Below are positions 1-64,000 of a stretch of DNA of 64,000 nucleotides, piece after piece (position 1 is the stretch's first letter; each line of letters starts with the position of its first letter). Source of the stretch: Balamuthia mandrillaris. Lineage: Eukaryota > Discosea > Longamoebia > Balamuthiidae. A program made the position numbers and the translations under genes. Below the pieces are notes generated by a model. That model was given only the letters and a program-made list of their open reading frames with translations, was not told where the DNA came from and did no database searches. The stretch lies in assembly GCA_031835245.1 (NCBI GenBank), contig JAVKOQ010000131.1:1-64000 (forward strand). Reading direction: 5' to 3'.

Positions 1-2207
1 TGCTTGTTGCTGTGTGGTGATGATCAGCGAGAAGGCCCTCTGCCTCCTCTTGCGCCTTCTCACGGGTACGCCTCTTTTGCCTTTCGCGTTCCTGTGCCCT
101 AAGCAAGTTGCGGTACTTATCTTTTAAATCTACAGTTGTTCGGCGAGAGTGAAAAGTAAAGTTTTGGCGAATGGTTGCCCAATTTCCAGCCCCATACTTT
201 TTAACGCCTTGCATCAAATTTTCCACTTCTGAATCGGTCCAAAACAACCGTTCTGATGGAGTAGAAGTCACACAAGTAAGTAAACCCACAAATGAATGTT
301 CTTGCGAGAGCGTGGTGACGGGATGGGTCAGAAGGCTAAATAATCGCCCGCCCACCTCTCATCAGCACACCCAAGTGGCACAAAAAGGGCAAGGCCGTGA
401 AAACTCCCACAGGGAAATAAAATAGAAATACGAATTCCACTTACCTGTCTTTGACCCCCCTCCACCACTGCTGCCACCGCCACTGACTCGCCTTTTCTTG
501 ACGGTGCTGGGTTGGCTTGTAATTGCTTCACCCTCATTGGTATCGTCAATACTTCGTCTGGGTTGCTTTGGAAGTTCTGGTCCTGTAATAATAATGGTCA
601 AGCGTTAAAAGAAAAAGGCAGAATATTCACAAATATTAGGGCGTAGGTACGAACGTTCAAAGTCACTTGGGGAGCTATGTGTGTCCCATGATGGTGCTGC
701 AGCTGGAGCAGTGCTGGCTGACTCGGTTGCGGTCTCCTTCCGAGTGAGGCTTTCTTCAAGTAAACGGAGAGGGTCATTTTCCAAAGCTCTAGTTCTGAGG
801 ACAAGTGGCGGTCAGTGTGTTATACTATAGCAAACTAGCCGGGCATCAGCGGACTTACCGAAGGCGGGCAGAGCTCTGTGATAAAACCTGAGCTTGCAGC
901 TCTGCCTCTATTTCCTTTTGTTTTTCACTCATCGGCTTGGCTCGCGCTGAGAGTGATAATCGGCCGGAGGAAGCAGGTGTGATGTTGCTTGGTAAGTCAT
1001 GCGCAACAAGGAACTCTCGCACTTCCATATCTGTTTGCTTGAGGATGCCTTGGAACTCTTGTTCAGTTCCAGTAAATAGCTTTCGTAAAATGCTTGCTTT
1101 GATTCTGTAAGTTTATAGGATAAAACCATGAGTATTTGTACAACGTGCGGATAGAAGGGAATGCTAACAACCTAGGTCCTTGCTTTTTTGGCAAGTAGAG
1201 CCCTGACTTCATGTCTTCTGCGAGCTGAAGGCGAACCGGTTAGTTCTACCTAATCTGAACCATGGGCCAATGGTGAACTAGCTAGAAAGTACTCACCAAG
1301 TCCAGCAAGGGTGGCTCGGCTTCCTCTTTGAGAGGAGTAACGAAATCCTTGAACTTGGCCTGGAATACAGAAAGTGGATGTCTGATGGATTAAAAGTCAC
1401 ATAAGTGAGCAAACCCACAAATGAACTTGGCCAGAAATAAAACGGAAAAATGAAATTTCACATACCTGCTGTGAACTTTCTTGATGATAGACTTGGTCTC
1501 GACAGGGGTCATTGCAGCTCGTAAGACCTCGTAGATAGACTCCATTTCTTGACGCAGCTTTGCATAGTTTTCAGCAGTGAGCTCCATATGAGACTCTGGT
1601 CTTTCCTCAGGAAGCATTTCATCTATTGACAGCCGTAAAGCCTCCAAGTCGATAGGTTTCTCCTCGCTGACGTGATGTAAAATGGCCTTTTGGTTTGAGT
1701 GAATGTAAGCGGAGGTGATAAAAACTATGATAGCCTTAGCAAAGGGGGAAAAGGGCAAGTGGGGGCTTGGCAAACCAGTGCTTTTAACTCGGAAAAAATT
1801 TCTTGGTAGGTGTCATAGCGCCCCCCTTCTTTCAGGTACTCCTCTGAAACAATATCTTCGAAGAACTGAACGCACTCTCCAAAGCTTGCTGGAGATGGAG
1901 TAAAAGTCACACAAGTAAGTAAACCCACAAATGAATGTTCTTGCGAGAAATTTTACTTACCTGTCTTGCCCTCCGCTACAATGCCTTGCATGGTGTGCAG
2001 CAGCAACCTCCATGACAGAGAGCTGCTTATGTCTTCTTCCGAGAGAACTAGGAAGAACCAGCGTCAAACCACCAGAGCAACACGCAAAAGCACAAAAACA
2101 AAATACCCACCCTCAAGGCTATAAAGGAGGTGGACCAAGGTGCTGCAATTCTTGGCGCAAGCATACTCCATGATCCAGTGCCAGGGATTCGCCAGTGTCC
2201 CTTCCAT
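1..2207 (-). CDS. TRF-like telomere-repeat binding protein (telobox Myb), C-terminus cut by window edge
   Basis: Ten exons, read right to left: 2111-2207, 1961-2047, 1776-1888, 1466-1686, 1297-1381, 1172-1224, 859-1104, 667-794, 445-582 and 1-252; all phases agree. The last exon encodes a Myb/SANT-type domain beginning RLFWTDSEVENLM, with GAGNWATI and the telobox signature VDLKDKYRNL. This signature is diagnostic of double-stranded TTAGGG-repeat binding proteins (TRF1/TRF2, plant TRFL, Taz1). The N-terminal ~170 residues are helical (NPWHWIMEY, SWRLLLHTMQGIV, FFEDIVSEEYL) and would fit a divergent TRFH dimerisation domain, but that part is inferred. A Gly/Ser linker and basic KKRR precede the Myb domain. 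The start ATG at 2207 opens the first exon whose phase fits. Three of the nine introns share a repeated 3' sequence (see findings). Expected role: telomere binding in the nucleus. Confidence 0.8.
253..444 (-). repeat. Intron 9 of the TRF-like gene: introner-like repeat copy C
   Basis: This 192-nt intron runs from gtaagtgg to ctccatcag on the minus strand. Its last ~56 nt match the ends of introns 1382-1465 and 1889-1960 almost base for base (core CATTTGTGGG, then GTGTGAC). Its first ~32 nt resemble the start of intron 1382-1465 (TTTTATTTC). The ~125 nt at its 3' end also align with the intergenic copy at 23655-23775, making this the fullest copy. Confidence 0.85.
1382..1465 (-). repeat. Intron 4 of the TRF-like gene: introner-like repeat copy B
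   Basis: An 84-nt intron from gtatgtgaa to atccatcag on the minus strand. Its 3' 44 nt are a slightly diverged copy of the shared element (TTCATTTGTGGGTTTGCTC, then TATGTGAC). It lacks the CTCGCAAGAACA block found in the other copies, and its 5' part resembles the start of copy C. Confidence 0.8.
1889..1960 (-). repeat. Intron 2 of the TRF-like gene: introner-like repeat copy A
   Basis: This 72-nt intron is almost entirely the repeated element: a 13-nt donor segment, then CTCGCAAGAACATTC and the shared core, ending in ctccatctccag on the minus strand. It is the smallest full splice unit of the family. The opposite strand contains a good donor-like string (CAAGTAAGTAA). Confidence 0.85.
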
Positions 2208-2840
2208 CTTCCTTCTGCAGGGGGACGATCATGGTGCGTGAGCGAGAAGGCACGCCAAACAAGAAGGGCGCAGGAACTGGGTGGAGAAAAAAAAATGCTG
2301 GCGTCCGTACCGTTGTTTTTTGTAAACCCTAGCGGAGAACAAGGGCGCCCTAACCTCTAAGCGTTAACCTTGTTGTTGGTGTTGTTTGCCTTTGGTGGCG
2401 CTTTGGGCTGAGGGGGCTTGGGGCGAGCTACAAGACCACCGGAGAGAGAGAGAGCCGTTTTTTTCCACCCCCAGAGATTTTTCTGATTGGAGCACTGATG
2501 TCAGCAACATCTTCGTGTCGACATGAAGTATAATATGTAAGGGGCGGGGTGGGCGGGGGAAATCAGCTGCCCCTCCTTCGCCTTGGAAGGGCAATAATAG
2601 GGGCAAGAGAAGGCGCGCAGAAAATAACAGGTCCCAGGCCGCTGGGTGCACCACCGGGACTTTGGGTGACTAGGAGGTGTTGTTACTGCTTGACCGTACG
2701 TTGTAGGCTTCCACGTTGGTTGTTGGGCACCAAGCAACCGCCCCGGCTGCATATCTTGTTTTTCAGGCCCCTGGACTCAGGACCCACGCTTCTTCTTGCT
2801 ATCTTCTTCTGGCAGACCGACCCTACCCTAGCTGTACAAT
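2208..2840. promoter_or_regulatory. Divergent promoter region between TRF-like gene and RALGAPB
   Basis: The 633 bp between the two divergent start codons hold no convincing gene. A telobox-like AAACCCTAG lies at 2324-2332, about 117 bp upstream of the TRF-like start. Short A runs are the only other pattern seen. Both genes probably fire from this stretch. Confidence 0.5.
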
Positions 2841-5800
2841 ATGTTTTTAGAAAGGGTTGCTTCGTTGGGCTTACTCCACCATGCCCCTGGTTTGTTTCCA
2901 CCCTTTCCCTTCTTCTCTCTCTCTCTCTCTCTCGTACGGTAAATCTAATCTACGGCGGCCCTAGACACGAACATCCTGAAGGAGTTCCCTCTGGAAGTCA
3001 GGCAAATCATTTCCACCGAAGTCGTTCACTACCTCATGGAAAGCAAAACAGAGGTAACCAAGGTGTTAAGCAGTCGTGCCCACGTGATATGGGCCATGGA
3101 ATGCATTGGTACTGCCTTTACCCTTCCCTTGGATCAAGAAGAGACCATGGCCAAGGCCGTTGAACTTTACCGTCGCTGGACGCTAGAACCAAATCGAAAA
3201 GACTGCCCTGTTGCCATACAAGAAGACTACCAGTTTTTTCTTCAGGTATGTGGCATCTCCTTGTCTGGACTCGAGAACTGCGTCTCTCCTGCTATATGCG
3301 TTCCCCTTCCTCACTCAATCGCACAGAAACTGTTGAGCCACTGTTCTCTTATGTTCGGTTCTCGCACCAAAGATCCTGCTCAACTGGACAGCCAGGCCTC
3401 ACTATGTAAACGCGTGCTCAACATTTACCATACTGTTGGAAAGGACAGGAGCAACCTTACCCGTGAAACATGGGACCTCTTTTTGAAGTTAATGCTCGGT
3501 GTTACAGATTCTCTTCTCAGCGCCCCTCCTGGACAAGATGGACTCGCCCAGCGATTGTGCTCGCACGTTCTGAAGGTTTGTTCCCTCTTCCTCTTCCTCT
3601 TCCTCTTCCTCTTCCTCTTCCTCTTCCTCTTCCTCTCTTCCTCTTCCTCTTCCTCTTCCTCTCTTCCTCTTCCTCTTCCTCTTCCTCTTCCTCTTCCTCT
3701 TCCTCTTCCTCTTCCTCTTCCTCTTCCTCTTCCTCTTCCTCTTCCTCTTCCTCTTCCTCTTCCTCTTCCTCTTCCTCTTCCTCTTCCTCTTCCTCTTCCT
3801 CTTCCTCTTCCTCTTCCAAATTTTTAATGGCAAGCATTGATGTTATCAGGTGCTGTTAGAGTCGTGGCTCTACTCTTCCACAAATGATGCAGCGATGTGG
3901 GGATCGTTACTCAAACACAGCTGTAACTGGATTCGCTTCATGCCAACTATAACTCACTGGAATGCCTTCTCCAAAGCCCTTACCGAACGGTCCATTTCTC
4001 TGCTTTATGGTCCAAAAGAAGGCAAAACTTCAGTCAACATTAGAGTGTATGTACCATTTTATCCTCTCTGCTTCGGTCCTCCTTTCTTAGATATTTTTGC
4101 TAACTCAACTTAGAGAGGGGGCAAATGAAGTTACCACAATTAAGCTGGATGATGAACTTGTTTTGTATGCCTGGCACAAGATGCTGCGTATCCTTTTCCA
4201 TGTTCATGTTTCTCTTTGTTTTTGCCCCGAATCACACAGCTGTTAGCCTTGACTTTGTTGATACCTCCAGATGCCATTGGCGATCCAAATAGGATCGAAG
4301 ATCCTAGTATTTTTGTGACTGCTTTTAGGGGCATAGATACCCTTGTCAACCTTTATTTGCAGGTAGGGAAGGAAAACGAGAAAAGTTATGCACTGAATAC
4401 ACCAAGCGGTAATACAATTTTACATATTTTTGGAGCGTGGCTCTTCCATGCTATCAAACACAAACACGAAGGGTACCTCTATCACTGACATCACTAGTTA
4501 CCTTACTAAAACGCCTATTTTTTTTTTCGCTGTTTGAACGAAAAAGGTTTGAAGAAGGACAAGCCTTGGCTGTGAAGGCATTGTGCAATATTTTCCACAA
4601 GAGGAAAGACACAGAATATCCCACGATATATCTATCTCGCTTTTTTGAATGCTTGCACAAGGTTGGTGAACAGTCGTTTTGTCACTGTTCCTTCCCACAT
4701 TTACACCTTCGAAAAAAACAGGTTCTTCAACAAGATGGGAGAGTCCTAATTTCTGCAATAGTTCACTCTGCTCCTCTCTTTTCACATGAGCTACCCGGCT
4801 TTCGTTCGTTAATTCCAGCGTATATCTACGCTCTCAACAGAATATTGCTTCGGGTAGGAGCACCTAACTCAATGGATGGTTTGCTTTGCCCGCATCACCT
4901 CACTTAGATTCCTATTTTGCCTTCTTGCAGAAAACGAGCAATTATGAGCACTTTGCATCGCAAGAAGACGTGCGCAAGGCTTGCATACGTATCCTGGCTC
5001 AGATCCTGCCCCTTCCCAATCATTTCGGAGATACTCCGTTTGCTGTTAAGACTGTAATGCCATCTATCATTACCAGTCCCGCCAGTGCCAAAGTTCGTAT
5101 ACTTTTAAAGGGAACTCTCCTTTTCATTATTGAGAGTAATTTTTATGAAACATCTCCCTCTGTAGGATACAATCAGCCCAAATCTTCCTGAAGTGGACAC
5201 TTATACCAAGGTTACTTTTCTCTTGGCCAAGATATACATCATGTTTGGTCGTGATTAATTGAGGTTGGTTTATTAACAAACTATTGCCAACAGCTCAAAC
5301 CCCACCTGCGCGTGTTGCTTATTGAGGCTCTCAACAACGAACTTATTCCTAACAATGTGCGGCTCTTGCTACCCCTTTGTTATCAATTTGCTACCGAAGA
5401 CATCACCAGTGATTCTGGATTCGCAAAGAGAATGATAATGGCGATTGGTACCTATCGTAGACTCCTTGTCTCTCTTTCTTGCCTGACCAATAAGATTCAG
5501 GTCAAAAGATAACAAAGCAAGAATGGTCGTCCCAGTGCACTGTTGATGCTTTTCAAACGTTGGGTTATTTTGCATCACTCTACTCGTATTTACAGGGAGC
5601 TACTGAGGTATTTTTTTTAAAAAAATTTAGCAGTTAATTCAGCTCCTTTTAAAAAAACTCTACTCAATAGGTGGCCAACTATGTCGTATTTTCGCTAGCC
5701 CACATGTTCTCCTCATCCGACGCTTCAGCTCCTGTTATCACTGACTCTGCAGAACAGGAAAAACAAATGATTGGTGCATTACAATGTATAACGCATTGGT

Positions 5801-8800
5801 TAGCGGTAGATGATTGGCTACTCGGTTTTCCTCTCTGCAAGCAAGCTGTGCTCCGCTTTATTCTCTCCGCTCTGCCAGTTACCCAGAGAAAAGTAAGCGA
5901 TAAGTTCAAACGAAATATATTAATTAGTCATGCTAACTGAGCAACAAGTTGCCACAAATAGAGGAAATAGAACCACAAAAAAACCCAGCGGCCAAAAACA
6001 GTGAAGAGAAGGACAAGAAGGAATCAAAGAACAAGAAAGACAAACGCAAAAGCAAGAAAGAATCCTTGTCATCTACAAAGAATCCGCTAACCGGATCAAC
6101 TACACTAGTGACTCGCCCTGTTGTCAAGGAAAGAAAAGAGATTGGCGCTAAATTGCAGGTTTTATCATCGTCACAGTCAACATCATCGTACCACTCCTAC
6201 TAATGATGTTACAACAGGAGGCAGCGAGATGGGCTCTGGCCACGCTACTAAATCTAGCGGGTACATTCCCATTACCTCACGGCACTGGCACTGATTGTCG
6301 TATTTCCAGCTTAGTAACAGAAGAAGATTTGCTGAGCATCATTCCTAATGACGGCCTTCCTGCAAGCCAATTACCTGCTAACTTCATCCGGTTCTTTGCT
6401 ACTAAAGGAGCCTTGGTAACAGTTATTGATAGGCCCAATAACGGCGGTTAGTACTTTTGCACAAGTCTAACGTTCTGCTTAGTCATATTTTTTCCTACAC
6501 TATCACCAGACCCATTCGTCACCATTATAATTCGAGACCGCACCGGAAGACAAGCATGGAATCTGCGCAGTACCCCATTATCCCCAGAAGACATCATGCT
6601 TATTAGCAATGCCATTGCGCCGCCTTCAACCTCTCCTTGCGTCGAACCATTCCATGACCTCACTCCTCTGTACGTTTTCTCGTTTTATTTATTTGAAAGT
6701 TCGTGAATCTAATGCTCACCATTGCTGGGGCTTGTGAGCACAGAAAGGCGCAAGAAGCACTTGTAAATGTCTTCCAATATCTGGAAGAGTGGAACGAGGA
6801 TCCGCTCTGTGCTGCTTCTGCCCAACAGGCCTCTGTGGAACAGCAAGTGCTTGAGCAAAGCCAATTTAACCTGAAGCAGGTCTCTTGTGTCCCTCCTACG
6901 GGCCGCAACTCTACTCAGCATTACACTGAAGAGCCTGGTCCTACCCACATATATGGCGATACCAACGTGCTCTGCAAGTTCCTTCAGGGTAGACTGTTCC
7001 TATCAAGCGTTGGTTTTCTGTCGATCAACAACCAGCCCCACTTTTTCCAAATTCAGCAATCTGCTGAATTTTATAATGCTCTTAGCCAATTGGACCAAGA
7101 ACCAGAGTAAGTTTTCTCGTTGTTGTTATTCTTTTTGTTTTATCTGTACGTTGAATTTGTTGGTGACATGGTTCCTATCATTACGAGACGTGAATGTTTT
7201 ACTTTGGGAGTGTGCTATGTAAAACATGACCAAACAATGGAACAAATACTATCCAACCATGGTGGACCATCTGCATACCAACATTTCCTTGCTTCCCTGG
7301 GTTGGCCTGTACGTTCTCACATTTCCTACTCTCTCTTACATGTTATTTATGGGTTTTTCGTGTTCTCTTTCTTGTCGTTTCTACTTGTTTCTTTCTTTAT
7401 AATACTGATCTCTTTTACAACGCAGATTGACGTCAAGTCCCACACAGGCTTCTTGGGTGGCCTTGACAGGGAGGTGCTTAGCACAGGCACCGTCGCCCCA
7501 TACTTTGCTGACTTTAGCAAGGAAATAGTGTTCCACGCGCCCAGCCACATGCCTGCGATCAATGACAAAGACGCCCTTGCTCAACGAGCTAAGCTACTGC
7601 ACAGCAATTACGTTTTCATTTTATGGACAGAAGATGATTTGGAGCACTATTCCATGGCCAAGTATCCCGATCTTTGCAAACAGAGCAATGTGCATATTGT
7701 GATCCATCCCCTGGATTCTGCCTTGTACCACGTCCGAGTTTATCATCAGAACACAGAGGTAAAGCTAACCACGCGGCCATCCCATTCTGATTTGAATTGT
7801 AATCTTTGACTCACTGGAAACGAACTTCAGACTTTGCACATAGGGCCACTCCTGGAAGACTCGGTCGTGAGTGCCAGTGTGCTTGCTATACTGGTAAGAG
7901 AAACTGCTATCAATGCCCACCGGACCATCAGGGCGCAGCAGGAAGATTACACTCATCCGTATGAATCCCCTTCGCTTCCGATATGGAAAGCTTCAACATT
8001 ATAGGTTGACCAATAGCCATCAAATGCTCACACTGCCTTTCGTTCCACAGGCTTACGCGCAGGAAAGAAATTCTGGAAAGCATCTATGAGCGCCACACGC
8101 TGAGGACAGTCAGCACAGAACAATTCTATTGCAACCTTTATGGTCCTCTAAGAGAGGAAGAGTTGCTCACAAAGGACCATAAGGCCGCGTTCCCGCAACA
8201 CATTGCGAGGCCGCGTAAGGTCTTGCCGACCAGCAGACGTTCTTCTCTGGCAATGTCTGATTCAATCCTTCCAGTGGAGAAACGTACGCGCCTATCGGAG
8301 GGCGGAACGTCTCTCAACCTCAGCAAAGACAAGAAGAGAAAATCACAATCCCGCAAGACGTCCTCTAAACATGGAGGACCCAAGACTGCCAGAGACAGCA
8401 AAGAGAAAGACAAAGACAAATCTGGAAGGGAGAATAAGCACAATGGAGAGAAACATAAGGGTGAAATGGACGTCATTAAGGAGAAAGACAAAGCGAAAGA
8501 ACGAGGCATGGGAGTGCATGTGCACGGCCTCAAACAACCCCTCAAGAAGAGTACTCTGAGAGCTCGTACCTTCGAAGTTCCAAGCGAACCTCCACCAGAG
8601 GCCCCCTCAGTACTTCCACCGAGGCCACCTCGCACCTCATCTACCAGCAAGTCAGATGGCGGCGGAAGAGAGTCTCCCGTCCTCGATCTGGCGGCGGTGG
8701 CAGCTGCTGCTGGTTCTCCTGGCGCTGATGAACCATCCGAACACTCCTCGTCCTCAGCCACCACTCCCACCACTCCTTCTCCAAACCCTTCTTTGCGATC

Positions 8801-8867
8801 GTCTACCGCTGCTGCACAGGAAGACATTGACACGGAGGAGAGCGTCTCAACTGATACCTTAGAATGA
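2841..8867 (+). CDS. RALGAPB: Ral GTPase-activating protein subunit beta
   Basis: About 21 exons give roughly 1,460 residues, close to the ~1,490 of animal RALGAPB. The start ATG is in a 49-nt first exon (2841-2889) joined to 2965-3245. Family landmarks: TLPLD near residue 50; TRETWDLFLKLMLG; the NTILHIFGAWLF segment (animal form NSILNLFGSWLF); and a C-terminal RapGAP-type domain (7186-7960) with ILSNHGG, FLASLGW and SHTGFLGGL. A Lys-rich stretch (5949-6156) is a lineage insertion. The last exon (8051-8867) adds a basic, Ser-rich tail. In animals RALGAPB pairs with a catalytic alpha subunit to turn off RalA/RalB; here HSNYVFILW occupies the position of the catalytic Asn-thumb segment, and whether it is active is not decidable by eye. 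Intron 3 carries a large CTCTTC array. Confidence 0.88.
3586..3817 (+). repeat. (CTCTTC)n hexanucleotide array in RALGAPB intron 3
   Basis: About 230 bp of near-perfect CTCTTC units, with two short interruptions near 3632 and 3660, fill most of the intron 3576-3849. It is pyrimidine-rich on the sense strand. Long open frames here (Glu-, Ser- or Lys/Arg-runs) are artefacts of the repeat. Confidence 0.95.
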
Positions 8868-9447
8868 AGAGCAACAATGGCCAGCGAGTCATTCAACAAA
8901 CTAGCCTGCTGTCTCGCTCGCTGTTTGCTACACGTGTACACTTTTAAGCAGCTAAGGAAAAAGGCAAAAAAAAAAACAACTGTTACTCCTTGTGAAACAC
9001 ATGAGTTAATAAACTTTGGTTGCTGCTCACCCAGGACAACAGGCACAGGCAGTCTTTTGGGCCAATGATCCCGCCAAAACAACTCTTCCTTCTCCCCACG
9101 TCTGTGAAGGCAAAGTGGTGGGGGTGGGAGGAGTGAACGGAATGGATGGACATGCTGCCAATAAACATTTGTTGTTCATCATTCGCCTTGACACTTTTCT
9201 GATTGCTACGCTTCTACTACACAAGGAGGAAACCAGCGGAGGCAGAGGTGGAAATCGAAGCGGATTTCTGTGCTTAACTCCCGCTATCCTTTGTTTCTTG
9301 GGAAATAAGATCAAATCTACAGGAGTAGACAAAACAATACGTCACGCTATTCCGCTTTGTCTCAGCGGGAAAATACATGTCCCCTAACTACTTTTGTCTA
9401 CCTCTTCAGCTGGCTTAAACTTAGACCAGAAAGAGAACAAACTTTGG
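8868..9447. other. Intergenic region between convergent genes
   Basis: The 580 bp between the stop codons of RALGAPB (+) and the DCAF11-like gene (-) presumably hold both 3' UTRs. AATAAA-like strings occur (for example near 9160 and 9303). No RNA gene or conserved frame was seen. Confidence 0.5.
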
Positions 9448-12155
9448 TTACAGAGGCGATGAGGATCCCTGCCACATGCGCACCGTGCCATCCCACTGTG
9501 TATATTCGTACATGATACGAGTTAGGTATCCTCTGGGGTTGTGTGCAGGGAAAAGACATTTTTTATAAATGTTGACTACGTACTGATGTCGACACTATAT
9601 TCGGATCAAATGGATGCCACGATACATCTCTGACGGTGGCCTCCTGTTGTCGTCGTTCATTCAGCACGAGCACAAGTATACAATAATAAAATACTTACGT
9701 GTCCGTGCAATTTGGTCACCACTTCCCCGCTGATCACGTCATAAACTGTTTGACATAACCGTTAGTATCAAGCCGCCATCGAAATAGAAATGCCTTACCA
9801 TACACACTGCCGTCATAGGAACCCGTATAAATATATCTGAAATATGGTGTGGTCACGACGTGGTGAGTAGCCTGTTTGTAAGGTGCATAGAAATGAAATA
9901 ATTTTTAACCTTTGTCCAGTGGAGTGTTCTGGAGAAAAATAACAACGGATCAGAGTCTGAAAGACGCGATGTCCTCTGTACGTTTTCAAAGATGTGTCGT
10001 CTGGATGTTTCAGCCTTCCTGAAAAAATATCTCTTTGGTGTCTGTATTTTCAGGCGCAACCAATGTTAGTGCTGAATGTTGCGTTCTGACCATCTGCGGT
10101 AAGAACAGACCTTCCATAGAAGTAGTCGCCATAACGGTAGTCCCAAGGATGGCGACGGATGCCCTGTCGAGGCGCATCTGAATTGGTCATCGCTCGCAAA
10201 TCCCAAAGCTAGCAATAAGTGTTAGTGCTACATTCACAACATGAATCCAATCATAGGAGAATACACCTTGATGCTTTGGTCCTGTTCGTTTGAATACAAA
10301 AAGTTGATGTAAGCAAAATACGACACGCGGATCGACACACAATAAGTTAGAGTACCTTGCTATTAGAAATTAGGTATCGGCTGTCTCTTTTAGAGCATAC
10401 ATGCGTAATGCCCTCTAGATGACCCACTAGGGTACCAACTGGTTTTGGATTCTCTTGGTTCAACAGCCTTCTGTCCCATACCTACCATTGAATCCGCTGA
10501 CGTAAATTTGGTAGCAGAAAGGAGTACCGAAGGAGAAAACAAAAGAAGGAAACGAAAGAAATGAAAGAATCGATAAAAGAGAAAGAAACCTTGACTAAGC
10601 AGTCATCACTTCCAGAGAATAAAATTTGAGAAGTTTCATCGGCCCACGAGACCGCGTTCACGTCGTCGTCATGTGCCAATAACTTTGCAGTGACCCATCC
10701 ATCAGCAATATCGAAACGAATGGGATAAACAAGGCTTGTCTTACCCGCAACACGCGTTCTCTGGTATTCAAGTCATATATGTACATGCACTGGTCACTTG
10801 CGCCAGCAAGTATCTCGCTGCTAGATTGTGAGAACTGGATTGAAAACAGGCAAAAACGTCTTGCTTGTGGCCTGGTTGCGGTGAAGGGGTTGTAGAATGA
10901 TGAGAAGCAATGCAAGTGAGAAAAGAGAATATGCAAAAGTTATATTTTCAATTGGAAAGGAAAAGAGGATAACCTGAGGTCAAGTGCACTGTGCTCTTCT
11001 TCCCCTTCTCCCGATACGTTACACAATTGTACTGCAATTCAAAGAAGTGAAAGCCAGAAGGTTACTATCAAAACAACACACAAATCGAGAAAGCCATAGT
11101 TATTACTGTAGTCAGCCCAAGATGAATAGATAAAAAAGCGTTGGTCGGGAGAATAATCCACGTCGAGGATGGACCATCCAAAGTGCCGCGCTGTCACATC
11201 CTTTTTCAGTTTCCACGTCTCAGCGTTGTATATGCGAATATGACGGTCTATTCGGCTGCTTGTTAGCTTATTCAAATTGGAGAGACAGAAGAAAAGGGTA
11301 GAGCAGAGAGCAGAGAGCAGAGAGCAGAGAGCAGAGAGCAGAGAGCAGAGAGCAGAGAGCAGAGAGCAGAGAGCAGAGAGCAGAGAGCAGAGAGCAGAGA
11401 GCAGAGAGCAGAGAGCAGAGAGCAGAGAGCAGAGAGCAGAGAGCAGAGAGCAGAGAGCAGAGAGCAGAGAGCAGAGAGCAGAGAGCAGAGAGCAGAGAGG
11501 AGTCGCGTACCTTGACAAGCGCTTAGAAAAGCTATGTGTATGAAACAAAAGTGTCAAAAGCAGCAGGAGCTGGACGGAGGGAAGCAGAGAGAAACAACAA
11601 ACCAGAACCATCGCTGGAGTATTTGCCACAGAAAACCTGGTTATCATACTCGGCCAACAGACGAGAAGTAGAGACTTCATTATGGCAATCGCCACCGCTG
11701 GCCTCACCACTGCCACTGGCAGCAAGTGGAGGCATGGAGCGTGGTACCATGCGTTGGGTAGCGTGCACGCGCTGCCTTTGGTCGAATGACCCAGAGACGC
11801 TTCGCTGGCGGAGCATGTGGAATAGCGACCTGTCTCTTTGGCCGCCTACAGTGTGGCAGCCTGTCTTCTGCACCAACTCTTGCGCCAATGGATGACCCTT
11901 TTTTTCCGGTGGGGGATGCGTCAGCCACACCAAGAGGGAGGGAGAGAGGGTGGAAGAGAGAGGAGAGAGAGAGAGAGAGAGGTGAGAGAAGCTTACGTGC
12001 AAGGTTGAGGTAGTTTCTTCTTCCGCAACTACGACAAGATCTTCCGAGCCCTCTCCTTCCTCTTCCTCCTCCTCTTCGTCATCGCCAGGGTCCTCCCCCC
12101 GCATTATGGCACGATAGTACCTCTGCAACCTTGCCAGCAAGTGGGCTTCCTGCAT
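9448..12155 (-). CDS. DCAF11/LEC14B-type WD40 protein (CUL4-DDB1 substrate receptor family)
   Basis: Fifteen exons total 1,419 nt (472 residues) with every phase consistent. They include a 21-nt microexon (11511-11531) and a 15-nt microexon (10267-10281). The N-terminus has an acidic stretch after LLARLQRYYRAI. The WD40 part shows the family signature throughout: FCGKYSSDGS, FLSACQDRHIRIY, YSPDQRFFIYSSW, LAGASDQCMYIYD, FSGSDDCLVKVWDRR, GHLEGIT, DQSIKLWDLR, TYRGH and the C-terminal VRDVSWHPFDPNIVSTSWDGTVRMW. Metazoan DCAF11 and plant LEC14B share this order. Known role of the family: substrate receptor for CUL4-DDB1 ubiquitin ligase. The start at 12155 is the first ATG of the acidic exon; an upstream non-coding exon ending near 12312 is possible. 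Confidence 0.88.
11302..11498 (-). repeat. (GAGAGCA)n heptanucleotide array inside an intron
   Basis: About 28 copies of a perfect 7-bp unit lie in the 263-nt intron between the 21-nt microexon and the next exon of the DCAF11-like gene. The sense strand reads CTCTGCT. The array ends only ~12 nt from the microexon. Confidence 0.95.
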
Positions 12156-12261
12156 CTTCTTTCTTTTTTTTATGTAGTTTTTTTTTTCTTCTTTCCAAGC
12201 TTCAACCCCCCCCTCTTTGCTCCCCCTCTCTTGTTTCCGTTGTCTCGTAGCAAAAGACAAC

Positions 12262-12304
<43 letters not shown>

Positions 12305-12492
12305 TGACTTACTTATCACACACAAACGACAGAGGACTTCTTGTTGTTGCCTGTTACTGCTCGTGTCAAAGACAACAGGGGCAAGTTTCCCTCTTGGCCT
12401 CCGGCTGGGCGTCGTCGATGGGGAGGAACCCGTGGTGGTGGACCTCGTACGTCTCACTCGCCGGAGTGGGACAAAACTAAAAAACAAAACAT
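12156..12492 (-). other. 5' flank of DCAF11-like gene / 3' flank of F-box gene, with a GA tract
   Basis: Contains a (GA)n run (12267-12301) and T/A runs. A stretch at ~12312-12480 reads openly on the minus strand and ends at a strong donor (GATAA|gtaagt), so it may be a 5' untranslated exon of the DCAF11-like gene. Not proven. Confidence 0.4.
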
Positions 12493-13880
12493 TTATTCGT
12501 TCACATGGCCATGCGTACGGAGGATATCCTCCATCAACATGCCTTCCCCACGTCTTTCGGCAATCTCCATGAGCGCCGGGCCATCCCAGGGGCATCCATT
12601 CGCCATGGCCCATTCCAAGATTTCCAAATGGTCATCCACTAAGGCCGCTGTGCACACGCCTTCATCCCATTCGCACAGATTCTCCCGCAACCACTTTAGC
12701 GCATCCAGATGGCATCCCACCCGTTTGCGTCTGCCGCGTTCAGCGGCATTGAGGCAATAATGTGGGTCTTTATAGCCCCAGCTCTTATTCTCCAACCATC
12801 GCACCACGAGGTGGTGCCCGTGCTCGGCTGCAAGGGAATGCAGGCGGTCAAACTTGTCCAGAGAGTGAGCCATCCATTTTAGGAACGGGAGGTTGCCGCT
12901 GCAGGCTGCTTGCATGATTAGGTTGTGATGATGGCCTCTGTGTTTTTTACGGTTGCTGGGTTTGCGGGTGTTTTTCCTGACTGTCCGGAAGCCCCTTCCT
13001 TGCGACCAAAAGGCGCAAGCGGAGCGTATCGTCTGGATCTGTCGCTCTTTTTCCAGTCGTTGTGCCTCTTTTCGCTCGGCTTCTTCCTGTTGTTCCTTTC
13101 GGCGTTGTTGCTCGCTCTCGCTCTCCTCTCTTTCTTTGGCGGCGGAGTGGTCTTCTTCGGGCAGCGGGTCTAGCCCGAGTTGCTTCCGCTTCTCCATCTC
13201 CTCGCGCTTGCGAAGCCTTTCCTCCATTTGTCGAGTTGCCATTAGCACACTCAGACATGTCTCGTAGCATCTTACTCGAAAATAAAATGAAGAGGGGCAG
13301 AGACGTTTGCGCACATGTCTGTTACTTGTGGAAGGCTCGGTTGCCCTTCCCTGGTTACGTGCCTCAACCCTGCGATATCCCCATGCACGGCCAAAGCTTT
13401 GACCAATTCCACACGATCCCCCACGCGTTCCCACAGCTGGTTTCCGAGGGAGTTTTCTAACCACTGGATCATGACCTCACCCCTCCTGTCTTTGGCTGCT
13501 ACCTCCACCATCTTTGCTATCGTGCGTCCCATCTTGCGTAGATCGAAGGAGGAGGAGGAGGTTTCCAGCCCGTCGCCCAGACGATGGCCACGAATCACAT
13601 TTCGCCACACTGCGCAAGTGCGCACAGCGGCTGCCCGCCATAGCCTTGGCAATTTGCACCTCAAGACGAGGGACCATATTTCTGGTGGCAAATCGTTTAT
13701 ATGTATGGAGAAAGAAACGACAAGAAAGAATGAATTCAAATTCAGGGCAAGAAGTTGTGTTACAAAGAGGGAAAAAATACACCAAGAGAGGGGAGGGAGG
13801 GGAGGAAGGCCGATGTTATCAAAGGCACCAACTATACAACAATGACGATGATGATAAACAGAAGAAGGGGATGTATGCAT
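12493..13880 (-). CDS. F-box protein with C-terminal ankyrin-like repeats
   Basis: Two exons: ~13326-13880 and 12493-13260. Near the N-terminus INDLPPEIWSLVL followed by CAVWRNVI reads as an F-box. After the intron come ~100 residues of charged coiled coil (MEERLRKREEMEKRK and following). The C-terminus holds ankyrin-like units: AACSGNLPFLKWM, AAEHGHHLVVRWLE, HLDALKWLREN and DDHLEILEWAMANGCPWD. This short ankyrin style is common in amoebae and their giant viruses. The phase-0 join uses the acceptor gctacgag. The start is uncertain: no ATG lies close before the F-box, and the nearest in-frame ATG is at 13880. Expected role: SCF ubiquitin-ligase adaptor. The downstream gene DCAF11 is also a ligase receptor, which may be coincidence. 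Confidence 0.65.
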
Positions 13881-14032
13881 GGGCAAGAAGAGGAAGCAGC
13901 AGGTCCACCACAAATAAAATAAAATAAATAACAAAAGCAAACATACAACAAATGGTACAACAACTATAAAGCGAAACAAAAAGAGATATCTGTACAGCTC
14001 CCCTCTCGGCAGCTTTCACTTTGTCTGCTATT

Positions 14033-15556
14033 TCAGGCTTCCGGTCGTGAAAGCCTCCTTTTCTCGGCGGCGGGAGGGACATATCCCTCCAGGATGTTCT
14101 TGAGGGAGACCAACGAGCAGAAGGAGTTCTTCTGGCGAGAAGACTCCATGCGATTAAGGATGGTCAGCGTGTTGGAGGCCGTGTAGAGGGTGTAGGTTGA
14201 TCTGCCTCCAAAGATGGAACGACATTGGTCCATCAGGCGAAAGTCTTGGGAAGTGTCGATCTCCTCCACTCCCGACTTCTTTTTCCAGTAGCTGAAGGTG
14301 GTTCCTTTCATGCGAAGAATGTCGCACAGTTCTTTCTTGATCAACATGGGTGTGCCGTCCGGAGCAAAGATGACGTGCAGAGGCAGGTTGTCCACATAGC
14401 GGACATCGGGCGGCCGCAATTGCAAGGCAGAAGAGGAATGCAGCACTTTGCGTTGGAGCTTCATGATGTAGTTGTTGGAAAAACCGGTCTCACGGATAAC
14501 CGACTCTCGGTCTTCTTGTTTGTTGAGCAGGTTTACGATGCTTTCAGGGTTGACAGAGGCAGTGGAGAGAGCGGCCTTCACAGAAGTTTCGAGCTCGGCC
14601 GGGTCCACCACAACGTTTGGCTGTTGCGGTGAAGTAAAACACTTGCTGCTATGCTCCAGTGTAGGGTTAGCGGAGAGGGTCCGTTTCCGCTTCAGCCTCT
14701 TGAGAGGACGAGGACGAACAACGTCTTTGGGCTTCCACTCTTCCTCCTCATCGCTTTCCTGGTTTTCATTCCGTGGGTAGGGCCGTTTGTGCTTACGTAT
14801 GTTCGGACGTTCTTCTCTCTCTGCCGCTTCGGATGTTCTCTTTTGAGTGCGGATAAAGTCGTATTCGGTGTCGGAGTAGTTCTTTTGGGACTTGGAGGAG
14901 GAGGGCTGGTGGTCGTCTTTGTCTTCGGCTTGACTGAGTTCCAGAAGGAGGGGGGAAAGTTCAGAGGTGGCGTTGGAAGGGATGGTGGCGGTAGTTCTGT
15001 ACATGGTATAATGGGTTCGTGGCTTGCGGACTACTCCGGGGATGCTGGCGGCGGAGGAATAACCATGCCGGTCCTTTGCATCATCCGTGCGAAGCAAAGC
15101 AGCGAGCTCCTCCTGCGGAGAGATGGGAGGTTTGGCAGGCATGGTCTTTGTCCCGGCAACTGGGTTTTGCTGTTGTTCGGGCTGTTGCTCGGCTTCCTCG
15201 GCCAAGGCGGCTCTGTAGAGGTCATGCACGCTCACTCCGCCGCTGCTGCCAGCGTGCTGGTGATAATGGCCGTCTTCCGTGGAGGAGGTCTCCTGCTTCC
15301 ATCGGTTGAGCCACTTGTGCTTAGGAAAATGCTTGCTTCCGTTGTTCATCTTTCGCACAAAGTTGGTGTGGTGATGCCGAGGTGCAGGAAATGCTCCGTC
15401 GTCGGAGTAGGGTGAGGAAGGCGGGCTCGAGTGGGGCGTTGGGGAGGAGGAGAAGCAAGGGGAACTTGGGGCGCAACGTCGGTCTTCAGGATGAGTTTGT
15501 TGGGGGTCGCGTTGGTGGTGGTCGGTGGAGCCCTCTTCGAAAAGTGAAGTGGTCAT
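14033..15556 (-). CDS. Unknown Ser/His-rich nuclear protein with a conserved-looking C-terminal domain
   Basis: Single open exon of 507 residues. The first ~330 residues are low-complexity and polar (Ser, His, Gln, Pro) with basic stretches such as RPLKRLKRKR that would serve as nuclear localisation signals. Residues ~370-505 look like a folded domain: DVRYVDNLPLHVIF, PMLIKKELCDILRM, GTTFSYWKKKSG, STYTLYTASNTLTILNRM. I do not recognise the family. The IKKELCDIL...TFSYWKK part is shaped like a helix-turn-helix or Ski/Dac-type DNA-binding fold, but this is a guess. The open frame continues upstream of the chosen ATG without another ATG. Confidence 0.6.
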   Translation of the reverse strand: MTTSLFEEGSTDHHQRDPQQTHPEDRRCAPSSPCFSSSPTPHSSPPSSPYSDDGAFPAPRHHHTNFVRKMNNGSKHFPKHKWLNRWKQETSSTEDGHYHQHAGSSGGVSVHDLYRAALAEEAEQQPEQQQNPVAGTKTMPAKPPISPQEELAALLRTDDAKDRHGYSSAASIPGVVRKPRTHYTMYRTTATIPSNATSELSPLLLELSQAEDKDDHQPSSSKSQKNYSDTEYDFIRTQKRTSEAAEREERPNIRKHKRPYPRNENQESDEEEEWKPKDVVRPRPLKRLKRKRTLSANPTLEHSSKCFTSPQQPNVVVDPAELETSVKAALSTASVNPESIVNLLNKQEDRESVIRETGFSNNYIMKLQRKVLHSSSALQLRPPDVRYVDNLPLHVIFAPDGTPMLIKKELCDILRMKGTTFSYWKKKSGVEEIDTSQDFRLMDQCRSIFGGRSTYTLYTASNTLTILNRMESSRQKNSFCSLVSLKNILEGYVPPAAEKRRLSRPEA

Positions 15557-16448
15557 CTGAGATGAGTGGCACAAAGCGATGAAACGGGCTATGCTGGGGG
15601 CCGTCGTGGTGGTGGAGGCGCAGTGGCTCAAAGTCGAGGCGGTGAGAGACTTCGTTTCCGTTCGGTTCGTTCTCTCTTTCAACGTTCAAGAAAAAGTAAA
15701 GAATAAAAAATAAAAAATAAAAAAAACAGCTATTTGTAGTCCCGATGATGGAACAAAGGGCCGTCGGGTATTTACAATATTTTGTGGCAAACAAAAAAAG
15801 AAGGAATGACTTTTCCGTACTTCTTCCTCCCTCTTCTTCTTGATATATGATTTCTTGGAAAGCAAAGATGTCACCCAAATACGCAGTAGAAGAAGTAGAA
15901 AAAGAGGAAGAAGAAGAAGAGAATAAAGAAGAGGAGAAAAAAAAACGGCTAGAATGGACAACTTGTCCTACGACGGCAAGCCCACCACCACCACCACACA
16001 AAGATAGAAATATTAAATCAAAAAAGGGGATAGCTGAAAGGCCACGCAGCGGGGACGTGGCAAACGTCCTTTCGTGTCAACTTGTTCTTCGTTGCGCGGT
16101 GGTCGAATTGACGGGTGTGGTTATGCTTTCCGTGTGTTTTCCCTGACCCAACGGAAACTTCAGCAAAGTCGGGAAAAAGGTTGGAAACTTTGGAACCGAA
16201 AACTCCTAAAACGTTATTAATGTTCCGATTGGTTGGTAAATATCCGCAAGCAACTTCGAGGAAAAGTGTGCTAAAAATCGCAGAGCTGTGACGTGGAGCC
16301 CTCAAGAATGCAAAAAATGCCCCGACCATAATAGTTGGAATGCCATGAGTTCGGAGAATGCTTGGTATGTAAAAAATGCATTTCTTCACGGGAGCAAGCG
16401 AAGGAGAACTCGGGCCTTGGTTCAAGCTGACGACGTGAGAGCCTTAGG
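15557..16448. promoter_or_regulatory. Divergent intergenic region upstream of the unknown nuclear gene and COQ6
   Basis: About 890 bp. The left third is A/T-rich with a GAA-rich tract at 15885-15945. The right part (16030-16440) has no splice-supported gene, though a 135-codon frame is open on the minus strand. Presumed promoters and 5' UTRs. Confidence 0.4.
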
Positions 16449-18476
16449 ATGCTACCAAGAGGCAGCAAGGCGAGGCTGCTGATACCCTCTATTTCAAGGT
16501 TTGTTGTGGCACCTACCCTGCTCAGTGCCTATTATTAACTGTATCGCCCCTTGACGAACCAAAAAGTCGGTCGTGGCCGCGAAACGGTAGTTCTGCGCTT
16601 GGCCCCGCTACACGCTACCTCTCGACGCAAACAGGAAGTGACGGAGGAGAAGAGGACTACGACGTGGTGGTGGTTGGTGGAGGAATGGTAGGAACAGCAC
16701 TAGCGTGTGCTATCGGTATGTTTGTGCAACTGTGTTTCCATTTGGGAACTAGGAACCAATGCCCGGCCTAACCTTTTTAAAACGGCAGCGACCTCTCCCC
16801 TAACAAAGTACCAACGGGTAGCACTGGTGGAAAGTGCGGCAATACCGGATGTTACTGCGGAGCCATTGCCTCCCTTTCCCGACATAAGAGTGAGCGCACT
16901 TAGTCCAGGCTCTGTACGCTTCCTTCATGGTTTGTTTTGGTTTTTTACTTCACTTTTTTACCTATTGGGGGAAGCGTGCTTGCTTGCCGCTGCGTTTGCT
17001 GTACTATGGTTGCTCACATACGGACGTTCAACACAGCATTGGGAGCGTGGGACAGCATAGCCAACAGTCACAGAGCCACACCCTACGACGCTATGAAGGT
17101 CTGGGACGCTACGAACACTGCGCAGCTCAACTTTAATGCAGAGGAGGTAGGCACGGACGCCCTTGGCTATATCGTTGAGAACAAGCTGGTTGTCTCTGCC
17201 CTTTTTCAGAGGCTGAAGTCCCTTCCCTCTGTGAAGGTCATAGCTGGAGCACTGGATACCATCCAGCAAGATGAAGATGAGCAAGCAAAGGACCAACAAG
17301 GAAAGGCCACAGTGACCGATTGGACAAAGAGAATACCGCTTACGAGATTGCGCTTGAAAGACGGCAAACAGTTGAAAACACGCCTTTTGGTTGGCGCTGA
17401 TGGAGCTCAGTCAAAGATCCGCAAGACTGTTGCTCGCTTCCCTACCTTTGGTTTTGATTACTCGCAACGAGGGGTCGTGGCTTCTATTGCGTTAAACCAG
17501 CACACTTCCACTGCCTGGCAGCGGTTTCTTGCATCAGGACCCGTTGCTATGCTTCCTGTAAGTATTCCCGCTCGAATCTTATCTCCCTCTTTGTTTTATG
17601 TAACACATTCAATTATCAGATGTTTGCAGACAACGCATCGATTGTGTGGTCTACAAGCATGCCACATAGCGAGGAGCTTCTACGGATGCCTGAAAATGAA
17701 TTCATCGATGCGCTAAACCATGCTTTTCATGCTCCTCCAGAATCGACCCCACTCTCTCCTCTATCCTATCTTACAGAGCCTCTGCGTAGCATATTACCGA
17801 ATACTATTCCACTTTCGGGTTCAGCTCCTCCGCCCTGCCCTCCTCTTGCTATTTCACTCACCGGCAAGCGCGCCGCCTTCCCTTTGAAATTTATGCACGC
17901 CAACAAGTACATTCGTCCGCGTCTGGCGCTCATCGGGTACATCTTTTGCTCTTCTCATCTTCTCTCCCCCTTCCGTTCTCTCTCCAGACTTCCATTTGCT
18001 GACAGCTATTTGAACAGCGATGCGGCCCACTGTGTGCATCCATTAGCAGGGCAAGGAGTCAACTTAGGTTTTGCTGACGTTGTGAGCCTGAGCAAAGCCC
18101 TTGCTCACGCTGTTGAATCGGGACGTGATGTGGGAGATCAGACTGTGCTGCAAGAGTATGAAGACGAACGGAAAAACCAGAACCTGTCCATGCTGTTGGC
18201 TCTTGACGCCATCAAACGGATCTTTGAGACCAACTCTGTTCCTTTGGCATTCGCCAGAAGCGCAGGCATCACCTTGACCAATGTCCTCTCGCCCATCAAG
18301 GTAATGTCGGCGTCCCTTTTTTCCTTCCATTCCTTTCTTTTTCTTTGATCCTGACAACACCTGTGTTCAAGTCGCTGTTTGTGGGGCGTGCCACCGGCCA
18401 AACTCTCCCCTTGGATCATCTCCAACCAAACGAAGAAGCAGAGGTAACCCCGTTGCGCAGCGCTCCATCAGGGTGA
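16449..18476 (+). CDS. COQ6: Ubiquinone biosynthesis monooxygenase COQ6, mitochondrial
   Basis: Seven exons (16449-16498, 16591-16715, 16789-16929, 17037-17557, 17620-17936, 18018-18300, 18372-18476) total 1,542 nt, 513 residues. The N-terminus is rich in Arg/Ser and ends RYLST, a good mitochondrial presequence. Next come the FAD-binding VVVVGGGMVGTALA, SPGSVRFL, GAWDSI, GYIVEN, LLVGADGAQSKIR, AWQRFLASGP and GDAAHCVHPLAGQGVN, all hallmark positions of COQ6 in the same order as in animals. COQ6 is the FAD-dependent C5-hydroxylase of the ubiquinone ring on the matrix side of the inner membrane. Residues 17745-17870 include a Pro-rich insertion. The ATG is in a short exon joined in phase. Confidence 0.93.
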
Positions 18477-18508
18477 GCTTTGGTGGAAAAAAAAAAACTA
18501 CACAAACA

Positions 18509-18543
18509 AGGGTTAGGGTTAGTTCGATATAGTTAGGGTTAGC
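18509..18543 (+). repeat. Interstitial TTAGGG telomere-like repeats
   Basis: Two short clusters of telomere-type repeat, GGGTTAGGGTTAG and TTAGGGTTAG, lie between the COQ6 stop and the RhoGEF start. A (GT)n run follows at 18644-18667. Confidence 0.8.
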
Positions 18544-18699
18544 CTTGCCCCCCAAAATAACCACAAAAAAATATATGAAACAAAAATAAAAGGCGAAAAA
18601 GGAGGTAAGGCCACCACCACGAGCAGTGAGGCGACCTCTTCTTGGTGTGTGTGTGTGTGTGTGTGTGGGGAGGGGGGAGGGCCCAAAAAAAGAAGAAGA

Positions 18700-20935
18700 A
18701 TGGAAGGAACAAGTAGCGGCGGCGGCGGCGGTGTTAAGCAGGTTCGGCCGCACCACCATCATTCCAAAGACAAAGAGAAAGAGGAGGATCAGAAGGACGG
18801 CAGCGGCGGTAGTAGTGGCAGTGGCCATAGTAAACAGACCAAAAAGAGGAGCACCACCAAAGATAAGACGCAGCAGCTACCGTCACAACAGCAGGGAGGA
18901 GGAGCCGTTAGGACGACGACCAACCTTGACAAAGACAGAACTGCGACCGAGGAGGAAGGTAGCAAAAGCAGCAGTAATAAGAAGAAGGGCAAGAGCAAAG
19001 AGAAGAAAACGCATCGGGAAAAGGGAGGAGGAGGCAAAAGCACCACCACCACGCCCCCCACCTCAACAATAACCTCATCGACAAGCACTACCGCATCCTC
19101 CACCACGGGACGAGGGAAGAGAGAACAACTGGTGAACGAGCTGCTTCAGTCGGAGCGGGCTCATGTGAGGAACTTGAACACCTTCCTGAAGGACTACGTG
19201 ATCCCGCTGAGAGACAAGAAGATCATCCCCTCCGAAGACCTTCAGGACATACTTTGTAACCTGGAGCTCATTCGCAACTGGAACGAGCAATTTCTGGAAG
19301 AAATGGAAGGCCTGCTTGAGGATGACTGTGAGTTTGGGAAGCTCTTCATGGAAATGGTACGGCTATTATGGTGCTGTTGCAAATGACTTTCTTTTGCAAG
19401 TGTTCGAGTGCTGAAACCGTGTTGTTGGAATTATAGATCCCAATGCTTCGTCAGTTGTATGCTCAGTATAATGAGAACTATGCACACGCAATGGAAGCCT
19501 ACGAAAAGTGTAAAAAGAACAAGGAATTCGCCACCTTCCTTGAGGTATGCTTGCTTTTGTTGGGCGAGTGGGTGTACACTTGCTGTGTGTGTATGTACGT
19601 GGCGTATAGTAGCTTTGCTGACTCTTGGTTGTAGACAGTGGCACGGAAGCGCAGCGAGGAAGAACGACCAACGAACTCCACCTCTCCTCCTACCTATTGT
19701 AACAACTTTTTAAACTTTCTCTACTTGCCCATACAGCGTATGATAGCCTATGACTTTCTTCTCAAGGTTCTCATCCTTTCTTCCATTGGCTTTTTTGAAT
19801 CTCAAACGAATCCGTAACAAACGCCTTCGCTGGATTTGGTGCTATACAGGATTTAACAGCCGAGACGCCACCCGATCACCCTGATCATGACAATCTTAAT
19901 GCTGGTGCGTTTAGGATCACCCTTTGTTCCCCCATTTCTTTCTTCTTGTTTCTTCCTTGCTCATTGGGCTTTATTGGTGATCACGTTCTTTAGCTTTGAA
20001 GCTTTTACGAGAGGCGGCAGACCATGCTGACAAATTAGCAAATCAGCGAAAGAACATTGATAAAGTAATAAGCATTCAAAGCCAGTTGCTAGGAGAGGTA
20101 CTGTTAGTTGTTCAATTCTCTCTCATATCAAATGATTGACGTACAACGATTGTTCATTACCTTCAGTTCACAAGCTTAGCACGGCCTCACCGCAGGTTTG
20201 TGTACGAAGGGGATGTGATCCTGGTAGTGGGACGGACGCACAGAGAAAGGCATATGTTCCTGTTCAACGACGTGCTTTTGTGCGTCCATCTCAAAAAGAA
20301 GGCAAGGGGTTACAAGATCGACTTTTTGGAACCCCTCGAAACTCTTCAGGTCGGTCTTGCTAATGATTCGCTTGGTATGTTTTATACGTCCACCATTGAG
20401 CACCATCAGCACCTCAAGTTTTCCCTGTCTCATCTTCCCTCTCCTTCTCTTTTCTCTTGTTCCTCTTTTAGCGGATTTCAGGCATGCATTTCGCCTCAAC
20501 TCACCAGCCAAAGAGTACACTTTGCTATCCGTGGATAAGAGCTACTGGATGCAACTCATCTCGGACTCCATAAAGCGACACTTGGCAAAGGCAAGCGGAG
20601 TGCCCGAGCTGACAGCAGGCAACAGACCTTCCAGCAGCAGCGGAGCAACCAACAGTACTGACCAAGGTCGCGAGAACGACGAAACCTCTTCCTCTTCATC
20701 TAATCATCACCATCACCACACAACTTCCTTCACCAAAGGGAAGTCATCATCAACAGCATCATCGTCATCCTCGTCTTCATCATCAGCAATGATCAAAGAG
20801 GACGAGGAGATCAACTTTCCAGAGCTACTGCGGCACATCGTACAGTGGGCTCACATGGAGGACGAGGCCCTCGCCATGGAGCAACTTCGGAGGCTTGCCT
20901 CTCGCCTCCAAGATAAATATCCTGCCTGTACATAA
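18700..20935 (+). CDS. Rho guanine nucleotide exchange factor (DH-PH)
   Basis: Seven exons (18700-19356, 19437-19544, 19635-19766, 19850-19904, 19994-20097, 20167-20374, 20472-20935) give 575 residues, all phases consistent. Residues ~1-140 are low-complexity (Lys, Ser, Thr, Gly). The DH domain starts LVNELLQSERAHVRNL and continues through NWNEQFLEEMEGLL and the diagnostic YLPIQRMIAYDFLLK. The PH domain follows: FVYEGDVILVVG, HMFLFNDVLLCV, FRLNSPAKEYTLLS, YWMQLISDSI. A His/Ser-rich linker leads to a short helical C-terminus. Role: activates Rho/Rac GTPases at membranes and the actin cortex; substrate not predictable. The start ATG follows a GT repeat; an in-frame ATG at 18649 exists but would translate that repeat. 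Confidence 0.88.
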
Positions 20936-21314
20936 TTGATTATAAGACCTACAAGGAAAATAAAGGAAACGAAAGGCGATGAGGTGGCCTCTAACATTTT
21001 CCTTGAAAAATTTCCCTTGTGCGCAACGGCGTGAAAACCAACCTGGCAGCGGGCAGAGGCGCCACTGGATTCCAGATGAAGTTCCGTGGTCGGAAGGACA
21101 AACAAGAGCCAGTCTCTCAGCATCCAAGCCAGAGAGTGGAACACCGATAGCAAAGGGGTGCAACAATAGGGAAAAAAGTGTTCACTCTCAAAGGGGTGGA
21201 ACAATAGGGAAAGTTGCAATTTATAAGAATGTCTGCCTGCACCCCTCCAAGGTGTCCAGGAGATATGCATACACATCGCACACAGTACTACTGATGAGCA
21301 GCGTAAAGCAGTTT
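20936..21314. other. Intergenic region between convergent genes
   Basis: Holds the 3' UTRs of the RhoGEF and the small coiled-coil gene. One local duplication is visible: AAAGGGGTGCAACAATAGGG near 21154 and AAAGGGGTGGAACAATAGGG near 21190. Nothing else recognisable. Confidence 0.5.
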
Positions 21315-21665
21315 TCAGGCGAGTTTTCTGGTAAGTCAAAAAATAAGCACATTTATCAATGCAGAGAATAAACAAGCAAGTCTATCAGAAGAAACCACGT
21401 ACAAACTCTCTATTTCTTCTGCAGGGCTAGCCTTACTGTCTTCTCGGTATATTTCTACCGTAAGCCCGTCCATGGATAGGTTGGGCACACCTCTGATACG
21501 GATAACAATATCAGGACCCCTCTCGAGTTCTTTGCGGAGACTGGCGTTCTCTTCTCTGAGGGAAGTTATCTCCTGGGCCTGGCTACTCGCTTCAAAACTT
21601 TGCTTTTTGAACTTCCAAAAGTCCTCCATCGAAATGGAGAGCTGTCGTTTCTGCTCTCCCTCCAT
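21315..21665 (-). CDS. Small coiled-coil protein, function unknown
   Basis: Begins MEGEQKRQLSISMEDF. A heptad-like helix follows (EITSLREENASLRKELE), then IVIRIRGVPNLSMDGLTVEI. There are two readings of the end. Unspliced, the frame stops at 21336. Splicing gtacgtgg...ttaccag (a strong donor and acceptor) ends the protein ESLKLA at 21315; I prefer this one. About 90-110 residues. No family recognised. Confidence 0.45.
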
Positions 21666-21977
21666 GTTGTTATCGATTGTGCGCTCGCTCGATTGTTTTA
21701 TGAAGAGGAACCAGCAAGTTGCCAACCCTAAATTTTTATATTTCAATTTCAAAGTTCCAGCAGAGGCGGCAATCAGGCCGATCAATGGAAACAAGGCTGT
21801 TGCTCAATAAAAGGTGAACGACGAGCAACCAAAGTTTATTCGCAGCAGGACCATTCAGTTCCCCACCGCTTCGCAGACTTGGGAGAATGTCTTGTGTTGG
21901 CGGGAACAAAGAGCGGCCAGTTTAGTATTTTGAGAGCGTCAACCAACTGCTCGAAGAAGCATACTGATAAATGAGTG

Positions 21978-22054
21978 GAAGCTGAGGCAAGTGTATTTAT
22001 GATTCCTGCATCCAAGCTCACCAACCACTGCCACTACCACCTTATCAGTAGACG
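21978..22054 (-). repeat. Duplicated 3'-flank segment, copy 1
   Basis: About 77 bp similar to 24013-24100, sharing ATTCCTGCAT, CCAACCACTGCCACTACC and CTTATCAGTAGACG in the same order and orientation. A further CTTGTGTTGG block matches at 21890 and 23990. Confidence 0.75.
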
Positions 22055-22247
22055 TACCAGACCATTGCGCGTTGGTCACTGCGCTGCGGGCGAGGAATGC
22101 GGCATACCGTGTTTGTAATGTCGGCCAAGGGAGTGCGGCCGCTGGTCGTTCGGGCGTTCTTGTGGGTCATTTTCGGTTTCTCCCGGTGTTTACTGCTGCC
22201 TTGGGAGTTGACTCGAGGAGTGACTGGGGGGGGGGGGGGGCCAGGGC

Positions 22248-23202
22248 CTATTTTGCGGATGGGCGATCCTCCGGGCTGTATGCGCAACACATCTCCACCA
22301 ACTTCCACAGTGCCCGTTCTTCTGCTCCGGCCCCTGCACGCCCGGCCTTCACGCCCTCCAACATGGACTTCAAGGTGCGACCAAAGCTCCACATATCCAG
22401 CTTCTCGCAAGCCTCCACTCCTTCTTCTTCTTCTCCCTCTTCATCTGTGTCGTCCAGGTGGCGCAGCTCGGGAGCCATGAAGGAGTCCGTGCCCACTGCA
22501 ACACTCAACCAAGTGCCTGCTGGCCTGCTCACCCCAAAATCTGCCAAGAAGACCTTACTTTCTCCCTGCTTGCCCCAGCCCTCCCGTTCGTCATCTCCGT
22601 GCTGCTGGCACGGAAGAGGGAGCAAAAGGTTGGCTGGCTTCATGTCCAAATGGACCACTCTCTGCTTGACGTGCAGCACGTGCAATGTTTCCAACAGACT
22701 GAGTGCTATTTCTCTCACTCTCCCCAGGTACATTCTTGTGGGAGGAGGATGGTGGGAATGGGAGGAGGAGGCGGGATTTTTGGCTGGAAAGCATCGGGTC
22801 AAAGGGAAAAGGCGGGGCATGACCAAGGCAGACTGAAATGATTCGGCATCGGAGAGACGTCTCCTCTTCGTTCAGCCCTCCAACTCGGAAAGGATAGTTC
22901 GAGGTAATTTCAATGACTTTGCTGCGTAAAAGGGACATATTGGTCGCGCATGTGAAGTCTCTGGCCGCCTTCACCGTGAACGCTTCCAACTTCTCATCCT
23001 CTTCTGCAACGCACTCCCAGAATGAGCGTGCTGTAACAATGTCCTCTGGGCGTTGCGCTGCGTTTTCAGGCCTTGAGGAACCACCAGGAGGCCGGCAAAG
23101 ATAGCGCGCAATCACCTCGCTGACCTTCTTGCTTTCTTCGTATTCCCCGGTCTGTAAGTAGTTTTCTTCCAGCTGCTTGAGACTCAGTAAACTCGCTGTC
23201 AT
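22248..23202 (-). pseudogene. Protein-kinase C-lobe fragment lacking an N-lobe, fused to an unknown N-terminal part
   Basis: 22248-~22735 (minus) encodes a clear kinase C-lobe: VVHLDMKPANLLL (HLD in place of HRD), ADFGVSRPAG, GTDSFMAPEL, KLDMWSFG and CCAYSPEDRPSA, ending at a stop. No Gly-rich loop, VAxK lysine or alpha-C glutamate can be found upstream, so the N-lobe is missing. Upstream, 22850-23202 reads MTASLLSLKQLEENYLQTG and later SFWECVAEEDEKLE and MSLLRSKVIEIT. Part of this is homologous to 42745-42850, with a 1-nt shift between the two copies. A 15-G run lies just downstream (22226-22240). The pieces may be spliced into a protein, but I favour a decaying gene. Confidence 0.5.
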
Positions 23203-24083
23203 ACTGCGTTTCTGTAGTAGGTTTGTTGGATGGAATTTCCTTCTCCTCCCTTCCCTGGGCTGGTGAGTCAGCTGGTCTGGGCGATACTCTTGGCGGTGGA
23301 CTTGGTTTGTCCTCCTCAGGATCACCTACTTTATGCTTCGGCTCCTTTCCCTCTGGCTTGTTGCCAAGTGTGTGCTTCTGAGCCTTCCCTCGTTTTTTTT
23401 TTTTTTTGGTTCTTTCTTTTTGCTAGCCTCGGTTTGTCTCTACGGGGCCGACCACTTTCTTCAGAGCTGAACTGTAGCATGGTTTTCTCTCTCACAACCA
23501 AGATTTCGGTTGGTTGGTGCGTTTGTTTGTTGTTTGTGTGCGAAGAGGCGCATCTGAAATAATTTATTTTTGGCGGCAATTGTTTTCTTGGAAAAATTGC
23601 AAACAGCTTGCGACACGACTTTAGTACCGATCCTTATGATCCGAGCAGGCCCTTAAAAGTCACTTGAGTATCCCACAAATGAAAGTTCTTGCGAGTATGC
23701 GGTGATGAGGTTGGCTAGAGGACAACAGAAACGCCCATCCACTTCTTCCTATCAGCGCAAACCCATTGGCTCCGTCGGGCAACACTACTCCGAAGAATGT
23801 TGCGTGCTCCATTGTTCTTGGCAAAACGCAGCGGTGACCACCATAAAGTCTTGCATCCGTGCGAACCAGTTTTGCAGTGCTATCGTACTCCAGCCTCTTC
23901 CTTGAGAGCTTGACGTTTTATTGTATCTCCTTGGAAAGAGTCGCAAAATGACTTGTTTTGTGGATAAAATGTGTTCCTGCAAAGAGAACCTTGTGTTGGT
24001 ACAAAACATGAAAGAAACTGATGCGAGTGTATAAACTATTCCTGCATTCAAGCTATCCAACCAACCACTGCCACTACCCACCA
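23203..24083. other. Intergenic region with an introner-like copy and duplicated DOCK 3' flank
   Basis: 880 bp downstream of the DOCK gene (-). Contains a T run (23397-23408), the introner-like copy at 23655-23775 and the second copy of the duplicated flank. A 99-codon minus-strand frame (23785-24084) shares AGIVYTLASVS with AGIINTLASAS at 21836-22024, which reflects the duplication rather than a proven gene. Confidence 0.5.
23655..23775 (-). repeat. Intergenic copy of the introner-like element, without splice ends
   Basis: About 120 bp aligning to the 3' two-thirds of intron 253-444: CCCACAAATGAA, GTTCTTGCGAG, then GGTGA..GG, CGCCC..CCAC and CATTGGC on the plus strand. The terminal CTCCATCAG acceptor segment is absent. 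It keeps the orientation seen in the TRF-like gene. Confidence 0.75.
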
Positions 24084-24100
24084 CTACTTATCAGTAGACG
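24013..24100 (-). repeat. Duplicated 3'-flank segment, copy 2 (overlaps DOCK stop codon)
   Basis: Includes the last codons and stop of the DOCK gene (LSSTDK) and the first ~70 bp of its 3' flank. Copy 1 at 21978-22054 preserves the same sequence beyond the kinase fragment. Confidence 0.75.
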
Positions 24101-26342
24101 AAAGGAAGGGCATCATTTCATCACGAAGGGACTCATATCCCTTTTGCAGCTCCTCCTGGAAAGTGACCTGATCCGTTGTGATGATGGCCTTGTTGAGCTC
24201 AAGTGCTCGCTCGCATGCCCGCAGGAAACGCTGCAGGCTAAGACGCAACTGCGCTATCTTTTCAGGCTCGTACTGGGAGGCATTGCTGCCGAGGAACGCC
24301 TTGCATATTTCCAGCGGACCCGCGTGCACCTCTGTTATCAGAGGATTGGTCTTAGTCTCAGCAACAAAAAGTATGAAAATGGTTGTGTTGGGGAGAGAGA
24401 GAGAGAGAGAGAAGAGAGAGAGAAGAGAGGGCGGCGATGCGAGCGGAAGAACAAAAACAGAAAGAAAAAGACGTACGGAGACGGACAGAGCCTTGCAAGA
24501 GGGCCTGCAGGGTCTTGGAGTTGGGAGGCTGCGCCCGCAACTGGGCCACAAGTAACGCCGTGCGGGAGGTTATATTCTCCAAAGAGTTCTCGATAGGAGT
24601 CAGATTAATTTCCTCCTTCTTGGCCACCGGCAACCGCTTCTTCACGTACGGGAACGAGCTATCCACCGTCAATATGGTCTTTCGTTTGTGTTGCTCCGCC
24701 ACATTGCTGGCCTGAGCACTTTTACCAAGGGTGAAAGGCGTATCGAAGATAAATTGGTCTGTTAAAATTTATGAATTTGTGGGTGAAGCAAATTGATAAG
24801 TAAACAAACGTGAAAAGAAGAAGAAGAAGAAGAAGAAGAAGAAGAAGAAGAAACAACTTACTCAGATTATTGTTACGCTCATAGTAGGTGAGGCGAGAGG
24901 CAGATTCCTTTGCGTCAAAGTATGGGTCAACAGAGGTTATCTGGATATAGCAGAGGGAAGGATCCAGCTTGGAACGGTCCACAGCGCCAGAGTCAGTCCA
25001 GATAGAGACCTTGTTCTCTCCTAGACGAGAGGTATAGAGCTCAACGAGCCGATCCTTGATTTCCACGAGACGAGTAATCTTGGGCTCCTTATAAATGAAC
25101 TCCTTACCATCCAGCTCCTCAAAGCCTGCTCCAAAGAAGGCAACTCGGTAATAGCTGCCCAACATGCGGCCTTGCGTTTGCTCCGCTGTTACAATTTGCT
25201 TAAAGACGTGTTGAAGGTCTTCATGGCAATCGGCAAGGGCTTTGTAGTCGCGGTTGGCCTCGTGCATTGGTATCAGCAACTTGTAGAGCTCATTAGCGGT
25301 CTCGTAAAGCTCTGCCTTTTTAAGATTGTCGATGGCTTCGTACATAATCTTGGTAAGGCCTATTTCGGTGAACAAGTTGGACTCGCACACACCTTCATCA
25401 CCCTTTCAGTGCCATGTTGGTTAGTACTGAGAGCGAATGTATGTGAGAATTAATATAATAAAGCTAACAACGCACCACGCTTGATATCTCAGCGAGAGCT
25501 TCCTCCAGAGCATTTGGCGTAATTCCCACAAAACTGCGACAACCATCCGGCAAATTTGGTTTCCGTACGTAGGCATTCTCCAAGTCCTCATCAGCGAGAC
25601 TGGCAAGAGATGATCCGCTAGATCCTCGTGAAAGAATCTGAGAACCACTGGAGCTTTCTAAAGGTGGTGCGCCACTACCAGAATTCTTCATGTGGAGGTA
25701 CTCCGCAATAAGGGCAGCTATGTGCAGCGTGCATTGTCCGGCCTCTGCCCAATTCTTCCTTGCCTGTGAGGAGGTACAACGAAGACGAAAAAGTGTGTTA
25801 GTAGAAAATAGTGCCTCTATTTTCATACGGCCAAAAGAAGTCTGCGTTCCTCACCTTGTCCGCATGGAAATTGGCCAAGTTGATCAACCAGGTTACGCGA
25901 AGATCGGGCGTGTTTGCATAGCTCTTGGAGATACGATAGTACAAGTCGGCCATCATTTCGGGGTCGTTATCGTATTGGTTTATCTTGACGGAATCACGAA
26001 GGATGGTATGAAGTCTGTCGCACAGCTCCTCCACCTGCTGCGCAAATGGTTTTCCAGAGCTAGTGATGTCTGCTTTGTCCAGTTGTGCGAATTGGGAAAT
26101 AAGAGAGAGAGAACGTCTCAAGTTGGTATCGTCCTGTCAACAAAGTATGTGGAAACAATTTATAAGATATCTTGAAAAAGCTTGGGCCGTGGAAAAGAAC
26201 ACATACCTTGATACCCTGACCCACGAGATAGGATAGGGCAATTGTAGTCTGCACCTTGACTCGAGTAAAGTTTTTGCGAACCTCTTCAATGTTTTTCTTT
26301 GTTTGTGTTTCAGTTGAGGATCAAGCTCGGAGAACACAGGAC

Positions 26343-26387
<45 letters not shown>

Positions 26388-27022
26388 CTATGATAGTACA
26401 CAAACCTTCATAAGCAAATATACAAAGGCGCTTGCTTCTTCTCTTGTCAACGGCGAGTTGAAATTACAGTGGCTGAGAACGACTGGGCATAACTCAGCAC
26501 AAAAGGCAGTGTTGCTGTAAAACAACAACTTGGCAAATTTGTGCACGAACGAGCGGAGAACAGCATAGAGATGAGTGTAAACCGTTTCGCTTTGGTTGTT
26601 CTTCAAAAGAGCCATTAATAATGCAAAGACGCGGTCCATTAATACTTGGCCTGGGCCAACCGTAGTTCCAGTGCTGACGAGCTCTTTCTTGAAACAATGA
26701 ATAAACTCTTCAGCGACATCCAAGACTGTCAAGCTTACTTCTGTGCTAAGATTACTTTCCTATAAAAGGTATGAGATTCTTGCAAAGTTAACACAGACTA
26801 CTGCAGTTCTTAAGATTACGAAGAACACAAAGGAGAAGGGTGAGTACGCACGATTTCTGGATAGAAAGTATATTGTGGCTCCGTTGAAGCGGCTTGTTTG
26901 TTGTTTCTTTTCTCTAGAGTACGTCGGAACTGTCTTTGCTCTCCTTCCTTGGCTGTGAAGTATAAATTGGAAAACGTCAATGATAGGACAGAGAAAATGA
27001 CGAGTGAAGACGCAGAGAGCGA

Positions 27023-27064
<42 letters not shown>

Positions 27065-30000
27065 GGGAAAGGGGTTCAACCTTGTGCCTGAGCTCTTGCT
27101 CGTTTTTCCCGCAAACTAGCATAACGTGTACCTCTGATCTGGGCACGAGCTCCACCACCAGACACATCTGTGTAAAAGCTCTCCAAGGCAGCCTTTGTGC
27201 TGCTAGCAGAGGTATTGACCTGACTGGCAGTCATACGTTTCTCCAGCTTCTTTTTGCCAATGTACTGGAATGTGTCCACACAAAGCTTCAGAGTGTCTAA
27301 AAATAGAAGAATGTGAGAACGGGACTCCTTCTTCCACCAATCTTTCTTCAAGGCTGGATCGGCGTGCTTCAACACCCACAACCATGCTATCAGAAGGTTT
27401 CGGCGCTCGTCCAAGTCTCGCAATTCATAAGTTTCCGTGTGTGGAAGTATCATCGCCACAAATGGGAAATAGGTATTGGCAATGCGGGAGAGCAGAACCG
27501 GCTTGGAAGCGTAACGTTCGTCTATGCAATGAGAGATGATCAACTTACGGACCGTTTCAACAGCCTGTCGCAAGTTAAGGGAATTAGGAACCCTCTCTTG
27601 TGAAGCTCCATAAAACGTCAAACATTACCTTACTTCGAATTTGTTTCTCAGGGTGATCAACGTACAAAGAGGCGTGCTCGATGAGCAACCCCGCCATGAA
27701 GTGTTTTTGCCTTCAAAAGACAAAATTAATAAAAACAGTAAGTATTTTGAGGCACAAATTAAATAAAACGTTGTGAATACGAACTTGAACTCTTCCAGCA
27801 GTGAAGAGATAGCCTTGAGGGGTTTAGGTGGCAGCGGAAGATTCAGTGGCACAAAATGCTCGTATTGCGAAATGAGCTGCAAGAAACTGAGTTTCATGTC
27901 TACAAATACAACTTCACCATCAGAACCATTAGGCACCAAGCTCTCAAGCATGCGTGCAATCTGAAACGAGCAACAACAATATTTCGTCAGGTTTAGAAAG
28001 TTGCTTTAGCGGGCCAGACAAAAATGATATGCGTACGATTCCACAGACAACTCCCCTATCAATGAGGGAAAGCAAGTCACGCAAGAACATGGCAATGTCC
28101 AGGTTAAGCGCTTTGGCGAGTGTAAGGCCGAAACGTTTGCCCTGCTGGAGTTCGTGGGTAAACAAAACCATCAAGCTTCGTAAGTCGCGCATGAAGCTTT
28201 CGCTGATCCGCTTGTGGCGGGGTGTGCTATCTCCGCCTTTTGAACGCTTCACTCGTAGAACCATGCTCCGATAGGACACGCTGAAAAAGAACCATGCAAA
28301 GTGAATCAGCTTTTCTCGTAGCTCTCCTTGCGACTTCAACAGCGTGTCCACCCAGAAACGTAATATCTGCTCGTAGGGATAGACGGAACATCCCTCTACA
28401 TTTTCAAATGCATACGTTGCATAAGTGCGCAGCATATCTGCGATATCACATTCGCGGTTCACACTAATAGTAATTGGGTGGTTAGACGTTGAGCGTGAGA
28501 GGGAGAGATTGAGTACGTTACTTGGAAATGAGTGACAATAAGGTGGAAAACGCTTCGGCTTGAACAGGTGGAGGCCCAACACACATTATACGGAACAACT
28601 GGTTGAATACAATGGGCAAAAACTGGATGATCTTGAAAGGATGGACTTTGCTCAGCGCGGTAACAGCCTGCGAAACGGGATAACAAAAGTTTAGCATTAC
28701 AACAAGGAATTCTTTAACAACAATGCTTTTTGATACCTGAGCCAAGGTAGTGTCTCCTTTTTTGGTAGAGGAGAGATTGTCCAGTTGGGCAAAGAATTTG
28801 TTAAGCTTGACATCTTGGGTGTACAAAGACGATACCAGCTTCAGGCGGAACTTGAAAAGAGTCTTTCTGTTGTCAATCCATTTTAATTCATCTTGCACCT
28901 CTGGAGTTAAGTAACCAGGGGTCAGGTTCAGAGCAACTGGAAGTGCGTGTTCCTTGCCGACAAATCTTTATTGTTAGTGGAGATAGAGCACGTTAGTGCA
29001 TCGCTAGGATACAAAGGTGAGAAATGGGACTTACTTGTCCTGCGTATACAAAGGCAGAAAAGCATATCCAACAATCTTTTTCTGCAATAGTAATAGAAAA
29101 ATCAGATTGCTACCAGGGAAGAGGTGGAAGAGGAGAAGAAGAGATACCTCGATGGGTTGGTCTTTGCTCTTTGTGGGCTGGCAACTGACATGGTAGAACG
29201 AAAAGAGTAAATGATGTGAACCAGTCAGAGTAGCTGGCAGCTGCACTTTAAACTCATCGTAATAGACAGGATTTTTGTTGTGGTAGTTGATAGAGCTCCA
29301 CATGTCCTGCTGCAAACCTACTCCACGCTGGGGCATGCCAGAATCACCATGAGCATAGATGGCCTGTACAATTATGATATATGAGTTAAGCTTCTAAAGA
29401 AAGACAGAGTATATGAGTTGAACGGGTACCTTCAAAGCAATGCTGTCGTTTTCGGGATCAGAATCCATGTCGAGCAATTGTACGCGGATGGCGATATTAC
29501 GGGCATTGAGATTGGCACACTCTGGATAAATGTAAAGGTTGTTTACAAAAGTGGTGCGAGGAGCAAGCCACGGGGTCAGAGGAAATTCTTGTATTTCTAG
29601 TATTACATCCTGCATTCACAGAGGGTAGACGAGTATCGGGAGGTTAGGGAAAGGAATAAAAAATAGACAGGAAGGCTTACTTCGTCTTCACTTGAGTTCT
29701 CGGGTTTCAGTGGAATTAGAGATGGGTTGAGTTTGCCTTGTAGGTTGGATGAATAATCAACCACAACGTCTTCTGTTACTTCCTCTTCTTTGCCCTCCTC
29801 CTTCGCATCCTCCTCTTTTTCAACTTCTTTCACAAATCCAACCTCTACAACGTCTACTACACACGAACCAGGCATTACTTTCATGCGCTTAGAGCCTGTC
29901 GACTGTATAAATTATGAGTTCTAGTGTTGACAAGCAAAATGCAGAGAGGGAGAGAGAGAGAGAGATGTGCCTTGGACTGCTCTTTCCAACTTGCCAAGAA

Positions 30001-30673
30001 GTTGCTATCGCTAACATCGCTCTTTTGCCTATAAATAGGAGAGAATGTGGTGCTTTTGCCAACTTGAAGCTCTCCGTCCTCATTGAAAAGAGGAATGATA
30101 CTCCAAGCCATTGGCTGTCGGAAGCTGCCCAATCGCTTGCATGCATCTTTAGCCTGAGCTTCAAGCCTTTCCTTGTCTTTATCTTTCAACTGATGAGCGT
30201 AAAATGTAAGTTTTTTCCAGTGTAAACGAGTGAAGATAGGAAGTACTGAGAATACCGTTTCATATTTAATGTAAGGCTCTGTGCAAGCTTCAATTTCGCC
30301 CTGTAGCACCTTCTCTATGCGTAGGACAAGATAGCAATCTTCAGAGGGGCTTGATATGGAGAAGATGGCGCTCTTGGCAATTGGTCCTTTCACAGCATCC
30401 TTTTGTAATATAGTGATATTAGTATAGCTTCAAACCAACAAGACAACTTTGGATTCCTGGACGTCACTTCATTATGTTCAGCAATGAGCCCGTTTGATTC
30501 GGAGGAATTGACGTTGAAGTAGTAATTCTCCGATATTCTGCGCTTGTTGGTCATGCTGTAAACCGCCAAAATGCCAAACACAGGCTCCAAATCGCCCAGT
30601 GAGAAGGAGATGCTCTTTGGCGTCACCATTATTTTCCTTATACTATTGTGGTTGAAACGAGATCGTGTTAAGA

Positions 30674-30707
<34 letters not shown>

Positions 30708-31200
30708 AGATAACAAAAGGTCATCAAAAGACATACCCTCTTTGAACATCTGAGAAAGGTTTGGCTGGAATGGTAGCTTGTGCGCGGCCCAGAGAATTGC
30801 CTTCTGTCAGCGCTTTTGTGAAGAGGTCAAACAGGCCTAACCTGGTTTTGTTCTGAGAGGAAAGTAAATACCATGTGCACGAGAGTGAGAGAGAGAGAGA
30901 GAGAACAATTGTGGCGAGCACATGTATACATACCCTCGCCTCAGCATTTTCGGCATCGGTTACCTTCTTGTTATACTCAGCAAGCAACTTTAGGTTTGGT
31001 GGTTTGTTTGCATCTTCCTTCGCACGAACCTCGCTGCCGCTCCCCTCATCATCAGTATTAGGTGTAGAAGATACTGAGGAGCCCCTTCTTCGGTGTGTCT
31101 TTTTGACCTTTTCTTTTTCCTTCCCTTTCTCTTCAGCCTTTGCACCCTTGCCTGCTTTGTTTCAAAAAAGGAGATATAAACATTTGAGCAAACGAGAGAG

Positions 31201-31241
<41 letters not shown>

Positions 31242-32026
31242 AGAAAGAGAAAGAGAAAGAGAAAAAGAAAAAAGAGAAAAAGAAACGACGAAAGAGAAAC
31301 GACGAAAGAGAAACGACGAAAGAGAAAGAGAAAGAGAAAGAACCTTTAGCGGTGACCTTGCCCTTGGCGTCAATGGTCTCGTATTTCTGTTTAGGAAGAG
31401 AGCGAAGCGCCTTGGCATCAACGGCATTACCAAAGTCAAGTTCCGTTTTGGCGTACTTCCTCTTCACTACCGTCCAGTCCTTCGAAAAAAAGTCGATGCA
31501 GTCACGAAGATAGGCGCGCGGCATGTCCTTTGCCGTAACTCCCTCCTTTGGATTGTTTGAAACAGGGCATGGAGTAAATAAGGCTGTTGTTGCTCGAAGA
31601 AGAGAGTGGAAGGAGAGGAGACTACGTACGGGCACGGTTGGTTTGGTGGTTGTGCATTCCCTTGGGACCGTTTCCACCTCCACGTCATCGGGCGGAAGGC
31701 GTAAGATTTCTTGCAATGGGTCTTTTCTTACTTCATCCGATTGTGCCAACTTCTCAAAGTCAAACATAAGGCCATCATCTTTGCCATCCTGGATCTATTT
31801 TATTTGTTAAAGCAGGAGGTTGTGAGAAGAATGGAGCGAGAGAGCGAACCTTGGTAACAGCGTCGACGACCTCGGCGGGCAGCGCGTCTTCTTTCTTCTT
31901 GGCCAGGCCTTTCTTCTTCTTCTCGGTGGCCGAAGTTTCTTGTTCGGTAGGCATGCCTTCGAAAGAACCACTCTTCCTGCTTCCCCGCGAGTAGCGCCGT
32001 CTGATCTGCTTCGTCACACTGGACAT
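24084..32026 (-). CDS. DOCK-family guanine nucleotide exchange factor, zizimin type
   Basis: A long multi-exon gene. The first exon (31850-32026) begins MSSVTKQIRRRYSRG. Exon 2 (~31632-31798) carries the DOCK-C/D N-terminal motif DPLQEILRLPPDDVEVETVPREC, followed by CIDFFSKDWTVVKRKY. The DHR-1 (C2-like) domain is at ~29030-29620: NPVYYDEFKVQLPATL, HHLLFSFYHVSC and VGYAFLPLYTQDKF. A long helical ARM-like middle follows (28900-25900). The DHR-2 catalytic domain lies at ~24100-25400: ANELYKLLIPMHEANRDYKAL, GRMLGSYYRVAFFGAGFEELDGKEFIYKEP, TPIENSLENI and HAGPLEICKAFL. DHR-2 activates Cdc42/Rac GTPases. Many introns contain CT-rich (sense) microsatellites. Ends SSTDK then TAG. Confidence 0.92.
24820..24853 (-). 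repeat. (GAA)n microsatellite in a DOCK intron
   Basis: About eleven GAA triplets on the plus strand; TTC on the sense strand of the DOCK gene, inside the intron after ERNNNL. Confidence 0.9.
26341..26394 (-). repeat. (GA)n microsatellite in a DOCK intron
   Basis: Near-pure GA on the plus strand, so CT on the DOCK sense strand. Similar tracts in other introns of this gene lie at 24391-24430, 27024-27060, 29945-29964, 30677-30704 and 30885-30903. Confidence 0.95.
31190..31345 (-). repeat. (GA)n and GAAA-rich tract in a DOCK intron
   Basis: A GA run (31190-31237) is followed by GAAAGA and GAAACGAC units to ~31341, all purine-rich on the plus strand. It lies between exons coding the N-terminal zizimin region. 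Confidence 0.9.
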
Positions 32027-32839
32027 CCGCGCACCTGCTGCTGCTTGTTGTGGTCAGGGCGGTCTCTCTGGCCAGAAGAGCTGTTACAAGGCGTAGTGGC
32101 GAAAAGGTAAACGGTTCTGTCGTTCGCTGCACCGCCGCCGCCACCGCCACTACTTTTTGTTCGCACGAATAGCTGGAGCCCTTTCTCCTACTTACCGCCT
32201 CTACTTTGCTCTACTTTTTTTTTGTGGTCTTCCTTCCCTCGTTCGTTCCACTCCCCAAACAAGCTTGTTGCGTGGAGTGGTTGGTGTGGTGGGAACAGCT
32301 GGGCCGAAAAAAAAAACGACGACTCTACTTATTTTTTTTTTATTTCCTTCCCCCTTTTTGCTGCGCAAATTATTGCCCCTGCGTTGCTTGATGCAATGCA
32401 ATTAAACAAAAAATGCGGGTGGGCGGGAAGACCCTCACCCTCAAGAGAAAGAAAGGGGCGGGGACGTAACATCAAAGGAGGGGGCGAGGGGGAAGAAAAG
32501 CAAACTTATTTCATAATAATAATAATAATATCATTTTTGTTGAGAGGCTGAAAGGGTAAGGAGAGGCACAAGGCTAATATTAAAAATAGAATAAAATTAT
32601 TAAAAAAATAAGAGGGTTGGTGGCGGTGGGTCTTTGTGAATAGAGCGTGGCGCTGCCTCCGTGAAGGGTTTTGAAGGGGGTTGCTGTTTGGGGGCCGTTG
32701 GAGGCATGTCACGCTCATCGTCCAGCGGAAGCTATTTTACAATCACGAATAATATTTCTATGGTTACCTGTTTGTTTGTGGTTGCTCATTTTGTTGTTTT
32801 GTTATTATTGCCCCCTCCTTTTCTTCTAGTTCAAAATGT
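32027..32839. other. Intergenic region between DOCK promoter and G-beta 3' end
   Basis: 813 bp. Left part (32027-32200) is the DOCK upstream region. It is rich in T and A homopolymers (32217-32224, 32310-32316, 32329-32340) and has an ATA run at 32513-32530. No gene seen. Confidence 0.45.
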
Positions 32840-34526
32840 TTAGGCCCAGATCTGTTGTGGTAAAGCAAAGGACAAAGAGTAAGCGTAACTATTCCGAGAA
32901 AAAAGAGGCAAAAAGAAAAAAAGTCCATGGAGAAAACAAACCTTGAGCAAACTATCCCAGCTTCCTGTACAAAGGGCCATACCATCAGAGGACACACCAA
33001 GGCAGCTTACACGGTTGTCATGGGCTTGCAAGCTACCAATCCATTCTCCCTTAAGGGTATCCCACACGTTACAGTTGAAGTCGTCATAGCCAGCAAAGAA
33101 GTATCGGCCGCTCTTAGAAAAGGCGACTGAGGTAATGCCGCAAAGGATGTTGTCATGAGTGTAGCGCATAAGCTCTCTGTCGGAACGGATATCAAAGAGA
33201 CGGCAAGAGGCGTCGTCGGAGCCTGTTCCGAAGCTGAGACCGTTGGGGAAGTATTGAACGGCGTTAATGTCGGACTCGTGGCCCTGGAAGGTTTGGGTGC
33301 ATTTGCCACTTCGGACGTCCCACAGTTTGGCGGTGGCGTCACAAGCGCCCGAAATGAAGTAGTTTTGTTTGTCTGGAATGATGGAGACGCTACACAAAAG
33401 AAAAATATGTAAGTAAAGAGAAGCGAAACAGAGGGCAAAGAGAGATAGAGGGGGAAAAAAAGGAAGCAAGCATAAAGGAATATCAAACCTCATAACATCT
33501 CCGTTGTGTTCGACAAATTCTGTGACCTTAGTGCCCGCCTCAATATCCCACAAAAGACAAGTCATATCACCAGAACTGGTGACGATGTTGCGGTCATCGA
33601 AGAAGCGGCAACAAGACAAATAACCGGTGTGCGCGTTCAATTCTCGGCAAGCTCGGATGGGGTTATCTCGACTTCGGAGGTTGTAGACAGAGCAAATGTT
33701 GTCTAGACCTCCGCAGGCGACGAACCCACCCGAGGGAGAATAGGCGCAGGTCATCACCCAAGAAGAGCGGAGAGGAATGGCGTGGACCTTGTTTGTGGTG
33801 AGACCGTCCCAAACCAAGAGCTTGCCGTCTTGGGAGGCGCTCACCAAATGTGTCCTGTTCTCGGACCAGTGCATTGCGTATATCTTTGCCAAGTGTCCCT
33901 TAAGCGTCCTTCTTACTTTCATTGTGCAACGCGGCAAAGTTTCTATGTCCTTTGTGAATTGTTTTACTGCGGGCGGTTACAAACAAAATTTGGGTTAGTC
34001 AATCGATTTGAATAAAATTAAAAAAAATCTTGCTCTTCTTTCGCCGCCCCTTTTCTTGGATTACTTTTTTGATTGGAGGCCGTGTTTGACCCCATCAAAT
34101 TGAAGTAATCAAAAACATAAAAAAACACACACAAGATGGGGAAAGGGGAAATTAAAATCCCCCTCCCCCCCCCTCCCCCCTCCCTCCCTTCCAAGTGTGA
34201 CTAATTTGACAGGCTTTACGCATGTTTTTTTTTTTGATTAGCCTTTTTCATCTCCACTTCTTCGGGGTGGGTTGTCTCGCCAAATTGGGGGGAGAAAGGG
34301 GAAGAACGAGCGAGAAGGAAAAAAAAAACAACAAGAGAGAAAGGGAGAGGCGAGAGAAAGAGAAAAAAAAAAGGAGACGATAATAAAACTGAAAAAAAAC
34401 TGAAAAAATAAAACGGAGAATCGTACGTGATGTGTCGTTCATCTCGTCTCGGTTCTTCCTGATTTGCTCATTCATTTTCTCGGCATCTTTCCGTGCCGAC
34501 TGGATCCTCTCCGAAATGTCTCCCAT
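32840..34526 (-). CDS. Heterotrimeric G protein beta subunit
   Basis: Four exons (34427-34526, 33489-33966, 32942-33389, 32840-32851) total 1,038 nt, 345 residues (animal G beta is 340). The N-terminal coiled coil [19 protein letters not shown] pairs with G gamma. Seven WD40 blades follow with the classic motifs [82 protein letters not shown] and [12 protein letters not shown]. The last exon is only 12 nt and encodes the closing IWA plus stop. The first intron (33967-34426) is long and A-rich. Acts in receptor-coupled signalling at the plasma membrane. Confidence 0.96.
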
Positions 34527-35349
34527 CTTGATGCCGATTACTTACAAAAAATAAATTAAGAGAAAGAGTGGGGAAGAAAAAAAAAAGAGGAGCAAAAAAA
34601 TAGGCTGTCTCCAGAGATGCAAAAAAAAGAACAAAAAACAAACAAAAAAAAAAGTTGGCTGAGCAAACAAAAAAAGGGGGACTTGCACCGGCTTTTGCTT
34701 TGCTGCTTCTTTCTCTTTATTTTTTTTGTTTGTTTTAAGGGACGAGGAGTTATGCGCCAATGTTATTCGTTGCGGTCAGCGAAGAGAGAGAGGCAACAGC
34801 AAAAAAAAAAGGGGTCCGCAAACCACCCGCTGCGGCACGCACCGAAAAACAAACAAAGAATAAATAACCACAACCACCGCAAATAAATTGAGGAAATAAT
34901 GGAAAAAATACCAAATATCAACATTAGAATTATGAAACGGCTTTTAAATTGCCTATAGTTACCATAATGGGATTTTAACGGTTAAGCTTGATCGGATCTG
35001 AAGGGAGCTGCGAAACGGGCTGGAGAAAACAACGCCCCAAAACGCGGCAGTTGCTGCGGCAAGGCGACCTGCGCCAAACAACCTCCCTAAATCGCGAGCT
35101 TGATCTCAGAAAACTCCGCCTAAAAGGGATTGGGCGGTTCAAGGGGGTACAACCCTCGAGCAATAACGGCCCAAAAAAGAGGTGCGGGGCAGATCGTCGC
35201 GCCGTTTGGTAAGAGAGTCTGATTGTCCGATTTCGGCTTTCCCCAGAAGAAGCAGCTTCTCCGTTAAAACGCGTTTACTCAACTTTTTTTTTCTTCTTTA
35301 CATGACTTCCTCTTCCCCTTCGTTCCTCGTTCTTCACGCGTTTTCCTGC
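34527..35349. other. Intergenic region upstream of G beta, downstream of the PHear-SAM gene
   Basis: About 820 bp. A-rich and T-rich runs at 34570-34850. The stretch 34985-35215 is open in one plus-strand frame, but only from a TTG codon, and has no recognisable protein. No tRNA fold was found. Confidence 0.4.
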
Positions 35350-37201
35350 TCAGCAGACGTTCATGTTGCCCTGTTGCAATAGTTTGGAGACCTTTTCCTG
35401 GAAGGTAGGGTTGACCGGTTGTTGAAAGTGTAACTGCGTGATGTCCAGATGTGCCGCTGTGATTTCCTCCATAGCCCTACCGAACACTATCACCAACTTC
35501 CACTCAAACCAAAACTGTTCGTTGGGAGGGGCCGTTGCTGCACCACAGAAGCGTCAACCAAAAAATAAAAAATAAAACACTTCTCTTCTCTGCTCTCTCT
35601 CTCTCTCTCTCTCTCTCTCGCTCTAAATAACACTTACCGAGTGCCTGCTCTCGCCGGTAATGAGTCACAGTAACGCTATCTTGAGAGATATGAATACTGA
35701 TCCTCCATCCTTCCGCCGTACTCACATCACGTGTCATCAACTCGGTTCCTGTGACGCGAGCCTTGATCTCATAAACGGCAATGAAGATGATGCTTTGGTG
35801 TATTGCTTTCAGCACGGCAGCTGTTTTGCTATGAATGCCAACACCCTTTGTTTGTTTGAGAGGGAAATGTGTTGTAGAGGTAAAATGTTAGTTTTGCCTT
35901 TCGAGCTCATATTGAGTCAGCCGCACAATACCTCTTCTATCAGCTCGGCCACCAAATATTGCATCTCAGCGTTGAGAGCGGAACCGTGTAGCTCTTTGAT
36001 CTTGCTTTGCAAACGCTCATACGTCGCTTCGGATTCCAACTGCTGCGCTATTTTAGACAGTATATCTCCAACAATGCTGAAGCATGACTGTGGATGCTTT
36101 TGTTCTTCTCCTTCTCCAACTTTAACTATCTCTTTTGCTGAAGTTTTTTAAAATAAGTAGACTTACTCAACCAAAAACTGAAACAAAGGGAAAACAAAAC
36201 AAACAAAAGCAACAATAACAAGCAAAAGAGTGTAGGCTAACCTGTAAGACGGCCAAGTGATTTTCGCAGGTCATCATTTTGAATGGTGGGGACTTTCTTT
36301 TTGACCTCTAGGGCCTTGCGGAAAGCAGCACTGTCCGTTCTGAATGCGAAGGCAATACCGATGAACTGAATGCCTGCAAGCAAACGTCACCACAGCATGT
36401 TAACAAAAACACACAATCTGACATACAGCAATATAAATAACTAGGGCTTTTAGAGGGTAATAACCTTCCTCACCTTGACTATACTTCAGTTTTGGAGAAG
36501 ATACCGCTTTGCTCCGCAAAACAAAATAACGAGAGCTGTCTATCACTTGATATACCATTACTCCTGGTGTTGATAGCACTAGTTCTTCTGACTCGAAATC
36601 ATAAAGACGGATCCATTTCATTTGTTTGTGACTAGGAGGCTCTGGTTCACTCGATCCCTATAGCAGAAAAGAGGATAACGAGAGAACGAAGAGAGGAAGA
36701 GAACGAGAGAACGAGAGGAAAAGGTGAGCACTTGCGCAAGAGAGATACAAAAAGAGGCTCGTACCGCCGTCTTGGAGAGCCTAAGCAAAGCGCCCTCAAA
36801 GATAGTCCAGTGGCTGGGGTCGCTCATGCCCAGTTTCCTCTTCCACTCAGCGGTTTTGCCGAGTTGGGCGTCCCTCTTCATCTGCGCGAGCATCGCCCCA
36901 TCCACTCCCAGCTGCTTGAACTCCTTGCCGTACAGCTCATCAAAGTAAAAGGTCCGCAGCCAGGTGGTAACGTCCTCCTCGGTCCACCGCTCCAAGGGCT
37001 TGGCTCGAATGATAGTGGCCGCTTTCTCCCTGCCTGTCCTGGCGACGAGCTTCTCCTCTTCGGGCAGCTGCTTCTCCTCCTCCTCTGCATCGCACACCTC
37101 CAACGTGCCCGCATGCGGCATTTCTCCCCACGTCGATGCCCTGAGCCGTTGAGGTTTTGTCATAGGTAACGTTACCAACCCTTAGCAGAAGGGAAAAAAA
37201 C

Positions 37202-37238
<37 letters not shown>

Positions 37239-37679
37239 AGAGAAGAGGTTTACGTATACGTACACGTAGCGGTCCTCGCTAGACTTTGGCAAGGAAGGAT
37301 GGTACCAAACATCAAAGACCAGCGTGCCGTCATTCTCTTCTTCTTCCTCCTCTTCCTCCTCTTCCTTTTCTTTCTCTCGCTCCTCCTCCACTGTGACAGT
37401 GATCCTCTTGGCCAAGCGAGGAAGGTCCTTGTACACAGGCAGCTCTTCAATGGGACAGATCCACACGCCAGAGACCTTGTCCGCCAGCCCGATCAGCCGT
37501 GACTCTGCGCGAAACAGTTGGCGAGTGGGACCGCCTCCTCCTGCTCCGCTCGCCCCTTTGCCGCCCTTTTTGCCACCACCACCCCCACCACCACCTTGTC
37601 CTCTCTTCCAGAAGCGCAGGTGCCGCTTGCCTGACTTTAATTTTTTGGCTTCTTGCTTGTCCAACGCCAACGTGTGCAT
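35350..37679 (-). CDS. NECAP-like PHear-domain protein with an inserted SAM domain
   Basis: Exons ~37262-37679, 36765-37180, ~36469-36660, ~36241-36373 and further exons to the stop at 35350. Exon 2 opens with RLRASTWGEMPHAGTLEV, like the start of the NECAP PHear domain (YRASDW..TGRLRI). Then comes a complete SAM domain: LERWTEEDVTTWLRTFYFDELY...LGVDGAMLAQM...LGMSDPSHWTIFEGALLRL. After it the PHear pattern resumes: KWIRLYDFESEELVL, VIDSSRYFVLRS and FIGIAFAFRTDSAAFRKAL, matching NECAP AYIKLEDKVSGEL, TDSSRYFVIR and FIGIGFTDRGDAFDF. The N-terminal exon has Gly- and Glu-runs; the C-terminal ~200 residues (ISIHISQDSVTVTHYRREQ, FWFEWKLVIVFG) are unknown. The exon 1-2 join is not resolved. NECAPs act in clathrin-coated vesicles. 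Confidence 0.65.
35595..35624. repeat. (CT)n tract in an intron of the PHear-SAM gene
   Basis: CT on the plus strand, so GA on this gene's sense strand. It is the one clear long exception to the sense-CT rule seen in other introns. Confidence 0.9.
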
Positions 37680-37859
37680 CTCTTCTTTTCTTCTTTTCTA
37701 CTTTCTTCTTCTTTTCTATTTTTTTTATTTTACTTTAAATATTTCTTATTCTTTTTTTTTGTTTCTTTTGGAGAGTTATTATGCTTATAGCACACTCAAA
37801 AACAGGATATTGTTTCCCTTTCTTTTCTTCCTTGTTTCGTTGTTTGTGAAGCATGAAAA

Positions 37860-37863
<4 letters not shown>

Positions 37864-37900
<37 letters not shown>
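37864..37900. repeat. (GA)n tract in the 3' flank of the WWE-BRCT gene
   Basis: Pure GA run 7 bp beyond the stop codon at 37907 (minus gene), in the spacer to the PHear-SAM gene start. A similar tract at 37206-37234 lies in an intron of that neighbour. Confidence 0.95.
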
Positions 37901-37903
<3 letters not shown>

Positions 37904-37906
37904 GGA

Positions 37907-38198
37907 TTATTGTTGGTTGGTGGTATGTGCCACGAGAGAAAGCTGGAAGGTGCCCTCGCTGTCGCCGCCTCCTGCGCTCTCTCCGGTGAGCTTGCCTGTG
38001 AAGGATTGGTCGTCCTCTTTTACACCTGTTGCCGTGAAAAAGTTTGGCACTACAACCCCCCAGAAAGCAACAGTGAGCGTGTGGTTAGTCGGGTATGATA
38101 AGAAAAAGAAAAAGAAATAGAAAGAAGCATAACAAAGAAAGATGACAGAGGACAGGAAGTGATAACGAACAATGAAGAGGACAATGTTGAATAGAACC

Positions 38199-38232
<34 letters not shown>

Positions 38233-40264
38233 AACGAAAGAACGAGTACGAGAGAGAATAGGGATCGCAGGTACCATCAACTTGATCTTCTCCTTTGATG
38301 ACCTTATACTCTTCCAGCTTCATCTCGCCGTCAGCAAAGCTGCCCTTCACTTTGGTTCTGCTGTCTCCCAAAGTGGGCCACCTCATAGTGCCTTTGAAGC
38401 TGGTGCCCTTGCGCTGTGTGACGCTCAATTCAAATGGAAATGGAACATGACAGATTCCTTTCCACTCTGTTTGCGAGATACGAGGGTAAGAAAAGAGATG
38501 AAAGCAAGTTGCTCAAGTTGGCAAGCGCGAACCTGATCCAATACGGAAGAAATCTGTTTGCCAAGAACAAAGTCAGGTTGATTATCCAACGAAAGAAGAT
38601 TATAAGATCAGGCAGACCTTTTGGAGCAGCGAGACGGAACGTGTTTTTAGCATTCCAGGTCCCTGGCTCGTTATGGCTGTCGGCGAGGGTGCCATGCATG
38701 GAACCGTCAGAAGCGAGCGTGCCTTTGTAGCTATTGGGAACTTCCACATCATCACCTACCACCAGTTCGTATTCTTCAAAGGAGAACTCATCGCCGTCAA
38801 CCTTTCCACGGAACTTGGTTGTGGTGTTGTTTAGGGTTGGCCAGTTGACGGTGCCCGTTACTTCGTTGTTTGTCCGTCCCGATACAGTCAACTAAGTAAT
38901 GTTGTCAAATGAAACAATGCCAATCAGCTTAAATGAGACAGATAAAGAGAGAGAAAAGAGGAGGAATACCATGAAGGGATATGGGTCAAAGCCTTTCTGA
39001 GATGTTACACTAAAACCAAGTTGTTAATAGTGAGAAGGTCTGATGGTGAGAAGGTCTGCTTACAGTAAATAAAGAAAAAAAATAGGAGAACAAGAAATAG
39101 AAATAAAGTGCGTACCCAGAGAAGACACAGGAGGGTTGCAAATAAATATCAGCAGGGGAAGGACTGCTGGTGGCAGCATCGCTTTTTGCTTTTTTCAGTT
39201 TGGGCTCTTGGCTTGATGCCGAAGTTGAAGCCGTGCTGCTGCTACTAGAAGAGGAGCCACCACTGTCGTTAACGATGTCCATTTTTCGTTTCTTTGAAGT
39301 GGATGACGATGCTTCGGCCTCTTCTTCTTCCTCTTCCTCCTCCTCCTCCTCTTCCTCGTCTTCTCCCAAATCCTTTTTGTGAAAGTAATGTTAGAGAGAG
39401 AGAGAGAGAGAGAGGAGGGAGAGAATGAGAAAAGCCACAGCAAGGAGCAAACTCACCAACTTGTGATCGTTGATGGGAAGAATAGTCAACTTCTCTGTGC
39501 AGCTGTTGAGGTATTGCTCGTCAACCAACTTGCACTTCCACTTCCTGGCCTGCAACAGCTGCTCCTTCTGCTTTTCCACGTCTCTTTGCCGGCAGACAAC
39601 GTGGGTAACGCCCTTGTTGAGGTTGGAGGCTATCAGGCCGCCATGCTCTTCGATCAAGGTGACGTGCTCCTTCTTCAGCTTGGCCGGCAGTATCAACCAA
39701 ACCACCATTTCTGCAGCATTGAATGAACACAAAAAGATTTATAATGGGGGAAAGAAGAGAAAGCAAGGAGGAGGAGGGAAGAAAACAGCAAAAGAGAAAC
39801 GATTGATAGAAGCGTTATACCATCAAGAATAGGAGGAGGCACTCGTTTAACACCTCTCCTCTTCATGCGGTCATCATAGCGGCGCTGTAAAAAGTTTTCC
39901 AAATCGACGAACCGCTCGTCATCCTGCAAGCGAAGGGATAACGGGCAACGGGACCGTTACAACAGAACCAGGAGACAAAAAAAAGGAGGAAACAACAAAC
40001 CACTTTAACTTCGCTCTCACCGCTCTGATAGCCTATTCAACAAAAAATAAAATAAAATAAAATAAAAATAAGAGCAATCATCCAACGTGGGAATATCCAT
40101 TATTTAGAAAAAAGGGGATGGGAGGAGGGGGCTCGCGCACCTTTCTCGAGTCGCGCGGACAGCTTGGCATCGTACTCCACCCAGTCATCATCTGACTTCC
40201 ACCACCAAGTGGGCTTTTTCTCCGTCGCTTTCTTCTTCTTCGTCGTCGTCGTTTTGCTCGCCAT
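37907..40264 (-). CDS. WWE-BRCT protein with two tandem beta-rich repeats, no PARP catalytic domain
   Basis: Nine exons (40141-40264, 40001-40032, 39821-39923, 39457-39710, 39116-39372, 38970-39009, 38618-38891, 38275-38466, 37907-38049) give 472 residues. Residues ~18-75 form a WWE domain: WWWKSDDDWVEYDAKLSARLEKGY and ERFVDLENFLQRR..DRMKRRGVKRV. A BRCT domain follows (MVVWLILPAKLKK...IEEHGGLIASNLNKGVTHVVC...KCKLVDEQYLNSC). Then comes an acidic, Ser-rich linker with KKRK. The C-terminal half is two ~105-residue repeats that share PFxLxV, GTxxWPTL, TKxxG, EEY and VPN. WWE domains bind poly-ADP-ribose and BRCTs bind phosphoprotein; together they point to DNA-damage signalling, as in PARPs, but no catalytic ART domain is present. 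Confidence 0.8.
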
Positions 40265-40585
40265 CTTCGCTACGCTATCTCCTTGCTAACGTTTTTTTTT
40301 GCGGACAAATATTTTCCTGGTAAAAAATTGTCCCCCCGGGGGAGCACCACAACTGCACCATTTGTCCACAAGCTGACGCTACAACGACTGGTGCGTATCT
40401 ATTAGGTTGATTACCTATGAGGAAAACAGGAGCGTAGGGAAAAAGCTACGCACTCCTCGCACGTTCAACGCAAGGAGGGGCCTTTGCTTTTTTTTTGTGT
40501 GTGTTTTTTTCGGATTGAGTAGCAGCAACCACAACCAGCCACAACCAGCATCAGCATCAGCATCAGCATCAGCATCAGCATCAGC
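40265..40585. promoter_or_regulatory. Bidirectional promoter with a CAGCAT array
   Basis: 320 bp between the divergent WWE-BRCT and FAM133 starts. A hexanucleotide CAGCAT array (40547-40585, about seven units) runs directly into the FAM133 start codon. T runs lie at 40290 and 40490. Confidence 0.6.
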
Positions 40586-41530
40586 ATGGGCAAAAAAGGG
40601 GGCAGAGGCTTTAAACCGCAGGTATGTCTTGCTTGCTTCTCGAAACCCAAACCAAAAAAATAAATAAATAAAATAAAATGGGCAAGGAGAGGAGAGAGAG
40701 ATAGAAGTGTAGGAGAGAACAGTTCTAACCACTGTCAGGGGTACATCAATCCACTTGTTCTCGCTCGTGCAGCAGGTCCCGCTCAGCCGTCTGGACCCAC
40801 CATAAGGGACTACCTCAACCGGCCGCGGCCCAGCTGGGAGGAGGTCAAGAAAATTAAAGCGGAGAAGGACAAGACCAGCGCCTTCATGGAGGAATGGGAG
40901 AAGAAGATGGAGCAGGACTCTCGCGCGGAGCTGGAGGAGTACCGCAAGGCCGTCATGAAGCGACAGGAGAAGCAAAGGAAGAAAGAGAAGCGCAAGGACA
41001 AGAAAAAGGAAAAGAAAAAGTCAAAGAAGAAAGACAAAAAGAGGGAGAAGAAAAAGCGCAAGCGAAGCACTACCAACAGCAGCGAGGAGGAAGACAGCGA
41101 CAGTGACAAAGAAGAAAAAGGAGGAAGAAAGAAGGCAAAGAAGGGGAGCAAGCCCGTGAAGCTCTCTTCTTTCTTTGCTCGCTCGTCTTCCTCCTCTGAA
41201 GAGGAGAACACTGACCAGGAGGAGGAGGACCAACCCAAAAAGAGCAGCAGAGAGAAACGCTACAGGGAGCATAAAGAGTCGTCCCGGCGGCAGCGACGGC
41301 ACAGACACCACCATCGCCGCCGTGACTCCTCTTCTGAGGACAAGTCAGACAAAGAACGAACCGCAAAAGACTCTCCGCGTAATCGACCACCTACAGAAGA
41401 ACGAGAGAGCGATCACAACAAAACGTCTTCTTCCTCCACCTCCTCCTCTTCCTCCTCTTCACCACCACAATCCTCCTCGTCGGCTACAACGGGCAGCGGC
41501 GATGGTGATAGTGGTGCCTCCACCGTTTAA
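40586..41530 (+). CDS. FAM133-family nuclear protein
   Basis: Two exons (40586-40621, 40739-41530), 275 residues. The conserved N-terminus is MGKKGGRGF..., then [38 protein letters not shown], matching animal FAM133 ([33 protein letters not shown]). The rest is Lys/Glu-rich followed by an RS-like and Ser-rich tail, as in the family. FAM133 proteins are nuclear and spliceosome-associated; exact role unknown. The join is fixed by the conserved sequence spanning it. Confidence 0.85.
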
Positions 41531-41647
41531 AACCGTGTGTGTGATGAAACGATAACCGTTGCTCTGACAATAGTTTTATTACAACGAGATGTTTTTAACT
41601 CTTCTTCTGCTTTTCTTGTGTTCTCTCTCTCTCCCTCTCCCTCTCCC

Positions 41648-41685
<38 letters not shown>

Positions 41686-41840
41686 CTCATTCTTTCTCTT
41701 TCTCTTGCTCTCCTTTCTCTCCCGCTCTCTTTGTGGTCTTATTGATCGCTGCCTTGTCTTGTACAAAAGTTGAACAACCCACATCTGTGTGGTTGCTCTC
41801 CTTGAGAGTGGCGTGGGATAGGATAAGGCGGCTGTGCAGT
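41531..41840. other. Intergenic region between convergent genes, with a CT tract
   Basis: Holds the 3' ends of FAM133 (+) and GTF3C6 (-). A CT-rich block spans 41620-41712. A 78-codon frame here is repeat-driven and rejected as a gene. Confidence 0.6.
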
Positions 41841-42386
41841 TTAGCCCTGGTGGTGCTTCTCTTCATCCTCTTCTTCTTGCTGCTGCTGCTTGTTCGAGGA
41901 GGAGGAGGAGGAGGGCGTTGGTTTGGGCTCAAGGCCAACCCGCCGGAATATCAGCTTCTTGGTGGCTGTGTACAATGGTGCTGTGCTGGTGGAGGAAGAG
42001 GAAGAGGAAGAGGTGGAAGTGGGGTCCGCAAAATAGAGGTGGGTGCCCACAGTTTCAGCGTAAGTGCCCTGGAAGAACATGTCATCCACTTGCAGCAGCG
42101 GCCCCTCGGTGTTGAGACCCTTTCCAGGAGAAGAAAAAGAGGAAGTCAGTCACAAGAAGGAACAGCAGCAGAGAGAGATAGCCGCGTTTAAGGAGGGGTT
42201 GGGCGTGCTTCCAACACAACCTACCAAAAGCTTGTAGCGCTGGCAGCTTTGCAGGAGGTTCGTGTCCAAAAAGTCTTCCAGCTCTAACGTCACATAAAAC
42301 TCTTCTTCTTCCACCTCTTCCTCTTCCTCCTCCTCCTCCTCCATCGCCTCTGCTACAGCAGCGCTCTTTCGCTTTGCGGTGGTCAT
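41841..42386 (-). CDS. GTF3C6: General transcription factor IIIC subunit 6 (tau55-related)
   Basis: Two exons (42225-42386, 41841-42119) give 146 residues. After a Glu-run the conserved core reads FYVTLELEDFLDTNLLQSCQRYKLL, GLNTEGPLLQVDDMFFQGTYAETVGTHLYF, matching animal GTF3C6 (VLVELSGIIDSDFL, GIDTERPILQVDSCVFAGEYEDTLGT). A Ser-rich insert and TATKKLIFRRV follow. TFIIIC recruits RNA polymerase III to tRNA-gene promoters. The start ATG lies just before the acidic run. Confidence 0.85.
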
Positions 42387-42599
42387 TTTTTGCTTTTCTT
42401 TCTTTCTCTTTCTTGTGGTTTCTTTCTTTCTTGTGGTTTCTTTCTTGTGGTTTCTTTCTTGTCGTTTCTTTCTTTCTTTCTTTCTTTCTTGTCGTGTCTT
42501 CTCCTTTTTCATGTCGTCTTGAAAATTGTGGCTCCGTACGAGGGGCCTTATCTTTTTTTCTTTTCGTCCCCATAGAAACCAAAAGCGTTTCCATAGGAA

Positions 42600-43318
42600 C
42601 AAAAATAAAGAGGAATTTCATTTTCCCGCCAAATTCGCCAAACGCCTCTTCACGCTACAGATAAAACGAACCAACGGCTTCCAGCAAATAAACAAAGCAT
42701 ACAACACACGAACAAACGAACAATTCAAAACCGACATATTGGGGCATGGATTAGAAGGCGACCCAAGACCTCACATGCGAGACCATGTATCGCTCTTACG
42801 TAGCAAAGCCATTGAAATAACCAGAGACAATCGTCTCCAGGAGGAAGCGGCACACAAAGAGCAGGTAACATTCAAAAGACACATCGTATGAGCCTGCAAC
42901 ATCCTTATCGGCGCATTGCAGCAAGAGTGGGAAGCAGCCTGTTCAAAGTATTCCTGGTTGACTTCGCAACTCTTTTGCCAAGTGGCTGAGGGGGCCAGCG
43001 CGATGATAACAGTTGAAGACTCACTCCTCCAATCAACTTCAACTTTTACCCAAGCCCAGCCATGTACCTCTTCCACCGGGTGCGGTTCTTCCATGATGGA
43101 CGCTCCCAGTCCCCCATACAGGCGAAAAAGCCGTCGACACCCTCCTTCTCATGGCCTTAACCTCCCATAGACAACTTGTTCAACGCCATGCAGCAAATGC
43201 AGGAGGCTCAGCACTTGGATTGGAAGTGGAACAAGAGCAAGGGATGGTGGCGCATCAACATCTGGGCACCGCTCTTCGATTTCCTTCTGCGAGACCTTCC
43301 TGGCTTGCAACTCAGTTG
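42600..43318 (+). pseudogene. Gene relic or small gene related to the 23-kb kinase-fragment locus
   Basis: Coding-like pieces on the plus strand: MRDHVSLLRSKAIEITRDN (ending near 42863 at a donor-like CAG|gtaac), QEWEAACSKYSWLTSQLFCQV (from ~42920), and after an acceptor at 43168 NLFNAMQQMQEAQHLDWKW to a stop at 43318. The first piece is ~80% identical in DNA to minus-strand 22895-22955. No ATG-led complete frame is obvious. May be a live three-exon gene or a decayed member of a dispersed family. Confidence 0.45.
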
Positions 43319-43372
43319 AAAAACACGACGAAGTAAAGATAAAAACTTGCAGCATTCTTTATTGAAGGCTTC

Positions 43373-45190
43373 TTAGCCGGTTGTGCTCTTGTTGTTATCT
43401 TCTCCCATTTGTTCTTCCAATTGTTGTTGTGGGCCTTGTTCTTGCAGCTGTACAAGGGAGGATGAAGGAGAAGTTGCCTCCGCTTCCACTTGTCCTTCAT
43501 CCTCCATCAACGCGGATGTATCTTGTTCTTTCTCCTCGGTAAAAGTGGCCAATACAGAAGCACTTGTCGTTCCTTCTTCCTTTTCTTTATCCTTTTCTTG
43601 TTCTCGCGTTGTTGTTCTTTTCTGTTCCGCTGCTTTTCCTTTTTCAACCACAGCACCACCAGCAAAGTAGGCAACGTCGCGGTCCTTATCGTGTGCTAGT
43701 TTTTCCAACACTTGACTTACTTGTTCATCACATATTTGAGCTTTTTAACATAAAAACAAATGGTTAAATTAAAACTCAAAGGCGAGAGAGAAGAAGAAAT
43801 ACTTACGATAGTTTGCGCTGATGTCAAAGAGAACCTGAGAGACAGCGAGCCGCACGTTGGCCACCTTGTCCTCCGCCAAAGTTAGAAGACGAGGTAGGAA
43901 CTTGTCACGAAAAACACCGATGGTCGGGCTGTGACTCACCAACCTGCCACAAATGTTCACAAATCTTTTTTTTTGAGGTTTTAAAGTTAGTGAGAATGCT
44001 GGGAGAGGAGAGAGAGAGAGAGAGAGAGTGAGAGTGAGAGTGAGAGAGTGAGAGAGAGATTACAATTGACGATCCACAAAAGAAGTCTCGGTTGCAAAGG
44101 CCAGAATTTGATCAAGGTATTCTTTCTGTAGGTCCTTGTTTGTGCTTTCTGATAACCGCTGTATAAGTGGACCCACCTGGAGAAAAAACGTGTTAAATAT
44201 GAGCAAGACGTACAACAATAACTAAACATTTAAAAAATAGGAGGATAATGAGAGAGAGGACAACGTACAGAGCTATTGGAAGCCTTCCGCACATCAGCAA
44301 CGTTGTCTTGGCACATCTGCAAAGAAATAGGGGCCAAGTGTTCGTGCACCAACTCAGGTGAATAAAGTTGACTCAGCGCACCAAGTTGCCTTTTGTTTTT
44401 TTTTTTGTTTGTTTTGGTTTGGAATTTAAGTTATTAAGAAAAACATATGGGAAGGTTTGGTTACGTACTTGGCGATAAGCCTTCGAAACCGCCAGTTGGA
44501 GTCATCTTCGTTGGTTATTTCGCAAATGATGGGGAGGTATTTGCTGCGGGACGTTGGTGAAAGCAGCTGCAAGAATTCAGCGACGTGCCGAACTACTCCA
44601 ACCTTAACCTTTAAAATTATATCATCAACAGTTTAGCGAAAACAAATAAAAACAAAAAGAGCAAGAGATTAAACAGAAAGGTGAAGAAACATAAAGAATT
44701 AAAGTGGAAGCGAGAAAGGAGAAGTTACCTCGTTAATGTCTCGCAAAAAAACTTCAAAGACGGGAAGTAAATCCCGTTCGGTTATATCTGTACCCACAAT
44801 ACGTGCAATCTCGTGCAGGGAATGCGAAAGCGGCCGACGCACCTTCCACTGCAAACAAAAAAAAAACCGACATGAGAAAGAAAGAAAAGAGGATTCACGG
44901 GAAATGGACGTTACCTGATAATCTTTGACAAGGACCAAAAATGTGTCTTTTACTTCATCCCATCGATCTCCTCCAATCGTAAAAATAACGGCTGGTTGAT
45001 AGAACTATGAGTATTTTTGCTGTGGTGATGATGTAAAGTGTAGTATGTTTTTATGCATACCAGGAAAATCGAAGGCGCAATAGGTCATGTTTTCTGCATC
45101 AACATGTTTGCTAGTGGGATTGGCCTTTGCCATTGCCGTATAGTATTGTAACAAGGAAGGAGGGACCTGCGAAGCCACACACAACCAATA

Positions 45191-45232
<42 letters not shown>

Positions 45233-47044
45233 AGGCTGGAGGAAGAGGAGGGAAACAGAGAAGTAAAGAGAACCTGAGAAGGGTCGAACGTGGCAATGAA
45301 ACGACCTAAGCTCTGATTGGCAGCACTGCGTACCCAACGAGAGGTCTGAACCAAACAGAAGGAAAAGGCGATCAGAGAAAAAGAGATAAAATAGAAAGAG
45401 AAGAGAAAATGTAAAATGGTACATCTTGAACAAGGTTCTCAAAAACGGGCACCAAAAGGTTAAGACGCTGTTCGGCTGAAACAACCTGAGAGAAAGGAAC
45501 CAGACTCTCAGCACAAGCTTTCCGTACTCCCCATATATCATCCTTATACATCTCCAAGTAAAGTGGTAACTTTTTGTTTCGCATTTGAGTTTGCCGATCA
45601 GATAGATATCAGGGAATAGAATTAGAAGAAAAGGAGAATGGAAGAGGGATACCAATTTAGAAGCAAGTTCCTCTTTGTTAGTTTTCTGATTGAGACATAT
45701 GCTGCCCAAATAGCTTGCTACAGCCTAGTGTGTGAGAGAGAGAGAGAGAGAGATTCAAAGGGATAAGGAGGTGTGCTCAACAACTGCAGGACCTGAAAAA
45801 AAAAACCAATAAGAGTGTGTATCATACTTTACGAACACGGAATGAGTCCGTGGCAAGGCGGAGCAGCAATGGCACAACGTACTCAATGCATAGCTCCGAG
45901 CTTATGAGTGTAGCCACATGGTTTAGCAGCTGCAGAGCATACATGTTAAAATGCAAACTTGGAGGGAGAAATGAGAACAGCAAAGGGGAAAATCATTCGT
46001 TCCCAGAAAGCAAAAGAAAAAAGAGGTACTAAGCAATTAAAAAAAAGAGAAAAGAAAAAAGAAAAAAAATCATGCCTGAGCAGCTTCCACGCGGTGCTCT
46101 TCTTGAGAGGCATCATTGGCAAGAGCTGTGATAACAGGAAACATGTATTGGGACAGAAGTTCTTGTGTCATGTCTTGCGCCAGCAAAATCAGTGACTCTG
46201 TCGAAGAGGCGCGCACTTGCGGGTTCTGGTCTTTGGCCAGCTGAGCAGCAAGTGGCAGTAAAACAGTGAATACCTCTTCCGCGACTCCATTTTTGGCATT
46301 CTAAAAGTAGTATTATCAGATACCATAAGCAGGAGAGAAGAACAGGGCAGGTCAAAGAGAAAAAGAAACAGTAAGAGGAGCAATTACCTGCTTCAAATAA
46401 TTGGCAATGTGAGGGATCTGTTCGACCAAAGCCTGTCGTATGACGGGCTCCGTGTCCCGTTGTATCTCACTCAAGAGAGGCAGCAAGTGTTCGCGCGTGT
46501 CGGCATAGCCCAGCAGTCGCGAGTACTCCGCAAGTTCTCTCACAAGATAGAGTCTAGCGTTCAAAAGAAAATATAAATAAGAGGAGACACAAAGGTACAT
46601 AACAAGAGTGAAGTGCGATTGGAGAAAAACAAAATAGAGGAGAAAGAACAGAGAAGAGAGAACAAAGCTGAACAAGAGAACCGAGGAAGAAGAGACAAGA
46701 GAAAAGAGAATAAATAGAGATGGGAAAAGAAGAGCGTAGAGGGAGAGTAAAGCGCAAGCGAAAGGAGAGAGGAGAGAGAGTCCAACCGATGCAGAATTTG
46801 CTCGCTCTGTATGTAGTGTTTGATTTTCTCGAGCACCGGCAAGGTATCATCGATCTCCAACTCCTCCTCGCCGGAGGCTTCTTCTTCTTGCTCCCCCTCA
46901 AAACTAAAACTCGCGAGTACGTCTTTTTTTTTCTCATCAGTTTTTTTTTTTTCATGTTAACAAGAGGGGAGAGAGAGGGAGAGAGAGAGAACCTGTCATG
47001 CTGTTCTTAACCTTAACGACCCATTCACTGATGCCTTGGAGCAT
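43373..47044 (-). CDS. PPP4R1: Serine/threonine-protein phosphatase 4 regulatory subunit 1-like HEAT protein
   Basis: About 16 exons from ATG at 47044 to stop at 43373. Starts MLQGISEWVVKVKNSM, then an acidic stretch. From residue ~60 there are continuous HEAT repeats: VLEKIKHYIQSEQILHRLYLVRELAEYSRLL, ALVEQIPHIANYLKQ, VRASSTESLILLAQD, DDIWGVRKACAESLVPFSQVV, WVRSAANQSLGRFIATF, WKVRRPLSHSLHEIARIVG and VANVRLAVSQVLFDIS. This pattern and spacing match PPP4R1 (ARMCX/PP2A-A superfamily). The C-terminus is an acidic Gln/Glu tail. In animals PPP4R1 scaffolds PP4 and restrains NF-kB signalling. One intron appears to use a GC donor (about 46077). Confidence 0.8.
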
Positions 47045-47830
47045 AAGCGGTGATCAGCCGTGGTTGTAACTAACCCTCCGGCTGCTTCGACAACAAACAA
47101 TCGTGTAAGTGGCCAGCAGCAGTGATGACGCAAAAAAAAAATAAAATAATAATCACAGACACTACAAAAAGTTATATTCATCAATATCATTCAATCGTTT
47201 GGATTTAAAATTAAAATAACAACCATCAAAAAAAAAAAAACAAAACGGTACCTTGAAGCAGAAGAAGAAAAACAAACAGCCTTCTACGCGTAGAAACCGT
47301 GAAGATCAGATGAAGAAGCTTCTTCCCCCACACACGCCTGCCCCTCTTTATTTTCTTCTTTTATTTTCTCTTGATTTTGGGGGGGGTTAAAAAGAGCGAG
47401 ACGAATCGGACAGCCCAATCTGTCCAGATGTAGGGTGCCCGGTGGCTGGGCACCTTCCGCCTTCATTTCATCGAAGGAAAGTAATACATAAACTGCCAGA
47501 ACTTCAAAGAAGCAGGAGAAGCAGGAGAAGCAGGAGAAGCAGGAGGAGGAGGAGGAGGAGGAGGAGGAGGAGGAGAAGAAGAAGAAGAAGAAGAAGAAGA
47601 AGAAGAAGAAGAACAAGCACAAGAACAAGATGAAGAAGAAGATGAAGAAGCAGAAGAAGAAACAGAAGAGAAAAAAGTGATGATCAGATGTAGGAGTTAA
47701 GCTATCTTATTAAGCGATAGCAATAGAGAAAAAAAACATAGACAAAACTTTGGGCGGTGGCACTGGTAGGTTCGGGTCTGGTAAGTAAGAAAGGAGGAGA
47801 GGAAAAAAAAAACAAAAACGAAGTCAATTT
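47045..47830. other. Intergenic region with (GGA)n/(GAA)n array
   Basis: 785 bp between the PPP4R1 start and the 3' end of the next minus-strand gene. A trinucleotide array occupies 47512-47668 (GGAGAA, then GGA, then GAA, then AGAAGATG units). The Ser- and Arg-runs encoded there are artefacts. No gene seen. Confidence 0.6.
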
Positions 47831-47914
47831 TCAGGAGTGATTCGTTCGTTTTGCAGCTTTCGGCTTTGCTTGCTTTATCTTCATCTCCACAGAAAGTCTG
47901 TATTGTTTGTTGAT

Positions 47915-47954
<40 letters not shown>

Positions 47955-50801
47955 CACAAACCTATTTTTTCGGGGTTCTCGCTTTTCTGTGCGGGGACTG
48001 GATTCAACGGAAGAGGAAGAAGGAGAAGAAGAGGAGGGCGTGGAGGCGCCTTGCAACACACTCGAGGAGGAGTGATGATGGCCGCCTTCAGAAGAACTAG
48101 TATTAGTACCAGAGACGATGATGGAGGAGGCAGGAGAAGAGGCAGATGAAGACTGATTGTTGTTGGATGTGGGCAATGGCAGTGATGAAGAGGAAGTATT
48201 TGTAGGAGTACTTGCAGTGCTGGAGTTGGTATAATTGGCAGAAGCGTTCGTTTCAAGGAATTGTGTTTGAAGCAGTTGCTGCAGTTCCTGGTCTTGCTTG
48301 GCTTTGGCCTCAGCGGCTTCGAACTCTTCGAAGATTTCGTCCCACTGCTCGATGACGGTCCTAAGTTCGTTCTCCAGGCGATAAAAGCGACCCACGATGA
48401 GGCCGGTAACAGGCACGATGTCCAGGATCTTTTCTTTACAGTTCTGAGGCTTTTCTAGGCGCTTCATTTCCTTGAGATACTGGATGTCCTTGAGCATGTC
48501 CTCAATCCAGTTACGAGAGACGTCCTCTAGCTTGTCCTTCTCATTATGGAACTTGGCCTCCGCCTCCTCCAGGCTAAAGTTATCATAGTCCATGCGGAAC
48601 TGCTCCGCCAGCACGATCTGAGCGTTGTTGATGAAGAGGTCAATCTTGGGATAGATCTGCTCCTTCAGCCTCTTGATGAGCTTCTGCACGTTGTGTTTGT
48701 CCTCGTTGGGGTTAAGGATTTCCTTGATGAGTTTCAGATTATCCAGCACGGCGCGAGGGTCAGAGGGAGGGTCAGCAATGTAGTCATAAGCGGTGGCATC
48801 AAAGTTGAAGCCACGGCGAACCAGGAACTTGTCGCATTCGTCCTTGATGAGGGTGAGCCACCACTCCGTGGTGAGGTCCTTGGTAGTGCCATTCATCAGC
48901 AGCCGCTTCTCCAGTTGGAGGTGCTCCAGCGCCTCCTCGCAGCAGCGCAGGTGACGAGCGATCCTCATACGAGGGAGGGAGGACCATTCAATGCTACGCA
49001 GCTTCTTCAAGGCCCTCTCTCGGGTGGGCAGGAAGATGTCCCTGGGACCCAAGTTGCTGATGAAGGCCTTGATCTCATCAGCGCCAAAGGCGTCTATCTC
49101 CTTGTAGAATAGCTCTACAGAGGGGTGCTTGGCGATGAGGTCCTCCAGCAGGTTGCGCGTCTTCTTGATGCTGGGCAGGTCAGCGATGCCAACGTCCAGG
49201 CGTTGGCTCTTCTCTATGACGTCAATGTCCACGCCCTGCTGGGCCAGGAAGGCCATGGTCTTCTTCTTGATGGCCTCGTTGAGCTTGCGGGAGAGGTCCG
49301 TGGTGGGGTCGTCCACAAGGCGTTCCATCTTGAAGGGGTCCTGCAGGGTAAGGGCGTCCACCATATCGGGAGTGAAGGGGAAGATATGGGTGGCATCCAG
49401 CAGCTCGGTTGCCCTCTCATCGGGAGAGAGGCTCAGGGCGAAGCGCTCTCCTGCCGCGCCTCCTGAACCAACACCGGCCCGGCCCAGGCAGCGAGCAAAG
49501 AGCACGCCTCCTCGCCAGGCCTCTCCCTCTCTTCGTACAGAGCCTATTACGGCCACCACCAGCTCTCCTTCCTTGGGTTGCATACCCTTGGCTGCCATGT
49601 GAGGCACGCTCTCCAACAGGCTGGCCATCCTCCGCACCTCCACCACCACCTTCTCCGCATCCTCGGCCGCGAACTTGCTCCACGCCACGATCTTTCGCAC
49701 AAGGCTCTCCCTGCTGGTCTCTGCCTCAAAGTCCACCACTGGCACTATTGAGGAGGCCATCCCGGAGGAGGAGGAGGAGTGGTGATGGTGGATGGTGCTG
49801 CCGCCGTCCACCTGCTGGCCGCTGGAGGCGCGGACCTCCGCCAGCATGTCCAAATAGTATGAAAACTTGGCGAGCACGTTGTGGCTGGGCACCATGCCCA
49901 CCACGCTTCCATCCGGATCCATGCGGTGACTTTCCAAGAACTGAAGCAGCTGATGCGCCACCTCCAGGTATCCCGCTCTGCCTCTTTCCCCTTTCTCTCC
50001 CACTCCGCTTCCTCCGATGCCTCCTCCGCTGGCATTGAGCTCTCCGCTGCTAGTCCCTTGTCGTTCCCTTTCTCTCTCTCGCTCTTTCTCTCGTTCCTTC
50101 TCTCTTTCTCTCTCGCGCTCCCGTTCTCGCTCCGAGAATTGCTTCTGGTAGGTCTGAAGGAGGGAGAGGTAATGCTTGTAACGCTCCCCTCCCAACAGCT
50201 CTCGGTAGGCCACCAGCCGGTTGTGAAAGACCTCCGCCCACTTGATCTGCCACTTGCGCTGCAGGTCCTGCGCCAGCCCCAACACCCCCTCCATGCTCTC
50301 CACAAACTCCTTGAGCTGCGCCCTGTATACCTTCTTCTTGACCTTCTTCTTATCTACATACTTCTCTGGCTTTCGCAGGCTGTCCCATTGGGCAAACATG
50401 GTGAGGATCTCCTTGAAGAGCTTGGCTTTGAGCGGGGGTAGACCCTCCAACAGGGCCGCCAGGTTGGGGATGTTGCCCGTGGAGGAGGTGGAGGAGGCGG
50501 AAGAAGCGGTGGGGGCAGCATTGGTGCTGCAGGCGAGGGAGGGGTTGAGGAAGATGCCGGAGGAGGTGGAGGAGGAGAGGGAGAGGGACTGGGCGGAGAA
50601 ACCGGAGGAAGAGAGCAGCGAGGAGGAAGAGGAAGGCGATTGTGAAGAAGAAACCGAGGAGGAGGAGGAAGAGCTGTGTGAAGATGAAGAAGAAGAGGAG
50701 GAGGAAGAAGATGAAGAGGTTTGGCCTTGTAACGTTTTTGTGGAGGTGGTGAGGGTGGAGGAGTGAGGCTCAGGCGAGCCTGAAAACCGTCGCGTAGTCA
50801 T
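47831..50801 (-). CDS. Large helical protein of unknown function
   Basis: Two exons (47962-50801, 47831-47897), 968 residues, starting MTTRRFSGSPEPHSS. Residues 1-110 are Ser-rich. A charged helical region follows (AQWDSLRKPEKYVDKKKVKKKVY), then a REREREREK run coded by a GA microsatellite. Residues ~430-900 look folded and all-helical: ATELLDATHIFPFTPDMV, RKLNEAIKKKTMAFLAQQG, HPSVELFYKEIDAFG, LRSIEWSSLPRMRIARHLRC, WWLTLIKDECDKFLV and ILDIVPVTGLIVGRFYRLENEL. A second Ser-rich segment and a basic C-terminus (KIKQAKPKAAKR) end it. Unusually for this window it is almost intronless. I do not recognise the family. Confidence 0.8.
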
Positions 50802-52220
50802 TGGGTAGCGGCGGCGGTGTTGGTTCCTTCTCCTTCTCCGTCTCCCTCTGCCTTCGGTGCGTGTGTGGCGAACCCCCTCTCCCGCGCCCGCTGCGGCTTT
50901 TTAAAACCCGTCCTGGTCGATGTTCTTTAAACCCGTTGGATCGAAGAAAGAAGCAGAAAGCAGAAGAAAGCAGAAGGAGGGGGGGAGAGAATCAAAAATA
51001 TAAAATTACAATGTTTGTTTTTTGGTTGAAGAGAAGCAACCGAAAAAAAAAAGGGCGAGCCTCCAAAAAAAAAAAAAAAGGGATTCGGAGGGTCTCGGTC
51101 TCACCCGCGAAGAAGCAGCAACCAGCAGCGGAGGCAAAGAAAAACCCCTTTTTTTTTTCTTCTTTTCTTTTCTTTTCAATTTTTTTTGTTTTGAAAATGA
51201 AAAATGAAAAAACAAAAACAAAAATGCCGGGTCACCCCTGCTGCACAAGTACACCTTGATCACAGCACAAAACCTGCAGCGGTGCCTCGGTCGGCAATAA
51301 TTTTTCTTCGAACTTGTTTCGTTCGGACATCAAAAGCCCTCTCCCAACTCTCTGGAAAATGAATGACGTCACCGCATCTCCAGCGGCGTTTGGAGCGTTT
51401 TTCACTTCTGAATGGTGACGTCACCGGGACTGATGTACCACGATCGGGATTTGATGCATTGACATCGGGTTTCCGCACTTTCTGCAAAAAGGAACTCTGC
51501 AAAAAAAAAAAATTATCCGCCGCCAAAAAACAGAGGGAACTTATTTGTTTTTGTTTTTTGGAGCGAAGAAGGGAAGAAGAGCACCGAAAAAAAAAAATCA
51601 CACCACACCTCACCACACCAGTCCTTTTTCGATTTAAAACTTTTTTTTTCGTTAAAAGAAAAGCGGAGCGAAGCAAGTCGGTTAGGACAAAGAAAAAAAA
51701 AGTATTTTTCAAATAGGTGAGTGGATTTTTTTGTTTTTTTTTTCTTCCCCCACTTGCAATCAATCACTGGATCTTTCATCCCCCTTCCCTTTCTCTGCTT
51801 TCTTTCCCTTAAAAAATAATGTAGGTTTGATTCACAAATATTTTTGTTATTTTTTTCGTTTCGACAAACAGGGTACATACTTTTCTGAAAGGGTTCGCGC
51901 AAGAAGGTACACAGAGTGCTACTTTTCCCCACTTTTTTTCCTTCTCTCCGTTTTTTTTTTTTTGAACATTGGATGGCACTTGCATCCACACTCAACTTCT
52001 CCTCTCTCTTTTTGACACTTCTCCGTCGCACTTCTTCCCCTCCCCTTTGTTGTTTCGCTGTCTTTTTTTTTTGTTTTTCGGTGAGCGATTGTTTTGTTTT
52101 GTTGTGTATTTTTTCGTGTGGGATGTCGTGACTCCGAAGAACTCACCTTTTTTGCTTTCTCTCGCTGCAGAGAACAGTTTTTTTAACACGCACACAGATC
52201 TAAACATACACACGCAAAAG
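50802..52220. promoter_or_regulatory. Divergent promoter region with two CRE palindromes
   Basis: 1.4 kb between divergent start codons. Many A and T runs of 8-15 nt. Two perfect TGACGTCA sites, each extended to TGACGTCACC, lie at 51364-51371 and 51416-51423, 52 bp apart. Several plus-strand frames are repeat-driven and rejected. Confidence 0.55.
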
Positions 52221-54495
52221 ATGGCAAGCACAGACAAGCAGCACCAAAACAGCAGCAACAAACAGAAGAAGCCCGGCGCTCGTTCCCGCAAGAGGGAAGG
52301 AGGCATTTCGGAGGCAAACAAACAAAAGATCGAAAAGATCATGGCAGTGACGGGCTGGCCCGCGGAAGAAGACGTCTACAGAGTCTTGCAAGAATGCAGC
52401 TTCAACCTTGAGCTTGCTATTGACAAAATATTTTCGGGTACTGTCATTGCTTGTTTTTTTTCCCTATCAACTCCTAGTTTAAGGAGAGGGCCATTTCCTG
52501 GCTGAACTCATTCCTTTTTTTGTGTGTAGGCGATGCTGGTCGACCGGGAGAGGAGTGGACGGAGGTAACTTCTCGTCGAAAGCCAAAGGTGTGTCCGCTC
52601 TCAAAACCTTACTTCCCCTTTTTTCTGTGCTCATCATCATTTCTCTCTCTCTCTCTCTCTCTCTCTCGAAAACAGGATACCAAACCGAGCGCTCCAGCAG
52701 ACAACAAAAAAACACAGCAGAACCAGAGACCAGGAGGGGGACAAAGGAGTGGTCCTGGAGGACCCAGGCATAATCGTTCCGAAGGTCAGAACGGCAGGGG
52801 AGACTCTCGTCGACGCGATCCCAGACCCCAATTTGGAGCTGGTACAATCCCCCTCTTTCTTTCTTTCTTTCTTTATGGCTCACATTTATTTTGCCCCCTC
52901 TCTCTTATCTTTTCTTAACTAATTATCTTATTATGAAAATAAAGGTGCTCCTGGGCAAAGGCCTCGTTTTCCTGGGGCGGGTGGTCGTCCAGCTGAAGGA
53001 CAAGCTGGCGCCAACTCACCAACAGGTGATGGTGTGGTTGCCTCCCCTTTTGGAAAGCAAGGACAGCAGGCAAACGCGCAGAATGTAGGCGGTGCTATTG
53101 GTGGGGGAGTGCAGCAACAGCAGCCACTTTATTCTTCTTATCAGGGCCAGGGAGCTATTAAGCAGGCCGTTCCTGGCCAGCAACAAGCACAAACAGCACC
53201 ACAAACACAGCAACAACACGGAGTGAAAGCGGAGCAAGGGGCGGCCACACAGCAAAACACAAACCAGGCTCAACAATCACCAACTCAACAAACAGCAGGC
53301 GCGACTGCCGGCCAAGCCCCTTCACCTTCTTTGCAGGGGCAACCGCATAATAAAGCTGCCGCTCACCTGAAAGGAGGACCTGCCTCTCGCGGAGGCAGTC
53401 ATGCAGCCGCCAACACCACGAGAGCCTGGAAGCCCGTTCAGAAGGACACGGCCGCCACCACCCCAATTTCACAGCAGCAACCCACCCCTGCCGCAACCCA
53501 ACAAGCCAACACAATGCCATCCCAACAACCTGTAGGAGCCCCAGCTGCCAAACAGTCTCCAGTCACCTCCTCTGCTGTTGGCCAGCAACCCCTTAGCAAT
53601 GGAGTTTCTGCCCAACAACAAAGCCAATCACAGCCCGAACAACAGCAACCCCCCGTGCGGACCTCGCCCATGAGCTCCTTGCCGCAAGCCCCTATCACCT
53701 TTGCGGGCATTTTTGGAGATAGAGAGGAGGAGACAGAGGTCCACTTCCAGTTTGGCAACTTGGGAATCTCTGCTGATATGCAGCACCCCTCCTCTTCCAG
53801 CGAATCATCCTCTCATACCGCTACCCGAAGCCAAATTGCGCGACCACAACCCTCTTCCTCCCCTGCTCCCTCCTCTGCCGCTGCTGCTGTGGCTGCTGCT
53901 GCCCAAAACAAAGAAGGAAATATTTCCCCCGTGGCCAGCCTACGCAAAGACTCGGAGCCGGTAACTTCAGCCACAAAGCAAGAGGCCGCCGCTCCTCAAC
54001 AGCAACAACAGGAAGCGCGCAAGCAGCCAGACGCCTCTTCCGCCGCTCCATCCTCAGCCGCTGCCGCCTCTCCCCAACAATCTCAACAGCAGTCATCTGC
54101 CTCTTCTCAACAACAGTCGACTGCCGCTCGTCCCTCTGCTCAACAACCACTCTCTCAACCTGAGAAACGAGCACCAACACCCACTTCTTCCTCCACCTCT
54201 GCTTCTTCACTTCAGCAACCTTCCCAACAATACCAGTACCAACACCAGTACCAGCAACTGCAGCAGCAACAACCACAGCAGAGAAGCCATTACGCGACTT
54301 CTGCCACTGCTGCCATGCAATACGATTCCCAAGTAGTTGCCGACAGAGACTCTGATTTGGCGGCTGGTGCCTCTCACATGCACCTCAAGATGCACGGCTT
54401 CCCTGCCTACGCCCCAACCTCTTACCTACCTCCTCACGCCATGCAGTCCTTTGACATGAGCGACGCTCATATGTTGCAATTGGGGGTTGGCTCTC

Positions 54496-54531
<36 letters not shown>

Positions 54532-55623
54532 CATCCCAGTTCGTTGTTGCTAACTTAACAAAACTCTTTCTTTGCCTATTGTGCGAATATAAAGCCTGGT
54601 TTCTATGACCCGACGCAGCTGCAACAAACGTATCAGCAGGCATCCCACTACCGCACTTCCTCCCCCGTCTCCCCCGACTCCTCCGGCAAGTTCTCATCCC
54701 TGCAGAGCTCCCCTCCTGGTAGCGGCGGTGCTCCCACCGGTGCCTCCCACCAATCCTCTTACTCTTCCTCCGCTGCTAGCAAGTATGGCAGCAGCGGCGC
54801 GGATGGCAGCTCTCAACAAACGCCTTCCTCTCCTCCCACCTCTGCCTCCTCGCTCCACCAACAGCAACAGGTGCCCCCACTGGCGGCCTACACCCAATAC
54901 CCTCCGATGGGATACTATCCCCCTTATGCCCTGCCCAACCAATACACGGGCTACCCCGCCGCTACTACCTCCCAGTTCCCCCCCTTCCAAAGGATGCCGC
55001 CTTACCCCTCTCCCTATGCTCCCACTAAGGCCCACACGCACGGCTATCCACCCATGAACCCCGCCGCTGCCGCCAGCGGTTATACCGTTTCGCCGCCGAG
55101 CTCCTACTCCACTGAGGATGACTATGCCAAGCAGCAGTACTTGCCTCAGCCCCACCTCGCCTCCTTCTACCAACCCACCATGGACACCAGTGCGCTCGCT
55201 TCTGCTTCCTCCTCCGCTGCTTCTACCTCCTCCACTGCTTCTCAAAGCAACTCCGCCACTGCCTCTCAGCAACAACCCGTGACAAAGAGCGGCCAGTATG
55301 GCAGCCAGTATGCTGACCTCTCCTCCAGCCCCTCCTCTTCCTCAGCATCCACCGCTAGCGGCAGCTACAAAGCCCATCAGCAACACCACCATCTCCAACA
55401 GCAGCAACACTTGGACTATGCGGCTGCTGGTGGGGACCTCCGCGCCACTTCCTCCTATTACAACGCGGCTGCGCAGGCTCCCTTTGCCACACAGGCCTAC
55501 GGTGGACAGGGCCAATTTGCGTTTATGCACCAACAGCCCATGGCCCACATGATGCAGCAGCAACAGCAGCAGGGCCGACAGATGCCTGGTGGTGCCACTC
55601 AGCCTTCTCAGTATTCCTCTTAG
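52221..55623 (+). CDS. UBAP2L/Lingerer-like UBA protein, Gln/Pro/Ser-rich
   Basis: Five exons (52221-52437, 52530-52588, 52676-52841, 52945-54485, 54595-55623) give 1,003 residues with consistent phases. The N-terminal UBA-like domain reads KIEKIMAVTGWPAEEDVYRVLQECSFNLELAIDKIFSG, followed by GEEWTEVTSRRKPK, then an RGG-like stretch (RPGGGQRSGPGGPRHNR). This order (UBA, W..V..KK, RGG, long Gln-rich tail, GFYDP near the C-terminus) matches UBAP2/UBAP2L and fly Lingerer. The family acts in stress granules, translation and RNA polymerase II turnover in the cytoplasm and nucleus. The long middle (residues ~210-660) is Gln/Ala/Ser/Pro-rich and would phase-separate; it also resembles yeast Def1. Two introns contain sense CT tracts. 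Confidence 0.8.
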
Positions 55624-55775
55624 CCGACATTAGCTTTGAATCCCTCCCTTCACCGTTTTTGAATCTTTTACAGCCCTCTTTTTTCCCCCCTCCATGTTGT
55701 GCTTTTCCTCTTATTCTTTAAAGGAGTCGCAAAAAAAATACTTCATTTTTTTTTTTGTAGTTCTTTTGCGTTCTT

Positions 55776-57595
55776 TCAAACAGCACTTTTCTTGTCGATG
55801 AGTGAAACGGAAGCAGACGACGACGAGGAAGAAGAATTCGCTTTGTTGTTGTTGCTGGCAGAGGGCGATCGTCCTCTTCGTGCCGTTGCCTTTGCGTACG
55901 AATATATGATGCCGCCGCAAAGCCCCACGGCGATGCTCAGCTTGCCCATCGATGTGAAGCGCGTTGGGAAGAGGACGGAGCCGAGGATGGTCAGAGGGAT
56001 CTTGTTGAGGGAGCCGACGACGCTGTAGGTCGTGGCGGAGGTTTGTTGGATGGTCCAGAAGATGGAGATGCTGATGCCAAAGCCGCAGATGCCGTTGAGG
56101 AGAAGCACCCAATAGAAGGAAGCATAGTCCCACGCTTCACTGCAAAGTTTTGTTTTGGTTAGAAGAAAGCTGAAAGCAGAAAAGGAGAAAGAAGCAAGAG
56201 AAGAGTACCTTGAAAAGGCAACCTCCAACTCTCTGCCCCAAATGATGTAAGGAATAAGGATAGGAATCGCAAGCAGGTTATTGTACAGCGAAGAGGCAAA
56301 CGGATCCATTTTGTTATGTCGCATTATACTGTTTGTATACAGCTTATTTTGTTTGGTCGTTTAAAGATAAGATAAATTCCAGCAAAGGAAATGTGAAATA
56401 AGGGAAGGAAAGGCGTACTATTTGTGACGTTTGAGAAACACAGTTGAGTCCCATCCAAAAGTAACCCCATCCGTTATACCCCAAGTCATACCAACCAGCC
56501 GCTATCGATCCTATGAACTGTTACAAAAATAAATAAGAAAAAGAGGATAGAGAAAGAGAAAAAGAAAGGAGAAAGAGAAAGTGAATAAAGAGAAAGAGAA
56601 TATAGAGAAAGAGAAGTGAAAGCGAAGACATTACCATTACTGATAAACTGAGAGCTACGCCCTTGGAGATTGGATTAAAGAAGAGAATGCGGTCTCCAAG
56701 CGTAATAAATATGGTTGTGAAGTTTTTGAAAATGGTGACCATCGCTACTGAAAGCAAAGCCAAGCTGTAACATGAATACAAATAGGAAGGAAGGAAAAAC
56801 AGACAAAGAGAGAGAACGTCAATAATGAGACACGAAAGAAAGACAGGATCATATTAGAAAGAATAACGCATGAAACGTGACAGCGGAGAGAGAGAGATCG
56901 AGAGGAGGAGAAGAGCTAGGAGAGGAAGGAGGAAGGAGGAAGGAGGAAGGAGGAAGGAGGAAGAGAAGGAGGAGGAGGAGGAGGAGGAGGAGGAGGAGGA
57001 GGAGGAGGAGGAGGAGGAGGAGGAGGAGGAGGAGGAGGAGGAGGAGGAGGAGGAGGAGGAGGAGGAGGAGGAGGAGGAGGAGGAGGAGGGGGGAGGAGGA
57101 GGAGGAGGAGGAGGAGGAGGAAGGAGGAGGAGGAGGAGAACAAGAAGAAGAGCAAACGCGAGCTGAACAAGAAAACGAAAAAACAAACCTGTACTGGGAC
57201 GTGACCAACACCAAGACGAAAAGTATGTTGCAAGGCAGCCATTGCTTTGCAAACTCTATGTTAAAGTTGAGCTCCGCCGTGATCCATCCGACCCGTTTGC
57301 ACACATACAACAACAACACAGTGGCCACGCTCTGAAAAGTGGAACAGGGTTTCAGTCTTTCTGATGTGGGGAAAAAAAAGTGACAAAAATAATAATAAAA
57401 AAAAATAATCCATCAAACCTGGTACAACAGAATGAGCCCGTTGTAAGGAAAGAGGAAGGAGTTCTGCAGGGTCTTGTTGGTGAGGGTCATCGCCATGGAG
57501 CAAAAGGTGTACATGGAGCAGGCTGCCACGGGAAGCACCCAGCTGCTGTGCTTGTGCAGGTAGCGGTTCAGCGCAGCTTTCCCTCGTTCCGTCAT
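55776..57595 (-). CDS. GDP-mannose transporter, Golgi (VRG4-like)
   Basis: Six exons (57419-57595, 57189-57331, 56635-56764, 56419-56517, 56209-56342, 55776-56139) total 1,047 nt, 348 residues; yeast Vrg4 has 337. About ten hydrophobic segments. Both GDP-mannose signature motifs are present: IFKNFTTIFITLGD (FKN motif) and VVGSLNKIPLTILG (GALNK motif, here GSLNK). Other matches are TLTNKTLQNSF near the start and YNNLLAIPILIPYI. It exchanges cytosolic GDP-mannose for lumenal GMP to feed glycosylation. The C-terminus is a Ser-rich tail ending DKKSAV. The second intron holds a 200-bp GGA array. Confidence 0.9.
56926..57142 (-). repeat. (GGA)n array in the GDP-mannose transporter intron 2
   Basis: About 200 bp of GGA/GGAAGGA units on the plus strand, TCC on the gene's sense strand, nearly filling the intron between FKN-containing exon 3 and exon 2. 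Poly-Glu, poly-Arg and poly-Pro frames over it are artefacts. Confidence 0.95.
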
Positions 57596-58181
57596 TGTGT
57601 TTTTTGTGTTTTTTGTTTTTTTGTTTTTTTGCTTTCTTTAACGGTCCACTGTGGCGGCGTTGTTTTCCGAGGCCGCTACCAAACGATAGAGGTATGGGTT
57701 CTTTTTTTTTTGTTTAAAAACAAATCCAAAAAGATTTGGCCGCTAATCAAATCAAATCGTTTTCTTTTCTTTCTTTTCTTTTCTGTTCTTTTCTGTGACT
57801 TTGATTCCTTAAAAAGGTGATATTTATTTTTGCCGACACGGAAAATTTCCATAAATAGACAAAATTAAATTGTCGACACCGCATAAAAGGTCAAACTGAG
57901 ATCAGATGGGCGTCCAAAAAAAAAGTGAAATAAAGAATGTGGAATCTTTCTATGCTGGGCTGAGTCTTTGGAGAGAGACTCGCACGCTATCTCTCTCTCT
58001 CTCTCTCTCTCTTTGTTGGTTTTGTTCGTTTTGTCGTGGTTCAACAAGATCCAAGAGAAGGAAAAAAAATTAAATAAGGGACGCAACAGATTGGTTTGGA
58101 AAGACAGAAAAACTGTACAACCGATTGCACGGCAGCAAAAGAGAGGAGAAGCGGAGGAGAGAGAGAGAAAGAAAAAAGAGG
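57596..58181. other. Intergenic region
   Basis: Upstream of the GDP-mannose transporter and downstream of the next gene. Contains T-runs, TTTTCTTTTC units near 57765-57795 and a CT run (57990-58010). No gene seen. Confidence 0.5.
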
Positions 58182-59338
58182 TTAGGCTGCTTTCTTTTCG
58201 AGTTGGGTTTGACGGTAGCGAAGATAGCGGGTGATGGTCCAATAAAGCACGCCTGATGCCACGACAACACCTCTTTGTAGGAGGAAAACGTAAGAGGGAG
58301 AAGAGAAGAGAACGATGAAGAGAGAAGCAAGAATGAGCAATAAAGGAGAAAGAAAAGGTACATTAAACACCCAACGGATATCCAAACAACGGTGATAGGA
58401 GACAAGTGTTCTTTGTAAGTTCGGTGAATGTGGAGGTCTTGTATGTCAATGAAGCGGCGGTCATATTGCAAGATTCTATTTGGTATTTGAGAACGTGGCG
58501 ATAATCCTTGTACATTGATGCATTGTTAGTTACCCTAAGAAGAAAAAGAAGCGAAACAATGAGAAGGAAACAATGATACACACCGACTTCAAAGTAAAGG
58601 CGATTGCCATGGAACAAGTCATCGGGCACCTCCGAAAACGACACATCAAAGTAAATAGGGACTGATCCAGTCAATTGCTCGGGAGTGAGCTTCAACAAGT
58701 GTTCTTCTCTAATGTCCGAAAACATGTTCAAGTTGTAGACTTTTAGCCTTCCCTCCCAGTCCCATGTTTCGTTGTGCTGTGTGTTGTTAAGAGTAACGCC
58801 GTTGGCTAGGCTTGCTGCAAACTTGTTTTTTGAAAAAAAAAGTAAGCACAAGCGAAGAGGAGAACCAGAGAACGAGAAGAAAAGGAGAGGAGAAAAGAGA
58901 GCAGAGAAGTAGAGAAGAGGGTATAGAACCTCATTATCGCGACGAGCAAAGTAAGTGAAGTCAGCATCATGGGCAATGCTCTCCTAGGTTATGTGTGTTA
59001 GAAAGAGAGAAGAGAAGGGAAGCGAGTAGAAAGAAAACGATAGGCAACTGATAGAAAGAGATAAAGCAGAACAGCGCACCTCCATTTGAGATGTATTGGT
59101 AAAGCTGCAATTGATACGATATTCAAAAGTTTGGTGCTCTGCTCGTTTGTAGGTAAAACAAACGGGGTCACCATCCAACATCAAGTTGTGTGGAGCTTTG
59201 AACATGGAGTAGTCACATGACGGTGTTGGCGATTGAAGGTAGAATGCGCAGGTATAGGGCCTCCATTCCTCACAGTTCTCTCCCATCATATCCAATGGAC
59301 ACACGCACCGTGTTACAATGCCCTACATCGGGTCAGTT

Positions 59339-59371
<33 letters not shown>

Positions 59372-61565
59372 CAGAGAGAAGAGGAAGTAGCAAACAAACA
59401 AGAGAAGGGAGAAGAGAGAGAAAAAGAAATAACATAAAAGAGAAAAGAGAATACCGTGCCAACACAAGGATTTTCGCAGTTAAGCTGTGTAGATGAGAAT
59501 TACATCAGACATAGAGCCATAGAGGAGAACGAAGATAAAGGAAAAAAGAGAGAAGAAAAAGAGAATAGAGAGAACAAGGAAGGCAAGAAGAGATGGAAAC
59601 AAACAGCAGAAGCATCGCTGCAACGGGTTTTGTCGTCCAGAGTAAAGTCAAGAATAGTGTCTTCGCATGTAAGCTAAGAAATTGTTAACTGCACGTCAGA
59701 AAAGCAAAAGGAGAACGAAGAAAGAAAAAAATACACAATGAAAAAAAAAAAATAAACGAAACGCAAATAATAAAGTAAAAGTGTAATGCTTAAACGAGTA
59801 TACCTGTACTACAGAACAATTGTTAAAGGTGCTGTTGGGCAACTTTTGGTCTGCAGCAATGAGCTCTCCGCTGCAATTCAGTTTGCGAATGTAACAAAGA
59901 GAAGAAGAAGTTGATGAAGAGGAGGAAGAAGAGGAAGATGAAGAGGAGGAAGAGGAGGAAGCATGATCGTCAGAGTGAGGCAAGGTAGGAGGTGGTCCAC
60001 CCTCGCAAGACAAGCTGTCCACTCGACAAGTAGAGAGCACGCCATAGTAACGGTTGTACTTTGGGTCAACCACCCTGCCGCTGCAGTTTAACTGGTTTTT
60101 TTTTGTTTTGTGCACATTTGTTTAAAACAAAGAAAAATAACAATAAAAAGAAAAGAAAAAGAAAAAAAGAAACAACAAAAAGAGAAAAGAAGAGAAGAGA
60201 AGAGAAGAGAAGAGAAGAGAAGAGAAGAGAAGAGAAGAGAAGAGAAGAGAAGAGAAGAGAAGAGAAGAGAAGAGAAGAGAAGAGAAGAGAAGAGAAGAGA
60301 AGAGAAGAGAAGAGAAGAGAAGAGGAGAGAAGAGAAGAGAAGAGAAGAGAAGAGAAGAGAAGAGAAGAGAAGAGAAGAGGAGAGAAGAGAAGAGAAGAGA
60401 AGAGAAGAGAAGAGAAGAGAACGATGAAGAGAAGAGAAGAGAACGACGAGAAGAGAAGAGAAGAGAAGAGAAGAGAAGAGAAGAGAAGAGAAGAGAAGAG
60501 AAGAGAAGAGAAGAGAAGAGAAGAGAAGAGGAGAGAAGAGAAGAGAAGAGAAGAGAAGAGAAGAGAAGAGAAGAGAAGAGAAGAGAAGAGAAGAGAAGAG
60601 AAGAGAAGAGAAGAGAACGATGAAGAGAAGAGAAGAGAAGAGAAGAGAACGATGAAGAGAACGATGAAGAGAACGATGAAGAGAACGATGAAGAGAACGA
60701 CGAAGAGAAGAGAAGAGAAGAGAAGAGAAGAGAAGAGAACGACGAAGAGAAGAGAACGACGAAGAGAAGAGAAGAGAAGAGAAGAGAAGAGAAGAGAAGA
60801 GGAGAGAAGAGAAGAGAACGATGAAGAGAACGATGAAGAGAAGAAAGCGATGAAGAGAAGAGAAGAGAACAGAACAGAACAGAACAGAAGAAAAGAAAAG
60901 AAAAGAAAAGAAAAGAAAAGAAAAGAAAAGAAAAGAAAATAGAAAAGAAAAGAAAAGAAAAGAAAAGAAAAAGAAAAATAAAAATAAAAATAAATAGAAA
61001 AGAAACAAAAAAGCCAAACCTTGGCAAGGGAGCAAGAGTGAGCGGGTCCACATATGGGGAGCTCCTCACGGATGGGAAGCCCATAGGGAGGGTTGCACGT
61101 CCTCTCCTCGTCCTCCTCCCCAAAGGCCGTCCTCCTCCTGTTCTTGTTCTTTCGCTCAGCCTCCTCCGCGAGCGCGCTTGGCTTCATGCGAAGGGAGCGT
61201 CGATACAAGAGGGATCCCCCTTTATCCGTCTCCCTCTCCTCCTCCTTCTCCTTGACTTCGGAGGGCCAAGAGGGAGCGAGTCGATAGGTGAACGTGCTCC
61301 ACCACTGAGGCAGCATGCGCAGGGTGTCTAGGAGCTCTTGCATGGGGTCCTCCCCGTGCTCTTCCAAAAGCACCCTCACTGGATCCCATGAGGAAGAGGA
61401 AGAGGGAGAGGGAGAGGAGGAAGGAGATCTATGAGGGAGCTGCCGTTGGGTGGTGGTGCTGGGGATGGAAGGAGCTGCCGCTGCTGTTACGCTCAACCAG
61501 GAGAGAAGAACAAGGAGAAGAGGTAAGAACAAGAGCAGCAGAGAAGAGGAGAAGGACAGCCTCAT
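58182..61565 (-). CDS. Secreted type I membrane glycoprotein with Cys-rich ectodomain, function unknown
   Basis: Multi-exon. The first exon (61020-61565) begins MRLSFSSSLLLLFLPLLLVLL, a strong signal peptide. The ectodomain repeats a short unit LNCSG..., seen as LNCSGRVVDP, LNCSGELIAAD, and related LTCED and LNCEN, each followed by a Cys ~25-40 residues later; then an EGF-like VTRCVCPLDMMGENCEEW. N-glycosylation sites are frequent (NCSG, NCSFTNTS, NNTQHNETW, NMTAA). Near the C-terminus a probable membrane span (LFGYPLGVVVASGVLYWTI) precedes a basic cytosolic tail RYLRYRQTQLEKKAA. The final join uses donor G|gtgttt and acceptor aaagag. A 928-nt intron (60092-61019) is almost all repeat. Likely a surface receptor or adhesin-like protein; no family recognised. 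Confidence 0.7.
60180..60960 (-). repeat. (GAAGA)n pentanucleotide array of ~780 bp
   Basis: Largest repeat in the window, almost filling one intron. The unit is AGAAG. It is broken by higher-order interruptions: AACGATGAAGAG and AACGACGAAGAG blocks at 60419-60440 and 60613-60850, then GAAAA units after 60890. The sense strand reads TCTTC. Confidence 0.95.
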
Positions 61566-61970
61566 GTTGTTGTGGGACGTGTTGCCAGAGAGAAGCATTA
61601 CTTTTCTCTCTTCTCTCTCTTTTTTTCTCTGTCTTCCTCTCATGACGTCACGGAGTAAACCTCATATGTCGACATATTTTCCTCAAATTAGGATATTTTT
61701 CTTCCGTTGTTTATCAACCTATTATATATACTATTTATTATAATTATTTTCCCCTGCTTTGTCGTTTCTTTCTTTCATTCTTTCTTGCTTTCTTGGTAGC
61801 TCTCTTTATTGCATGCATTGGTGGAGTGTTTGCATTGTTGTGTTATAGCCCTTTCTTTTCTACGAAAAAAAATAAAATAAAGTACATGTTTGAAAAAATA
61901 AAAAATAGAGAATGGAAGGAAGGAAAAAAAAAAAAGAGGGTGCATTCCTTCTTTTTTTTTTCATTCGTTT
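61566..61970. promoter_or_regulatory. Upstream region of the membrane glycoprotein gene, with a CRE palindrome
   Basis: 405 bp between the glycoprotein start and the stop of the MIT-domain gene. A perfect TGACGTCA lies at 61643-61650, about 80 bp before the start codon. AT-rich sequence follows at 61680-61750. Confidence 0.5.
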
Positions 61971-64000
61971 TCAGGCAAGATGAACGTAAGACAAGAAGCT
62001 CTCCGCGCTCTTTCGGATGTAACGCTGAAGACTGGCCTCGAGGTCGCGCAACACGAACGCCAGGACGACCTCCTCGAAGAATTCGCTGATCTTGATGAGC
62101 AGCTCGTGTCCCTCGGTTGCGTATTGTTGTTGCTGTTGCTTTGCTCCTTCAAACCGTGCCAACCACTCCTCTGTAATGTGTGTTTTTTTTTTGGTGTGTG
62201 AGTAAGAGAACGGAAGAGGAAGGTAGAAGAAGGAAAGGAAAAAAAAAAGAAAGAAAGGAGGAAGAAGAATGAAGAAGGAAAGAAGAAAGGAGAGAATGTA
62301 AGAAAGTAGAGCAAAGAAGAATACAAGTGAGAAGGACAGGAGGAAAGAGCACGAACCTAAAAGGATTCCTCTTTCACAAATATCTTGAATAAGTTCTACA
62401 TAAAAATGTTGTTCGTCTCTGTTTAGCAAAGAACATTAATGTGACATTCACTTTTTCGTTTTTTCCTTGGCAAAACAAAAATAAACAACAAAGACTTACC
62501 TGTGACCAGCAGAAAGGTTCGTTTTTAGCCGTCCAGCACCCTTGCTGATGCCAGAACCTATGTTCTTGAAAAGGCCTTTCTTTTCCACCGACTTTGTTTC
62601 TTTGATGAAAGAGAAGTGCCTCGCCAACACGTTTTGTATACTTAGCATCTCAGCATATACCTCCTCAAACACCTATTTTGTTTTTAGCAAGAAAAGAGTA
62701 AGAGAGAAGAAAAGCGAAGGGAAGAGCGAAGAACACAGACAAAGAGAAGCGGAGAAACAGCGGAGAAGAAGCAGAAAAGAGAGGAGAAGCGAGGAAGGTG
62801 AAAAGAAATACTTTGATGGCTTTGCTGAAATTATCAGGCTCTAACATTTGCAGCCGACAAATGGCTTCAGAGACGGACTCCAGGGCCCCAACTTTCTGTT
62901 GTATCGCTGAAAACTTGAGACCAGGCTGATACCTGCCCAAATAACAACAACAAATAAACAACCAAATAAAATAATATAAGTATATAAAAGGGATATGAAA
63001 AAAGAAATCATAAAAGAAGAATGCAGAAGAAAGAAGAGCGCTGAAAGCAGAAAGAAAAGAGAACGGACCAGACGTTGCGCGGGACGTAGAGCTTTGGGGT
63101 GACAAAAGCGCCGTCGTTGATGGTTTTGCTCAAAATCTGCATAAACCAAAATGGCCGTTTGGCAGTATCCGCTGGGGCAGCTGAAAGCAACGGGGTCGTC
63201 TTTTGAAGAACGAACCATTACAAAGAGGACAAACAGAAGAGAAGAACGAGCGAGAGAGAGGGGGAGAGCGAGAGAGAGAGAGACAGAATGGGAGGAAAGG
63301 AAACCGGTTTAGGAGGAAGCGGGAGTTCCTCAAAGATCACTTCATAGGCTTTCATGACCGGCTTCAAGCCAGAAGCTGAGACGGCGTGTGGACGGGAAAC
63401 AGTTCCCGATGGGGCACGGGTAGGCAAGGTGGTGGTGGTTGAAGTCAAAGTGGAAGCGGGAGCGGGAGCGGGAGTGGGCGTGGAAGTGGGAATAGGGAGA
63501 GGGAGTGCTGGTGGTGGTTTCTTCCTTGGAGGAAGACCGGGCAGCGGAGGAGGCTGACCCTTTGCCTTGGTGGAGGAGGATTGGTTGGCAGCACTGAGGA
63601 TGGGTGGATGGATGAAAATGAAAGAAGGCAGAAGGCACAAGGAAGAGGTAAAACGTCAACAAGAAGATAGAAGGGAAGGCGGAAGGAGAGAGAGAGAAAA
63701 AAAGAAAAAAGAAAAAGAAAACGAAAACGAACAAGTAAAAGAAAAAAGAAAGAAAAGGATGACGAAGAAGAAAAGAGAGGACAAAGGACAGAAACGAAGA
63801 GACAACAGCAAAGAGATCACGAGGCATTACAGAGAACGAACAAAAAAAAAAGAGAGCAAAAGCTCCAACCTGAACGAAGAAAGCGCTTGCTGTCGCGTCT
63901 TGTAGGTATTCACCTTTTCTGAAACGATGGTTTGAACTTCGCCGGGCAAGCCCCGCGTGGCAAGGACCTGTTCCAATGCCCTGATGGCTTCCCCATAGCG
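61971..64000 (-). CDS. MIT-domain protein of a conserved uncharacterised family, N-terminus beyond window
   Basis: Minus-strand exons from the right edge to the stop at 61971. The edge exon reads RYGEAIRALEQVLATRGLP...VNTYKTRQQALSSF, the second half of an MIT domain. A Pro-rich linker follows. Then comes KRPFWFMQILSKTINDGAFVTPKLYVPRNVWYQPGLKFSAIQQKV, which I associate with fungal MIT-domain proteins of unknown function, and IGSGISKGAGRLKTNL, HFYVELIQDICERGILLEEWLARFE. The end is EFFEEVVLAFVLRDLEASLQRYIRK. MIT domains bind ESCRT-III tails, so an endosomal role is likely. Splice joins 62357, 62500-62672 and 61971-62170 are in phase. Confidence 0.7.

Follow-up and report, generated by a model that had tools for sequence, protein, structure and literature searches.

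Three introns of one gene are copies of the same element

Balamuthia mandrillaris is an amoebozoan, and the window analysed here is a 64,000-nt stretch of its genome assembly. Near the start of the window, a minus-strand gene that carries a Myb-type domain (Pfam) contains three GT–AG introns, A (253..444, 192 nt), B (1382..1465, 84 nt) and C (1889..1960, 72 nt), all present where a first-pass annotation had placed them. As that annotation had also noticed, A, B and C share a 3′ core, CATTTGTGGGTTTRCTYACTTRTGTGACTTYTAMTCCATC. This similarity is far above chance: a 26-nt core pattern, allowing up to three mismatches, has 67 matches in the 64.8-Mb assembly and none in the reversed control. The likeness had been thought to be restricted to the 3′ part, but almost the whole of each intron is element, consisting of a left end and a right end. 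In A, 33 nt derive from the left end (412–444) and 114 nt from the right end (253–366), with 45 nt between them unassigned. B has a left end of 32 nt (1434–1465), a right end of 44 nt (1382–1425) and 8 unassigned nt between these, and C consists of 11 nt of left end (1950–1960) and 61 nt of right end (1889–1949), with three extra nucleotides (CATCTCCAG) in its acceptor region. Copy A had been taken for the bare core of the element; it is the longest of the three.

Next to each donor, on its exon side and also on the minus strand, lies the motif RCAG, which reads ACAG in A (445..448), GCAG in B (1466..1469) and ACAG in C (1961..1964). In an empty homologue of the gene, described below, the motifs of B and C correspond to a single CAG each. 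The right ends contain a hairpin, which a motif scan placed on the minus strand at 276..289 in A (GTGGGT-TT-ACTTAC, a helix that also appears in the right-end alignment), at 1405..1418 in B (GTGGGTTTGCTCAC) and at 1915..1928 in C (GTGGGTTTACTTAC); in most copies it reads GTGRGTTTACTCAC. The donor-like CAAGTAAGT on the reverse strand, which had been read as a sign of splicing in both directions, is the complement of one arm of this hairpin in copy C, and we rejected strand-symmetric splicing. On sequence grounds, A, B and C are three copies of one mobile element of B. mandrillaris. The same region is found at 100% identity in contig C184. A further trace of the family lies at 23653..23813 (minus strand), where a motif scan followed by reading by eye identified the decayed remains of a right end of the parent element, together with part of the Fanzor C-terminus. 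Its acceptor is gone, and it is no longer an introner.

The borders of the element have the form of splice sites

A longer, 40-nt core pattern gave 26 matches in the genome against none for the reversed control, and a left-end pattern likewise gave 26 against none; these counts are partly non-independent, as the assembly seems to contain near-identical contig pairs (C130/C184, C145/C153, C39/C43 and C115/C284). A BLAST search with copy C returned identities of 86–100% among the 40 of 58 candidates that were scored. When the left ends were compared with 71 right ends, 18 of the 26 were followed on their own strand, at a distance of 72–2,359 nt, by a right-end core; for the other eight, the pattern search found no right end. 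We distinguished 47 right-end copies, of which 31 have both ends, 15 have no intact left end and one has no acceptor. The both-end copies are 63–215 nt long, apart from long ones of 1,005 and 1,085 nt.

The left end of the element begins with GTAAGTG and the right end finishes in …TCCATCAG, so that a copy flanked by exon bases takes the shape of a GT–AG intron. The borders are RCAG|GT…AG in all 31 both-end copies, with 22 of the donors ascertained without any requirement on the exon side, three with a G required at position −1, and the remaining six by eye, with CAG in the search string or on re-examination. Among 29 tallied both-end copies, CAG is invariant, position −4 is A in 22 and G in seven, and the donor is GTAAGT in 21; the remaining two (in C284 and C115) read ACAG|GTAAGT. 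In neighbouring sequence RCAG accounts for only 101 of 8,381 4-mers (1.2%), and 101 of 161 nearby CAGs have a purine before them. Given this background, the CAG and the preceding purine both seem to be selected for. At the first position past the acceptor the bases are evenly distributed (C7 A9 G7 T6 in the 29 copies), unlike at a proto-splice site.

The genome-wide core search leads to many genes with the same splice borders. As expected of introners, the 31 both-end copies are introns in different genes that are alike over most of their length, and in each of them the borders of the element coincide with the splice sites. The suggestion of an introner-like element is therefore borne out, with the same borders recurring in genes of many kinds.

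Intron-free counterparts

Contig C101 contains a homologue of the window gene that is 96% identical over the first 1,384 nt and 91–96% identical across the aligned gene. It is co-linear into the next gene at 94%, and homology is found again at window position 48,500. The homologue retains intron A; precisely B and C are missing from it, and elsewhere the gene aligns with small gaps only. As A is kept and only small gaps occur elsewhere, C101 is not a processed copy. For copy A itself, joined-flank searches of the assembly found no empty counterpart.

These searches were extended to other both-end copies. The first, with 40 + 40 nt of joined flank, covered 24 of 28 junctions, and at least 14 of the 24 match uninterrupted on another contig at 91–100% identity, a lower bound because 40 of 44 candidates were scored. 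The match spans at least 79 nt in 13 of these and 67 nt in one. A second search with four junctions, one of them repeated, added one counterpart, and a third, with the 1,085-nt copy, found none in the assembly. In total, at least 15 of the 28 junctions searched have an intron-free counterpart in the assembly at the same position; for the other 13, the assembly searches found none. In the counterparts found, the missing stretch corresponds exactly to the intron. Recent intron gain by copying, which the first-pass annotation had deduced from the shared sequence, agrees with the exact absence of B and C from the homologous contig and with these empty counterparts.

The region 48,500–49,900 of the window is present at 100% identity in four contigs. 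As the assembly holds several haplotypes or copies, the intron-free counterparts are most simply read as alleles that differ by one intron, with paralogy possible at individual sites. The possibility of target-site duplications at the exon junctions had also been raised: both-end copies with an empty site have none beyond the CAG, and duplications of 8–12 nt occur in three of the 15 truncated copies.

Signs that the junctions lie in coding sequence

Upon removal of the element, an open frame of 77–160 aa runs across the junction in all 28 copies examined, although this is a weak test, as 160 aa is the maximum visible, other frames may be open and the true frame may be a shorter one. In five of ten joined proteins, a Pfam domain above cut-off spans the junction (Homeodomain, Lyase_1, Guanylate_cyc, polyprenyl_synt and GCP_C), with the Homeodomain covered at 57 of 57 positions. 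Three have no domain that crosses the junction (ABC_membrane lies before it, Myb lies after it, and two Sua5 domains lie one on each side), and two have no Pfam domain above cut-off. A deposited Balamuthia prenyl synthetase omits the introner exactly and matches our in-silico spliced sequence at 100% over 259 aa, although this model may be a prediction and not an RNA observation. The eight prenyl synthetase relatives examined are continuous at the introner position. The spanning domains and the deposited protein are indirect signs that the introner copies may be spliced as GT–AG introns.

The parent is an IS607–Fanzor2 transposon

Several copies have coding sequence upstream of the right end, and a protein of one of the longer copies is 100% identical to a deposited B. 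mandrillaris protein. Genes enclosed by the introner ends code for a serine recombinase of the IS607 type (NCBIfam, E = 9.5e-39) and for a nuclease of the Fanzor2/TnpB kind (E = 1.7e-42). In the copy at locus L074, the putative TnpA matches NF033518 with 132.9 bits (cut-off 110) and the nuclease matches guided_TnpB with 146.1 bits (cut-off 100). The Resolvase domain of TnpA scores above cut-off (3.9e-15), and the N-terminal MerR-type domain that characterises IS607 recombinases is counted here as present with a match below cut-off (2.7e-4). A sequence search also matches TnpA to solved IS607 catalytic domains. The nuclease gene stands next to tnpA, as in IS607 elements, and the order is seen in contigs C73, C39, C43, C11 and C718. 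The C73 copy, as placed by search coordinates, has a left end at 134190, TnpA at 134320–134967, Fanzor at 135116–136447 and a right end at 136524–136549, about 2.37 kb in all. The same architecture was read in sequence at L074, where the left end lacks its first 5 nt and hence the donor. C39 and C43 contain left end, TnpA and Fanzor in order, with no right end found by search.

The nuclease has signs of Fanzor2, namely DPG in RuvC-I (LDPGVRTF) and the alternative glutamate six residues before the zinc finger (EAWTSKTCxxC), at a spacing of 140. The regular expression given for Fanzor in PMC10711439 does not match, as the second zinc knuckle is CxxxxC. By sequence, the nearest solved structure is the TnpB-like protein L79. 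The parent element encodes a probable RNA-guided nuclease.

IS607 elements recombine at matching dinucleotides without target duplication, as described in PMC6188088 and PMC10711439. In agreement with this, both-end copies with an empty site have a single CAG there, and an identical dinucleotide occurs at both junctions. The bacterial target given in these two papers is GG. In the Balamuthia element the dinucleotide at the borders is AG in 31 of 31 both-end copies, and we did not treat GG as defining.

Among the best 120 of 823 matches, relatives of TnpA are mostly unnamed or metagenome proteins. The best 10 of 61 phage records are 28–38% identical, none of them covering 80% of the query, and the single relative of the nuclease in viral_contigs is 26% identical over part of its length. 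A viral source was dropped as a candidate: a right-end 16-mer had 20 matches in viral_contigs, which by our uncomputed estimate is about chance for a collection of that size.

Long bridging copies, private deletions and truncated copies

Two long copies stand between the parent element and the short introners. In the 1,005-nt copy at L014, fragments of TnpA and the terminal part of Fanzor lie between the left and right ends of the introner, and the whole interrupts an open frame precisely, with GT–AG borders. When its flanks are joined, the full 120 bases occur at 100% identity in two contigs, C556 and C128. With these remnants and perfect empty matches, L014 is a recognisable IS607–Fanzor derivative whose insertion produced an exact intron. 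In C284 and C115, the 1,085-nt copy has Fanzor remnants, RCAG|GT…AG borders and a frame that is open across the junction.

The lengths of left and right end form 27 distinct combinations among 28 both-end copies, and the one that is shared belongs to a homologous pair. L032 and L076, homologous copies of one site, are 146 and 173 nt long. From these private combinations, and from the difference between L032 and L076, the short introners do not seem to multiply as a fixed unit; rather, each seems to lose its middle during or after insertion. Many copies retain only 8–20 nt of the left end, which is probably too little for TnpA binding, so that such copies are unlikely to move again.

The three truncated copies with target duplications have these right after the CAG, at L060 (15 nt), L067 (14 nt) and L026 (11 nt, all counted with the CAG; 8–12 nt without it). 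Single-copy empty counterparts exist for L026 (98%) and L067 (92%), and for L060 there is only a weak match of 77%. In L026 the duplicated target starts with GT and would have supplied the 5′ splice site. From their structure, these three copies look like products of target-primed reverse transcription or of staggered-break repair. The other 12 truncated copies have no duplication longer than 6 nt. The 5′-truncated copies with 8–12-nt duplications represent a second insertion mode that IS607 recombination does not account for.

RNA structure of the right end

The segment that begins where the nuclease gene finishes and extends to the right end folds better than shuffled sequences (z = −2.36), with three of 200 shuffles as good. 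In an alignment of ten long right ends, 94.4% of cells pair. In five pairs both partners have changed, as against a mean of 2.4 in shuffles (5 of 500 reached five), and the 24 pair types are a mild excess (reached by 49 of 500), both in a test that is biased in favour of the structure, as this was derived from one of the ten sequences. A pairing of GATGGA with TCCATC is invariant in all ten and hence uninformative on covariation. The TCCATC strand is the splice-acceptor region. GATGGA marks the end of the nuclease gene, lying just past the stop codon in five of the six places with a readable frame and inside the last codons in the sixth. The guide RNA of IS607 TnpB requires a pseudoknot, and one has been predicted in Fanzor2 guide RNAs (PMC10711439); by analogy, we infer that the GATGGA–TCCATC helix may be such a guide-RNA pseudoknot. 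Rfam gave no family match in the window or at L074, L014, L082 or L028, and thus none for the group I ribozyme by which IStrons are recognised.

Origin and spread of the introners

The introners are very probably non-autonomous copies, with internal deletions, of an IS607–Fanzor2 transposon that has putative TnpA and Fanzor2/TnpB genes and splice sites at its ends. During insertion, TnpA would recombine the element into an AG that is shared by both junctions (…RC-AG-[GTAAGTG…TCCATC-AG]-…). An AG core fits because CAG is found at both junctions and one CAG at the empty site, and it is from these borders that we infer it. The AG left on the upstream exon and the terminal AG of the intron would then be the two products of one recombination, and splicing would leave a single CAG, with codon order restored and the protein unchanged. 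Most copies would undergo a private internal deletion during or after insertion, which would give introns of 63–215 nt. Against this explanation stand the 15 of 47 right-end copies that have no intact left end, among them the three with target duplications, and the one that has no acceptor. The eight left ends for which the pattern search gave no right end, the 13 junctions for which the assembly searches gave no empty counterpart, and the GG of bacterial IS607 also speak against it.

Copies truncated at the 5′ end would be more at home in a spread through RNA, in which an excised or pre-mRNA intron was reverse-spliced or reverse-transcribed by another enzyme and IS607 supplied the sequence only. 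The exact GT–AG borders fit this as well, and L026, L060 and L067 combine 5′ truncation with an exact 3′ end and duplications of 8–12 nt after the CAG, two of them checked against empty sites. We nevertheless consider it rather doubtful, as both-end copies for which an empty site was found have nothing duplicated but the shared CAG, the evenly distributed base after the acceptor lacks the G expected of a proto-splice site, and the ends belong to a DNA transposon with its own recombinase. The converse process, in which the intron-free contigs dropped old introns, is improbable. At any one site, without an outgroup, a precise loss looks identical to a gain, but exact loss would be needed at each of at least 15 of the 28 junctions. 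Moreover, only introners are missing from the homologue of the window gene while the rest aligns, and the introners are alike across unrelated genes, which old introns are not.

That the right-end core belongs to an ordinary dispersed repeat inserted into pre-existing introns might be concluded from the 15 of 47 right-end copies without an adjoining intact left end. However, in all 31 both-end copies the ends of the element coincide with the splice sites, and what is missing from the empty counterparts is the intron in full. This makes a dispersed repeat very improbable for the family, and for the at least 15 both-end junctions with empty sites it is refuted. We give equally little credence to a conserved functional RNA, of the snoRNA type, hosted in introns. 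The right end does fold a little better than its shuffles (z = −2.36), and a few pairs in its helices have changed on both sides, yet such a fold is what the guide-RNA scaffold of a TnpB or Fanzor would show, and the short copies have lost most of the structured part. An identity as a small structured RNA was rejected for want of any Rfam match.

The IS607–Fanzor2 reading may be extended, tentatively, to a spliceosomal IStron that homes by RNA guidance. In a host transcript through the inserted element, the scaffold of the Fanzor guide RNA would stop exactly at the 3′ splice site; the downstream exon would serve as guide, and RCAG would be the adjacent motif. The nuclease would then cut the intron-free allele, and repair would copy the intron in. 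As the TCCATC helix overlaps the acceptor, splicing and guide-RNA formation would be mutually exclusive under such homing. If homing of this kind takes place, interrupted copying would explain the private internal deletions.

Relation to known systems

Introners, IStrons and IS607 elements bearing Fanzor2 are each already known. To our knowledge, few introner families have a known mobilising element. A 2025 PNAS paper reportedly deals with introners and horizontal transfer and may already list Balamuthia mandrillaris, and a 2024 paper is said to describe a conflict between intron and guide RNA in IStrons. The open-licence literature yielded no description of an IS607–Fanzor2 transposon shaped as a spliceosomal intron with introner remnants, although one may exist elsewhere, and no paper that links introners with Fanzor, or Balamuthia with either.

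The Balamuthia family resembles the introners of Gozashti et al. 2022 (PMC9860276), which are near-identical introns in many genes with splice-site borders, recently gained and probably derived from non-autonomous transposons. Those families carry target-site duplications and/or terminal inverted repeats, or neither signature, whereas the Balamuthia element has an identified IS607–Fanzor2 parent; the main text of that paper does not mention IS607, recombinase, TnpB, Amoebozoa or Balamuthia. Group B IStrons, as described in PMC4227781, likewise combine an IS607-type recombinase with TnpB in an intron-like element whose insertion in genes is tolerated, and have a dinucleotide target. However, IStrons depend on a group I ribozyme, and those of group B target GG in bacteria; in Balamuthia, splicing is predicted to be spliceosomal, the target is RCAG and no ribozyme family was found. 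Eukaryotic and viral IS607 elements with Fanzor2 (PMC10711439; ISvMimi1) share TnpA, Fanzor2, the DPG motif and the alternative glutamate. Unlike for the Balamuthia element, the main text of PMC10711439 describes no splice-site ends or intron behaviour, and the word intron does not occur in it. Finally, the shintrons of mirusviruses (PMC12768974) are spliceosomal introns with DNA endonuclease genes that are thought to drive their spread. These are viral and carry homing endonucleases (HNH, GIY-YIG, VSR-like and PD-(D/E)XK), whereas the Balamuthia element is a transposon that bears a recombinase.

The origin of new spliceosomal introns is an old question. A single genome assembly here contains, side by side, the parent element, intermediate forms, finished introns and counterparts that lack the intron. 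With all stages present, intron gain becomes directly testable in one organism. By analogy, the IS607–Fanzor2 introners are best read as the spliceosomal counterpart of bacterial IStrons. A prokaryote-type parent with splice sites at its ends suggests that eukaryotes may have found an answer of their own that parallels the bacterial IStron, a transposon disguised as an intron.

Parent element and related families

A single contig, C73, carries seven of the 67 right-end hits that the genome pattern search returned. These hits include a structurally complete copy of the IS607-family element and a shorter element directly upstream of it. In the deposited protein P0001 (672 aa), TnpA and Fanzor are fused into one. 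Because the two lie in different frames in L074, an element copy that carries both, the gene model of P0001 must contain an internal intron.

The Balamuthia genome also harbours a second, divergent IS607 TnpA–TnpB family (contigs C27, C57, C71, C622 and C774), with best TnpA matches at 41–52% identity. Another Fanzor family shows about 43% identity and comprises roughly two dozen copies with open frames of about 570–610 aa (e.g., C7:286670, C516:8306 and C153:102291). The genome search for TnpA returned no matches adjoining copies of this Fanzor family, which is not linked to the IS607–Fanzor2 introners.

Copy number and decay in the window

Four contigs (C130, C101, C298 and C97) are identical over all 1,401 nt of window positions 48500–49900, and a fifth matches partially at 98%. 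Either several haplotypes are present in the assembly, or the genome is polyploid. GA-rich repeats are frequent all along the window, and long AAGAG-type and (CCTCTT)n arrays are found at 60146–61005 and 3584–3817.

A decayed fourth copy of the element, at 23653–23813 (minus strand), combines part of the Fanzor C-terminus with the right end. This copy is no longer an introner, as its acceptor has been lost through mutation.

Modes of insertion

The inverted sequences GCCAGCACTCTTCT and AGAAGAGTGCTGGC flank the right-end-only copy L059 (contig C28), an arrangement suggestive of a fold-back during its insertion. Three other copies, L026, L060 and L067 (contigs C10, C30 and C187), are truncated at the 5' end, have an exact right end and show target duplications of 8–12 nt directly after CAG. 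Two of these three duplication-bearing copies are borne out by empty sites, i.e., intron-free counterparts elsewhere in the assembly. The three truncated copies represent a second mode of insertion.
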